From: Marine Group II euryarchaeote MED-G36
GTDB lineage: Archaea > Thermoplasmatota > Poseidoniia > Poseidoniales > Thalassarchaeaceae
Assembly: GCA_002457595.1 (NCBI GenBank)
Contig: NTJR01000002.1
Coordinates: 1 to 45,767 of the forward strand
Length of the DNA: 45,767 nucleotides
Reading direction: 5' to 3'
Shown here: piece by piece, positions 1 to 45,767 of the stretch
Layout of the letters: every line of letters starts with the position of its first letter
Position numbering within the stretch: the first letter of the stretch is position 1
Notes under the pieces: model-generated
What the model was told of the DNA's origin: nothing
The model's input: the letters and a program-made list of their open reading frames with translations, nothing else
Database searches by the model: none
Program-made: the position numbers and the translations under genes

Positions 1-584
<584 letters not shown>

Positions 585-592
585 TTCTACTT

Positions 593-615
593 GCCCACAC
601 CATATTTTTGTGGGC
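593..615 (+). other. Hairpin in 23S-5S spacer
   Basis: A perfect 7-bp stem (GCCCACA with TGTGGGC) encloses a 9-base AT-rich loop directly after the 23S 3' end. It may be a processing or boundary structure in the rRNA transcript. That role is inferred from position only. Confidence 0.4.
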
Positions 616-664
616 CTCTGTCCAATAGGCATTTCGATTCTATCACCAAACACATTCGAAAGAG

Positions 665-790
665 AGTTGTGCACGGCCAAAGCGGAGGGGTAATACCCGG
701 TCCCATATCGAACCCGGAAGTCAAGTCCTCCTGCGTCGTATTCTGTACTGTGGTGCGAGAGCCCACGGGAACTTACGTCGCTGTGCCACT
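665..790 (+). rRNA. 5S ribosomal RNA
   Basis: The sequence has the archaeal 5S layout: GCACGGCC near the 5' end, GGTCCCATATCGAACCCGGAAG as loop B/helix III region (about 699-720), and GTGGTGCGAGAGCCCACGGGAACT toward the 3' end. The termini can pair (bases 663-673 with 782-792, one mismatch and two wobbles), which sets the approximate ends. A short hairpin (TCCGC/GCGGA, 819-833) follows before the aIF6 gene. The length of about 125 bases is normal for 5S. Confidence 0.92.
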
Positions 791-864
791 CTTTTTCACC
801 TCCCCGCATCAACATTCATCCGCTATGGGCGGAGCCATACTTTTTGAGAAACACAGGTGAGCCA

Positions 865-1527
865 ATGGGAATCGGAACAGGAGACATCCTCGGGCATACA
901 CAAGTTGGTGTATACCTTAGCATCGTAGGTGACGTTCTTTTCCACCCTTCTTCGTTAGATCAACCAGCAATAGATGATTTAGCTGCTAGATTTGAAATGG
1001 AAATGTATCCTACACTAATTGGTGGTTCTGCTCTTCTTGGTTCTTTAATCCGTGGAAATAAGAAAGGCCTTGCTGTTGCTGACATTGCAACTGAAGCCGA
1101 CCTAGATAGATTAACCAGTTTTGGCGATGTTGTGGTCATGGAAAGTGGTGTGAACGCTGCAGGAAATCTTGTTGTTTGTAATGATCATGGAGCAGTCGTT
1201 AGTTCTGTAATCCCTGGCCCAGGTGCTGAAATGATTGGAGAGGTTTTGGGTGTTGAGGCAATACGCTCAAAAGTTGCAGGTCAAGATACAGTGGGGTCAT
1301 TATTAGTGGCAAATAACAAGGGTGTACTTGCCCATCCCGACATTCATGCTGAGGAAGCAAATAGGATTCAGGAAGCAATGCAAGTGCCAGTCATGGTTGG
1401 GACTCTGTGCTTTGGCTCTCCTTATGTTGGTGCAGGTTGTGTGGCTAGTGAGACATACGCATTTGTTGGTGCTGGTTCTACCGGGCCTGAATTAAATCGA
1501 ATTGAAGATGCACTAGGTCTCATCTAA
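865..1527 (+). CDS. eif6: Translation initiation factor 6 (aIF6)
   Basis: This 220-residue protein is aIF6, the anti-association factor that binds the 50S subunit (near L23/L24e) and blocks premature joining with the 30S; it also acts in late ribosome maturation. The pentein-type repeats are visible: about 45-60 (GGSALLGSL), about 105-115 (NAAGNLVVCNDHG), about 148-162 (VGSLLVANNKGVLAHP), 185-200 (CFGSPYVGAGCVA) and a terminal GPELNRIEDAL. Length matches the family (about 220). The ATG at 865 is preferred over an upstream in-frame TTG because AGGTGA lies 4 bases before it. Its position right after the rRNA genes fits ribosome biogenesis. Its last 8 bases overlap the convergent threonine synthase gene. 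Confidence 0.93.
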   Translation: MGIGTGDILGHTQVGVYLSIVGDVLFHPSSLDQPAIDDLAARFEMEMYPTLIGGSALLGSLIRGNKKGLAVADIATEADLDRLTSFGDVVVMESGVNAAGNLVVCNDHGAVVSSVIPGPGAEMIGEVLGVEAIRSKVAGQDTVGSLLVANNKGVLAHPDIHAEEANRIQEAMQVPVMVGTLCFGSPYVGAGCVASETYAFVGAGSTGPELNRIEDALGLI

Positions 1528-2746
1528 AAAAAGAAGGATTAAATGGCATATTTTTATCCAACTTCTTTGATACTTTAGGTAATGGATATTTCAGTCCTGT
1601 TGCTGTGTTAAAGAGAACGACTTTTTCCGATGGACTAACCAACCCTTGTTCAAGAGCAACTTCGTAGGCTGCGAAAGTAGCAGCACCTTCGGGGCATAGA
1701 AGTAATCCGTCCGCTTTTCCAATCATATCTCTTGAACGCATAATGTGTTCGTCATTGACAGCAATAGCGAACCCATTAGATTCCCTCACTGCCCTTAAGA
1801 TGAGAAAATCTCCAATTGCTGCAGGTACACGAATTCCGCTTGCTTCAGTTTTAGCATTCTGCCAGAATTCTGCGTGTTCAACTCCATCTTGCCAAGCCTT
1901 CACAATTGGAGCGCAACCAGTTGATTGTACCGCTACCATTCTAGGGAGTTTACAATCAATCCAACCTAATTCTAGCAATTCATGGAACGCTTTCCACATT
2001 CCTATCAGCCCTGTGCCTCCTCCAGTAGGGTAAAAAATGACATCTGGTAAATCCCAGCCAAGTTGTTCAGCTAATTCAAGACCCATAGTTTTTTTTCCTT
2101 CAATACGATATGGCTCTTTCAAGGTCGAAACCGCAAACCAACCAATAGATTCCTTTCCTTCTCCAATAATTTTTCCACAATCTCCAATTAACCCATTGAC
2201 GAGAAATGTATCTCCTCCTTGTGCTAATGTCTCAGAGGTGTTGATTATTGGAGTGTTATCGGGGCATAATACTGTGCTTTTCATTCCCGCCCGGGCTGCG
2301 TATGCTGCTAATGCAGAGCCAGCGTTTCCATTAGTAGGGATTGCCAATTGATCAAATCCAAATTCTTTTGCCATTGATACTGCTAACCCCAATCCTCTAG
2401 CCTTGAAGGATCCTGTTGGTAGTCGTGACTCGTCCTTGACCAATACACATTCTGGCTTACTTTTCAGGTGCGATAAACTCCCGAATAGCTCAATTAGGGG
2501 GGTTATTACTTCTCCTAATGAAACTCGATTTTCGGGTTCACTTACTGGCAGGAGAGGTGCATATCTCCAGAAGCCTAATTCTTTTGAATTCTCAATAGTC
2601 TCTCTCGAAACGTCTTTCCTAATTGAATCCAGATCATATTTTACAAGAATAGGCTTACCTACCGATGATAGTGTATGAGGAGTACCTTTCTCAATTATTT
2701 CACCAGTGTAAGAACACTCGAGATGTGATACATAGTCGCGGCTCAT
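1520..2746 (-). CDS. thrC: Threonine synthase (PLP-dependent)
   Basis: This 408-residue protein is a fold-type II PLP enzyme, best read as threonine synthase, which converts O-phosphohomoserine to threonine and phosphate in the cytosol. A short N-terminal segment with CSYTGE resembles the Cys-containing start of archaeal ThrC. The PLP lysine is K115 in PTGSFKARG. NGNAGSALAAYAA (about 139-151) is the substrate-binding loop, PTGGGTGLIG (about 240) the phosphate-binding glycine loop, and FNTATGLKYP the conserved C-terminal motif. Length is normal. It is transcribed toward aIF6 with an 8-base 3' overlap. A related enzyme such as cysteate synthase cannot be fully excluded by eye. Confidence 0.87.
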   Translation of the reverse strand: MSRDYVSHLECSYTGEIIEKGTPHTLSSVGKPILVKYDLDSIRKDVSRETIENSKELGFWRYAPLLPVSEPENRVSLGEVITPLIELFGSLSHLKSKPECVLVKDESRLPTGSFKARGLGLAVSMAKEFGFDQLAIPTNGNAGSALAAYAARAGMKSTVLCPDNTPIINTSETLAQGGDTFLVNGLIGDCGKIIGEGKESIGWFAVSTLKEPYRIEGKKTMGLELAEQLGWDLPDVIFYPTGGGTGLIGMWKAFHELLELGWIDCKLPRMVAVQSTGCAPIVKAWQDGVEHAEFWQNAKTEASGIRVPAAIGDFLILRAVRESNGFAIAVNDEHIMRSRDMIGKADGLLLCPEGAATFAAYEVALEQGLVSPSEKVVLFNTATGLKYPLPKVSKKLDKNMPFNPSFFR

Positions 2747-2804
2747 TGAATGGTATCTAGTGAACTAGTTCTTTCAATATGCCGAAAGGCAGTTCTGAAA
2801 TATT

Positions 2805-3035
2805 TCAGATTGCTGTTGGAGCGACATGGTCATCTTCTTTGTCATCCTTAGAACGTACTCTATTCCAAACCGTGCTCATCAATTCATCATGATGCTCTTT
2901 ACAATAATGGAATCGCCGATAAGCTTCGCGAAATGAATAGGCCTTTTTCCCTGTGGCTACAAGAAATCCATCTGGAGACAGTCGGCTAACCATCTCTCCT
3001 TCGACGCTGCAATCTGGATAGTCGCATGTCGGCAT
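2805..3035 (-). CDS. Small putative zinc-binding protein
   Basis: I do not recognise this 76-residue protein. It starts MPTCDYPDC and has a second metal-ligand-rich patch, FHYCKEHHDEL, near residues 42-52. C4, C9, C45 and H48/H49 could therefore bind one zinc ion. The middle is short and basic and the last 15 residues are acidic. It lies 10 bases downstream of the biotin carrier gene on the same strand, so it may be the last gene of the carboxylase operon, but nothing in it says what it does there. DNA or RNA binding is only a guess. Confidence 0.6.
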   Translation of the reverse strand: MPTCDYPDCSVEGEMVSRLSPDGFLVATGKKAYSFREAYRRFHYCKEHHDELMSTVWNRVRSKDDKEDDHVAPTAI

Positions 3036-3044
3036 TGTGCAACC

Positions 3045-3461
3045 TCAGGCATCACTTGGTTTTGGCACTTCGGGTGAAATCACTAACAAAGGTGCATTTG
3101 CCTCAACACTATCGCCTGGTTTGTAGTTAACTTGAGAAACAGTCCCTGATATTGGAGCATGTATCTCATTCTGCATTTTCATCGCTTCTAAAATCATCAA
3201 AACATCTCCTTCTTTGACTTGCGCCCCTATTTCTGCATTTATTGAGATGATTTTACCAGGAATTGTTGATGAAATTGTCCCTGATGTTTTTCCTTTATTT
3301 CCTCTCTTCCGTTTCTTCCCCGCAGCCTCTTCAACAATTCTTCCTTCAACACTGACTGTGAATGATTTCCCATCTACTTTGACTTGCCAAAGTCCATCTA
3401 TCTTCTCAAGTTCTACTTCGAACTCATCTCCATCGATGGTAACTTTTCTTTTCTTAGTCAT
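3045..3461 (-). CDS. Biotin carboxyl carrier subunit of acyl-CoA carboxylase
   Basis: This 138-residue protein carries biotin for a multi-subunit acyl-CoA (propionyl-CoA) carboxylase, shuttling CO2 from biotin carboxylase to the carboxyltransferase. The C-terminal biotinyl domain (about 62-132) has the hallmark EAMKM with K95 as the biotinylated lysine, followed by NEIHAPISGTV. A Lys/Gly-rich linker (about 47-60) joins it to an N-terminal region that probably docks to the complex. GAGGTGA lies just upstream of the ATG. It follows the carboxyltransferase and a small subunit on the same strand. No biotin carboxylase gene is nearby, so that partner must be encoded elsewhere. A decarboxylase carrier is a less likely alternative, because no membrane beta subunit is present. 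Confidence 0.9.
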   Translation of the reverse strand: MTKKRKVTIDGDEFEVELEKIDGLWQVKVDGKSFTVSVEGRIVEEAAGKKRKRGNKGKTSGTISSTIPGKIISINAEIGAQVKEGDVLMILEAMKMQNEIHAPISGTVSQVNYKPGDSVEANAPLLVISPEVPKPSDA

Positions 3462-3465
3462 GAAA

Positions 3466-3657
3466 TCACCTCGGAGTACTTCTTCGTGTACGTGCGCGGA
3501 AAAGATTTCTTCGTCCTATTAACATGCGGCGATGATCACGGGCCCATGAACTACCCCTGTCTCTTGTGTTGGAAAGTTTCAGATAGTCTCCGTCTTCTTC
3601 TTCAAGTAACACAGCGAGGATTGCTGCGGTGCGAATTTTTTCTTTCCTACTAGCCAT
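3466..3657 (-). CDS. Small acyl-CoA carboxylase accessory subunit (PccX/epsilon-like position)
   Basis: This 63-residue protein lies between the carboxyltransferase and biotin carrier genes with 4- and 9-base spacers. Its N-terminus, EKIRTAAILAVLLEEED, resembles the short helix of small carboxylase or OadG-type subunits, but no membrane segment is present; the rest is Arg-rich. By position it matches the small third subunit (PccX) reported for haloarchaeal propionyl-CoA carboxylase and the epsilon subunit of actinobacterial enzymes, which help assemble the complex. The function is inferred from context, not from a clear motif. The ATG at 3657 is chosen over an upstream TTG because GAGGT precedes it. 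Confidence 0.6.
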   Translation of the reverse strand: MASRKEKIRTAAILAVLLEEEDGDYLKLSNTRDRGSSWARDHRRMLIGRRNLFRARTRRSTPR

Positions 3658-3666
3658 CAAAATACC

Positions 3667-5220
3667 TCACAAAGGAATGTTTCCGTGCTTACGTGCGGGT
3701 CTAATTTCTTCCTTTTCTAGTAGTGCCCCAAGAGCCTTAGACAGTTTTTCTCTTGTGTTTCTTGGCTGAATTACATCATCTAGATATCCTAAGGATGCTG
3801 CTCTATACGGGTTTGCAAATGTGTCCTCATAATCCTCAATGAGTCTTTTTCTCTCTCCTTCTGGATCGCCAGCGCTGTTGATTCTTCTTTTGTGAATAAT
3901 TTGTACAGCACCTTCGGCACCCATTACTGCCAATTGAGCTGTAGGCCAGGCAATATTGTAATCGCCACGAATGTGTTTGCTAGACATGACGTCATAAGCG
4001 CCCCCATAGGCCTTGCGAGTAATTACTGTGAGCTTGGGCACGGTCGCTTCGGCATATGCGTAGAGTAATTTTGCACCGTGTCGGATAATCCCCCCCCATT
4101 CTTGACTGGCTCCAGGGAGAAAACCAGGTACGTCGACGAATGTAAGCAGTGGGATATTGAACGCATCACAAAACCGTACGAATCTAGCAGCCTTAACTGA
4201 AGCATCTATGTCTAGACAACCTGCTAGGACTTTGGGTTGATTTGCTACAATACCTACTGTGTGGCCTCCTAAACGTCCAAATCCTACTACAATATTTTGT
4301 GCATAATCAGCTTGTACTTCAAGGAAGGCGCGATCATCTAGTATTTCTTCAACAGCGTCAATGATATCGTAGGGCGTGGAAGGGTCTTCAGGAACTAATT
4401 CATCCAAAGATTCGCAAATCCTATCGGAAGGGTCAGATGTAGGTTTTATTGGTGGTTTCTCTAGATTGTTTAACGGAATCAGGTTTACTAATTCTCGAAC
4501 TAGATCAAGTGCCTCATCATCATTTCCTGCCGTGAAGTGAGTGACACCTGAACGTGTTGCGTGTGTGGACGCTCCACCGAGATCTTCGAAAGAGACTTCT
4601 TCGTTCGTCACGGTTTTGATTACCTCAGGTCCTGTAATGAACATGTGAGACGTATTATCAACCATTACTACAAAATCTGTAATTGCAGGCGAATAGACTG
4701 CACCACCAGCACAAGGGCCCATTATTACTGAAATTTGAGGTATAACTCCACTTGCGCGAACATTGCGGAAGAAAATTTCAGCATACGAACCTAGACTTGC
4801 TACTCCTTCCTGGATTCTAGCCCCGCCACTATCATTTAGTCCAATTATGGGGGATCCTGTCTTTAGAGCCATATCTAGGATTTTACAAATTTTTAGTCCA
4901 TGCATCTCACCTAATGATCCGCCATAAACTGTAAAATCCTGTGCGAAGCAATATACAGTTCTTCCTTCAATAGTTCCGTGCCCACAAACAACTCCATCCC
5001 CAGGTATTACATTACGGTCCATTTCGAAGTCTCGACACCTATGTTCGACCAATGCGTCAACTTCTACAAAGCTTCCATCATCGAGTAATTGCTCTACTCG
5101 CTCACGCGCAGTCATCTTTCCACGGTTGTGTTGTGCGGCTATTCTTTTCTGGCCGCCGCCAGCTTCTGCTTGCGCCTTACGGCGCCGCAAGTCATCAATG
5201 CGCTCCTCCACACCAGACAT
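3667..5220 (-). CDS. pccB: Propionyl-CoA carboxylase carboxyltransferase (beta) subunit
   Basis: This 517-residue protein is the biotin-dependent carboxyltransferase that moves CO2 from carboxybiotin onto propionyl-CoA (possibly also acetyl-CoA), giving methylmalonyl-CoA. It has the two tandem crotonase-like halves of the family. The N half includes [17 protein letters not shown] (about 35-51), [11 protein letters not shown] and [12 protein letters not shown], the first oxyanion loop. The C half includes VDVPGFLPG and [13 protein letters not shown], the second oxyanion loop. Length and order match PccB/MmdA. It is the first gene of the minus-strand group and faces the B12-binding mutase gene across 119 bases, supporting a methylmalonyl-CoA pathway role. 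Methylmalonyl-CoA decarboxylase alpha has the same fold but would need a sodium-pumping beta subunit, which is absent here. Confidence 0.9.
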
Positions 5221-5339
5221 GAGTTAGCCTGCAACGATGCTAGCCCGCCCATGAGCATTCCTGAAAAGCAAGCAGATTCAATATCCATTCAATCGGTTGT
5301 TTGAAGGCCACCATCTGATTCCAAGATACGGACTGAACC

Positions 5340-5780
5340 ATGCGAATCGTTGTTGCTAAACCCGGTTTAGACGGTCATGACAGAGGGGCGAAGGTGATTG
5401 CTAGGGCTCTAAGGGATGGAGGGCACGAGGTAATTTATACCGGTTTAAGACGTACTCCTCAAGAGATTGTCAGGATAGTTACTGATGAAGATGCAGCCGC
5501 TGTCGGCCTTTCCACTCTTTCTGGTGCTCACAACGTATTAATTCCAAAGGTGTGTGATGGTTTACGCGAGGCAGGACTAGGTGATGTCGTGGTTTTTGCT
5601 GGTGGAATTATTCCTGAACAAGACCGTTCTCCCCTATACGAGAAAGGTGTTAGAGCTATTTTTGGCCCAGGTTCAACAACAAAGAGTATTCTAGAGTTCT
5701 TAGAAATGGTTTCTTCTCGGAAGAAAGCCGCAGAGTCAGTTGGTGTTGGTGAACAGATAGGTTGGCGCTGGAATGAATGA
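5340..5780 (+). CDS. mcmA2: Methylmalonyl-CoA mutase, B12-binding subunit
   Basis: This 146-residue protein is the separate cobalamin-binding (C-terminal) subunit of methylmalonyl-CoA mutase, which interconverts methylmalonyl-CoA and succinyl-CoA. The signature DxHxxG is present as DGHDRG, with H13 as the lower cobalt ligand, followed by the Rossmann-like elements GLSTLSGAH and FAGGIIPEQD. Archaea often encode this domain apart from the catalytic subunit, which is not in the window. No Shine-Dalgarno is seen before the ATG, suggesting a leaderless or short-leader message. Its last 8 bases overlap the meaB gene, so the two are probably translated together. Confidence 0.92.
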   Translation: MRIVVAKPGLDGHDRGAKVIARALRDGGHEVIYTGLRRTPQEIVRIVTDEDAAAVGLSTLSGAHNVLIPKVCDGLREAGLGDVVVFAGGIIPEQDRSPLYEKGVRAIFGPGSTTKSILEFLEMVSSRKKAAESVGVGEQIGWRWNE

Positions 5781-6645
5781 AACGACCTCTCTATTCGAAT
5801 CTGCCAAATCAGGGGATCGCCGTGCATTGGCTAGATTGCTTAGTGTCCTTGAAGAGGGCGGCACCTCTCCTGTAGAGAATGGTTCTGGAGATTCAATTGG
5901 AATAACTGGCCCTCCCGGTGTTGGTAAATCCACGCTCATTGGCAAGTTAATTGACGAATGGGTTTCCAGAGGTGAGACCGTAGCAGTATTGGCTATTGAC
6001 CCCTCGTCGCCTCAGACAGGTGGGGCATTGCTCGGAGATCGTATGCGTATGGTGAATGCTGATTCTTCAGATGGTATTTACGTGCGTTCACTAGCTACAA
6101 GAAATCATCCAGGAGGTTTAATGGATTGTTTGACTCCCATGGTCGACGTTCTTTGTGCATGTGGATGGGATCACGTTGTTCTCGAAACCGTCGGAGCAGG
6201 TCAATCAGAAATCCGAGTTGTTGCTTTTGCTAATCGGATTATTCTCGTTGATGGTCCCGATAGGGGTGATGTGATTCAAGCAGAGAAGGCAGGGATAATG
6301 GAATTGGCAGATTTGATTGTAATCAATAAAGCCGATCTTCCTAACGCCAATAGAGCAGCCGAAGCGGTCAAATCTGCCCTCTCTGCTGGTTCTAATATTG
6401 ATGTGCCTGATGTGTTATTGGTCTCCGCACATAGTTCTATGGGGGTTTCTGAATTAGTCGATTCAATCACCGAATTACAATCCTCCAAAGACCGTGAGCG
6501 ATTAAGAATTAGAGAGCGGCTTATTTCAGCATGGGATTCGGCTTTACTAACCTCTAATCTATTCGATGAATCAATTAGAGCAATAGAGACCGGAAATATG
6601 ACACTCAATCAAGCAGTCGGACATATCAGAGATAAATCAAATTGA
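5773..6645 (+). CDS. meaB: MeaB/ArgK-type G3E GTPase, mutase chaperone
   Basis: This 290-residue GTPase protects and reactivates methylmalonyl-CoA mutase and gates cobalamin loading. Visible motifs are the Walker A loop GPPGVGKST (46-54), DPSSPQTGGALLGDRMRM (about 76-93), the LETVGAGQSE segment typical of MeaB (about 136-145), and NKADLP for guanine specificity (about 180). It overlaps the B12-binding subunit gene by 8 bases, which strongly supports the pairing. It is somewhat shorter than bacterial MeaB (about 330), mostly at the termini. The older name ArgK/LAO transport ATPase is not supported by this context. Confidence 0.93.
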   Translation: MNETTSLFESAKSGDRRALARLLSVLEEGGTSPVENGSGDSIGITGPPGVGKSTLIGKLIDEWVSRGETVAVLAIDPSSPQTGGALLGDRMRMVNADSSDGIYVRSLATRNHPGGLMDCLTPMVDVLCACGWDHVVLETVGAGQSEIRVVAFANRIILVDGPDRGDVIQAEKAGIMELADLIVINKADLPNANRAAEAVKSALSAGSNIDVPDVLLVSAHSSMGVSELVDSITELQSSKDRERLRIRERLISAWDSALLTSNLFDESIRAIETGNMTLNQAVGHIRDKSN

Positions 6646-6672
6646 GAGCGAGAAATGAATTAAGGTGATTTG

Positions 6673-7311
6673 ATGAATGATGAAATTCCAGTTGATATTG
6701 ACCATATTCAACATTCTGTGGGTGGTGCTGGAGGTCATTGGTTCCGACGAATCACTCATGTGTCGATGTTCCTTATTCCCCTTGTATACCATCTATATGG
6801 GATTGAGATTGCAAATATAGTAAATCTAGAACCAAGAGATTTCGTCATCGCAGTCGGAATCGCATTTGTAATTATTGAAGCAATACGAATTAATTTTGGA
6901 ATCATTATTGTAGGTCAGCGCGAATATGAGGCAAATCAAGTTAGTGCGTTAGCTTGGGGGGCAATCGCCGTATGTTTGACTCTAATTATAGCACCTCAGG
7001 AAGGCGAGGGTCTTGAGGCTGGAAAGTTCACGATTCCAATCATCTGTGGTTTGACTTTCGTGGACCCTCTTATGGGCGAGGTTAAGCGGGCAAAAATGGG
7101 GATGAAGAAGGCTATAGTAGCCGGCATGGTTGTATCATACATTATTTGGTTGGGTTGTTATGTTTTATTTTCAACTCCAATTCTTTATGCAATTGTTTTA
7201 GCCCCCTTTACTGTTCTTGGTGAAATTCCAAGAGTTAAGTGGATTGATGATAATGCAACAATGATTTTGTTTCCACTAATCCTCCTCCTTATCATAAAGG
7301 CAATAGTGTGA
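6673..7311 (+). CDS. Dolichol/phytol kinase-like integral membrane protein
   Basis: This protein of about 212 residues has roughly six hydrophobic segments. FRRITHVSMFLIP near residue 18 resembles the R-K/R-x-x-H start of the dolichol kinase/phytol kinase/CTP-dependent polyprenol kinase superfamily. WIDDNATMILFPLILLL near the C-terminus matches its terminal D-D-N motif. Members phosphorylate isoprenoid alcohols for lipid or glycan-carrier metabolism in the membrane, and an archaeon would need this for dolichol recycling or phytol salvage. The substrate cannot be read from sequence. The ATG at 6673 is preferred to an in-frame TTG at 6670 because AGGTGA is placed correctly. It follows meaB by 27 bases but is probably functionally separate. 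Confidence 0.62.
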   Translation: MNDEIPVDIDHIQHSVGGAGGHWFRRITHVSMFLIPLVYHLYGIEIANIVNLEPRDFVIAVGIAFVIIEAIRINFGIIIVGQREYEANQVSALAWGAIAVCLTLIIAPQEGEGLEAGKFTIPIICGLTFVDPLMGEVKRAKMGMKKAIVAGMVVSYIIWLGCYVLFSTPILYAIVLAPFTVLGEIPRVKWIDDNATMILFPLILLLIIKAIV

Positions 7312-7348
7312 CATCAGTACATTTACAACCCTAATTCATCTCGCAGTG

Positions 7349-7477
7349 ATGAGTGACATGGTAGAGTCAGAACAATCTAGTGGTATTGTTGAATCCCCGA
7401 TTTCGCAGAATACATACATCTTTGTATGGACTTTAGCATCGGTTCTTTCTTTTGCTATATTTATTGTCTATTGGTAA
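7349..7477 (+). CDS. Possible 42-residue single-span membrane protein
   Basis: A short frame encodes a hydrophilic 20-residue N-terminus and one hydrophobic helix ending IFIVYW. No clear Shine-Dalgarno is present and GTG/ATG start choices are adjacent (7346, 7349). It follows the kinase-like gene on the same strand and ends before a 6-bp hairpin. It could be a small respiratory or accessory membrane peptide, or chance. I do not recognise a family. Confidence 0.35.
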   Translation: MSDMVESEQSSGIVESPISQNTYIFVWTLASVLSFAIFIVYW

Positions 7478-7498
7478 TCATCCTTCACCGAGGGATGA
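7478..7498. terminator. Hairpin between convergent genes
   Basis: TCATCC and GGATGA form a 6-bp stem with a 9-base loop, located between the plus-strand small frame ending at 7477 and the minus-strand gene ending at 7534. Position suggests a transcript-end structure; no strong T-tract follows, so the call is weak. Confidence 0.25.
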
Positions 7499-7533
7499 AC
7501 TCAATTTAGGCGTTATTTTCACATCTTATTTGT

Positions 7534-7833
7534 CTAACGCTCTGAGTTGTCCTGCTCAACTTCATTTACATTTGATTCAAGTAATTCCATTCCAACGATT
7601 TCATAATTAGAAGGAAATAGAGCAATGAATACTGCTCCTATAATGGAAGCTAATCCAAGATAGAACTGTTCTTGTACCATAATTAGTTCTAGACCAATAG
7701 CGAAGAGAATTAGCCCCCCTAGATTAGAAACCCAGACTAGTGTTTTGTATGTCGATAAACCGACACCTTTGCTATTTTCTGTTCTTTTCGGTCCGAATTC
7801 AGCCCCGAATCTTACTGGTTCTTTGTCAGCCAT
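7534..7833 (-). CDS. Small two-span membrane protein
   Basis: I do not recognise this 99-residue protein. It has two predicted transmembrane helices at about 32-50 (VWVSNLGGLILFAIGLELI) and 58-72 (LGLASIIGAVFIALFP), a charged N-terminus and an acidic C-terminal tail. AGGTGA precedes the ATG. The stop of the ferredoxin gene lies only 4 bases upstream, so the two are co-transcribed, and it may tether or accompany that ferredoxin at the membrane. It lies at the downstream end of the respiratory locus. Confidence 0.65.
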   Translation of the reverse strand: MADKEPVRFGAEFGPKRTENSKGVGLSTYKTLVWVSNLGGLILFAIGLELIMVQEQFYLGLASIIGAVFIALFPSNYEIVGMELLESNVNEVEQDNSER

Positions 7834-7837
7834 AATA

Positions 7838-8170
7838 TCACCTATCTATCATTATAATCGCATCAGTTGGACAGGCAAGAACGCATAATTTACACCCAGT
7901 GCATGGTTCGCGTAGAATCCTTGCTTTTTTATTTACTTCAACTTTCATAATTGGACTTGCTAGAGGAGTGTCATACAGTTCTATTGCATCATCATCACAG
8001 ACGATAGTGCATTGATCGCATCCAATGCATAATTCTTCTTTCACCCATGCTACTGCATCATCGCCCCCTTTCAATTTGGCACGCTCTTCTGCACGTAAGG
8101 AATTCATTGCCATTCTTATACGACGTTGTTCCTTTTTGCGTCTAGCAGCAAGGTCCGGAATGTCAGTCAT
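7838..8170 (-). CDS. Dicluster 4Fe-4S ferredoxin domain protein
   Basis: This 110-residue protein has two 4Fe-4S motifs, CIGCDQCTIVC (about 48-58) and CTGCKLCVLACPTDA (about 91-105), preceded by a basic 35-residue N-terminal extension (ARRKKEQRRIRMAMN). The first motif lacks the usual proline after its fourth cysteine (CDDDAIE) but keeps all four ligands. It probably transfers low-potential electrons in the cytoplasm. Its position next to the cytochrome b-Hdr-like fusion makes it a candidate electron partner of that complex. No Shine-Dalgarno is visible and 364 bases separate it from the fusion gene, so it may have its own promoter. Confidence 0.82.
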   Translation of the reverse strand: MTDIPDLAARRKKEQRRIRMAMNSLRAEERAKLKGGDDAVAWVKEELCIGCDQCTIVCDDDAIELYDTPLASPIMKVEVNKKARILREPCTGCKLCVLACPTDAIIMIDR

Positions 8171-8534
8171 CTGGTGCGATGCTGCCGGTTCTGACTTCTC
8201 AAGGCTACGGTCTACAATTCGTCACATTCATGGATATGTTCTCTCACGAAGTATCGTGGATGACAATAGTGCTCCAGTTGTATTTTGGTATCATGACTCA
8301 ATGGCATGGCTAAGCTTACTCATTGGTCCCCTGATTTGGTTTGCAATGGTTTATTCACTTTCTATAGAGGTTGCTTGGGTTTCTTCAGCCTGTGCCATTA
8401 TAATCGGTTTCTTTCTTTGGCTAGTTGCTCTAGGGTATGAGAATCCTGAGATGGCCAAAGCCACCATTTGGGGCATAGTAATAACAATAATTCTTTCATT
8501 GTATTCAGCCCATCTCACATTCCTGTGAATGTGA
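8171..8534. other. Gap in the minus-strand respiratory locus
   Basis: On the minus strand no convincing gene is seen between the fusion gene and the ferredoxin gene. The plus strand holds two short hydrophobic frames (8230-8313 and 8301-8528, the latter listed separately). The gap must also hold the promoter of the ferredoxin gene. Confidence 0.5.
8301..8528 (+). CDS. Possible 75-residue three-span membrane protein
   Basis: From the ATG at 8301 the frame encodes a strongly hydrophobic protein with about three helices (LIGPLIWFAMVYSL, ACAIIIGFFLWLVALGY, IWGIVITIILSLYSA). Composition looks coding rather than random. It lies opposite to the flanking respiratory genes and ends 6 bases before the convergent fusion gene. 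A 27-residue hydrophobic frame (8230-8313) overlaps its start by 13 bases in another frame and could be a coupled leader or an N-terminal part separated by a frame change. No Shine-Dalgarno is visible. Family unknown. Confidence 0.4.
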   Translation: MAWLSLLIGPLIWFAMVYSLSIEVAWVSSACAIIIGFFLWLVALGYENPEMAKATIWGIVITIILSLYSAHLTFL

Positions 8535-11315
8535 TTAGGGTTTCTTGGCATTTACTTGACGTGCTAGGAAGGATACAACATCGAGGATTTCAAAGTCATG
8601 TCGGGGATCGCCTTCAAATTTCAAGCACTCAAAGTGACTGACACACTTAGGACATGAAGTCAACATAATTTCAGCTCCAGTTGCCTTTACTTCGTCGAAG
8701 CGTTCGATACGAACAGCTCTACTGTTTTCGTTACACGACATCATACTTGAAACACCGCAGCACAAAGCATCTTCTCCTGAATGTTCCATCTCAACTAGGT
8801 CAACTCCGTCTATTGCTCGAATAAGATCTCTAGGTTCTTCATAGAGGTTCATCTGGCGTCCTAATCTACAAGGGTCATGAAAAGTGACTGTCATCTCTTC
8901 AGGAGTTTCCAAATTCATGTCAAATCCATTCTCAATAAGATACTCAGTAGTGTGCATGACTTTCATATCATCTAGCTCATAATCCATTGCAAAAGTTCTG
9001 AAACATTCAGCACATGAAGTGACTAATGTGTCAATTCCACTCTCTCCTAGTTTCTTCTGATTGTAAACCTTAAGTTTTTCAAATACTTCAGTCATGCCCT
9101 GCCACTTCTGGTCGTGGCCACAGCACTTTAGGAAATCTCTACCAAGATAAGTTACTTCCTTCCCCATTTCTTCGAATAGAGTGAATGCTGCCTCTGTAGT
9201 TTCTCCAAGGTTCATTGAACCTTCATTGACATGGCTGAAAATCATTTCTTGATCGATATAGTCCACACAGCCAGGATAGTATCCTACACTTGAGTCAATA
9301 GGATACTCACCTACAGGGATAAATGCCTCATCAGCACCCTCTTCTGCTTCAGCGGCAAGTAGAGCCTGCAAAACGGTGTGAGGGATTTCCGCAGCCGGTG
9401 GCCCTCCTACTATCAGATTACGTCGGATATCAACGTATGAATCATAGTCAACTAATTGTGGACATGCATTTGTACAGGCGCCACAGGTCAGGCATGAATA
9501 AAGTGGAACTCCATCATTTTCGTTATTCCATGTGTTGTAAATGATGTTGAGTTTATCTCCAGCGTTGAATAGACGAACAGGACAGGCATCATCACAAAGA
9601 TCACATCCGTAACACATGTTCATTTCCCATTCATATCCACGAGCCATACTGCGCATCAACATGAATACCATTGCGCCAATTCCTAGGCAAGGAATGAACA
9701 TTGAATAAATTAATTTAGCATCAAGACTTTTTGGATTCTTTTGGAAGGTTGGATTTTCAAGCATCATCTCACTTAAATCGGACCCACTAGGTAGTGAATC
9801 TCTGTTTACTATAGCCCCTCCTTCATCTAGTAGTAGAGGTTGGAATGCTACTGCGGAGAAATCTGTAATCATTGTCACACTTTCATTTACATCCTCTGAG
9901 TGTACAGAATATTCTAGATTATATGAAGCATCAGTTGATAGTTTAAGGGTGGTACTCTCACATTCACCATCCGTTTTCCAAATCTCTTCTCCTGCTTCAT
10001 CTGAAAGTGTAAGAGTTTGTTGATGTGTTCCTGCATTTCTAACCGTTGTTCGGAAATTACAACCAATATCAACAAATACAGTTGAGACTCCTAAATCCTC
10101 AATATACATTGTATCGGACCAAGTATCTGAAATTTCTGTAGAATCAGAATTCCCCATATAACTAAAATCTGCTCCAGCAGCATTTCTTCCAGTTTCTTTG
10201 TCGAGATGTCCATTTACTCCTTCAAAATCAATGACGATATTTTGAGTTGGCTGGAAAATGCTCCATTGAGTCCAATGAATAGCAGGAATTACACACCATT
10301 TGGATAAATCAGCTCCTTCGTCTAACTCATGCCAAACTTCCAGTCCAGAACTGTCTGAGAAGGTCAGACATTCATCTCGCCATTCAGACTTGACATTCCC
10401 TTTCTCATAGTAAACCAGAGTGTCTGCCGGTTGCCCGCGCATATTTTCCAGATCCTCAATTTCATCCATGGCCCCAAGGCCGCCATAATCCCAAAAACCA
10501 CCTTCGTAGATTGGCCACGTTACTGCTGAAATCAGTACGGCAATAACAAGAGTCCCAATTGCAACTTGCTTCCCCATTGATGAAGTGACCCTGGCTCCTA
10601 TGGAATTAACCAAGAACCATTTCACTGCAAAATACAATACTGCAAATATGAATATCCCTGTCAATACCCAAGGGATTGCGTTGAATACTTCTGCAGTCCA
10701 AGGGGCCTGTCTGCCACATAAGAATTCGTGATGTGAATCAGCCCAACAGTAGTCAGAACGGTCTTTCGCATATAATTCTAAGAAAATATTGATTGAAAAT
10801 ACTGATATGAACCATACATGAGCAAGGTAAACGGCTCCTGCTGTTGCAAACCATGGGTCTTCTACAGGGCGCTTTTCGCGACCTCCTAAGAATGGCGGGA
10901 GCGTTAGTATTCCAACAGGAATCCCTGTCAGTGCAGCCCCCCACCATGCAGCATTCCAAGAAATTACAGGAGAGCCGAGGAATTCGCCGATAGGTCCTGC
11001 AGGAATGACGAATTGAGGCAGATACTCTCCCCAGCGCAAGTAACCGTATGAGAATAGTACATACCAGTCAGGGAAAACAAATCCTGCTTGTGCGAATGGA
11101 TCTGCAGCACTATGCAGTGGAGGGGGGATTAACCAGCAGTAGAACGCGAGAACCATTAGCATAGCAGCTAGAATTATCGTATCTCGTAAGACCTCAGAAG
11201 GCCAGAAAGGATGGCCCATATGGATGCGTTGCCTTTCCTCCTCTGATTCAAGGAGGGTTGATTTCTCACGCATATAAGTGTCAGCGATACGCCCAAATCT
11301 GTCTATCATACTCAT
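8535..11315 (-). CDS. Fusion: cytochrome b C-terminal (subunit IV-like) domain + membrane/ectodomain + HdrD/GlpC-like Fe-S module
   Basis: This 926-residue protein joins modules that are normally separate. Residues about 35-110 resemble subunit IV (the C-terminal half of cytochrome b), with PDWY at 82-85 in place of PEWY, the quinol-site motif. Further helices follow at about 125-147, 160-182, 214-234 and 250-270. Residues 270-535 form a soluble, probably external, region without an obvious family. A helix at about 534-556 leads to a cytoplasmic part with two 4Fe-4S motifs (C568-C578 and C608-C618). Two CCG domains follow (C683, C731-C732, C768/C771 and C816, C852-C853, C888/C891), the hallmark of HdrD/GlpC/LldE heterodisulfide-reductase-like subunits. 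GGAGGTCATGAC precedes the ATG. It follows cytochrome b and Rieske genes, so it is probably the second b subunit of a quinol-oxidising complex that also exchanges electrons with a cytoplasmic partner. Confidence 0.85.
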   Translation of the reverse strand: MSMIDRFGRIADTYMREKSTLLESEEERQRIHMGHPFWPSEVLRDTIILAAMLMVLAFYCWLIPPPLHSAADPFAQAGFVFPDWYVLFSYGYLRWGEYLPQFVIPAGPIGEFLGSPVISWNAAWWGAALTGIPVGILTLPPFLGGREKRPVEDPWFATAGAVYLAHVWFISVFSINIFLELYAKDRSDYCWADSHHEFLCGRQAPWTAEVFNAIPWVLTGIFIFAVLYFAVKWFLVNSIGARVTSSMGKQVAIGTLVIAVLISAVTWPIYEGGFWDYGGLGAMDEIEDLENMRGQPADTLVYYEKGNVKSEWRDECLTFSDSSGLEVWHELDEGADLSKWCVIPAIHWTQWSIFQPTQNIVIDFEGVNGHLDKETGRNAAGADFSYMGNSDSTEISDTWSDTMYIEDLGVSTVFVDIGCNFRTTVRNAGTHQQTLTLSDEAGEEIWKTDGECESTTLKLSTDASYNLEYSVHSEDVNESVTMITDFSAVAFQPLLLDEGGAIVNRDSLPSGSDLSEMMLENPTFQKNPKSLDAKLIYSMFIPCLGIGAMVFMLMRSMARGYEWEMNMCYGCDLCDDACPVRLFNAGDKLNIIYNTWNNENDGVPLYSCLTCGACTNACPQLVDYDSYVDIRRNLIVGGPPAAEIPHTVLQALLAAEAEEGADEAFIPVGEYPIDSSVGYYPGCVDYIDQEMIFSHVNEGSMNLGETTEAAFTLFEEMGKEVTYLGRDFLKCCGHDQKWQGMTEVFEKLKVYNQKKLGESGIDTLVTSCAECFRTFAMDYELDDMKVMHTTEYLIENGFDMNLETPEEMTVTFHDPCRLGRQMNLYEEPRDLIRAIDGVDLVEMEHSGEDALCCGVSSMMSCNENSRAVRIERFDEVKATGAEIMLTSCPKCVSHFECLKFEGDPRHDFEILDVVSFLARQVNAKKP

Positions 11316-11330
11316 GTCATGACCTCCATA

Positions 11331-12197
11331 TCAATGCGGCTCCGCGATTCCTTGAACCCAGACTATGAATAAATGAACCAGGATAAGTCCTGTAACTACA
11401 ACTGGAAGGATGAATACATGCAGGAAATACATTCTTGTTACCGTTTGACCAGATAGGGAAGTTCCTGCAAACATTGCAGTTGCCACCCAACTTCCTATGA
11501 GAGGTGTCGAGTTTGCCATATTGATTCCAATAGTAGCCGCGCCGAAAGCAAGACTATCCCAAGGTAGAAGGTATCCTGAGTATCCAAAGAAAATGGTGAA
11601 GAACATTAGAGCAACTCCGATTAGCCAATTTAGCTCTCGAGGATTTCTGTATGCCCCTGTGAAGTATACTCTGCACATATGGAGGAATACTGCTGCAACC
11701 ATGAAGTGGGTTGCCCAATGATGAATCGATCTGATTATGTATCCAAATGGTAATTGTGTCATTATGAATTCCATTGATGAGTACGCAGGAGTAGGGTCCC
11801 CTTCTCCTCCTGGGACGTAGTAAAGACCTAGGATCGTACCTGTGATTACCAGAATAATGAATGCGAGGAAGGAAATACCTCCAAGGCAATATAGAGGATA
11901 CCAATACCAGATAATACGTAATTTGTATTTTTCCGCATGAGTTAGAGGCATTTGGCGATGCATACTATAGTACGATTCTCTACTCATACTCCAATAGTCT
12001 TGGAGTCTAAATCGAGTGTCTAACCATGAGAATGCCCAGAGAAACGATTTCTCAGCCAACCCCATGCTTCCTGCACTAGTCTCAACAGCCCTCAAGATAT
12101 CTTTGCGAGGCATTTCTTCACGTTCTTTTCTTAATGTAAATGCTACAAGCACAACAACAAGTGTGATGAAAAGCCAAAGGAACCAGAATTGTAGCAT
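11331..12197 (-). CDS. Cytochrome b (b6-type N-terminal half)
   Basis: This 288-residue protein binds the two b hemes of a bc/b6f-type quinol oxidoreductase. After an extra N-terminal helix (about 2-22) and a charged 70-residue region come four core helices. Heme ligands are H159 and H173 (in SIHHWATH...FLHMCRV) and H260 and H275 (FLHVFILP...VLVH-type). The second pair is 15 residues apart, as in b6-type proteins, rather than 14 as in mitochondrial bc1. GYSGYLLPWD (about 205-214) is the conserved Qo-region motif. The protein ends where cytochrome b6 ends; the missing C-terminal half is in the next gene. The ATG at 12197 is chosen over GTG at 12206 because GAGGTG lies 6 bases before the ATG and would be covered by the earlier start. 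Confidence 0.92.
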   Translation of the reverse strand: MLQFWFLWLFITLVVVLVAFTLRKEREEMPRKDILRAVETSAGSMGLAEKSFLWAFSWLDTRFRLQDYWSMSRESYYSMHRQMPLTHAEKYKLRIIWYWYPLYCLGGISFLAFIILVITGTILGLYYVPGGEGDPTPAYSSMEFIMTQLPFGYIIRSIHHWATHFMVAAVFLHMCRVYFTGAYRNPRELNWLIGVALMFFTIFFGYSGYLLPWDSLAFGAATIGINMANSTPLIGSWVATAMFAGTSLSGQTVTRMYFLHVFILPVVVTGLILVHLFIVWVQGIAEPH

Positions 12198-12203
12198 ATT
12201 TTT

Positions 12204-12209
12204 CACCTC
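12204..12209 (-). promoter_or_regulatory. Shine-Dalgarno GAGGTG deciding the cytochrome b start
   Basis: GAGGTG is 6 bases before ATG 12197 and overlaps the Rieske stop codon region. The same GAGGT(G) form precedes most internal genes of this operon, so it favours the ATG over the upstream GTG. Confidence 0.6.
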
Positions 12210-13059
12210 AGTCGCAGTATGTATACCAGTCTTTGAAATCCGGCAGGGCTTCTATTGAGTCTCCTGATAAAACCCAGGGGATTAGGGGTAATCCTACAGG
12301 TGTTGGCCCCCCAGTTCTTCTAATTCCTATGAAATCGAACTCTGCTCCAGTTGAACGATTCCTGTTTCTATTTTTCTCAATTGCAGTAGGGTCGAATCTA
12401 CTGGAATGACAAATGCAGAATAATTTGTTTCCGCCGGCATCAACTGCTCCGGGCGTCCATTGTTCTTCAGTAAAACTGTTCTGAACAAGTTGCCAACCAG
12501 GGATGCAGCATAAGTGTGGACAACGAGAGAAAATGACAATTAGATTATCATGAATTGATAATATACTGTATTCTGGCTCCTCAATCTCATACCCACTACC
12601 TACGTATTTTCCGCTTTCTGTATAACCATCTAGAAATTGAAATCTTGGCTGATTTGTGACTAGGGGTGCATTCACATTCTCTGAGTGTGGCACGTACATT
12701 ACATTGACTGGAAGTCCTGACCACACACCTTGGGCTCCTGCCATTCCGGTAGAACTAGCCGCAGATGCACTTACAAAAGCAGAATACGACATTGGTTCTA
12801 AGTGTCTATCTCCATACCAAGTAGAATCTTCAGCACCTGTAGGTACCCAAAACCGAACTGCAGTGTCTCCTCCTGAAGAATCTGCAGTACCCATTAGGAG
12901 AGAAGCAAAACCAATGCTGCCCAAACTTGCCATTGTGATTACGCCTGCGGCGGTATTGAATGAATATCGCATGAATTCTCTACGATCAAGAACCGGATTA
13001 TTCTCTTCCACGCTCTCTTCAGCACCAGGTATTGGTCGGAGTCGGAATCGTCTTGCCAT
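12208..13059 (-). CDS. Rieske 2Fe-2S protein of the bc/b6f-type complex
   Basis: This 283-residue protein carries the 2Fe-2S cluster that takes the first electron from quinol. Both boxes are present: CPHLCCIPGW (ligand Cys and His, plus the disulfide Cys) at about 187-196, and CICHSSRF at about 225-232. An N-terminal DRREFMRYSFNTAAG followed by a hydrophobic stretch (about 36-57) looks like a Tat-type membrane anchor with a twin-arginine motif. The region between anchor and cluster domain is longer than in typical Rieske proteins and contains a 100-residue insertion rich in Ser/Tyr/Gly. GAGGTGTGATAG precedes the ATG. It is co-transcribed with cytochrome b (10-base gap). Confidence 0.93.
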   Translation of the reverse strand: MARRFRLRPIPGAEESVEENNPVLDRREFMRYSFNTAAGVITMASLGSIGFASLLMGTADSSGGDTAVRFWVPTGAEDSTWYGDRHLEPMSYSAFVSASAASSTGMAGAQGVWSGLPVNVMYVPHSENVNAPLVTNQPRFQFLDGYTESGKYVGSGYEIEEPEYSILSIHDNLIVIFSRCPHLCCIPGWQLVQNSFTEEQWTPGAVDAGGNKLFCICHSSRFDPTAIEKNRNRNRSTGAEFDFIGIRRTGGPTPVGLPLIPWVLSGDSIEALPDFKDWYTYCD

Positions 13060-13062
13060 CTA

Positions 13063-13515
13063 TCACACCTCGTACTGTTGCCACCCTTCTGGGTCATTAG
13101 GAGTAATGTATTTGTTTCTCCTATGCTTTACGATAATTAAATCCGGCATTACGAATCTCATATAGACGACCCCCATCATAATTACAGTTAGTAAAGTCAT
13201 TGCAAGATGGAATGATAGTTGTTGTTGATCCCAATGGTTGAACAAACCGTAGGAGAGAGTTCCTGCCCAGTATAGTGTCCACAAAATACCCCATAGAGCA
13301 AATACTAGAATCAACCATGAATCTCCAGATGGTGAAATGCTAGCTCGGACAATTGTTCCTGGTTCGGGTTCATCAAATACTCCATGATCTACTGCCGCAT
13401 TATAAGTGTCCTCACTTAGACTTACTTCCTCAAGTGCCTTGCGAGCATCATCAACGCTAACCTTTCCAGATTTTACTTCTCGTAAGAGTTTCAAAACCAT
13501 GTCATCCTTCATCAT
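13063..13515 (-). CDS. Two-span membrane protein of the respiratory operon
   Basis: This 150-residue protein is not a family I recognise. Residues 1-45 are a charged helical segment (LLREVKSGKVSVDDARKALEEV) like a small SHOCT/short helical-hairpin module. Two transmembrane helices follow at about 69-88 (WLILVFALWGILWTLYWAG) and 103-122 (LAMTLLTVIMMGVVYMRFVM), then a basic cytoplasmic tail. Its start overlaps the stop of the upstream gene (ATGA) and it ends 3 bases before the Rieske gene, so it is almost certainly a subunit or assembly partner of the cytochrome complex. Confidence 0.75.
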   Translation of the reverse strand: MMKDDMVLKLLREVKSGKVSVDDARKALEEVSLSEDTYNAAVDHGVFDEPEPGTIVRASISPSGDSWLILVFALWGILWTLYWAGTLSYGLFNHWDQQQLSFHLAMTLLTVIMMGVVYMRFVMPDLIIVKHRRNKYITPNDPEGWQQYEV

Positions 13516-14324
13516 TGGTCACCTCTGCGTGAATGTTTCATGCGTAGTTTGAGTAAATTACTGCGGCCAGAATAGTTTTCCGAAATTCCATATCTAAGGA
13601 AAAGTCCACAGAAAATAATGACTAGAATTACTGCGCCAAAGCCTAGGAGACCTAACCAGTGAGCGCGCAGTGCAGCCCCCATTTCATGTAAATCTACATG
13701 GATTTCGGAAGGAGCAGGAGGGGTGATTTCTCCATTGCCACTGAATACTGTTCTAGTCTCACCATTGTCTTCACCCTCATCGATTGATGTTATTAATCGG
13801 TTCCAGCGGTCTAAATCAGATGGTATTCCGTCTCCATTGACTGCATTTCCTGCAAGCCAAAACGTCGTAATCCCAGTGCCGCTATCGGGAGCGGTCCAGA
13901 CTACATGCCAAGTTCGTTCGGCATTCTCTGCACCGGATCCACTGTGAGTCATTGTTGTCGAATCATCATCCCAATGGTGGGTTTCACTCTCGTATCCTTC
14001 TGCAGCGGCGAGAGTTCCAAAACTAACTCTCATGGAAAATCCACCCGCGTTTGATGTAGTGTCGATAGTGGGGCCACCAATAATTTGTATTTTCAGTTCG
14101 TAAGATGTGCCTGCTGAGTAATGATATGGTACTCCTTCGAGAATTAGTGTGACAGAATTATCTGGTAATTCAGAATGGCAAGTGCAACCAGCAACCGAAA
14201 CGTCTCCATTACCATCCTCATCACCTCCAATACCTGTGGAATAGGCTTGTGTTGAACCCGCCAGAAGCAAGGCGAAGCAAGTTAGAGTGAGTAGCCTTCT
14301 TGAGGTCAAATGATGCATCTTCAT
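13512..14324 (-). CDS. Secreted, C-terminally anchored protein with a CxCH motif (Reeler/choice-of-anchor type)
   Basis: This 270-residue protein has a signal peptide (about 1-27, LLTLTCFALLLAGSTQA) and a C-terminal helix (LGLLGFGAVILVIIFCGLFL). The mature N-terminus contains AGCTCHSEL, a CxCH motif that looks like a degenerate cytochrome c site but has only one residue between the cysteines. The following beta-rich domain (about 50-190) resembles Reeler-type domains found behind heme motifs in bacterial surface proteins. It heads the respiratory operon, so an electron-acceptor role for the Rieske protein is plausible but unproven. The ATG at 14324 is supported by GAGGTC upstream and by the signal peptide starting there, against a start 48 bases earlier. 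Confidence 0.75.
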   Translation of the reverse strand: MKMHHLTSRRLLTLTCFALLLAGSTQAYSTGIGGDEDGNGDVSVAGCTCHSELPDNSVTLILEGVPYHYSAGTSYELKIQIIGGPTIDTTSNAGGFSMRVSFGTLAAAEGYESETHHWDDDSTTMTHSGSGAENAERTWHVVWTAPDSGTGITTFWLAGNAVNGDGIPSDLDRWNRLITSIDEGEDNGETRTVFSGNGEITPPAPSEIHVDLHEMGAALRAHWLGLLGFGAVILVIIFCGLFLRYGISENYSGRSNLLKLRMKHSRRGDQ

Positions 14325-14329
14325 CTTAT

Positions 14330-14335
14330 GACCTC
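14330..14335 (-). promoter_or_regulatory. Shine-Dalgarno GAGGTC for the CxCH protein
   Basis: GAGGTC sits 5 bases before the ATG at 14324 and identifies it as the start, immediately ahead of a basic n-region and the signal peptide. Confidence 0.55.
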
Positions 14336-14383
14336 TAATGACGGTACATTCCACCGGACTTCGGGCTATCAACGTTTCAGTTT

Positions 14384-14398
14384 GACCCCTACGGGGTC
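14384..14398. promoter_or_regulatory. Inverted repeat in divergent promoter region
   Basis: GACCCC-TAC-GGGGTC is a perfect 6-bp inverted repeat with a 3-base centre. It lies between the minus-strand respiratory operon and the plus-strand TPR gene. It could be an operator for either; no regulator is identified. Confidence 0.35.
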
Positions 14399-14473
14399 GT
14401 TCATCATTGTGGGGTATTGAATTTTGTCAGCAACCTGCGAAACCTCATACGAATAACCGCCTTCCAGCATTTG

Positions 14474-14779
14474 ATGGCCGGACCTAGGTGGAAGAATATC
14501 TACCGGCTGAGTGATGAGCAAATTTCCAAATTAGATGATGCCGAAGAAGCTATGGTGATGATGGAAATAAATAGAGCGGAATCAATTCTCTTGGAGTTGT
14601 TAGATGAGGATTCTAATTGTGTCCCTGTCCTTAACAATCTTGCTCACTTGAATGGCCGACACCTGTCTGATTTTGAAAAAGCGATTGAGTATTATGAGAA
14701 GGTTCTAGATATTGAGCCGGATAATGCTTGGGCGAGAGATGAAAGAAGGCGATATCAGAGATATCTGACATATGATTGA
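14474..14779 (+). CDS. Small TPR protein
   Basis: A protein of about 101 residues consists of paired helices with TPR spacing: EEAMVMMEINRAESILLELL, then CVPVLNNLAHL, then DFEKAIEYYEKVLDIEPDNAWA, the last being a clear TPR consensus. It probably mediates protein contacts in the cytoplasm. ATG 14474 is my preferred start; an in-frame TTG at 14417 would add 19 residues, and no Shine-Dalgarno decides. It lies 39 bases before the FtsZ-family gene and could be co-transcribed with it. Confidence 0.68.
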   Translation: MAGPRWKNIYRLSDEQISKLDDAEEAMVMMEINRAESILLELLDEDSNCVPVLNNLAHLNGRHLSDFEKAIEYYEKVLDIEPDNAWARDERRRYQRYLTYD

Positions 14780-14818
14780 CCCGCACTTTCATTGAATGCC
14801 TTCAGGCTTGGTGGCAAT

Positions 14819-15724
14819 ATGCACGAAGGCGCGATACTGATTTGTGGCGTCGGTGGGATTGGTTGCATCTGGGCTAATTCTGCTCATCAAAAGTGCTCGG
14901 ATTTGTCCGATTTACTACTCATTGATGCGGATGAATCATCGTTTTTTGAATCTCCTCTGGCTCATTGTTTGCACTTGGATGCAATTGGAGATGGAGGTGG
15001 CGCAGCTGCTTTACCAAGTCTAGCAGCACACCGACTTGCAGAGGGGTCATCTTCAATTTCCTCGCTACTTGATGATGCTGAATTAGTTGTGTTGATGACT
15101 GGTCTAGGTGGTGGCACTGGTTCTGGTGCTGCAAGTGAGTTAGCTAGCCTAGCGCGCTCTAAGAATTGTCTGGTGATTTCAATCGCCGGGCTTCCTTTTG
15201 CCGAACAACCTCTTCGTTCTGCCATTGCTCAGGCTTCATTACCTGCTCTTGATGCTAATTCCAATATTTGCATTCAAGTTAGTATGGAGAGATTAGCGTG
15301 GTATGCAAGAGCAAGGGGCTCGGACTGGAGAAAGGGTTCAGGATGGATTCAAGATTTAATTGAAGGTCTTGTTACAACTTTGGCTAGAGTTGGTAAATTA
15401 AATCTTGATTTGATGGATTTACGCACCGTTGTGAACCACATAGGAGATGCAACCTTGATAGTAGGTTCAGGGTCTGTTGCTAATCCTAATGAGGTTGTTG
15501 AGGTTGCAAGGCAATCACCTCTTGTAAATACTAATATCGATGGAGCAAAGGGTTGTTTAATTCAAGTAGAAGGGGGTCCCGATATGACTCTCGCACACCT
15601 AAATGAATTAACTGAATCATTTGTTTCTAAATTACACCCTGATTGTCAAGTAATTTTAGGCGCTAGATCTAGTGACGAAATGTTAGGTCGCCTACGTCTT
15701 GTTGCTGTAGTTAGTGGACTATAA
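14819..15724 (+). CDS. FtsZ/tubulin-family GTPase (divergent)
   Basis: This 301-residue protein has the tubulin/FtsZ fold signatures: GVGGIGCIWA (about 10-19, first glycine loop), GLGGGTGSGAAS (95-106, tubulin signature) and the T7 synergy loop NLDLMDLRTV, with D197 and D200 keeping the catalytic spacing. After the GTPase domain the C-terminal domain contains SPLV...GAKGCLIQVEGGPDMTL, as in FtsZ. It should bind GTP and polymerise, in cell division or shape control. The T3/T5 regions differ from canonical FtsZ, and there is no C-terminal tail after the core, so binding partners of canonical FtsZ may not apply. It could be the main FtsZ or a secondary paralogue. ATG 14819 is preferred over TTG 14792. 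Confidence 0.83.
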   Translation: MHEGAILICGVGGIGCIWANSAHQKCSDLSDLLLIDADESSFFESPLAHCLHLDAIGDGGGAAALPSLAAHRLAEGSSSISSLLDDAELVVLMTGLGGGTGSGAASELASLARSKNCLVISIAGLPFAEQPLRSAIAQASLPALDANSNICIQVSMERLAWYARARGSDWRKGSGWIQDLIEGLVTTLARVGKLNLDLMDLRTVVNHIGDATLIVGSGSVANPNEVVEVARQSPLVNTNIDGAKGCLIQVEGGPDMTLAHLNELTESFVSKLHPDCQVILGARSSDEMLGRLRLVAVVSGL

Positions 15725-15738
15725 TTTCTATTCGTCTA

Positions 15739-15749
15739 TTTACTATATA
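15739..15749 (+). promoter_or_regulatory. TATA-box-like element
   Basis: TTTACTATATA lies about 42-52 bases before the ATG at 15790, which suits an archaeal promoter with a short leader. An 8-base palindrome TACGCGTA follows directly. The call is by eye. Confidence 0.35.
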
Positions 15750-15789
15750 CGCGTAAGAGGTATTATTGAACCAACCATAAGTTAAGGAG

Positions 15790-16119
15790 ATGTCTCCTCG
15801 GACAGTCATGGCGAGCCCAAGTAAGGCGGCACGTGGAAAGCACCGATGGATAGGTGCAATAGTAGATCGCCCAATTAATCGCGAGTCATGTCAGGAACTT
15901 ATTTCAGTCATTTTAGGGATGTATGATTTCCGGCTCTTTGATTGCTATTCAGATGGCTTCTCGACTAAGGTGATTATCAAGGTCTCTTTAGGGAATTATT
16001 TTCCGGCACGAGAAATTCTTAGCAACGCTCCTGATATTGAACCTGTCTCGAGCTCTGGGAAGATAAGGTTGGTAAGAGAAAAACTTGGCCTAAAAAAGAA
16101 AATCAGAAAGAAAAAATAA
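15790..16119 (+). CDS. Pop5-like RNase P protein component (putative Rnp2)
   Basis: This 109-residue basic protein is probably the archaeal Pop5/Rnp2 subunit of RNase P, which supports 5' maturation of tRNA by the RNase P RNA. The early segment GKHRWIGAIVD corresponds to the first strand of Pop5, a central helix-strand region follows, and SSSGKIRLVREKLGL near residue 88 matches the conserved C-terminal SGTI-K-L-R-F element. The Lys-rich end (KKKIRKKK) fits RNA binding. Overall similarity is modest. A start at 15808 (MASPSK) is also possible. The 3' end overlaps the convergent gene by 17 bases. Confidence 0.5.
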   Translation: MSPRTVMASPSKAARGKHRWIGAIVDRPINRESCQELISVILGMYDFRLFDCYSDGFSTKVIIKVSLGNYFPAREILSNAPDIEPVSSSGKIRLVREKLGLKKKIRKKK

Positions 16120-17488
16120 GCTGCTCCAATTCGTCGGTTGATGCAATATTGGTTTCGCTACTTATTTCCAATGCCCCCTTCTCTTCAATTCCGATAATTC
16201 TGACCTGTTTCCCATTTAGTTCGGTGAACGCGCCTCGAGATAATGAAGTCGATATGGATTTCCAAGAAATCTCTAACATTTCTTCTTTGTCCAAAAAGGG
16301 AACTCGGTAATGTGCTGAGAATGCAGAAGCCAATGCTCCATCTATTCTTTTGAACACGTCGTCATAACTTAGTTCACAACTCATGTCTTCCCATCCAGAG
16401 ACTGGAATCCCGTTCAATAACCTTGATTTTTTATTGATGCCCACGCCCACTCTAATTCGTTCATCATCAGAAGATGATTCAAGTAATATTCCACCTATTT
16501 TCCTGCCATCGAACATCAAATCATTTGGCCATTTACATTGAATGTCTAAGCGATTGGAAATTAATCCTCCAATAATTGATTGAAGTAATCCAGGACTAAT
16601 CGATTGTAAGATTTCCTTATTGGTCGACCAAGTCCCGGTCAGGTCTCCTTCTTCACTTTCCCAAACAGAACCTCTTCGCCCCCTCCCTTTTTTCTGTGTT
16701 CTTGTTAGTACTCTTTGCCAATCTGTTTGGTGAAGTTTCTTTGCATCCTCCATGGTCGAATTTGTAGAATCAATTACTATGGGTTCAACTCCCTCCCCAG
16801 GCTTCCAAAACGCCCAAACTTCTAGAGTTTCATCTGCTAATCTTTTTCTTGCCAGTCTATTGGCGCCCCAGCCGGAAGAAATCCAATCATTTGGTGAGCT
16901 TGGGCTTTTTGGTTCGGTTCGAAATAATATGACAACCAATAAATCAGATTTCATTTGTATGTTCTCGCTTAATAGGGCTCTCAAGTATTCGCTCCATCCG
17001 CCCTTGCTATCTAAATCAGTAAGTCCGGCTTCTTCTATAGGTTGTAAGGAAGGCTGATTCTTTCCAGGAGGGTTGAGGTATGGCAAGTTCCAGACAATAA
17101 GGTCGCAATCTCTTGGCAAGTCCCATCCTGTTTCGCCAGGTCCTCCTTCTTCTATATGGGTGCTATTTGTGAGCCCAATAGATTCCACATTTCCTCTTGC
17201 TGCTGAAACAGCAAATGGGTTGACGTCAAATCCTCTGACCTTCCATCCTCTTTGAGCGAGCGCTATACTAATTGCTCCAGACCCGACACCTATCTCTACT
17301 GCATTTCCAACACCTCCTTCTAATTTTTCAAGAGCAGCAAGTAGAAGGTCTGTATCTTCGCGAGGTGGGTAGACTGTTGCTGGGACAATTAAATCGATTG
17401 ATTCATTGGTTCCATTATTGAACTCAACAACTCTGTGTGTCTCCCTTGCTTTGATATCGGATACATGATTAATCTCCTCAGATTCCAT
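16103..17488 (-). CDS. Fusion: HemK/Mtq2-like methyltransferase + biotin protein ligase
   Basis: This 461-residue protein has two enzymes in one chain. Residues about 30-230 form a class I methyltransferase like archaeal/eukaryotic Mtq2 and PrmC, which methylate the Gln of release-factor GGQ: VYPPREDTDLL (39-49), motif I VEIGVGSGAIS (64-74) and NLPY (134-137) in place of NPPY. Residues about 235-461 are a BirA-type ligase: STNSTMEDAKKL (241-252), KKGRGRRGSVW (266-276, biotinyl-AMP loop), KWPND (319-323) and GRKIGGILLES (328-338). A small C-terminal cap domain ends the chain. The ligase half would biotinylate the carrier encoded at 3045-3461. I know no reason for these activities to be linked. 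The continuous frame argues against an assembly error. Confidence 0.87.
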   Translation of the reverse strand: MESEEINHVSDIKARETHRVVEFNNGTNESIDLIVPATVYPPREDTDLLLAALEKLEGGVGNAVEIGVGSGAISIALAQRGWKVRGFDVNPFAVSAARGNVESIGLTNSTHIEEGGPGETGWDLPRDCDLIVWNLPYLNPPGKNQPSLQPIEEAGLTDLDSKGGWSEYLRALLSENIQMKSDLLVVILFRTEPKSPSSPNDWISSGWGANRLARKRLADETLEVWAFWKPGEGVEPIVIDSTNSTMEDAKKLHQTDWQRVLTRTQKKGRGRRGSVWESEEGDLTGTWSTNKEILQSISPGLLQSIIGGLISNRLDIQCKWPNDLMFDGRKIGGILLESSSDDERIRVGVGINKKSRLLNGIPVSGWEDMSCELSYDDVFKRIDGALASAFSAHYRVPFLDKEEMLEISWKSISTSLSRGAFTELNGKQVRIIGIEEKGALEISSETNIASTDELEQLIFSF

Positions 17489-17529
17489 TTCTTTCCCTCA
17501 TTTTTTCAAAAACCTTTATCCATATCATG

Positions 17530-17653
17530 AGTTACTAGGGTTTGTTCTCTTGGCTACCCCAGGAGGGTGCATGTCCAGCCTTGCCTATGCTACGCATAGA
17601 CCGTCACTTTCTTAAACACCTCGTCGGTCGGCGGATAGCCCAGCATCAGCCAT
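17530..17653 (+). other. GC-richer leader upstream of tRNA-Lys; possible small RNA or long leader
   Basis: No protein frame is convincing here. The segment is more GC-rich than its surroundings and contains an inverted repeat CTATGC-TAC-GCATAG (17585-17599). An AT-rich stretch AAAAACCTTTATCCATAT precedes it and could be a promoter for the tRNA and the polymerase operon. It may be the leader of the tRNA transcript or a structured RNA. Confidence 0.3.
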
Positions 17654-17727
17654 GGGCCTGTAGCTTAGTCAGGTAGAGCGCCGGGCTTTTAACCCGGTGG
17701 CCGTGGGTTCGAATCCCATCAGGCCCG
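17654..17727 (+). tRNA. tRNA-Lys (anticodon UUU)
   Basis: A complete cloverleaf can be drawn. The acceptor stem is GGGCCTG with CAGGCCC. The D arm contains TAGCTTAGTCAGGTAGA, the anticodon stem is GCCGGG/CCCGGT-type with loop CTTTTAA giving anticodon TTT, and the T arm is GTGGG-TTCGAAT-CCCAT. The discriminator base is G at 17727. CCA is not encoded (CCT follows). No intron is present. Confidence 0.96.
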
Positions 17728-17776
17728 CCTGATAAGGCCGCAGGCCCACGGTTTATGTTAGGTAGGTGGTGTTGTT

Positions 17777-18364
17777 TTGGCAGTAAAGAGTTCAACAAAA
17801 AAGAGACTTATCGAACTGGGAATTAATGAGGATCATGCTCACAAACTTGCCGACGACGCAAATATGGACGCCATCAAGAGAATGACTGTTGAAGAAGTCT
17901 CAGTGAAAACTGGCGTTGCAATGTCTGATTCCACTCTAGAACACATAATGGGCATTATTCGGGAACACAATACTTCTCGTCGCCGCAGTCGTTCTGGCAG
18001 AATAACTATTTCACGTAAGGCCATGGAATTAATGGACATTCCACAAGGAGATGACAGATTCAATGTATTGAATCACATTCTTGTCCCTCATCATGAATTA
18101 GTCGACGCCGATGATGAGTCTGCAATTCTTGCTCCATGGGGTCTTGAAGAAGCAGATGATTACGGTGGAACTAGGGTTGCAAAAGAATTACTTCCTAAGA
18201 TCCTGATTACAGATCCTGCTGTTCAAGCCATTAAGGAAAAAATAGAAGCCGAGGCTGATGATCTTCCTGCAGGATGGTTGACGAACAGGATTGTCAAAAT
18301 TATTCGATATAGTAGATCTGCTGGGTCTAGTACGGCATTCCGTCTTATTGTGGAGAGTGCTTAG
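17777..18364 (+). CDS. rpoH: RNA polymerase subunit H with N-terminal extension
   Basis: This 195-residue protein is RpoH (eukaryotic Rpb5 C-terminal homologue). The core covers about 96-195: NHILVPHHELV, LLPKILITDPAVQ, IVKIIRYSRSAGSS and FRLIVES. Archaeal RpoH is normally about 80-100 residues, so the first 95 are extra: a helical module (TKKRLIELGINEDHAHKLADD) and an Arg-rich linker (SRRRSRSGR). The same module begins RpoA'' in this operon. The TTG start at 17777 is supported by GGTGGTG upstream and by alignment with the start of RpoA'' (MVVKSATKK). It opens the polymerase operon, 49 bases after tRNA-Lys. Confidence 0.92.
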   Translation: MAVKSSTKKRLIELGINEDHAHKLADDANMDAIKRMTVEEVSVKTGVAMSDSTLEHIMGIIREHNTSRRRSRSGRITISRKAMELMDIPQGDDRFNVLNHILVPHHELVDADDESAILAPWGLEEADDYGGTRVAKELLPKILITDPAVQAIKEKIEAEADDLPAGWLTNRIVKIIRYSRSAGSSTAFRLIVESA

Positions 18365-18375
18365 GGGGATTAATC

Positions 18376-21300
18376 ATGAAGGAAATAGTAGAAAGTTACT
18401 TCCAACAAAGAAGCCTTGTTAATCATCAACTTGCATCATATAACGATTGTATCCCATCTGGTGATGGGCGTCTCAGCCGGATGGAAAAAATTGTTCGCAA
18501 TATCCGTATCGGTACTGACGAGATAATCGAGGATGACGATGGTGGAATAATCAAACTTGACGTTCTAGATAAAGAAATTGTCATTCGAATGAAGAATATT
18601 CACCTCGGAAGCCCCACGATTCGTGAGGCTAACGGCGCTGAGCATCCAGGTACTCCTCTCGAATGTCGCCTTCGAAAGTTGACATACTATTCTCCAGTTC
18701 ATCTGGATTTCCAGATTATCTGGGACGATGACCCTAATGAACCAGTCCCTAAAGTCGAAGAAAGAGTCCACATTGGTAACCTTCCAATTATGGTACGCTC
18801 TGCTCTCTGTAATGTGCACGCAAATCACATTTCTCATCTGTGTGGGGATACTGATAGGAAACTCTCTCCGCATACATCTGCAGAAGATGCTGAGCGACTG
18901 ACTGAGTTACTCCGTAAAGCTGGTGAAGATCCTCTTGACCCTGGTGGTTACTTTATCATTAATGGAACGGAAAGAGTTCTAATTTCGATGGAAGATTTAG
19001 CGCCCAATCGAGTAACTGTCGAGAAAAATAAGAAATATGCTCATGAGACTGAAGTTGCGAAAATTTTCTCTCAGAAAGATGGTGTACGTAAACCCCTCAA
19101 TATTGAGAAGCGACGCGATGGTATGCTAATGGTTAAGATTCCTAGTGCTGGAACTACACCTATTCCTGTAGTTTTGCTAATGCGTGCTCTTGGCATGGAA
19201 AATGATAAAGAAATTTTCACAGCAATTGCAGGTCCTGCTGAGGCTATGAAATACACAGTGGCTAACCTTAACGAAGTTAAGGATAATGAAGAATATAATG
19301 TTGAGAACTCTGACGAGGCTTTAGCATGGCTTGAGAAGAAATTCGCAGCGGGCCAACAAAAAGAATATCGAGAAGCCCGAATTCAAAATCTCCTCGACAA
19401 AGAGTTGCTTCCTCACTTGGGCTCTGGCATTGAGTATAGAGAGAAGAAGGCAATTTTCCTTGGAAGAATTGTCAGACAAGTTCTCGAAATGGCAATTACT
19501 AACCGCGATCCTAATGACAAAGATCACTATGCAAACAAGAGAGTCAGATTAGCTGGAGATTTAATTGAAGATTTATTCAGAGTAAGTCTTCAACAATTGG
19601 CTCGCGATTTGAAGTATCAATTAGAGAGGCATCACAACAGGAAGCGCGAATTGAGAATCAACGCTTGTTTGCGACCTGATGTACTTACACAGAAGATTAT
19701 GCATGCTCTTGCAACAGGTAATTGGGTTGGTGGAAGAAGTGGCGTTAGTCAGTTATTAGACAGAACAACATATCTTGCAGCATTATCTCATATGCGCAGA
19801 GTAACCAGTCCGCTTGTCCGCAGTCAACCTCACTTCGAGGCCCGTGATCTTCATCCTACTCAATGGGGTCGTTTATGTCCGAATGAGACTCCAGAAGGTC
19901 AAAATTGTGGTCTTGTGAAAAACGCCGCTCAAATGATTGATGTATCTGAAGAAGTTCCTGAAACTGATGTTAAGGAATTATTGCGTGAGGCTGGAGTAGA
20001 CTCTTCACCAACAGGTTGGGCGGATGGCTCTCGAGTTCACGTCAACGGCGATATTTTTGGTTTACACAAGAATGCGGCAAAGTTGGTTAATCAATTCAAG
20101 CGTAGACGCCGCCAAGGTAGAATTAGACCTGAAGTCAGTATTCGCCATGATTCTGCTAATCGTGATATTTACATCAACACTGACCGGGGTCGTATTTTAC
20201 GACCTATGTTAGTGATAGATGATGGTGATTTGATTCTTTCAAAGGAGCATCTAGAATTAATTCGTTCAAAAGAATGGACCTTTAATGACTTAGTGTCTAA
20301 TGGTATTGTTGAATGGGTTGACGCTGAGGAAGAAGAAGATCTTCTTGTCGCGCCTCGTCCTTTTGATTTGCCACCAGCTTCTCCTAAGTATGGTCGCCCG
20401 ATTAATCCTGCAATGGTTGAATGGGTCAACCTTGGCGAGCGTTCTGGAGAGGAACAAATCAAAGAAGCAAATTTGCGAGTTGAGGTTTACATGCCTAATG
20501 GTGAATTAGTTGTCGAAGAATTCAGTGTCCCATTGAATTATTACCAAGAAGATATGGAAACCCTGCGTAGAAAACAGAAGCGAAACAACACTATTCTCGT
20601 TTACACGCACGTAGAGATAGACCCACAACTCATACTCGGTGTTTGCGCATCTCTTGTTCCATACCCTGAACATAATTCTACACCTCGTGTTACTGGAGGG
20701 ACTGCAATGGTAAAACAGAGTCTTGGCCTTCCAAGTGCAAACTATCGACTAAGGCCAGATACTCGAATGCATGTTATGCATTACCCTCAGCAGTCAATTG
20801 TTGGAACTAGAGCGATGGATTCCACTAATTTTGCTAGTAGGCCTGGTGGACAAAATTTTGTCGTTGCAATCCTCAGTCATCATGGGTATAATATGCAAGA
20901 TGCAGTAATCATAAATAGAGCTGCAGTAGAACGTTCATTGGGGCGCTCTTCATTCATTCGCACATACAATGCTGAGAACAAAAGATTCCCCGGCGGTCAA
21001 GAGGAGAGAATCGAGATTCCTGGCACTGGACTTGATGAAATTAAAGGATTAAAGTCGTGGGAGAATTATACTCACCTTGAGAGAGATGGTCTACCAACTC
21101 CCGAGACCTACCTGACTAGTGTTGGTGCTGAGGCCAGTGTATTAGTGGGTAAGACAAGTCCTCCGCGATTCCTTGAGGAATCTCATGGACATTTCTTACA
21201 GGCCCAAGAGCGTAGAGAATCTTCAATGATGATTCGCAATGGTGAACATGGCTGGGTGGATAATGTATACGTTACTGAATCTCTTGATTCGGGTCTACTT

Positions 21301-22083
21301 TGTCGAATTACTGTACGAACTGAAAAGGTCCCCGAGTTAGGTGATAAATTCGCTAGTCGACATGGACAGAAGGGAATTATTGGAAGATTAGTTGACGAGA
21401 AGGATATGCCATTCACATCGGACGGTATTGTTCCAGATCTACTAATCAACCCGCATGCTATTCCTTCTCGAATGACTGTTGCTCACGTTCTTGAGATGAT
21501 TGGCGGAAAGGTAGGTTCCATGGAAGGTAGGAAAATAGATGGTACTGCATTCAGCGGAGAGAAAGAAGATTCTCTACGTTCCGGACTTCTAAGGAATGGA
21601 TTCGCACATACTGGTCGAGAATCAATGACAAGTGGTGAAACTGGTGAGGCATATCAGGCAGAAATATTCACTGGAGTTATTTTCTATCAACGTCTACACC
21701 ATCTTGTAAGTAGTAAATTGCACGCTCGCAGTCGTGGTCGTGTACAGATTCTAACTCGACAACCAACAGAGGGGCGTGCTCGTCAAGGTGGATTACGATT
21801 CGGAGAAATGGAACGTGACTGTTTAATCGCTCACGGTGCATCAATGGTAATCAAAGACAGATTACTTGATGAATCAGATGGTTGGTCACTAATGGTTTGT
21901 AACAATAGTGGATGTGGCCATATTGCCTACTATGATTGGAAGAGACGAACACCTGTATGTCCGGTTTGTGGAGATAGGGCTGATGTTCATTCTGTGCAAA
22001 CTTCTTATGCATTCAAACTATTATTGGATGAGATGAAAAGTCTTGGTGTCGCTATGCGGCTAGAACTGGAGGACAAAAGATGA
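18376..22083 (+). CDS. rpoB: RNA polymerase subunit B (beta-like), undivided
   Basis: This 1235-residue protein is the second-largest RNAP subunit, forming one side of the active cleft. Hallmarks are RDLHPTQWGRLCPNETPEGQ (about 494-513), NMQDAVIINRAA, GDKFASRHGQKG (about 993-1004) and GGLRFGEMERDCLIAHGAS (about 1136-1154). The C-terminal zinc site has C1175, C1180, C1195 and C1198. Many euryarchaea split this subunit into B'' and B'; here it is one chain. Its stop overlaps the rpoA1 start (ATGA), so translation is coupled. Confidence 0.98.
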   Translation: MKEIVESYFQQRSLVNHQLASYNDCIPSGDGRLSRMEKIVRNIRIGTDEIIEDDDGGIIKLDVLDKEIVIRMKNIHLGSPTIREANGAEHPGTPLECRLRKLTYYSPVHLDFQIIWDDDPNEPVPKVEERVHIGNLPIMVRSALCNVHANHISHLCGDTDRKLSPHTSAEDAERLTELLRKAGEDPLDPGGYFIINGTERVLISMEDLAPNRVTVEKNKKYAHETEVAKIFSQKDGVRKPLNIEKRRDGMLMVKIPSAGTTPIPVVLLMRALGMENDKEIFTAIAGPAEAMKYTVANLNEVKDNEEYNVENSDEALAWLEKKFAAGQQKEYREARIQNLLDKELLPHLGSGIEYREKKAIFLGRIVRQVLEMAITNRDPNDKDHYANKRVRLAGDLIEDLFRVSLQQLARDLKYQLERHHNRKRELRINACLRPDVLTQKIMHALATGNWVGGRSGVSQLLDRTTYLAALSHMRRVTSPLVRSQPHFEARDLHPTQWGRLCPNETPEGQNCGLVKNAAQMIDVSEEVPETDVKELLREAGVDSSPTGWADGSRVHVNGDIFGLHKNAAKLVNQFKRRRRQGRIRPEVSIRHDSANRDIYINTDRGRILRPMLVIDDGDLILSKEHLELIRSKEWTFNDLVSNGIVEWVDAEEEEDLLVAPRPFDLPPASPKYGRPINPAMVEWVNLGERSGEEQIKEANLRVEVYMPNGELVVEEFSVPLNYYQEDMETLRRKQKRNNTILVYTHVEIDPQLILGVCASLVPYPEHNSTPRVTGGTAMVKQSLGLPSANYRLRPDTRMHVMHYPQQSIVGTRAMDSTNFASRPGGQNFVVAILSHHGYNMQDAVIINRAAVERSLGRSSFIRTYNAENKRFPGGQEERIEIPGTGLDEIKGLKSWENYTHLERDGLPTPETYLTSVGAEASVLVGKTSPPRFLEESHGHFLQAQERRESSMMIRNGEHGWVDNVYVTESLDSGLLCRITVRTEKVPELGDKFASRHGQKGIIGRLVDEKDMPFTSDGIVPDLLINPHAIPSRMTVAHVLEMIGGKVGSMEGRKIDGTAFSGEKEDSLRSGLLRNGFAHTGRESMTSGETGEAYQAEIFTGVIFYQRLHHLVSSKLHARSRGRVQILTRQPTEGRARQGGLRFGEMERDCLIAHGASMVIKDRLLDESDGWSLMVCNNSGCGHIAYYDWKRRTPVCPVCGDRADVHSVQTSYAFKLLLDEMKSLGVAMRLELEDKR

Positions 22084-25000
22084 GTGCCCGTGGAGTAGCT
22101 CAAATCCCAAAGAGGATTGAGTCGATTAAATTCAGCCTAATGGACCCGAATGAAATTCGTAAGATGTCTGCTGTTGAGGTTAAAACAGCTGACACATACA
22201 AGGATGACGGTCATGCCTTCAAGCAAGGTTTAATGGATCCAAAGATGGGTGTCATTGATCCCGGGATTCGATGTGAAACTTGTGGTAATAAGCATGATGA
22301 ATGCCCAAGTCACTTTGGTCATATAGCACTTGAACTTCCAGTGATTCACATAGGATTTACAATGCTAATCAAGACTTCACTCAAGTCTACATGCAACGAT
22401 TGCAGCCATATTTTGCTACATAGTGCTACAGATACCCACCCATTAGATCCGGAGAAATCCGAACAAGATTACTATCGAGATCGTGTTGCAGATGTGATGC
22501 GCAAGCATGGTGTCGGTTCTACAGAATTCAAGAAAATTATCAAGGAGATTGAGAAAGAATGCTCAAGTGCTAAGCGTGCAATCTGCATGCATTGTGGTTC
22601 CGAACAAGGTAAAATAATGCTTGATAAGCCTTCAACATTCAAGGAAAAGAAAGCCGACAAGGGTGAGCACAAGCTCAATGCAAGAGATATTAGAGAATGG
22701 TTAGAAAAAATACCTGATCAGCATCTTATTTTCCTTGGTATGGACAGTGCTTCAAGTAGACCCGAATGGTCAATCATGAAGGTACTTCCTGTGCCTCCAA
22801 TTACTGTTCGTCCATCTATTACTCTAGATAGTGGAGATAGGTCTGAAGACGACTTGACACACAAATTAGTTGATGTTTTGCGTATTAATCAGCGTCTAAG
22901 GGAAAATCGTGATGCTGGCGCTCCACAATTGATTGTCGAAGATCTGTGGGAATTGTTACAATATCATATAACTACATATTTTGATAATCAGACTAGCGGG
23001 ATTCCACCTGCTCGCCACCGATCAGGTAGACCTCTGAAGACTCTTTCTCAGCGCCTCAAGGGTAAAGAGGGAAGATTCCGTAGTAATCTATCAGGTAAGC
23101 GAGTAAATTTCTGCGCTCGTACGGTAATTAGTCCTGATCCAAACTTGGGAATCAATGAAGTGGGTATTCCAGTTAGGACAGCCAAGGAACTAACGGTTCC
23201 TATTAGGGCAACTAGTCGAAATAGGGAACAATTGCGTAGAATGATTCTGCGCGGACCGGATAATCATCCTGGAGTTAATTACATCATCCGTGGTGACAAC
23301 TTCCGAGTTCGTATTACTGATCGAACGAAGTTTATTTGGTCCGGGTTCAGATGTCTGAACCCAGACTGTCATTCCGGAAGCGAGGATGAGCCATATGCAG
23401 GTTATCGGCCCGATTTGAATGCAGTTCTCCCTGCACCTAACTTCCTACCTGGTCTAGAATTGATGAAGCAGATGAAGAGAACTGCAATGGGTGAACTTGA
23501 GGAAGTTTGGTCTGTGGATCTCGAATCGACAATTTCTAATCTTCGTGGAGAAGATGAAAATGGTCAATCAATAGCTAACGATGACCCACGCGCAATGATT
23601 CACTATCGCTGGGTTTGGGAACAGAACAATCCAGATGAATATCTTCCAGATCATCTCGAGGTAAACTGCCCTCACTGTGGTAGCCCTTCGATTGAGGACG
23701 AACATGGAGAGGTTTATCGAACAGAAGTCGAGGATCGTCTTTCGACTTATGATAGAGATGGAAATCCAAGGCCTGGTGTAATTGTCGAGCGTCACTTAAT
23801 TGATGGGGATGTGGCAATTTTCAACAGACAACCTTCCCTTCATAGAATGTCAATGCTTGTTCATGAAATTAGAGTGATGGAAGGAAATACTTTCCGTTTT
23901 AACCTAGCAGATTGTACCCCTTACAATGCTGATTTCGATGGTGATGAAATGAACTTACATGTTATTCAATCGGAAGAAGCGCGTGCTGAGGCAAAGATAC
24001 TCATGAGAGTTCAGGAACACATTATCACCCCTAGATATGGTGGTTCTGTGATTGGTGGGATTCACGACCACATTTCAGGAGCATACCTTCTCACTCATGG
24101 AGAAAGAATACTTCCTAAGGAACTCGTAATGGAAGTTCTAGGAGCCATAGGTTGGGATGGAGTTCTTCCTGAGGAATCAGAACATAATGGAGTCGTAGGA
24201 TACCTTGGAAGTGACGTTCTAGGTCTTATTGTTCCTGCTGGATTTAAACTAGATTATACAAGTAGAAGTGGTGATGAAGTCAAGGTGACATCATCAGGGA
24301 ACGTTTCGGGAACTATCGATAAGCGAGGCATAGGTGCAGAAGATGGTCGACTTCTCGATGCTGTTGTTCAAACTCATGGTACAGAAAAAGGTGCTGAGTT
24401 CATAAATAGAATGACAAAAATGACGATCGCAATTTGTACATCTATGGGATTCACTACAGGAATTGACGACGAGGACCTTCCTCCACAGGCTAAGGCTGAA
24501 ATTGCTGAAATCAACTCACGTGCTAGTGAAGAGGTTGATGCAGAACTTTTGAAATTTGGAAAGAATGGTCGCCGATATGAAACAAGACCTGGACGAACAC
24601 CTATTGAGACTCTCGAAGAGAATATTCTCCAACTTCTTGATTCTGCTAAGTCTGAGTCAGGAAATGTTGCTAAGTCTTACCTAGGGGATGACAACTCTGC
24701 TGTAATTATGGCTACATCCGGAGCTCGTGGTTCTATGGATAACTTGGCTATGATGGCGGGCTCTATTGGTCAACCGAAAGTTCGTGGTAAGCGCTTAGAG
24801 CGTGGTTATAATGACCGAGTTCTATCGCACTTCCCTCGAGGTGTTAAGGGTGCTGAAGAGAAAGGATTCGTTGCTTCTTCATTCAAAAAGGGTCTTGAAC
24901 CAACTGAATTCTTTATGTTGTCAGTATCAGGTAGGGAATCTCTTGTTGATACTGCAGTTCGTACTTCTAAGTCAGGATATATGCAGCGTCGTCTGATAAA

Positions 25001-25175
25001 TGCAATGGATGATTTGAGAGTCTCTGATGATGGAAATGGTTCTGTTAGAAATACAGCAAATAGGATTATTCAATTTGAATATGGAGAAGATGGAATTGAT
25101 CCTGCTCGCAGTCGAAAGGGGATGCCATTCGATATCAATCAGGTTCTTGATGACGCATTAGGGAGTGATGAATAA
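22080..25175 (+). CDS. rpoA1: RNA polymerase subunit A' with zinc-motif insertion
   Basis: This 1031-residue protein is the N-terminal part of the largest RNAP subunit. The catalytic magnesium loop [13 protein letters not shown] starts at residue 616 (D618, D620, D622). The N-terminal zinc site [17 protein letters not shown] (about 62-78) and a second, CNDC...CMHC, are present, as is the lid/rudder-region motif [18 protein letters not shown]. Archaeal A' is usually about 870-900 residues. The excess is mainly an insert at about 420-555 carrying C425, C430, C530 and C533, just before the conserved [19 protein letters not shown]. The stop and the rpoA2 start share one base (TAATG). Confidence 0.97.
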
Positions 25176-26752
25176 TGGTAGTTAAGAGTGCAACCAAGAA
25201 GAAATTAATGGATCTAGGGATCCAAGAGGAGTTTGCACATAGGCTGGCAGATGACCGAAAATGGGACAATGTGAAGGTCCTATCCCCTGGAGAAATCGCT
25301 CAGATTTGTGCTACAGATTCGGGGATGGCTCAAAAAATCAGTGAAGTTATTCAAGGCTCAACTAAGTCTGCAATGAAGGATAAGACGACTCAGAAAACAG
25401 TTGTCCGCCGTCGTGTGGCATCTCGCCGCCGAAAGAAGAGCGTCTTGCCATTGCAAGACTATGATGTTGAATCTAAGTTGGTGCAAATCCATAGAGATAT
25501 TGACTCAGAAAATCCATTATTTATTCAGTTAAGCGATGTTGCTGCTAAACAAAATATCAAGATTACACCCAAAACAATTGATGACTTAGTCAAAGGAATT
25601 TTGTCTAGAGGTACTAAGAAACTAACAGCAGCTCAGGCCAAAAAAGTAATCTTGAGCGCTGACTCAAGCATGGTTTATTCTCGTGCAGATCCTCATGAGG
25701 CAGTAGGTATTACTACAGCACAATCTATTGGAGAACCAGGGACTCAAATGACGATGAGGACTTTCCACTATGCTGGTGTGGCTACTGTCAACGTAACTCA
25801 AGGTTTACCACGTGTGATTGAGATTGTAGATGCTCGTAAAGTACCTAAAACTCCAACAATGAAGGTATATCTAGAAGAATCTAATTCTAAGGGCAAACCA
25901 CTACGAACTGATGAAAAGAAGGTTCAAGCAATCGCGGCATCTCTTGAAACTACAACAACTAGGGACATTGCTTCAATTGATGTCGATGTTGCTCAAAGAC
26001 ATCTGAACCTTGATTTGAACCGTTCGAATCTTAAACTCAAGAAGATGACTGGAGCTGAGGTTCGCGATAAGCTTTCTAGGGCTCTAAGGCTCTATATTTT
26101 GGCTGATGATGAGAATAGACCGAAGGTTCTGAAAATTATTCCTGGTGTTACTAAAGAAGATGATCTAGCCAATCTTGCAAATGACCCTCCAACTTATACT
26201 GCTCTTCTTCAACTAGAAGACAAGGTCAAGAAACTAAGGCTGAAAGGACTTCCTGACATTGTCCGAGCTAATGTTCAGGGACCTCACCGAGAAACTGGTG
26301 AATATTATATTGCAACTATTGGTTCTAATCTTGCTCGAGTCAGTGAGTTCGCCGGTGTTGATCGAGGGAAAACCTACACTAATAATATCAATGAAATTTA
26401 CCAATATCTTGGAGTTGAGGCTGCAAGACAGGCGATAATTAATGAGATGGTAGCTACACTTGAAGGGGCTGGTTTGGAGGTTGATGTTCGTCATCTAATC
26501 ACTGTGTCTGATGTTATGACAAGTGAGGGTGAAGTTCGCGCTATTGGAAGGCATGGTGTTAGCGGTACAAAGCATAGTATTCTTGCACGTTCAGCCTTCG
26601 AAGTTACAGTTAATCACTTACTAAGAGCAGGTATTATTGGAGAACGTGATCAACTACGTGGAGTTACTGAAAATATTATTGTCGGTCAACCCGTAGCACT
26701 CGGAACAGGTAGTGTAGAGCTATTCTATATCCCTGAAGAAGCTGAGGTTTGA
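25175..26752 (+). CDS. rpoA2: RNA polymerase subunit A'' with N-terminal extension
   Basis: This 525-residue protein is the C-terminal part of the largest subunit, with the bridge-helix/trigger-loop region: [30 protein letters not shown] contains the trigger loop (two parts, about residues 172-200), and [24 protein letters not shown] lies near the end. Archaeal A'' is normally about 380-400 residues. The extra 100 or so are mostly at the N-terminus: a helical module [19 protein letters not shown] matching that of RpoH, followed by a basic linker ([14 protein letters not shown]). Confidence 0.97.
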
Positions 26753-26764
26753 TGGAGGAATATT

Positions 26765-27061
26765 ATGGATTTAGCTAGACAACTTAAACAAGGAATTACT
26801 ACAGGAAATGTCCTTTTTGGGCAGCGTCAAACTACTAGTGCGTGTACAAAAGGAGATGCGCGTTTAGTGGTGGTAGCTGCAAATTGCCCAACTGATTTCA
26901 TCAATGATTTGACCACTCGTCATCCTGATGTACCCGTACATCAAGTCATCATGGTGAATAGACAATTAGGGGCAGCCTGTGCTAAACCATTCCCAGTTAG
27001 TGCACTATGTGTAATTGATCCAGGCCAATCAGATTTGCTAACCTTAAGTCCAAATTTGTAA
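26765..27061 (+). CDS. rpl30e: Ribosomal protein L30e
   Basis: This 98-residue protein is L30e, a kink-turn RNA-binding protein of the large subunit. The order LARQLKQGITTGNVLFGQRQT, then ARLVVVAANCP, then RQLGAACAKPFPVSALCVIDPG covers the L7Ae/L30e fold. GGAGGA precedes the ATG. It closes the polymerase operon in its usual archaeal place after rpoA2. The genes that often follow in euryarchaea (NusA, S12, S7) are not here. Confidence 0.93.
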   Translation: MDLARQLKQGITTGNVLFGQRQTTSACTKGDARLVVVAANCPTDFINDLTTRHPDVPVHQVIMVNRQLGAACAKPFPVSALCVIDPGQSDLLTLSPNL

Positions 27062-27148
27062 TCTCGAGAAATTCTCTAGTAGCATTAATTGAACCAAAAT
27101 GAATGAACTCTAGCGTTTTATTCAAAGTAGATATGGTTATCAGATGCC

Positions 27149-28096
27149 ATGGATGGTACAGTACGGGATATGTTACACCTCCGCGGTGTTCGCATCTCTC
27201 CTGTTGAAGGATTCAGCGAAATCATTGGGTTTCGTTGCTTGGGTGTGGCCGAAAAAATCCCCGATTTTGATAATCAGGGAGGCTCTTTAGTACATATTTG
27301 GCACGTATCTAGAGATGCATTACCCGTTAGTGTTTCAGAAGCAGAAAGATGGCTAGTAGATGCCCCACCTGGTCGCCATTGGATACTTAGTGAACGTGAA
27401 TTTTCAAAACCGGCACATCAGATTTTATCTAATATTACAGTAGAATTCTGGGGGCCAGAGAAACTCGCTCGATGGATTGGTGAATCTGTATTACGTGGAG
27501 ACATGTCAGCCCAAATTTCTTTAGAATCTGAGAAAATTGAAGATGAATCTCAAGAAGTAATAATTTCAGAATCTGAGGCGATAAAAGTTTTCTCTTCAAA
27601 AATAGATCTTGAAGATTGGTTAATCCAGAGAGGGATGGAACACGTCGACTCTAATCCAGTATTATTACAGGCGACAATTTGGACAGTACATGGGTCCTTA
27701 ATTAGTCCAAGTGGATTAAATGAATCTCATTCTTGGAGAGTTCTTGAAGATCCATGGGCTGAAAAATTAGAACTACATGACGAATCTGAAATGTTAAGGA
27801 ATTCGCCTAATATAAGATTATTAAAACCTCAGGAGACTAAGTGGTTAGGAGATAATGATTTGAGAACTATGTTAATCGGAATTCTAGAAACACGCCGCCA
27901 GAAAGAAGACGATTCTCGAAAAAGTGCAGTTCGCAGTACAATGCTAGAGAGGTGGGAATTTGATTATGAAAACGCTAGTCTCGAGAGCACCCCTGCTGCC
28001 ATTCCTGGATGGATATTGAAAACTGGAGGCGTAACCGAGATACTCCATTCTAGAAATGGTCGTAGCTACAACATTAATTTCGCTGAAGTGCCATGA
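27149..28096 (+). CDS. Uncharacterised protein, possible nuclease-like N-terminal fold
   Basis: I do not recognise this 315-residue cytoplasmic protein. Residues about 12-125 alternate strands and helices and end VEFWGPEKLARWIGESVL, which resembles the end of restriction-endonuclease-like (Mrr-type) domains, although the catalytic D-(E/Q)xK set is not obvious. The middle is acidic (SEKIEDESQEVIISESEA). The C-terminal part (about 150-315) is rich in Trp and has no motif I can name. No Shine-Dalgarno is visible, so it may be leaderless. It follows L30e by 87 bases and overlaps the convergent coiled-coil gene by 23 bases. Confidence 0.6.
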   Translation: MDGTVRDMLHLRGVRISPVEGFSEIIGFRCLGVAEKIPDFDNQGGSLVHIWHVSRDALPVSVSEAERWLVDAPPGRHWILSEREFSKPAHQILSNITVEFWGPEKLARWIGESVLRGDMSAQISLESEKIEDESQEVIISESEAIKVFSSKIDLEDWLIQRGMEHVDSNPVLLQATIWTVHGSLISPSGLNESHSWRVLEDPWAEKLELHDESEMLRNSPNIRLLKPQETKWLGDNDLRTMLIGILETRRQKEDDSRKSAVRSTMLERWEFDYENASLESTPAAIPGWILKTGGVTEILHSRNGRSYNINFAEVP

Positions 28097-28952
28097 TTTC
28101 GTCAGTAGACAGAGTGTCTCCAGACATTAGGCGAGTCATTAAGTCAGTAACTTCTACTTGTTCATCATTAATTGCGTCTCCAGAGTCTCTCGCTTCTAGT
28201 GTTTTTAGTAAATCTTGCATAGAGTGGATACAACGTAAAGCGACAATATATCGGCTGTGTAATGAATCTGCTTCTCTTTTTGCCCGAGTAACTCCTGCTT
28301 GTGCTTTGTTTGCTTTTTCACGAAGTCGATCTACCTCGTCAGATAATTCAGCCATTAAATCATGAGAGTCTTGCGCCTTAGAAACTGCTTTTTCTACATT
28401 TTTATGTGCTTTTTCCTGACTTTTTTCAGCATTTCGAAGATCCCTCTTCATTTCTCTTATTCCGCCACCCGTATCATTTTCTTTTGCAGATTTGAGTTCT
28501 GCAGATAATTTTTTCATTTTACTCAGAAATTCTCTTTCCTTTTTACCAAGAAATCTCCCTTGTTCATACATTTTTTCGAATTTATCCATTTCTGCGCGAA
28601 TACGAGCCGGAGAACGATTCTTCTCAACTTTTTCCTTTTCCGCTTCTTCACTTTGTTTATCTATTTGTTCTCTGAATTCAGTTCTAATTTTCTTTAATTC
28701 CCCTGAGTATTCAGCACGCAGTTCTTTTAAATCGCGAACAATTTGATTTTGTTCATCTCTCAGACCTTTTTGATTTTGGACTTCTGTAATTAATTCCTTA
28801 ACCTGTCTGTTTAATTCATTTCTTTGATCAAGCAAAGCGCGAACTTTTGAATTCCATTGATCACGTTCCTCGCGATTGTATGAAATTTGTTCATTAACTT
28901 GCGAACAGCGAGGGGTAAGTACATCTCGAACATCTTGACTTTGCATCGACAT
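28074..28952 (-). CDS. Coiled-coil protein 3 (COG1340-like paralogue)
   Basis: This 292-residue protein is almost entirely helical coiled coil, with heptads from about 20 to 255 (EERDQWNSKVRALLDQRNEL, then VKELITEVQNQ). A mid-chain break, RIRAEMDKFEKMYEQGRFLG...KKEREFLSKM, matches the signature of the archaeal COG1340 coiled-coil family, which has no established function. The last 40 residues (QVEVTDLMTRLMSGDTLSTDE) form a separate small motif. It is the last gene of a three-gene run of paralogues. The ATG at 28952 is set by AGGAGG 9 bases upstream rather than by earlier in-frame ATGs. Confidence 0.72.
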   Translation of the reverse strand: MSMQSQDVRDVLTPRCSQVNEQISYNREERDQWNSKVRALLDQRNELNRQVKELITEVQNQKGLRDEQNQIVRDLKELRAEYSGELKKIRTEFREQIDKQSEEAEKEKVEKNRSPARIRAEMDKFEKMYEQGRFLGKKEREFLSKMKKLSAELKSAKENDTGGGIREMKRDLRNAEKSQEKAHKNVEKAVSKAQDSHDLMAELSDEVDRLREKANKAQAGVTRAKREADSLHSRYIVALRCIHSMQDLLKTLEARDSGDAINDEQVEVTDLMTRLMSGDTLSTDEIMALQRN

Positions 28953-28961
28953 TAGTACGTT

Positions 28962-28967
28962 CCTCCT
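28962..28967 (-). promoter_or_regulatory. Shine-Dalgarno AGGAGG deciding a coiled-coil gene start
   Basis: A full AGGAGG lies 9 bases before ATG 28952, making this start more likely than the in-frame ATG codons at 29000 and 28991. Confidence 0.6.
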
Positions 28968-29031
28968 GATTCTTCCCGATGCGATTTCCATATAAGGCAT
29001 AGTATTGAATTTAGAAAAAATATTTTTCGTT

Positions 29032-29994
29032 TTATTCTCTTTTCGCAGCGGAATTACCTTTCCGAGGCCCCCCTCTTGTGACCCCTAATTTTCTTTTTTG
29101 CCTTTTTCCAGTTCGTGGTTTTTGATTTTTCTGGGATTTTGTTTCTTCAGTAGCAGCAGGTGTGGATAAATCTGTCAACCGTCCTGAATCAAGCAGAGCA
29201 CTCAGTTCTGTTGTATTTAGGGCCCCTCCTTTACTTGCTCTTTGTTTGACATCTGATAGGCGGATTGGTTTTCCTCTTGAACTAGTTATTTTTAGATAAG
29301 AACGTAGTAATCCTAGATTTTTCCGAATTATTTTTCTTTCTTCTTTTATTTTATCTAGACGCTTATCTATCCCCGATATTCTCTTACTCATTTTTCTGAT
29401 TTCATTACGGGTGACATTATCCGAGTTAATTTCCGATTCTTCTACAGCTGCATCAACGGTTTCTTTCTTTATTTTGCGGGTTGCATCTAATTTATTTGTG
29501 ATTTCTCTAATCGATTCAACAAACTTAACATATTCTTGATGCGCATTTTCTGCTTCCCTTTTCTTGACAATGGCAACTTGTAATTCGAAAAACCGGCGAA
29601 AAGAATCTAATTCTCTAGGTAATGTAGGGACAGTAGTTAGATCATTGTCAATTGTTGTTAGTTTTACGTATGTTTCTGCGAGCCATTCTTCAAGAACGCT
29701 AGCCGGTGGGGGGATTAATCGATTCATTTCATCTCTAGTTTTACGGCATAAATCGGCTTTTTTCTTAATTGAGTGAAATTCTTTTAACAATCCTTTCCGC
29801 TCAGAATTTGCCTCTTCAATACCTCCAATGGCTGCACGTAATGATTTTACAATTTTGATTTGCTCCTTTCTATCATCTTTAAGAGTATTAAATTCATCAT
29901 CTAATGTTCTGATTTTTCGTTCTTGATTAGCAGAACGTTCAACGATTTCTTCATGAGGAATTGTTTCTAATTCGCTAAAATCAACATCACTCAT
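29032..29994 (-). CDS. Coiled-coil protein 2 (COG1340-like paralogue)
   Basis: This 320-residue protein is mostly coiled coil (about 15-245) with a proline break at LIPPPASVLEEW near residue 95. A central segment, LTTVPTLPRELDSFRRFFEL, occupies the place of the family signature. A region at about 255-278 (GGALNTTELSALLDSGRLTDL) ends with a basic tail containing KRQKRKLGVTRGG, close to the tail of the paralogue at 35127. Its start overlaps the stop of the upstream paralogue (ATGA), and GGAGGTGAGGA precedes the ATG. A structural or scaffold role is likely; the function is unknown. Confidence 0.72.
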   Translation of the reverse strand: MSDVDFSELETIPHEEIVERSANQERKIRTLDDEFNTLKDDRKEQIKIVKSLRAAIGGIEEANSERKGLLKEFHSIKKKADLCRKTRDEMNRLIPPPASVLEEWLAETYVKLTTIDNDLTTVPTLPRELDSFRRFFELQVAIVKKREAENAHQEYVKFVESIREITNKLDATRKIKKETVDAAVEESEINSDNVTRNEIRKMSKRISGIDKRLDKIKEERKIIRKNLGLLRSYLKITSSRGKPIRLSDVKQRASKGGALNTTELSALLDSGRLTDLSTPAATEETKSQKNQKPRTGKRQKRKLGVTRGGPRKGNSAAKRE

Positions 29995-30848
29995 TCCTCC
30001 TCACCTCCCTTTTTTTGAGAGGGGGGGGTAGTCTTTTCCAGTTTTCTTTGATTCTTTTTTGATTCTTTTTTTGCAAAAGAGGAAGGACCTCCTCCTTCTA
30101 TAATTTTACGACTCGCTAATAAGTCAGGATACCCCTGCCCTAATTCTTCAAATCCATCCTTCAATCGCCTTTCCCAGTGAATTATTGCCTCGTCAGATTG
30201 ATGCAATAGCTCCTTAGCACGGTCCTTTTGTCTCCTAATTTCTCGCAATTCATCTTGCATAGCTCTTTTCTTTTCATGTAATGGTTGAGCCTTTTCTACT
30301 GCCTTTAACATATCTCGATGAGATTTATCTGCTGTTTTGAAGAGTTTGGACATCTTCCTTCGTGAATCAATGTATTCTGCCATTTCTGGATTTGTTTCTC
30401 TTCGAAATTGTAGCCATTTTTCATTTTTCTCGAGTAATTTTTTTCTTTGGTCGAGTAATTTTTTTTCTGCTTTATGATCAAGTGCGGATGTCTGAATCAT
30501 CTCTTCAATAGTTTCTAGTTCTTCAAAGAGTTTCTCTTTTTTCCATTCAGGATCTAAGTTTACCATGCCTCCCGAATCAATCAACTCATTTCGAAATTCA
30601 CGTACCTTTGGTAGTAGGCCTCCAGCATCTTTTTGAGCGCTGTCGCGGATTAACTTTAGACTAGAAACTGAATCGTTTGCTTGTTGATGTTTTTCAACTG
30701 CTCTAGATACCTTTGGTTCAAGATTTTGTTCTTCGGCCTCCAAGGTTCTAATTACTGTTGGTAACTGCTCTTTCAGGAGAATCCTCCGGTTCAGTAAGGC
30801 TTTCGCCAACACCTCAGGAGGTACGCTCAGAAGTTCCTTTGTGTTCAT
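29991..30848 (-). CDS. Coiled-coil protein 1 (COG1340-like paralogue)
   Basis: This 285-residue coiled-coil protein is the first gene of the minus-strand run. The central ELETIEEMIQTSALDHKAEKKLL follows the COG1340 signature (an E-rich helix, QTS, then a Lys/Glu helix). A short N-terminal region contains LSVPPEVLAKALLNRR, and the tail is Lys/Glu/Pro-rich. The ATG at 30848 is preferred over 30917 because the latter would leave only 27 bases to the divergent gene start and would put the palindrome at 30880-30898 inside the coding region. Confidence 0.7.
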   Translation of the reverse strand: MNTKELLSVPPEVLAKALLNRRILLKEQLPTVIRTLEAEEQNLEPKVSRAVEKHQQANDSVSSLKLIRDSAQKDAGGLLPKVREFRNELIDSGGMVNLDPEWKKEKLFEELETIEEMIQTSALDHKAEKKLLDQRKKLLEKNEKWLQFRRETNPEMAEYIDSRRKMSKLFKTADKSHRDMLKAVEKAQPLHEKKRAMQDELREIRRQKDRAKELLHQSDEAIIHWERRLKDGFEELGQGYPDLLASRKIIEGGGPSSFAKKESKKNQRKLEKTTPPSQKKGGEEE

Positions 30849-30879
30849 GGGCAATCGGCCCAATTGCAAACCTGCAATA

Positions 30880-30898
30880 AAGGTCACTACGTGACCTT
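30880..30898. promoter_or_regulatory. Perfect 19-bp palindrome, candidate DtxR-type operator
   Basis: AAGGTCAC-TAC-GTGACCTT has two perfect 8-bp arms around a 3-base centre. It lies between the divergent coiled-coil operon and the zinc-ribbon/DtxR genes. DtxR-family operators are typically 19-bp palindromes with AGGT(T/C)A half-sites, and a DtxR-type regulator is encoded two genes away (32836). It could control both directions. Confidence 0.55.
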
Positions 30899-30944
30899 GA
30901 AATGGGGTTCCCTTCATACGCTGTAATATTCGCAGGCATTATGG

Positions 30945-32846
30945 ATGAAAGGCAGCTCAGGAGGTAATTCAGCACTGAGTGTGTTGCTTGCTACCCTTAT
31001 CCTAACCAACATTGCCTTTATTTGTACAGCCGAATCTAGATTTGAGATTGAGAACTCATCTGACTGGGACCTAACTGTAATTAATGGAGATACAAATCAA
31101 CCCTCTGGAAACTCTAGTGTTTTCCAAGGAGATCTTATTTTTCTCTCAATTGAGGTATCTAATTCTGACATATCGGCAGGTCATGACGAATGGATATTCC
31201 GAATGATTCTAGGTGAAAATTCATCTCCTGATTTATCCGGTTTTTTAGATGGGTCGAATGAAACAATTCCTGTAAACATTTCATTTGGCCCCCTGCCTCA
31301 GGGTTTTGTTGAATTACTTTTTATGATCGATTCTTCAAGTGAAACGGAATCACTCTTCCTCAATGTTGAACCTAATCCATTGAATTTAACTGCAGCCGGA
31401 AATAATGATGTCGCATTAATTGGAGAGCCAGTCCATGTAGGTGACGAATTGACTGCTTCTATCCTAGTTCATAATCAGGGGATTGTCCCTCAAAGTGCAT
31501 ATCTTGAATTATCTCTAGATTCTACGGAGTATGCAGTTAGTTTACCCGTGGTTATTAATCCCGGTTCAAGCCGTGAGATTTTCTCGAGCATAACTCCGAA
31601 TTCTCCTGGCCAGAGAATTGTTAATTGGCGTGTAGTTTGCGATAATGGTGGCGTTGCAAGTGAATTAAATGGCTCCTTGTATATTCAAGTTTTACCTTCT
31701 CAATCTATGAGTTTAGTGATTGAAGATACTCATTGGTCAATTGCTGAAGGATTACATTCGGATTTTTCAATATATCTTTCAGAGGGCCAATCAAGGGAGG
31801 TCAATCTCGAAATTTCATTTATTTCGCAAACTATTGAGTCAAATGCACAATCTTTCAATATTACTCTAAATCCTGGTATGAGGACATTACCTCTATCATT
31901 AGGACAACCTTCAGCTGATGCAATGATAGTTCGAATAACAGCACCAAATTGGTCTCCCGTTTCTTCTATAGAAAATATACATGAATTAACTCCGCCTACT
32001 CTCGCTCTTTCAATTGAATCGTCAGTTCCGGTTCCGGAAATTCCAATTCCTGATGAATCTGTAGTTCTGCCCTATGAATTAACTAATTTAGGCAATTCTG
32101 CAACACTTGTTGGAGAGATTATGGCAATAAGAACTTCCGATGGAAAGATTCTTGATTCTAAAACAGCACCCGTTGTTTCTCCTCAGGAATCTTTTTCAGA
32201 TGAATTTAGCATTGAATCATGGCCTGACTCGGAAGTTGTTGAGATTGAGATCGTGTGGATCACTAGTTCCGAAACTCAGAGATTGTTGATAGAAATAGAC
32301 ACCTTTTCAGAAGAAGAAGGAGGAATTAATCTACCATTTGATTTGAAAGCCGCAATTTATGGTTCTGTTTCGGGAATCATCTTAGTCATGTTCTTCCTTG
32401 TGGTTTATCGGACATTTTCAGAAAATATTGATGATACAGGCCAATCTCGTTTTAATAAAATCCGGGAATCACGTGGAGAAAAAAAGAAGGCGGTTAAGGA
32501 GACAAAAATAGAAATTAAATGCCCTGAATGTGCTCAGAGACTTAGAATCCCTTCCTCGCACTCTGGAGCTGTAAAGTGTCCGGCTTGCGTTGCGAGATTT
32601 TCTGTTAATAACCAAGATTCTGACGCCTCAATGACTTCTGAAGATTCTACTATTTTGCATTCTGAGAAATCCGAAAAAGAAGTATTTTCTAAACAAAAAG
32701 AATTTATTTCTAAATCAACTGATGATATTCTTTCGTGTCCTTCTTGTGATCAAAAACTGAAGATTCCACTTGACAAACGTCCTGTAAAGGCACGTTGTCC
32801 TGCATGTAGGTGCGAGTTCTTTGCAGAGGTTGGTAATGATGAATGA
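30945..32846 (+). CDS. Membrane-anchored protein with Ig-like ectodomain and two cytoplasmic zinc ribbons
   Basis: This 633-residue protein has a signal peptide (about 1-29, LLATLILTNIAFICTA). A long beta-rich external region (about 30-465) follows, with CARDB-like repeats (VHVGDELTASILVHNQG; LPYELTNLGNSATLVGEI). A single helix lies at about 470-490 (YGSVSGIILVMFFLVVY). The cytoplasmic tail has a basic stretch and two CxxC...CxxC zinc ribbons: C526/C529/C545/C548 and C598/C601/C618/C621. This layout suggests a surface protein that signals to or recruits cytoplasmic partners. It is divergent from the coiled-coil operon and overlaps the DtxR-type gene, so the three may act together. I know no characterised homologue. 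Confidence 0.75.
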   Translation: MKGSSGGNSALSVLLATLILTNIAFICTAESRFEIENSSDWDLTVINGDTNQPSGNSSVFQGDLIFLSIEVSNSDISAGHDEWIFRMILGENSSPDLSGFLDGSNETIPVNISFGPLPQGFVELLFMIDSSSETESLFLNVEPNPLNLTAAGNNDVALIGEPVHVGDELTASILVHNQGIVPQSAYLELSLDSTEYAVSLPVVINPGSSREIFSSITPNSPGQRIVNWRVVCDNGGVASELNGSLYIQVLPSQSMSLVIEDTHWSIAEGLHSDFSIYLSEGQSREVNLEISFISQTIESNAQSFNITLNPGMRTLPLSLGQPSADAMIVRITAPNWSPVSSIENIHELTPPTLALSIESSVPVPEIPIPDESVVLPYELTNLGNSATLVGEIMAIRTSDGKILDSKTAPVVSPQESFSDEFSIESWPDSEVVEIEIVWITSSETQRLLIEIDTFSEEEGGINLPFDLKAAIYGSVSGIILVMFFLVVYRTFSENIDDTGQSRFNKIRESRGEKKKAVKETKIEIKCPECAQRLRIPSSHSGAVKCPACVARFSVNNQDSDASMTSEDSTILHSEKSEKEVFSKQKEFISKSTDDILSCPSCDQKLKIPLDKRPVKARCPACRCEFFAEVGNDE

Positions 32847-33492
32847 GCTGAGTGAATTTGAGGAGATGTATCTCAAATGTATGTGGGAACTGCATAGTGA
32901 AAAACCCGATAATATCGTTAAAACTACTGTTTTGGCAGAATCTATGGGCGTCAGTCCAGCCTCCACAACAGAAATGATTCAGCGATTAGCCTCCCGGGAA
33001 CTCGTCACATATATTCCATACAAAGGCTCCAGACTTACTTCTGAAGGTTTTTCTATAGCTGCCAGAATAAAACGCAGACAATATCTATTGGAAATTCTGT
33101 TATCTGATATTATCGGCTTTACTGGAGATGCCAACCTTGCTGCTTGTAGATTGGAGCATTCTATTGATGACGAATTAGAGGCCTCTATTGATCGATTGTT
33201 GGGTTACCCTAATCGAACATTATCTGGTCATAGGATTCCTGTTGTTGAAAGAGAAGTAAGGCCCTTTGAAAGAAATATTCTATTGCCGATTGCAAATATT
33301 CCTGAAGGAAACATTGGAAGTGTTGAGATTATTGCAGTTAATGGTCCAGAAGCAATCACTCTAGAAAAAATAGGGTTGTCTATTGGGTCTAGTGTCGTAA
33401 AAACTCAAGGGGATTTATTACTAAATGGTAAGCCAATATTAATCTCCGAGTCATTACAAAAAAGAATTCTAATTCGAACGGAGATGGTATAA
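32836..33492 (+). CDS. DtxR/MntR-family metal-dependent transcription regulator
   Basis: This 218-residue protein has a winged-helix domain (about 1-70: SEFEEMYLKCMWEL, then VLAESMGVSPASTTEMIQRLASRELV and PYKGSRLT). The metal-binding and dimerisation domain (about 75-125) includes AACRLEHSIDDELEASIDRLLGYP, with the E-H pair typical of the family. A C-terminal FeoA/SH3-like domain follows (about 145-218). Members sense Fe2+ or Mn2+ and repress uptake genes. It overlaps the zinc-ribbon gene by 11 bases, and GAGGT precedes ATG 32836. The palindrome at 30880 is a likely target, which would make it autoregulatory. Confidence 0.9.
   Translation: MMNELSEFEEMYLKCMWELHSEKPDNIVKTTVLAESMGVSPASTTEMIQRLASRELVTYIPYKGSRLTSEGFSIAARIKRRQYLLEILLSDIIGFTGDANLAACRLEHSIDDELEASIDRLLGYPNRTLSGHRIPVVEREVRPFERNILLPIANIPEGNIGSVEIIAVNGPEAITLEKIGLSIGSSVVKTQGDLLLNGKPILISESLQKRILIRTEMV
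33480..33488 (+). promoter_or_regulatory. Shine-Dalgarno-like GGAG before a possible non-canonical start
   Basis: GGAG (33480-33483) lies 5 bases before ATA at 33489, in frame with the membrane protein annotated from 33675. The frame is open from 33432 but has no ATG, GTG or TTG before 33675. Confidence 0.3.
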
Positions 33493-33674
33493 TCGAATCT
33501 GATTCAATTGATGATTTCCCACAAACTCTTGAAGAGTTAGCTATTGAGATTTCTGAACTTGATGAATCCCGCATTAATCAGAAACCTACTCGTATAGAAT
33601 CTGCTGAAAGTTCATCTTCAATTGAAGAATCTGATTACAAATATACAGAGCGCCTAAGAGATCGTGAAAGGTTA

Positions 33675-35081
33675 TTGCTGAGACTTGATAGATTATTAAT
33701 TTCCGGAGGTACAAGGTTAGTTCTCTTCCTCCCAATGCTTGTGGTGATTAATTTTGGACTAGCACAGTCATACAGAAACACTACTCCTGAATGGTGGCTA
33801 GAACACGTTCAAGAAGTCATTCAGGTTGAAATGTCAACTGGAATGCATATATTGTCTATCTTCATTCTTTTCGCCGATTTGTCTCTTCTACTAGTTTTGT
33901 TTCTCTTATTGACATTAACAAGGAAGATTTTCCGTTTAGAGGCAGAATCGTTGACTCGTGCAGGTTTGACCTTCAAAAGTTCACACGGCTATGCTGAGAT
34001 GCGAGCAATAATCAATGGTTCACGTAGGCAAGTTGTCGCTACTATGACATTATTATCCACATCAGCAATTTTTCTATTGGTAGCTTTACAAATAAGCACA
34101 GATGGTGATTTATCCCCGCGTCTAGTTTCCTTTTCTACTGGAACTTTACTAGCAGGTCAAGGTGTTTATCTTGTTTCTAATCAGAAACGATTCAATGCAA
34201 ATGAACCTTGGGGGATGTTAGATTCTTTCTCCCCTCCGATTCACCCTGCTCTATTGCGCCACCCATTTTCTGATGTGATAAAAGCTCATGTGGATCCATT
34301 ACTCGCTGTTCGAATTTCCGAATATCTCCGCAGTGTTGAAGATCAGGTAAAAACCAACTATTCAATTTCTCAGATACAAGAAGTACTTCTTCATTTACTC
34401 CATCTTAGGAGAAAGTCTCTAATTGATGAAGATGAATTCAGGAATTCTATTGAATCAATGATTGAAGCAGAACCTCTTGATCGTCTATTCAATCATCCAG
34501 AACTAGGTGAGGAAACTTGGGAACGTCTTTTGTCCCGTGCACAACTTGACTGTGCGCCATTTTTTAGATTACATGATCGCCTATTCATGAGGTATGAATC
34601 GGGTAGAAGTGATGATATTTGGTTCGATGTTGATATGGAAAATCTAGTCGTAGGACCTGCTAATTTGTTTGCTTTTGTACTTAATCAAACTAATGAGCCA
34701 ATTGATTTGATACTAAGGGTCCAAACACCTGATTTTCGACCTAATGAGTGCGTATATAATTTGAAACTGAACCCTTTCAGAGATGTCGAAGATAGTATAT
34801 TGAACAAATCTCGAATCACAAAAAATCTCCCTAATTTATTATCCTCTACTAGAATAATCTGGCAGAGCCTCCTCCCCTCATCTAATGGTGAAGCAACAGT
34901 CACAATTAGACTCGAAGACAAAGATGGAAATCTCGTTTCGGGTAGAGTTTTGACTGTCCAGATTCGTTCAGATTTGTTCTCTAGATTGCGCTTAACCACA
35001 GGCGCAATATTTATTGTGGGGGCAATCATTGCAATTCTTTCTCCAATTCTTCCATTTATTGGTTCGATTCTTGGCCTGTGA
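33675..35081 (+). CDS. Multi-pass membrane protein of unknown function
   Basis: From the TTG at 33675 this is a 468-residue protein I do not recognise. Helices lie at about 14-30, 57-81, 120-138 and 152-166, followed by a cytoplasmic or external soluble region of about 270 residues (170-438). That region includes a beta-rich part (FDVDMENLVVGPANLFAFVLN, then TVTIRLEDKDGNLVSGRVLTV). One or two C-terminal helices end the chain (FIVGAIIAILSPILPFIGSI). Upstream the frame stays open for about 60 acidic, Ser-rich codons, ending LRDRERLLLRLDR, so the true start may be a rare codon (ATA 33489) or masked by a sequence error. It follows the DtxR gene directly. Confidence 0.65.
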   Translation: MLRLDRLLISGGTRLVLFLPMLVVINFGLAQSYRNTTPEWWLEHVQEVIQVEMSTGMHILSIFILFADLSLLLVLFLLLTLTRKIFRLEAESLTRAGLTFKSSHGYAEMRAIINGSRRQVVATMTLLSTSAIFLLVALQISTDGDLSPRLVSFSTGTLLAGQGVYLVSNQKRFNANEPWGMLDSFSPPIHPALLRHPFSDVIKAHVDPLLAVRISEYLRSVEDQVKTNYSISQIQEVLLHLLHLRRKSLIDEDEFRNSIESMIEAEPLDRLFNHPELGEETWERLLSRAQLDCAPFFRLHDRLFMRYESGRSDDIWFDVDMENLVVGPANLFAFVLNQTNEPIDLILRVQTPDFRPNECVYNLKLNPFRDVEDSILNKSRITKNLPNLLSSTRIIWQSLLPSSNGEATVTIRLEDKDGNLVSGRVLTVQIRSDLFSRLRLTTGAIFIVGAIIAILSPILPFIGSILGL

Positions 35082-35126
35082 AATTAATTCAGGCCCATTG
35101 AATAAGGATGCATACTTCGGCCAATT

Positions 35127-36116
35127 GTGTCCGATGAGTCAACCAACCCCGATGATGACCTCAGGACTCGTCTTCATGCGATGGAAACAAAACTAAAGCG
35201 CATGCGTGAATCAAGAAATACTCATAATGAGAATGCTCGCAGGGCCGCTGAGTCTAGGAATGCAGTTCAAGAACAGGCAAAGAGCCTCCGAGATGATATT
35301 GACATTCTGAAAGAGAAGCAAAAAGAAATACGTGTTCGTGCAAAATTACACAAGGCCCGCCGTGATGAAATTCAGAGTCATATTCGTGAATTAATTTCTA
35401 AAAAAAGAGGACGTCGTGATGAAGAAAGAGGTGCCAAATCAATAGTCATCGAACTTTCTGAAACAGAGGCCGAGATAGAAAAAATCGAGACTCGGCTTGA
35501 AACTGATGGTAGCCTCAAATTAGAGGATGAAAATAAGTTACTCAAACATCTCAAAAAACTCATAGGGAAGCGAAATGAACTACTACCCTCTGTTGAAGAA
35601 TATCAAACAATTACAATAGATCTCGGAGACATGGATGAGTCTATTTCGCGTTTGAAAGCAGAGGCTGATTCTGAACATCAAGCAATGGTTGATTCCCATA
35701 AAGAGGCCGATGAGGTGTGGGAGGAAATTAAACCAATGTTCGAAGAAAGAGACTTCCTTCAGGCAGAGGGTGATAGGCTACACAATGCCTTCGTCGAATC
35801 ACGAAAGTCTGCGGACGAAGTGCATAGTGAGATGAAAGTACTTCTAGACCAAGTCAATGAGATTAGAGATACAATGAAGGCTCAGCGTGAGGAGCGAGAG
35901 AAAACTATCCGTGACCACAATGAATCAGTTAGAGATGCTCTCAGAGTACCATCTGAGAATGAGGAACTTGCCCAATCATTGGAGGGGATGTTCCTTGAGA
36001 GTGGTTCACTAACTCTAGGCGGCACAGGTTCTGAAGACAATCCCTCACCGACGAGTGAAAAATCGTCATCAAAGAGTAAGAGGCGTCGGTTAGGGACTAC
36101 TCGTGGCCGTATCTGA
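35127..36116 (+). CDS. Coiled-coil protein 4 (COG1340-like paralogue)
   Basis: This 329-residue coiled-coil protein starts with GTG (SDESTNPDDDLRTRL). Heptads run from about 12 to 265. The central IEKIETRLETDGSLKLEDENKLLKH parallels the signature of the three paralogues on the minus strand. The C-terminal tail is Ser/Lys-rich and ends KRRRLGTTRGRI, matching KRKLGVTRGG of the paralogue at 29032. It lies 45 bases after the membrane protein gene and is probably in the same operon as the zinc-ribbon and DtxR genes. The ATG at 35181 is an alternative start. Confidence 0.72.
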   Translation: MSDESTNPDDDLRTRLHAMETKLKRMRESRNTHNENARRAAESRNAVQEQAKSLRDDIDILKEKQKEIRVRAKLHKARRDEIQSHIRELISKKRGRRDEERGAKSIVIELSETEAEIEKIETRLETDGSLKLEDENKLLKHLKKLIGKRNELLPSVEEYQTITIDLGDMDESISRLKAEADSEHQAMVDSHKEADEVWEEIKPMFEERDFLQAEGDRLHNAFVESRKSADEVHSEMKVLLDQVNEIRDTMKAQREEREKTIRDHNESVRDALRVPSENEELAQSLEGMFLESGSLTLGGTGSEDNPSPTSEKSSSKSKRRRLGTTRGRI

Positions 36117-36129
36117 AATGAATACGACT

Positions 36130-37119
36130 TTACCAACCACGTTCTTCAAGTCGAACATCCAAGGTTTCAATCTCTAACCCTGGCATTGGTTCTCCGATCA
36201 TCGCACTGGCTTCAGCAACAATATCTGGATTTTCAAAATGATGAGTAGCTAGTACAATTGCGTCTGCTGTATTTGCTGGATCCGAACTCTTGAAAATTCC
36301 TGAACCAACGAATATTCCATCCATTCCGTGATGCATCATCAATGCGGCATCAGCAGGAGTTGAAATCCCTCCTGCTGAAAATGTCACAACAGGTAGTCTT
36401 CCTAGTCTTACAACATCATCAAGAACAGATTTTACTTCATTTCGTAATTCTTCTAATGTGCCAAAGGGAGTCATTTTTGGTTCGATGTTGAATTGAGATT
36501 TTTTCTCAACTCTATGAAATCCTTCCATTATTGTGTTTAACATTGTTTGTAATTCTGATTTATTTGAGTTACGAGCATGTTCAATTTCATTCGTTACTAG
36601 TCTTGCATGCTGAACAGCACTCACAACATTCCCAGTTCCGGCTTCGCCTTTTGTTCGCATCATGGCTGCACCTTCTGCAACTCTACGTACTGCTTCTCCA
36701 AGGTTTGTACATCCGCAAACGAATGGAATAGTGAAATCATTTTTCGCTATATGGAAAAATGGATCTGCCGGTGTCAGAACTTCAGATTCGTCAACCATAT
36801 CTACTCCAAGAGTTTCTAGCACTCTAGCCTCTTCATCATGGCCTATTCTTGCTTTGGCCATAACTGGAATACTAGTTGTTTCAATAATTTCCTTAATCAA
36901 ATCAGGATGACTCATTCGTGCAACTCCGCCGTCTGCGCGGATATCAGCAGGAACTCTTTCGAGCGCCATTACTGCAGTCGCCCCTGAATCCTCAGCAATA
37001 TGTGCTTCTTGAGCATTAACAACATCCATGATGACTCCGCCTTCTTGCATTTTAGCGAATCCTCGCTTCAGCAATTCAGTGCCGTGACGCATCTTCTTCA
37101 AGTCGACTCGGTTAGGCAT
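36130..37119 (-). CDS. pdxS: Pyridoxal 5'-phosphate synthase subunit PdxS
   Basis: This 329-residue TIM-barrel protein makes PLP from ribose 5-phosphate, glyceraldehyde 3-phosphate and ammonia, the last supplied by PdxT. Key segments are [39 protein letters not shown] (near 27-65), [10 protein letters not shown], with a catalytic Lys at about residue 89, [12 protein letters not shown] (about 152-163, second catalytic Lys) and [13 protein letters not shown] (phosphate binding). It is longer than the usual 290-300 because of an insert near 190-220. PdxT is not in the window. It converges with the coiled-coil gene ending at 36116. Confidence 0.96.
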
Positions 37120-37183
37120 ATCCGAGCCTCACGGCACGCCTTCATCAATCTATGTTTGATGACTCATGAATAATTTCATCTAA

Positions 37184-37459
37184 TCAATCAGCCAGTACTG
37201 GAGAATCTCCCATTGCAATTTCAAAATTAGGGGCCTCTTCTTCATTCTTATCTATCCACGCCTCTTCTTCATCTGGAACATCCGTATCTGCGAAAATTGC
37301 TCCTACTGGACATTCAGCAACACAAGCAGCACAATCAATACACTCATCGGCATCAATGACCAAATAAGTGTCCGTTTCTCGAAAAGCCTCTACTGGACAA
37401 ACCGCTACACAATCTTGGTACTTATGGTCAACACATGCGCTAGTAACTACGTGAGTCAT
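37184..37459 (-). CDS. fdxA: 7Fe ferredoxin (FdxA type, [3Fe-4S][4Fe-4S])
   Basis: This 91-residue ferredoxin matches the Azotobacter FdI/FdxA pattern. C9, C17 and C50 would bind the 3Fe-4S cluster, and C21, C40, C43 and C46 the 4Fe-4S cluster. The position of the non-ligand second cysteine of FdI is His12 here (ACVDHKYQDC), which rules out an ordinary 8Fe arrangement. After EECIDCAACVAECPVGAIF-like sequence there is an acidic tail of about 35 residues. It is a soluble cytoplasmic electron carrier. It stands alone, 64 bases from pdxS. Confidence 0.9.
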   Translation of the reverse strand: MTHVVTSACVDHKYQDCVAVCPVEAFRETDTYLVIDADECIDCAACVAECPVGAIFADTDVPDEEEAWIDKNEEEAPNFEIAMGDSPVLAD

Positions 37460-37534
37460 ATCGTTCCCTGAATCTGCGATACAACTACAACATAAGAATC
37501 CAACGGATTCATAGACAGAAAACAGCAGAAAATA

Positions 37535-37969
37535 CTATGCTAGATAATCCGAGATAAGACCCAATACTATTTCTTCTGGATTTTGACCAGGATATGCTTC
37601 AATTTTGAATTTCCCCTTGACCCCGATCTTTCTAGAATTACCAGTTGCTATTTTCATATTGCCTTGAACCAATTCATCAATATCCAATCTGAGGTGGAGT
37701 GTTTTGTCCTCGTCGATAAATGTTGTAATGCCCCCCTCAATCATATTTTCAAGTACTTCTCGCCCTAATCCAAGGAGACTTTCTCTTGCATTCTTCTTCC
37801 GAGTTATGGTTAATTCCAATGTTGTTTGAGGAGCACCATGGTATGATTTTGATTTTTCCTGAATTACTTCACCCTTGCCTTTCGAAAGGGAGAGCAGTGA
37901 TTTTTCAATAAGATTCAGATCATCCACAGCGCTACAATGAACACGCCATACTGCACTATGTAGGCTCAT
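37535..37969 (-). CDS. RNA-binding protein, exosome-associated COG1325/PF01877 type
   Basis: This 144-residue protein fits the archaeal family annotated as an exosome-associated RNA-binding subunit. HSAVWRVHCSAV begins the first strand, SYHGAPQTTLELTI matches the conserved G-x-P-x-x-x-L-E element, and LHLRLDIDELVQGNMKIA matches the R-x-D-K-x-x-x-x-G region. The exact role is unclear; RNA processing is likely. The ATG at 37969 (MSLHSAVW) with AAGGT upstream is preferred to an earlier in-frame ATG. It is divergent from rps3ae across 140 bases. Confidence 0.75.
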   Translation of the reverse strand: MSLHSAVWRVHCSAVDDLNLIEKSLLSLSKGKGEVIQEKSKSYHGAPQTTLELTITRKKNARESLLGLGREVLENMIEGGITTFIDEDKTLHLRLDIDELVQGNMKIATGNSRKIGVKGKFKIEAYPGQNPEEIVLGLISDYLA

Positions 37970-38043
37970 GAACCTTGGAAGTGCCAACCGTCCTTGAATA
38001 CAACGCTCCGCATCTGTCAAGTGTTAGCGCACTGTGGCTTTCA

Positions 38044-38052
38044 TTCATATAC
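38044..38052 (+). promoter_or_regulatory. TATA-box-like element upstream of rps3ae
   Basis: TTCATATAC lies about 60 bases before the rps3ae ATG, allowing a start of transcription near 38075 and a leader that includes the AAGGTG ribosome site. Judged by eye only. Confidence 0.3.
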
Positions 38053-38109
38053 TGGAGGAGGGTCGCACGGCTCGCAAACGGGGTAGCCCCCGATACGAAG
38101 GTGTTTCTC

Positions 38110-39036
38110 ATGGCAAAGGGCGCAAAGGCAAGGGCAGCGGCACGCAAGCAGAGAGACAAGTGGAAGGCAAAGCGCTGGTTCACAGTACGAGCTCCTCGTA
38201 ATCCATGGTCCTTCCGTGTAATCGGAGAGACTCTTGCTGAAGACACCGATCAACTAATCGGACGCAAATTTGAGATAATGCAGAACGAACTTGACGGCGA
38301 TTTTTCAAAAATGCACGTCAAGGTAGTGTTCCGACTTTCTGAAGAACTTGGCGGCGACGTTCTAACGGAATTCGTTGGTCATGATGTTTTGAAGGATCAT
38401 ATTCGTCGTCAAGTTCGCCGAAGCAGAGGGAAAATTGACGACACTGTTGATGTTGTTACAGAGGATGGATACTACATTCGATTCAAACCTCTTGTTATTT
38501 CTCGCTCCAGAATCAAATCAAGTCAGAAGGCTGAGATGAGAGCACGTGCCCGTGATGCAATACTGCAGATGGGTGCAACTTCGACATGGATTCAGTTACA
38601 GAAAGCCGTCCTTGATGGGTCGATGGAATCTAAGGTAAAAGAAGCGGTTTCCACAATTAGTCCAGTTCGTACAGTTATGATTCGCCGTAGTCAAATGTTA
38701 CAGAGCGGAGTTACCGTAGATGAGGGCCCCACTTTAGATGAAATCCATTCTGAGGAAAAAGCTGCAGCAGCAGCAGCAGTCGAAGAAGTCGATGTTCTTG
38801 CCGCCGCAGAAGCTAGTGCTGAACTTTCAGAAATTAACGAAAGCACAGATATTTCTGAATCGGATGAAGAAGAATCTACTGAAGACGAGTCGGGAAATAT
38901 CGAAGAAGATTCTGACTCTGAATCATCACCGGACTTCGCGTCAATGACTGTCGCCGAACTAAAACTGCTACTGAAAGAGGCAGGTAAACCAGTATCTGGT
39001 AAGAAGGCCGACCTTATTGCAAGACTACAAGAATAA
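38110..39036 (+). CDS. rps3ae: Ribosomal protein S3Ae with acidic linker and C-terminal SAP domain
   Basis: This 308-residue protein begins as S3Ae (S1e), a small-subunit protein: KRWFTVRAPR (about 21-30), DHIRRQVRRSRGKIDDTVDVVTEDG (about 96-120) and RFKPLVISRSRIKSSQ. The core ends near residue 205, the normal length. A strongly acidic linker (206-277, including DEEESTEDESG and EEDSDSES) follows, and then a SAP domain (about 278-308, SMTVAELKLLLKEAGKPVSG-KKADLIARLQE). SAP domains bind DNA or RNA. The ATG at 38110 with AAGGTG upstream is the natural S3Ae start; the open frame before it is not coding. Confidence 0.92.
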   Translation: MAKGAKARAAARKQRDKWKAKRWFTVRAPRNPWSFRVIGETLAEDTDQLIGRKFEIMQNELDGDFSKMHVKVVFRLSEELGGDVLTEFVGHDVLKDHIRRQVRRSRGKIDDTVDVVTEDGYYIRFKPLVISRSRIKSSQKAEMRARARDAILQMGATSTWIQLQKAVLDGSMESKVKEAVSTISPVRTVMIRRSQMLQSGVTVDEGPTLDEIHSEEKAAAAAAVEEVDVLAAAEASAELSEINESTDISESDEEESTEDESGNIEEDSDSESSPDFASMTVAELKLLLKEAGKPVSGKKADLIARLQE

Positions 39037-39104
39037 TCAGAATTGATTAATTTCGTTCCCCTTGACACTGTCAACCCCATTAACCCCTACCCAAGGCGAG
39101 GTAC

Positions 39105-39860
39105 ATGGCCCGAGTCGTAGTCATTTGTGGAACTGGGATGAGTTCTCTTTCTTCCGACTTTGCTGAAGATGGTTTTGAACTCACTAATTTTCGTACAGAG
39201 TCTCCATGGGGTGATGTACCGTGTGTTCTAATTCAATGTGACGTTGGAGAAATAATAATTATTGATAGGCATCATTCGCAAGGAACTTCTAGAACGCCTC
39301 CTCATAATATTGAACATAGAGCGAATATTAACGCTGCATCATCTTCAGATCCGAATCTAATTCTTAGCATAAATTCCGTAGGTTCAATGCGTGAGGATCT
39401 ACCACCCGGTATGATTGGTGTATCGGGAGATGTACTTGATTTATCGATTAAACCTTGGACATTTCATGATCATGACGCATTTCATGCAGATAGAACTTCT
39501 ATTTTCGATAATTTGGCATCTGAAATTTGCCACAAAGCTTTGACTGAATCTCAGGGTTTTACTCCAACAAATCTAGTAGTTGCTCAATGTGTCGGGCCTC
39601 AATTTGAATCACCTTCTGAAATTGATGCTCTAATTCGACTTGGTGCTGACGTTGTTGGGATGACTTTAGGCCCCGAAAGTCGATTAGTTGCTGAAACTGG
39701 TATTTCGCACGTAGCACTAGCTTGTTCTTCGAACTGGGCAGCAGGGAAGACACCCGGCAACCCAAGTGCTGAGATTGATCATCAGGCAGTGGATGCAATG
39801 GCCACCACTCTTCGTGCCCGAGTGAAAAAATGCATTTTTGCATTAATGAATCAATATTGA
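39105..39860 (+). CDS. mtnP: 5'-methylthioadenosine phosphorylase / purine nucleoside phosphorylase family
   Basis: This 251-residue protein belongs to the PNP/MTAP family that splits nucleosides with phosphate, most likely methylthioadenosine in methionine salvage. VVICGTGMS (phosphate loop), RHHSQG...PPHNIEHRANINA (about 54-75), NSVGSMRED and CVGPQFESPSEIDAL...GADVVGMTLGPESRLVAE (about 160-202) are in family order. The canonical GPRFET is GPQFES, an Arg-to-Gln change at a phosphate-proximal site, so substrate or activity may differ. GAGGT precedes the ATG. It may be co-transcribed with the small membrane protein 9 bases downstream. Confidence 0.83.
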   Translation: MARVVVICGTGMSSLSSDFAEDGFELTNFRTESPWGDVPCVLIQCDVGEIIIIDRHHSQGTSRTPPHNIEHRANINAASSSDPNLILSINSVGSMREDLPPGMIGVSGDVLDLSIKPWTFHDHDAFHADRTSIFDNLASEICHKALTESQGFTPTNLVVAQCVGPQFESPSEIDALIRLGADVVGMTLGPESRLVAETGISHVALACSSNWAAGKTPGNPSAEIDHQAVDAMATTLRARVKKCIFALMNQY

Positions 39861-39869
39861 GGGGCCTCC

Positions 39870-40175
39870 ATGGAAGAAATAAAACGTGGTTTAGTTTTAA
39901 TTTGTTTTTCCATATTTTTGTTATTCTTTTCACTCGAAATGATGGAGAATTGGGATGTAAAAAGAACTGACTTTGAGAATGAGTGTGATCCAATGCTTAA
40001 TCCAGGGCCGAAGGACCCTCAATTGTGTGCTGAATTATATCACGAATCAAATGTCAGTTTGAGTATTTTTGTAGTCGCTATTTTTTTATTCATAATTTCC
40101 GGAGTAAGTGGTTTAGTTACAATACTACCATCTGGTGATTCAGAATCATATCCACCCCCTGGTGGACTACATTGA
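39870..40175 (+). CDS. Small two-span membrane protein
   Basis: I do not recognise this 101-residue protein. Helices lie at about 7-24 (LVLICFSIFLLFFSLEMM) and 63-85 (VSLSIFVVAIFLFIISGVSGLVTI), separated by an external loop with two cysteines (ECDPMLNPGPKDPQLC) that could form a disulfide. It has a short proline-rich tail. The tight spacing after mtnP suggests one transcript. Confidence 0.6.
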   Translation: MEEIKRGLVLICFSIFLLFFSLEMMENWDVKRTDFENECDPMLNPGPKDPQLCAELYHESNVSLSIFVVAIFLFIISGVSGLVTILPSGDSESYPPPGGLH

Positions 40176-40200
40176 TGAGTCTCCTTGCTTCACCAGCACC

Positions 40201-40593
40201 ATGGCAAGGCGTGTGAGCGTGGATGATTGGATAGAGATAGAGGCGGAGGACAGCCCCGATGGTTCTTGGTTGACGATGATGTCACGGGTTGCAGCCTTCC
40301 ACCACAAGCACGCCTTCGCATCTAAGGAAAATAATGGACATGATATGGGTTACAGGGTCGCTTTGACTGTTGAAGAATTAGGTGAATTTGCAGCTGCAAT
40401 AACTAAGGGGAAACCTGAGGAAGAAGCAGCAGAAGAACTTGCAGATTTGTTAATACTAATTCTTGGACATTCTTTAGCAATGAAAATCGATTTAGAAACA
40501 GAGTTTCACAAAAAGATGGACCGTATAATGAAGAGAAAGGCTAGAAGAGGGAAATTAGGAATCCGAGTTACCGAATATCAATCCGAAAACTAG
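40201..40593 (+). CDS. MazG-like nucleotide pyrophosphohydrolase
   Basis: This 130-residue all-helical protein resembles the MazG/dUTPase-like superfamily that hydrolyses NTPs to NMP and PPi, cleaning the nucleotide pool. The magnesium-binding pattern is visible: EELGEF (E58, E59, E62) and EELADLL (E79, D82). The basic C-terminal helix (KKMDRIMKRKARRGK) is typical of the family. The ATG at 40201 is preferred over an in-frame GTG at 40135, which would overlap the previous gene. It overlaps the convergent MscS gene by 4 bases. Confidence 0.78.
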   Translation: MARRVSVDDWIEIEAEDSPDGSWLTMMSRVAAFHHKHAFASKENNGHDMGYRVALTVEELGEFAAAITKGKPEEEAAEELADLLILILGHSLAMKIDLETEFHKKMDRIMKRKARRGKLGIRVTEYQSEN

Positions 40594-41642
40594 TTCTTTG
40601 CGACTGAGAACTCTAATTGAGGTGTGCTTAAATCTACTCTGTGTTCCTCTTGGAGGTCGAAGGCAGCTAGGTTTATCGCATCTCTAATTTTCAATATTCT
40701 ATATGGTTTTGAAACATAATATGTCAATCTCCATCGTACTGCATTATTTGCATTTTCTTTCAAAGAAATCTTTGGTTCCCTAGCCTCACTTAACCCATCG
40801 ACATTCAGTTTAGCGGATTGGTATACGGCGCGAAGATAATTATTCACAACCTCAGTATTGGTTTCATATCCAATATTAAAGTCAACAAAATCTTTGAAAG
40901 GACCTCCGTGGTTTAGTTTGTAGAAATCAGTACGGTTACTCAATAATGAGTGGTTGGGAACCTCTATGTCATGCCCTTGAACAAGATCCCTTATTCTTGT
41001 TTGTAAACCTCCAATTTCCATAACTATTCCCATGACATTCATGTCTGGAATTGAGATCACATCACCTCTTTTCGCACTATTTCCACTAATGATTAATATC
41101 CCGCTCAGAAAATCTCTCAGCCAGTAATCTTTGGTTGTGAAAATCAAAAGTGCTAGGAATCCTAATGCTCCCGTTGTTTCTAAGATTCCTGTAATGCCCC
41201 AGATGTTGATTAGTGTAATGCCTGATGTAATAATAACAATTCCAAGTACAATTAATTCTAGAGTACGGGATGTGGCTGTTTCGACATGTCTAGAGGATCC
41301 CATGACATTAATGTCTTCACCATATCTAATCAGAATCATTCCATCAGCTATATTGTAAATGAGGTATGAAATGAGTAAGCAAAGAGACGATTGACTAATT
41401 TGCTCATCGGGAAATGAACTATTATTCATTATTATTGAGACGACGAAGGCTGCAAAAACTGTGAGGTTAAATGAATGAAGAGTACGCAATCTTGTTTTTG
41501 TTTTTACTTCATCAATTTCACCATGTAATTGTGCAATTTGTTTTGAGAATAAGAATACAAATGCATTCACTGCGAAGGTGAAATATTCAATCCAACTTAA
41601 ATTGTTTAATCGTTCGACCAACAAGTCAAGAATCATAACCAT
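40590..41642 (-). CDS. MscS-family mechanosensitive channel
   Basis: This 350-residue membrane protein is a small-conductance mechanosensitive channel protecting cells from osmotic downshock. It has about five helices, the last being the pore helix TM3 (GILETTGALGFLALLIFTTKDYWLRDFLSGILI, about 155-187). The MscS beta domain follows (AKRGDVISIPDMNVMGIVMEIGGLQTRIRD...EVPNHSLLSNR). The C-terminal alpha/beta domain (about 245-345) completes the cytoplasmic cage. It overlaps the MazG-like gene by 4 bases at the 3' end. Confidence 0.92.
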   Translation of the reverse strand: MVMILDLLVERLNNLSWIEYFTFAVNAFVFLFSKQIAQLHGEIDEVKTKTRLRTLHSFNLTVFAAFVVSIIMNNSSFPDEQISQSSLCLLISYLIYNIADGMILIRYGEDINVMGSSRHVETATSRTLELIVLGIVIITSGITLINIWGITGILETTGALGFLALLIFTTKDYWLRDFLSGILIISGNSAKRGDVISIPDMNVMGIVMEIGGLQTRIRDLVQGHDIEVPNHSLLSNRTDFYKLNHGGPFKDFVDFNIGYETNTEVVNNYLRAVYQSAKLNVDGLSEAREPKISLKENANNAVRWRLTYYVSKPYRILKIRDAINLAAFDLQEEHRVDLSTPQLEFSVAKN

Positions 41643-41672
41643 GGCGCTAGGAGGCCGGGGTCAAGGATTAAC

Positions 41673-42125
41673 TTATTTCCGGAATTGTATGAATTGTTGG
41701 GTTAAATCAAATATTGATTTGTCTCGAGACCACCCCGCAATCCACAAACTAAGCATGATTCCACCAATTTGGAATAATAGCCTGATCACATGTCCTGTAG
41801 GTGATAGGGATGCACCATCTCCTAGTTCAATATCTCCTATCCACATGTATAGATTAGCCGGGTATAAAACAATTAAGAGTATGGCGCTAGCGAATCCTGA
41901 AATTTCTCTTGTTTTTGGAATTATTAGTCCTAATCCAACTATTATTTCAATGACTCCACTTGCTAAAACCCAAAATGTAGCAGATCCTAGAAAGGGAGGT
42001 ACTATCGGTTCAAACCAGCTTGTATCTGTGAAGTGCATTATACCCACATTAATGAAAAAAATACCACCAGCAATAGAACATATTATACGTAATACGCCGA
42101 AAATATTCCCTCCAAAAACAGTCAT
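41673..42125 (-). CDS. DoxX-family membrane protein
   Basis: This 150-residue protein has four helices in the DoxX arrangement: LRIICSIAGGIFFINVGIMHF (start), FWVLASGVIEIIVGLGLIIPKTRE (about 50-73), SAILLIVLYPANLYMW and VIRLLFQIGGIMLSLWIAGW. The G-x-x-H-F and P-A-N-x-Y/M motifs are typical. DoxX-like proteins are linked to redox reactions or thiosulfate oxidation, but most are unassigned. It follows folA by 4 bases and probably shares its transcript. Confidence 0.8.
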   Translation of the reverse strand: MTVFGGNIFGVLRIICSIAGGIFFINVGIMHFTDTSWFEPIVPPFLGSATFWVLASGVIEIIVGLGLIIPKTREISGFASAILLIVLYPANLYMWIGDIELGDGASLSPTGHVIRLLFQIGGIMLSLWIAGWSRDKSIFDLTQQFIQFRK

Positions 42126-42129
42126 TTAA

Positions 42130-42636
42130 TCACCGCTTCCAAATTGAATAGGTTGAAGAAAATTCGTTCTTATCATCTGCATCAACGGACTCTACTATTT
42201 GTTCAGACCAGTTTGTTTTGTCCCATTCAGGAAATCTAATATCACCACTCTCTGATGTATGTGTCACCGTCATATGAATTTCTTCCACCTCCCCAAGAAA
42301 CATCTCGTAAATTTGCGCCCCTCCAATTATCCAACATTCTTCGCAGCCATCTGCATATGCAATCTCTATCGCACGACCAGGATAAAGTGCGGTTTCGGCT
42401 CCTTCATCCCGCCAGCTTGTATCTCTTGACATGACAATATTCAATCGCTCAGGTAGGGGGCGAAATGAGTCTGGTAATGATTCCCAAGTTCTTCTTCCCA
42501 TAATTACAGCATTGAAGCCATCACCTTCTGTCAACTTCTTGAATCGAATCATATCTGAGGACAGTTTCCAAGGAAGTTCATTTCCTCGACCAATGTATCC
42601 ATCTTCATCCATTGCTACAATCATCGCAATCTTCAT
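42130..42636 (-). CDS. folA: Dihydrofolate reductase
   Basis: This 168-residue enzyme reduces dihydrofolate with NADPH. Motifs: IVAMDEDGYIGRGNELPW (about 6-23; the catalytic acid is in the following SSDMIRFKKLT), GRRTWESLP (about 47-55, NADPH loop), RLNIVMSRD and WIIGGAQIYEMFL (about 108-120). It lies 9 bases after thyA, forming the usual folate-dTMP pair and regenerating the folate oxidised by ThyA. Confidence 0.96.
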   Translation of the reverse strand: MKIAMIVAMDEDGYIGRGNELPWKLSSDMIRFKKLTEGDGFNAVIMGRRTWESLPDSFRPLPERLNIVMSRDTSWRDEGAETALYPGRAIEIAYADGCEECWIIGGAQIYEMFLGEVEEIHMTVTHTSESGDIRFPEWDKTNWSEQIVESVDADDKNEFSSTYSIWKR

Positions 42637-42645
42637 TTTTTCACC

Positions 42646-43440
42646 TCAAATAGAAATTGGTGCGGAAATATGTGGATGATGTTCATAACCAAGAATTTGA
42701 ATGTCATCTCCAGTGAATTCATCAATATCCTGTATGTCTGGATTTAATTGCAATTGAGGCATATCAAGGGGAGTCCTTTCAATTTGCATTTTTGCTTGCT
42801 CAATATGGTTCAGATACAAGTGACAATCTCCTCCAGTCCAGATGAATTCACCAGCTTCAAGTCCACAAACTTGAGCCATCATACAAGTCAAAAGGCTATA
42901 GGAGGAAATGTTGAACGGAACTCCAAGGAAAGCATCGGCACTTCTTTGATAGAGTTGACATGATAGTTTTCCATCATTAACATAGAATTGGAAGAAGGCA
43001 TGACACGGCATAAGTGCCATTTCATCAAGTTCACCGACATTCCACGCCGAAACAATGATTCTGCGAGATTGTGGATTTGTCTTAATCAACTCTATTGCAG
43101 CCTGAATTTGATCTACAACTCGCCCGTCAGGAGTTTCCCATTTCCTCCATTGCTTTCCATAAACAGGCCCTAAATCACCATTTTCATCTGCCCATTCATT
43201 CCAAATACGCACCTTGTTTTCTTGTAGATAGCCAACATTTGTATCTCCTGAAAGGAACCACAATAATTCATGAATGATACTGGGCCAATGGACCTTTTTT
43301 GTTGTGATAGCAGGGAATGATTCATTCAAATCGAACCGCATTTGATGTCCGAAAAGCGAGATTGTTCCAGTGCCGGTTCTATCACTCTTTTCAGTCCCCT
43401 CTTCTAGGATGCGCCTAAGGAATGAGAGGTATTGCTCCAT
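42646..43440 (-). CDS. thyA: Thymidylate synthase (ThyA)
   Basis: This 264-residue protein makes dTMP from dUMP with methylene-tetrahydrofolate. Arg21 lies in the phosphate loop (SDRTGTGT), the catalytic cysteine is C146 in [13 protein letters not shown], and [20 protein letters not shown] and [13 protein letters not shown] follow. Length matches the short bacterial form. It is the first gene of the thyA-folA-doxX-like group. Confidence 0.97.
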
Positions 43441-43497
43441 GCCGACTTATTCACGTGAACCGCGATAGTCCATGAAAGATACGGCGAAGGTAGTTCA

Positions 43498-44274
43498 CTA
43501 AGGTGCACCAAGAATCCTCAAAGTTTCAATTAATTGATCAGTGAAATCACGGTATAATGATTTCATTATTGATCTTTGACCATGTTCATCAAGGGAAGCA
43601 ATATTACTGATTCCTTCATTATCTAGACCTGCTCCTTCCTTATCGTTAAGCCATTCAGCAAAAGTAATTGGATTTCCAACCGAAACTTGAATTTTTGCTA
43701 ATGGATTGACAATCGCTGAACCCGGTTTAAGAAAATCTCTTGCTCCAATAATTGCCATAGGAACAATAGGGACATTCGGGAATCTGGCTGCTAATCGTGC
43801 GACACCAGTTTTCCCTCTTCCAAGGTAAGGTGGTTCTAAATTTCTAGATCTTGTTCCTTCAGGAAAAATCCCCATGACATGCCCATTTTCTAAAACGTCT
43901 ACTGCTGACGACAGGGCGTCACTGGCTCCGGATTTCCTTTCTGTCTCAATTTGCCCAGTTGAAGCCATTAATTTTTGTAATTTTTTATCTTCAAAGAATT
44001 CTTCTTTCGCTAAGTAGTGGACTGGCCTTCGCATCCCCATAATTTTCACAATAGGGTCGATGTGTGAGGTGTGATTTCCAGTAATGATCACAGGTCCTGA
44101 TTGAGGAATTCTCTCTAAGCCATTGTAGTGGACATTTGTCACAGTTCGAACTAGAGGAGGAGCGACTCTCATTATGGCTCTATAGAACCATGGAGTTGAG
44201 AACTCGTCTGCGCTTCCATTCAATTGAGTCATTTGAGAGATGAGTGTAAGCGACTCAGCATTCAACTCCGACAT
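43498..44274 (-). CDS. PlsC-type 1-acylglycerol-3-phosphate acyltransferase family protein
   Basis: This 258-residue protein has the acyltransferase motifs in order: NHTSHID (HX4D with H68 and D73), an EEFFEDKKL region, GQIETERK and FPEGTRSR (137-144), then VPIVPMAIIGA. Members esterify acyl chains to lysophosphatidate. Archaeal core lipids have ether-linked isoprenoids, so a role here could be in mixed or fatty-acid-containing lipids or acylation of another substrate. Bacterial origin by transfer is likely. It is a single gene, divergent from the secreted protein at 44354. Confidence 0.88.
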   Translation of the reverse strand: MSELNAESLTLISQMTQLNGSADEFSTPWFYRAIMRVAPPLVRTVTNVHYNGLERIPQSGPVIITGNHTSHIDPIVKIMGMRRPVHYLAKEEFFEDKKLQKLMASTGQIETERKSGASDALSSAVDVLENGHVMGIFPEGTRSRNLEPPYLGRGKTGVARLAARFPNVPIVPMAIIGARDFLKPGSAIVNPLAKIQVSVGNPITFAEWLNDKEGAGLDNEGISNIASLDEHGQRSIMKSLYRDFTDQLIETLRILGAP

Positions 44275-44353
44275 TGACCCGCGGAGACCATCTAGTGATT
44301 ATTGCTTTCCGGCATTCCGATGACTTCATCTTTAGTATTCGTTAGCGAAGCAT

Positions 44354-45481
44354 ATGAGTCATAGGAGAGTTGTTGGGCTATTTCTTCTAGCAGTATTAAT
44401 TGTTCCATTAATTTCTCCTGCAGCAGTTGGCGAATGGGATGAAGACAATTGGCTGACAAACATAATCGGTCCTGAAAGACTTGAGCATGGTGACGAGTTC
44501 GGTTGTCATGGGTATGAAGGCGTCAAAACCACGGATGAAAATTGGGTTATTGAAGCCTGCAGAGACTATGTTAATGATTTCACCGAAGCTTCGAGATGGG
44601 GCGGGCAACCAATTTCATTTGGGATTCCTGGTGATACAATTGATCCCTCAACCGCAGAGGAATTAGTTAATTCAGGGTTTGAGATTGTTGGAGACAAATT
44701 AACTGAATCTCCAGTTAATCTAGTTTCGATGGTTCGAAATGGAGGCAGCCTAGAAAAAGGTGCTTTTGATAGTGCGAAATTTGAATCAGCAGAAGAAGAC
44801 ACTCTAGTTAGCATCTATTGGAGAGCAAGGGTTGATGATCTAAAACTCAGGGAAGATAAGGACGCAATCGAATTTATTGAAAATCAAAATGTTTGGTTTA
44901 CTACATGGGGCGAATGGCATAATCATGGAATTTCTGGACAAGAGGCATCTGAATCAGTTACAACCGATGGTAGTCTAATCCAAGTCACTTTGCAATCGAG
45001 AGAACAATGGAATGTTCCGGGAACTGTGAAGTTACAGTTTGAAGGCAAAATCCAAAGAGTGACTGATTCTTCTGGTGATGATATATTGATGATTGATGAA
45101 TCAGAAAAAGTACTCAAATCAGGATGGAGAATGCTTTCTGATGGGATGATATTGACTATCCCTCCAGGTTCCACTATCACAATCGAATTAGATGATGAGT
45201 CCAATGTTGATTCAATGCCCTTGACCACCTTCAATAATCTTCATCATGCTGTGACAGTGGTTGGACATCATACAACTAATCTATTCCAGTGGTCATCTGA
45301 TTTCCAAGAGTCTGAGTTGAGATTTACTTGGCTTATTGAAAGACCGGCCGAAATAGAGATGGATTGGAGATTGCCAGTTATTGCCATCACTGCATTAGTT
45401 GCCACACCAATTGCTATCCGCTGGATTGTTGCCCGTGATCAACAATTACAAAGTTCCGACGAACAGTCTGATGAATCATAG
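44354..45481 (+). CDS. Secreted protein with C-terminal membrane anchor, unknown function
   Basis: I do not recognise this 375-residue protein. It has a signal peptide (about 1-24, VVGLFLLAVLIVPLISPAA) and a C-terminal helix (LPVIAITALVATPIAIRWIV, about 342-361) with a short acidic tail. The exterior part is beta-rich and acidic. Two cysteines near residues 51 and 68 (GCHGYEG, EACRDY) could pair. A WTTWGEWHNHGISG-like segment at about 180-195 is Trp/His-rich and could bind metal. It is probably a cell-surface protein. It has no operon partner in the window. Confidence 0.68.
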   Translation: MSHRRVVGLFLLAVLIVPLISPAAVGEWDEDNWLTNIIGPERLEHGDEFGCHGYEGVKTTDENWVIEACRDYVNDFTEASRWGGQPISFGIPGDTIDPSTAEELVNSGFEIVGDKLTESPVNLVSMVRNGGSLEKGAFDSAKFESAEEDTLVSIYWRARVDDLKLREDKDAIEFIENQNVWFTTWGEWHNHGISGQEASESVTTDGSLIQVTLQSREQWNVPGTVKLQFEGKIQRVTDSSGDDILMIDESEKVLKSGWRMLSDGMILTIPPGSTITIELDDESNVDSMPLTTFNNLHHAVTVVGHHTTNLFQWSSDFQESELRFTWLIERPAEIEMDWRLPVIAITALVATPIAIRWIVARDQQLQSSDEQSDES

Positions 45482-45529
45482 GGTACCCTTGCGATCGGGG
45501 GTAATCGGAAGGGGTACCCATGCGATTGG
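45481..45529. repeat. Imperfect 18-bp direct repeat with GGGTACCC palindromes
   Basis: GGGTACCCTTGCGATCGG (45481-45498) and GGGTACCCATGCGATTGG (45512-45529) match at 16 of 18 positions, and each begins with the palindrome GGGTACCC. They lie between two convergent surface-protein genes. They might be a terminator, a recombination scar or a regulatory repeat; no target is known. Confidence 0.5.
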
Positions 45530-45559
45530 TCGAAAGAAACGCTAGCCTCTGAGGAGCTT

Positions 45560-45767
45560 CTATTTCCTTCTGATTGCCACAAATGCGACCACTGATACTA
45601 TCAGAACTGATAGTGCAATGGTCAGTATCATCGGGAGTAGGGATTTGGAATGCCTGCTGGAGTCTGATGGGTAGTAGTCCCCCTCATCCGACCAGCCGTC
45701 TCCATCAGAGTCCAGGCACCCGATCCTGTCTTGGCTTGAAGTCCCGAATATCTCTGGACAGTCGTCA
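45560..45767 (-). CDS. C-terminus of a calcium-repeat surface protein (partial)
   Basis: The last 68 codons of a gene that starts beyond the window. The reading ends with a thrombospondin type 3-like repeat (CPEIFG...CLDSDGDGWSDEGD), in which DSDGDGWSDE is the calcium loop. A Ser-rich spacer, one transmembrane helix (MILTIALSVLIVSVVAFVA) and the stop-transfer tail IRRK then the stop codon follow. Such proteins are large adhesins or surface enzymes with C-terminal anchors. Codon use (AGC, TCC, GGG, CTG) looks more GC-rich than in neighbouring genes. Function cannot be inferred from this tail. Confidence 0.72.
   Translation of the reverse strand, partial: DDCPEIFGTSSQDRIGCLDSDGDGWSDEGDYYPSDSSRHSKSLLPMILTIALSVLIVSVVAFVAIRRK

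Follow-up and report, generated by a model that had tools for sequence, protein, structure and literature searches.

An HdrD-like iron–sulfur arm fused to the subunit IV-like half of cytochrome b in marine Poseidoniales suggests a complex III variant with possible ferredoxin entry

The window analysed here is a stretch of 45,767 nucleotides from the Marine Group II (MGII) euryarchaeote MED-G36 (GCA_002457595.1, contig NTJR01000002.1, positions 1 to 45,767). On its minus strand, 8535-11315 is a single ATG-initiated open reading frame of 926 amino acids, with stops throughout the plus strand, and Pfam recognises in the encoded protein two CCG domains (4.6e-23) and a 4Fe-4S dicluster at residues 564-620. 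The gene lies in a cluster that, in nearly all eligible loci, runs in the order CxCH protein, two-TM protein, Rieske protein, cytochrome b, fusion, ferredoxin and a further two-TM protein; the profile matches listed in Table 1 confirm a b6-type cytochrome b and a Rieske protein upstream, and a 2[4Fe-4S] ferredoxin downstream, as the preliminary description had it. The heme ligands of the cytochrome b are H162/H176 and H263/H278, His pairs that do not vary among nine sequences of MGII and MGIII (the name we give to family f3, read from its placement as ‘same class, other order’). The Rieske protein is predicted to be of the high-potential [2Fe-2S] type, and the 150-residue two-TM protein is probably a conserved accessory subunit. 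No cytochrome c1 or f was identified in the complex; the linked extracytoplasmic protein carries CxCH (in 79 of 82 loci), not CxxCH. The 110-residue ferredoxin is RnfB-like, scoring 44 against an RnfB cut-off of 68.7. Propionyl-CoA genes adjoin the operon.

Table 1. Positions in the window of the fusion, its parts and the neighbouring genes
Feature	Residues	Position	Strand	Basis and remarks
99-aa two-TM protein		7534..7833	-	conserved last cluster gene; 74/75 loci
RnfB-like 2[4Fe-4S] ferredoxin, 110 aa		7838..8170	-	TIGR01944 rnfB 1.8e-11; downstream of fusion
Fusion protein, 926 aa		8535..11315	-	subunit IV-like cytochrome b C-terminal half, TM pair, ectodomain, TM, dicluster, two CCG domains
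CCG domain 2	808-898	8622..8894	-	C816, C852-C853, C888-P-K-C891
CCG domain 1	678-790	8946..9284	-	C683, C731-C732, C768-A-E770-C771
HdrC-like 2x[4Fe-4S] dicluster	561-626	9438..9635	-	Fer4_9 6e-8; begins at junction motif YExxMNxC
Last TM helix	530-557	9645..9728	-	hydropathy, AF2; chain returns to cytoplasmic side
Beta-rich extracytoplasmic domain (~260 residues)	272-529	9729..10502	-	hydropathy, AF2, Foldseek
Extra transmembrane hairpin	205-271	10503..10703	-	hydropathy; DSSP of AF2 model
Subunit IV-like region, helices E, F, G	32-178	10782..11222	-	profile against PDB
PDWY motif, Qo-side, PEWY counterpart	82-85	11061..11072	-	invariant in both alignments (A3, A5)
Cytochrome b, b6-type N-terminal half		11331..12206	-	PF00033 5.9e-42; upstream of fusion
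Rieske protein		12208..13059	-	TIGR01416 3.8e-9; twin-arginine motif; boxes CPHLCC and CICH; upstream of cytochrome b
150-aa two-TM protein		13063..13515	-	distant similarity to DUF7318
Membrane-anchored extracytoplasmic protein, choice-of-anchor V domain		13512..14372	-	NF041895 1.8e-25; CxCH

Hydrophobic segments of the fusion fall at approximately residues 46-64, 127-145, 157-179, 213-231, 251-269 and 535-553. Between the hairpin and the last helix, the ectodomain is modelled by AF2 with pLDDT mostly of 80-93; Foldseek returns a weak GOLD-like fold match for it (p24 GOLD domain, 2.5e-4), and its Cys419 and Cys452 are kept in 36 of 36 domain-bearing proteins. If the N-terminus is cytoplasmic, as we take that of subunit IV to be, then the ectodomain would lie outside the cell and the Fe-S part of the fusion inside. 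In the AF2 model of the full fusion, the ectodomain and the CCG domains are good, and residues 52-84 and 559-648 poor (pLDDT <50).

Searched alone, the window fusion gives no subunit IV or cytochrome b match in Pfam, and weak matches with phmmer (b6f subunit IV, 0.0027). When a profile built from 23 relatives (alignment A5) is run against the PDB with hmmsearch, fusion residues ~25-157 align with bc1 cytochrome b (8.3e-11) and with b6f subunit IV (2.1e-9); a homologous fusion, L198, matches both PF00032 (7.8e-10) and the b6f subunit IV model TIGR01156 (1.4e-7). Conserved positions in the alignment of this region include PDWY and an arginine before helix G, along with others. The AF2 model of the region alone is of low confidence (59.5) and finds no match with Foldseek; the sequence profile bears out the earlier assignment of residues 35-110 to subunit IV, and residues ~32-178 are, as judged from sequence, a true subunit IV/cytochrome b C-terminal region.

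Residues 560-926 form an HdrC+HdrB-like arm, in which a dicluster is followed by two complete CCG motifs, the arrangement that is a feature of HdrD (HdrC+HdrB). All eight dicluster cysteines (C568/571/574/578/608/611/614/618) are invariant in 38 diverse sequences, as are Glu770 of the CAEC motif and, bar C732S in L104 and one masked base, the cysteines of both CCG domains. The C-terminus of plain subunits, by comparison, reads GYExKLNxxYYxxR or similar; the alignment pairs it with the YExxLNxCYxC junction of fused proteins, such that the arm is placed exactly on the conserved n-side tail.

That one 926-residue chain holds a subunit IV-like region, extra helices, an ectodomain, 4Fe-4S motifs and two CCG domains was the core of the preliminary description, and is confirmed by open reading frame inspection, Pfam, hydropathy and the profile. 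A search of the Poseidoniales found a match in 146 of 146 genomes, spanning 21 genera and both families: in most it is full-length (residues 1-925), in one frame and without internal stops, the incomplete matches are mostly cut off by a contig end, and in a few genomes a distant paralogue of the fusion is the only match. A second genome collection agrees, with the full-length fusion present in both MAGs and single-cell genomes; its occurrence in many such independent assemblies rules out an assembly join. No Poseidoniales genome is consistently split into two genes, and the few (e.g. G025, G117) in which one contig carries the fusion in two parts on the same strand are most simply explained by frameshifts or sequencing errors. 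The co-occurrence suggested for the neighbours also holds in nearly all eligible loci: where the flank is long enough, the fusion is linked to cytochrome b in 79 of 79 loci, to the Rieske protein in 75/75, to the 150-residue two-TM protein in 72/72, to the CxCH protein in 69/69, and to the ferredoxin and the small last gene in 74 of 75 each. The ferredoxin gene lies up to 416 bp away from the fusion; the exception is L161, a single-contig complete genome in which it is not beside the fusion.

Outside the Poseidoniales, the picture of an arm joined in one chain holds only in part. In MGIII, the sister order, which has the same operon, subunit IV and the dicluster share one gene and the two CCG domains occupy the next, with neither ectodomain nor hairpin. 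In a second Thermoplasmatota class (five genomes, of which three encode the complex) there is a fused chain that lacks the ectodomain; the L193 fusion (789 aa) shows 41% identity to the window arm and 37% to the window subunit IV, the L197/L198 fusion (606 aa) 36% and 30%, respectively, and the hairpin, present in Poseidoniales, is absent from the L193/L198 fusions. A third class (seven genomes, one of them a fragment), together with G402 and G494, has subunit IV without the Fe-S part. In one of these, L203, the ectodomain is present and the Fe-S part absent. Given the split arm in MGIII and the existence of arm-less lineages, we view the arm as a module that an ordinary complex III has either acquired or lost; the cytochrome b tree is unrooted, as bacterial and haloarchaeal outgroups gave long branches. 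No CCG protein was found with a haloarchaeal plasmid cytochrome b/Rieske operon.

A further feature that varies with the arm resides in cytochrome b itself, where C107, within YCLGG, is the counterpart of b6 Cys35, the residue that binds heme c_n in b6f. The C..GG pattern occurs in all Poseidoniales cytochromes b that cover the motif, in L193 and in L197/L198. In MGIII the GG is accompanied by Cys in genera g24 and g25 and by Ser in g23, with Cys in about half of MGIII overall; the heme c_n cysteine is, then, not universal among arm-bearing lineages. In the seven arm-less lineages, S, T or A is paired with GS, and the YCLGG cysteine is never found. When the motif is left out, the cytochrome b tree still separates arm-bearing from arm-less lineages by a 100/99 branch; co-segregation of the arm with YCLGG amounts to one phylogenetic contrast, and is suggestive of a putative link to heme c_n. 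In b6f, this extra heme has been postulated as a conduit from ferredoxin to plastoquinone (PMC9342900).

Genes that follow the arm hint at what it might exchange electrons with. The downstream protein of MGIII is double, with a C-terminal RnfB-like part and an N-terminal part that matches best, though below cut-off (1.9e-18), NF041165, the zinc-containing ferredoxin of Thermoplasmatales; two MGIII genomes have a flavodoxin (PF00258, 7.5e-27 and 6e-27) instead of the zinc-ferredoxin part. As flavodoxin and ferredoxin are alike only in being low-potential carriers, the replacement of one by the other indicates strongly, if indirectly, what kind of partner the arm has, and it points to carrier exchange rather than to a disulfide substrate. 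A four-cluster ferredoxin follows the arm in L193, and an HdrA-like flavoprotein gene (HdrA2, 2.1e-17; at the contig end) follows the fusion in L198. The RnfACDEG partners of RnfB are reported absent in MGII (PMC6336850), and the 110-residue RnfB-like protein is most simply seen as belonging to the Rieske/cytochrome b complex, as subunit or partner, and not to Rnf. On the side of the hosts, the ferredoxin-dependent 2-oxoacid oxidoreductases (POR/KOR) are present in 13 of 13 genera tested and NuoF is missing in 35 of 39 genomes, so that reduced ferredoxin needs an outlet for its reoxidation; a complex I without NuoEFG could be an alternative taker of these electrons.

Building on what is established here, namely composition, hydropathy topology, ligand conservation, gene linkage and the co-segregation of arm and YCLGG, we propose a model, probable in our estimation though far from assured, in which the complex is a variant of complex III with a ‘hard-wired’ entry for ferredoxin (or flavodoxin) at the n-side quinone site. 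As to donor, direction, cofactor types, heme c_n and the order of the path, we infer the following. Reduced ferredoxin (flavodoxin in some MGIII), made by 2-oxoacid:ferredoxin oxidoreductases, would hand its electrons to the RnfB-like ferredoxin subunit, from which they might pass through the CCG clusters to the two cubanes, and then on to the n-side heme (b_n/c_n) of cytochrome b, allowing quinone to be reduced at Qn; the resulting quinol would be oxidised at Qo by the Rieske protein, which in turn would deliver to a high-potential acceptor. Transfer from ferredoxin to quinone is energetically downhill. We favour this entry because of the adjacency of the ferredoxin (74/75), the swap in MGIII, the HdrA-like neighbour, the presence of POR/KOR, the YCLGG motif and the EtfD/HdrB fold of the arm. 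Hence, of the quinol-oxidising complex wired to a cytoplasmic Fe-S module that had been envisaged at the outset, the physical join stands, but electrons are likely to flow into the complex and not out of it; and of the two outlets then considered, linkage and the flavodoxin swap favour an electron carrier (ferredoxin/flavodoxin) and disfavour a disulfide.

The disulfide route would have the CCG domains act as a catalytic, heterodisulfide-reductase-like site, to which low-potential electrons bifurcated at Qo are delivered for reduction of a cytoplasmic disulfide; we think this unlikely, but it has points in its favour. Near-complete HdrB-type cysteine sets (CC + CxxC) are found in both CCG domains of 98 of the 107 distinct arm proteins, richer in Hdr-like cysteines than EtfD, such that a catalytic disulfide role is possible; HdrB is among the Foldseek matches to the AF2 model of the arm (with EtfD, at 1.1e-13, and LutA); and the best NCBIfam model, TfrB, describes a thiol-linked enzyme, though the arm reaches 106.6 bits against a cut-off of 385. 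Set against this, the other nine proteins (most of MGIII, and L104) have Ser for the second Cys of CCG domain 1, giving CS with CAEC, a replacement comparable to Thr539 of EtfD, and Glu770 is invariant at the position of the EtfD ligand His583 (PMC13083937); the partners are ferredoxin and flavodoxin; and open sites of the Hdr type should be sensitive to oxygen (PMC13083937), and the hosts are described as obligate aerobes (PMC6336850).

EtfD is also the top solved relative of the arm in a sequence search against the PDB (3e-22), as it is in the structural comparison, which raises the question of whether the arm is an EtfD/EMO-type electron-transferring-flavoprotein (ETF) dehydrogenase passing electrons of beta-oxidation to complex III. 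ETF subunits are present in 18 of 18 genera, with canonical ETF-QO all but absent, and the adjoining propionyl-CoA genes would fit; we nonetheless consider such a role decidedly unlikely, as the Poseidoniales own a separate, full-length EtfD homologue (670 aa; 5.3e-106 to 9ojn), with ligands CS/CN ... CPHC as opposed to CC/CS ... CAEC in the arm. Furthermore, a FixX-like match occurs in few genera, among them g3 and g7, which mostly lack this homologue, and the operon is linked to ferredoxin, not to ETF. Most likely it is the separate homologue that serves ETF, and on the finding of it ETF dehydrogenase was rejected as the main role of the arm.

Reverse use of the wire, with quinol bifurcated at Qo so that one electron goes to Rieske and O2 and the low-potential one travels via the arm to ferredoxin or flavodoxin (in effect, respiration-driven ferredoxin reduction by a bc-type complex), strikes us as very improbable: Qo chemistry does give one low-potential electron per quinol, for which the arm could be the exit, and the HdrA-like flavoprotein gene beside the L198 fusion would suit it, but POR/KOR already supply the hosts with reduced ferredoxin and, from general bioenergetics, the ~-400 mV required from quinol is marginal even with a Rieske/O2 sink.

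Should ferredoxin entry prove correct, it would explain how very abundant marine archaea reoxidise the ferredoxin of their 2-oxoacid oxidoreductases, and also account for the apparent ‘orphan’ RnfB and incomplete complex III of MGII, in which Tully 2019 reported RnfB without the rest of Rnf, and cytochrome b and Rieske without a canonical complex III (PMC6336850). In the open-access papers that we searched, no report of the fusion was found; its spread, the split in the sister lineage, the flavodoxin swap and the putative heme c_n link likewise appear unreported there. As a functional idea, ferredoxin entry into complex III has a precedent, and thus partial prior art, in Diamond 2022 (PMC9038741), where hdrD-like and rnfB-like genes were described beside complex III in Ca. 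Angelarchaeales and entry of ferredoxin was suggested. Both phylum and pairing are the same as here; the Angelarchaeales account, a short passage, holds no subunit IV fusion, Poseidoniales, MGIII, heme c_n link or flavodoxin swap (PMC9038741), and its hdrD-like gene may be the same fusion.

The make-up of the complex lies outside the standard bc1, b6f and Hdr types, as had been supposed, none of which joins a Rieske/cytochrome b complex to an HdrD-like module. In common with HdrDE, HdrABC, QmoC and DsrMK, an HdrC+HdrB-type module is joined to a b-type cytochrome; those systems use an HdrE/NarI-type cytochrome b, whereas the partner of the fusion is a Rieske-partnered, bc-type cytochrome b, and the HdrE-type partner characteristic of HdrD is absent. 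The closest solved fold is that of EtfD/EMO (9ojn), with which the fusion shares the layout of two CCG domains, dicluster, membrane heme and quinone. The solved EtfD structure shows an electron path that leads from the cytoplasm to menaquinone and includes one linear cluster and one noncubane cluster, with Thr539 and His583 taking the place of features of Hdr (PMC13083937); C732 and E770 occupy these positions in the fusion. Unlike the fusion, whose membrane part is subunit IV, EtfD has a single-heme, five-helix membrane domain and no Rieske partner, and accepts electrons from ETF; neither an EtfD-type heme membrane domain nor the C-T/S and CPHC ligands of EtfD/EMO are found in the fusion.

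Finally, the complex resembles b6f and bc1 in its split cytochrome b (b6-like plus subunit IV-like), the four heme-ligand histidines, the Rieske protein and a PDWY in place of PEWY, and differs from them in that subunit IV continues covalently, on the cytoplasmic side, into two cubanes and two CCG domains, carries an inserted ectodomain in Poseidoniales, and has no cytochrome c1 or f identified alongside it. With b6f in particular it shares the cysteine in YCLGG, and an n-side entry for ferredoxin has been postulated there too (PMC9342900). Whether ferredoxin electrons enter complex III directly has long been asked of photosynthetic cyclic electron flow, in which the part of heme c_n is only postulated (PMC9342900); a ferredoxin-linked Fe-S wire on subunit IV, together with a heme c_n cysteine, makes that idea testable on one complex.

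At one locus of the second Thermoplasmatota class with shorter fusions (L198), the subunit IV-HdrC-HdrB fusion is followed directly by an HdrA-like gene, and it is possible that we see here a complex III bearing an HdrABC-type module. Subunit IV at L203 carries an inserted ectodomain without the Fe-S arm; ectodomain and arm are therefore independent additions.

The separate EtfD homologue combines a NarI-like transmembrane region with a dicluster and two CCG domains. FixX-like PF05187 matches are found in few genera, among them g3 and g7 of the Poseidoniales, both mostly lacking this homologue, as if the EtfD-homologue and FixX-like routes substituted for one another.

In two MGIII genomes, the complex's RnfB-like ferredoxin is fused not to a zinc-ferredoxin domain but to a flavodoxin domain. 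The operon is adjoined by propionyl-CoA/methylmalonyl-CoA genes in the window, and likewise in related Poseidoniales loci (L043, L107).

Features in the window and related loci (L numbers)
Feature	Locus	Position	Strand	Remark
HdrA-like gene (FAD + Fer4)	L198	5435-6382		incomplete at contig end
Subunit IV with inserted ectodomain	L203	7994-9733		no Fe-S arm
EtfD homologue, ~670 aa	Poseidoniales L140, L142, L144, L145, L146; MGIII L131-L137			distinct from fusion
Flavodoxin domain joined to RnfB-like ferredoxin	L157; L223	8004-8993; 3946-4935		
Cytochrome b, long extracytoplasmic N-terminal repeats	L198; L193	788-3613; 10086-11975		
Carboxylase, B12-binding mutase subunit, MeaB	window	3667-6645		propionyl-CoA/methylmalonyl-CoA genes
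Choice-of-anchor V protein	window	13512-14372	-	membrane-anchored, complex-linked; conserved GCxCH
Its relatives (examples)	L155; L201	1050-1811; 6490-7392		

The repeats on the L198 and L193 cytochromes b are, as judged by eye, Ig-like; the first part of the one at L198 resembles the CxCH protein, with C-x5-CH. The GCxCH motif is kept in the linked choice-of-anchor V protein across MGII, MGIII and one arm-less class. This protein may perhaps correspond to cytochrome c1/f, or be what is left of such a counterpart; its CxCH is one residue shorter than the heme-c motif CxxCH.
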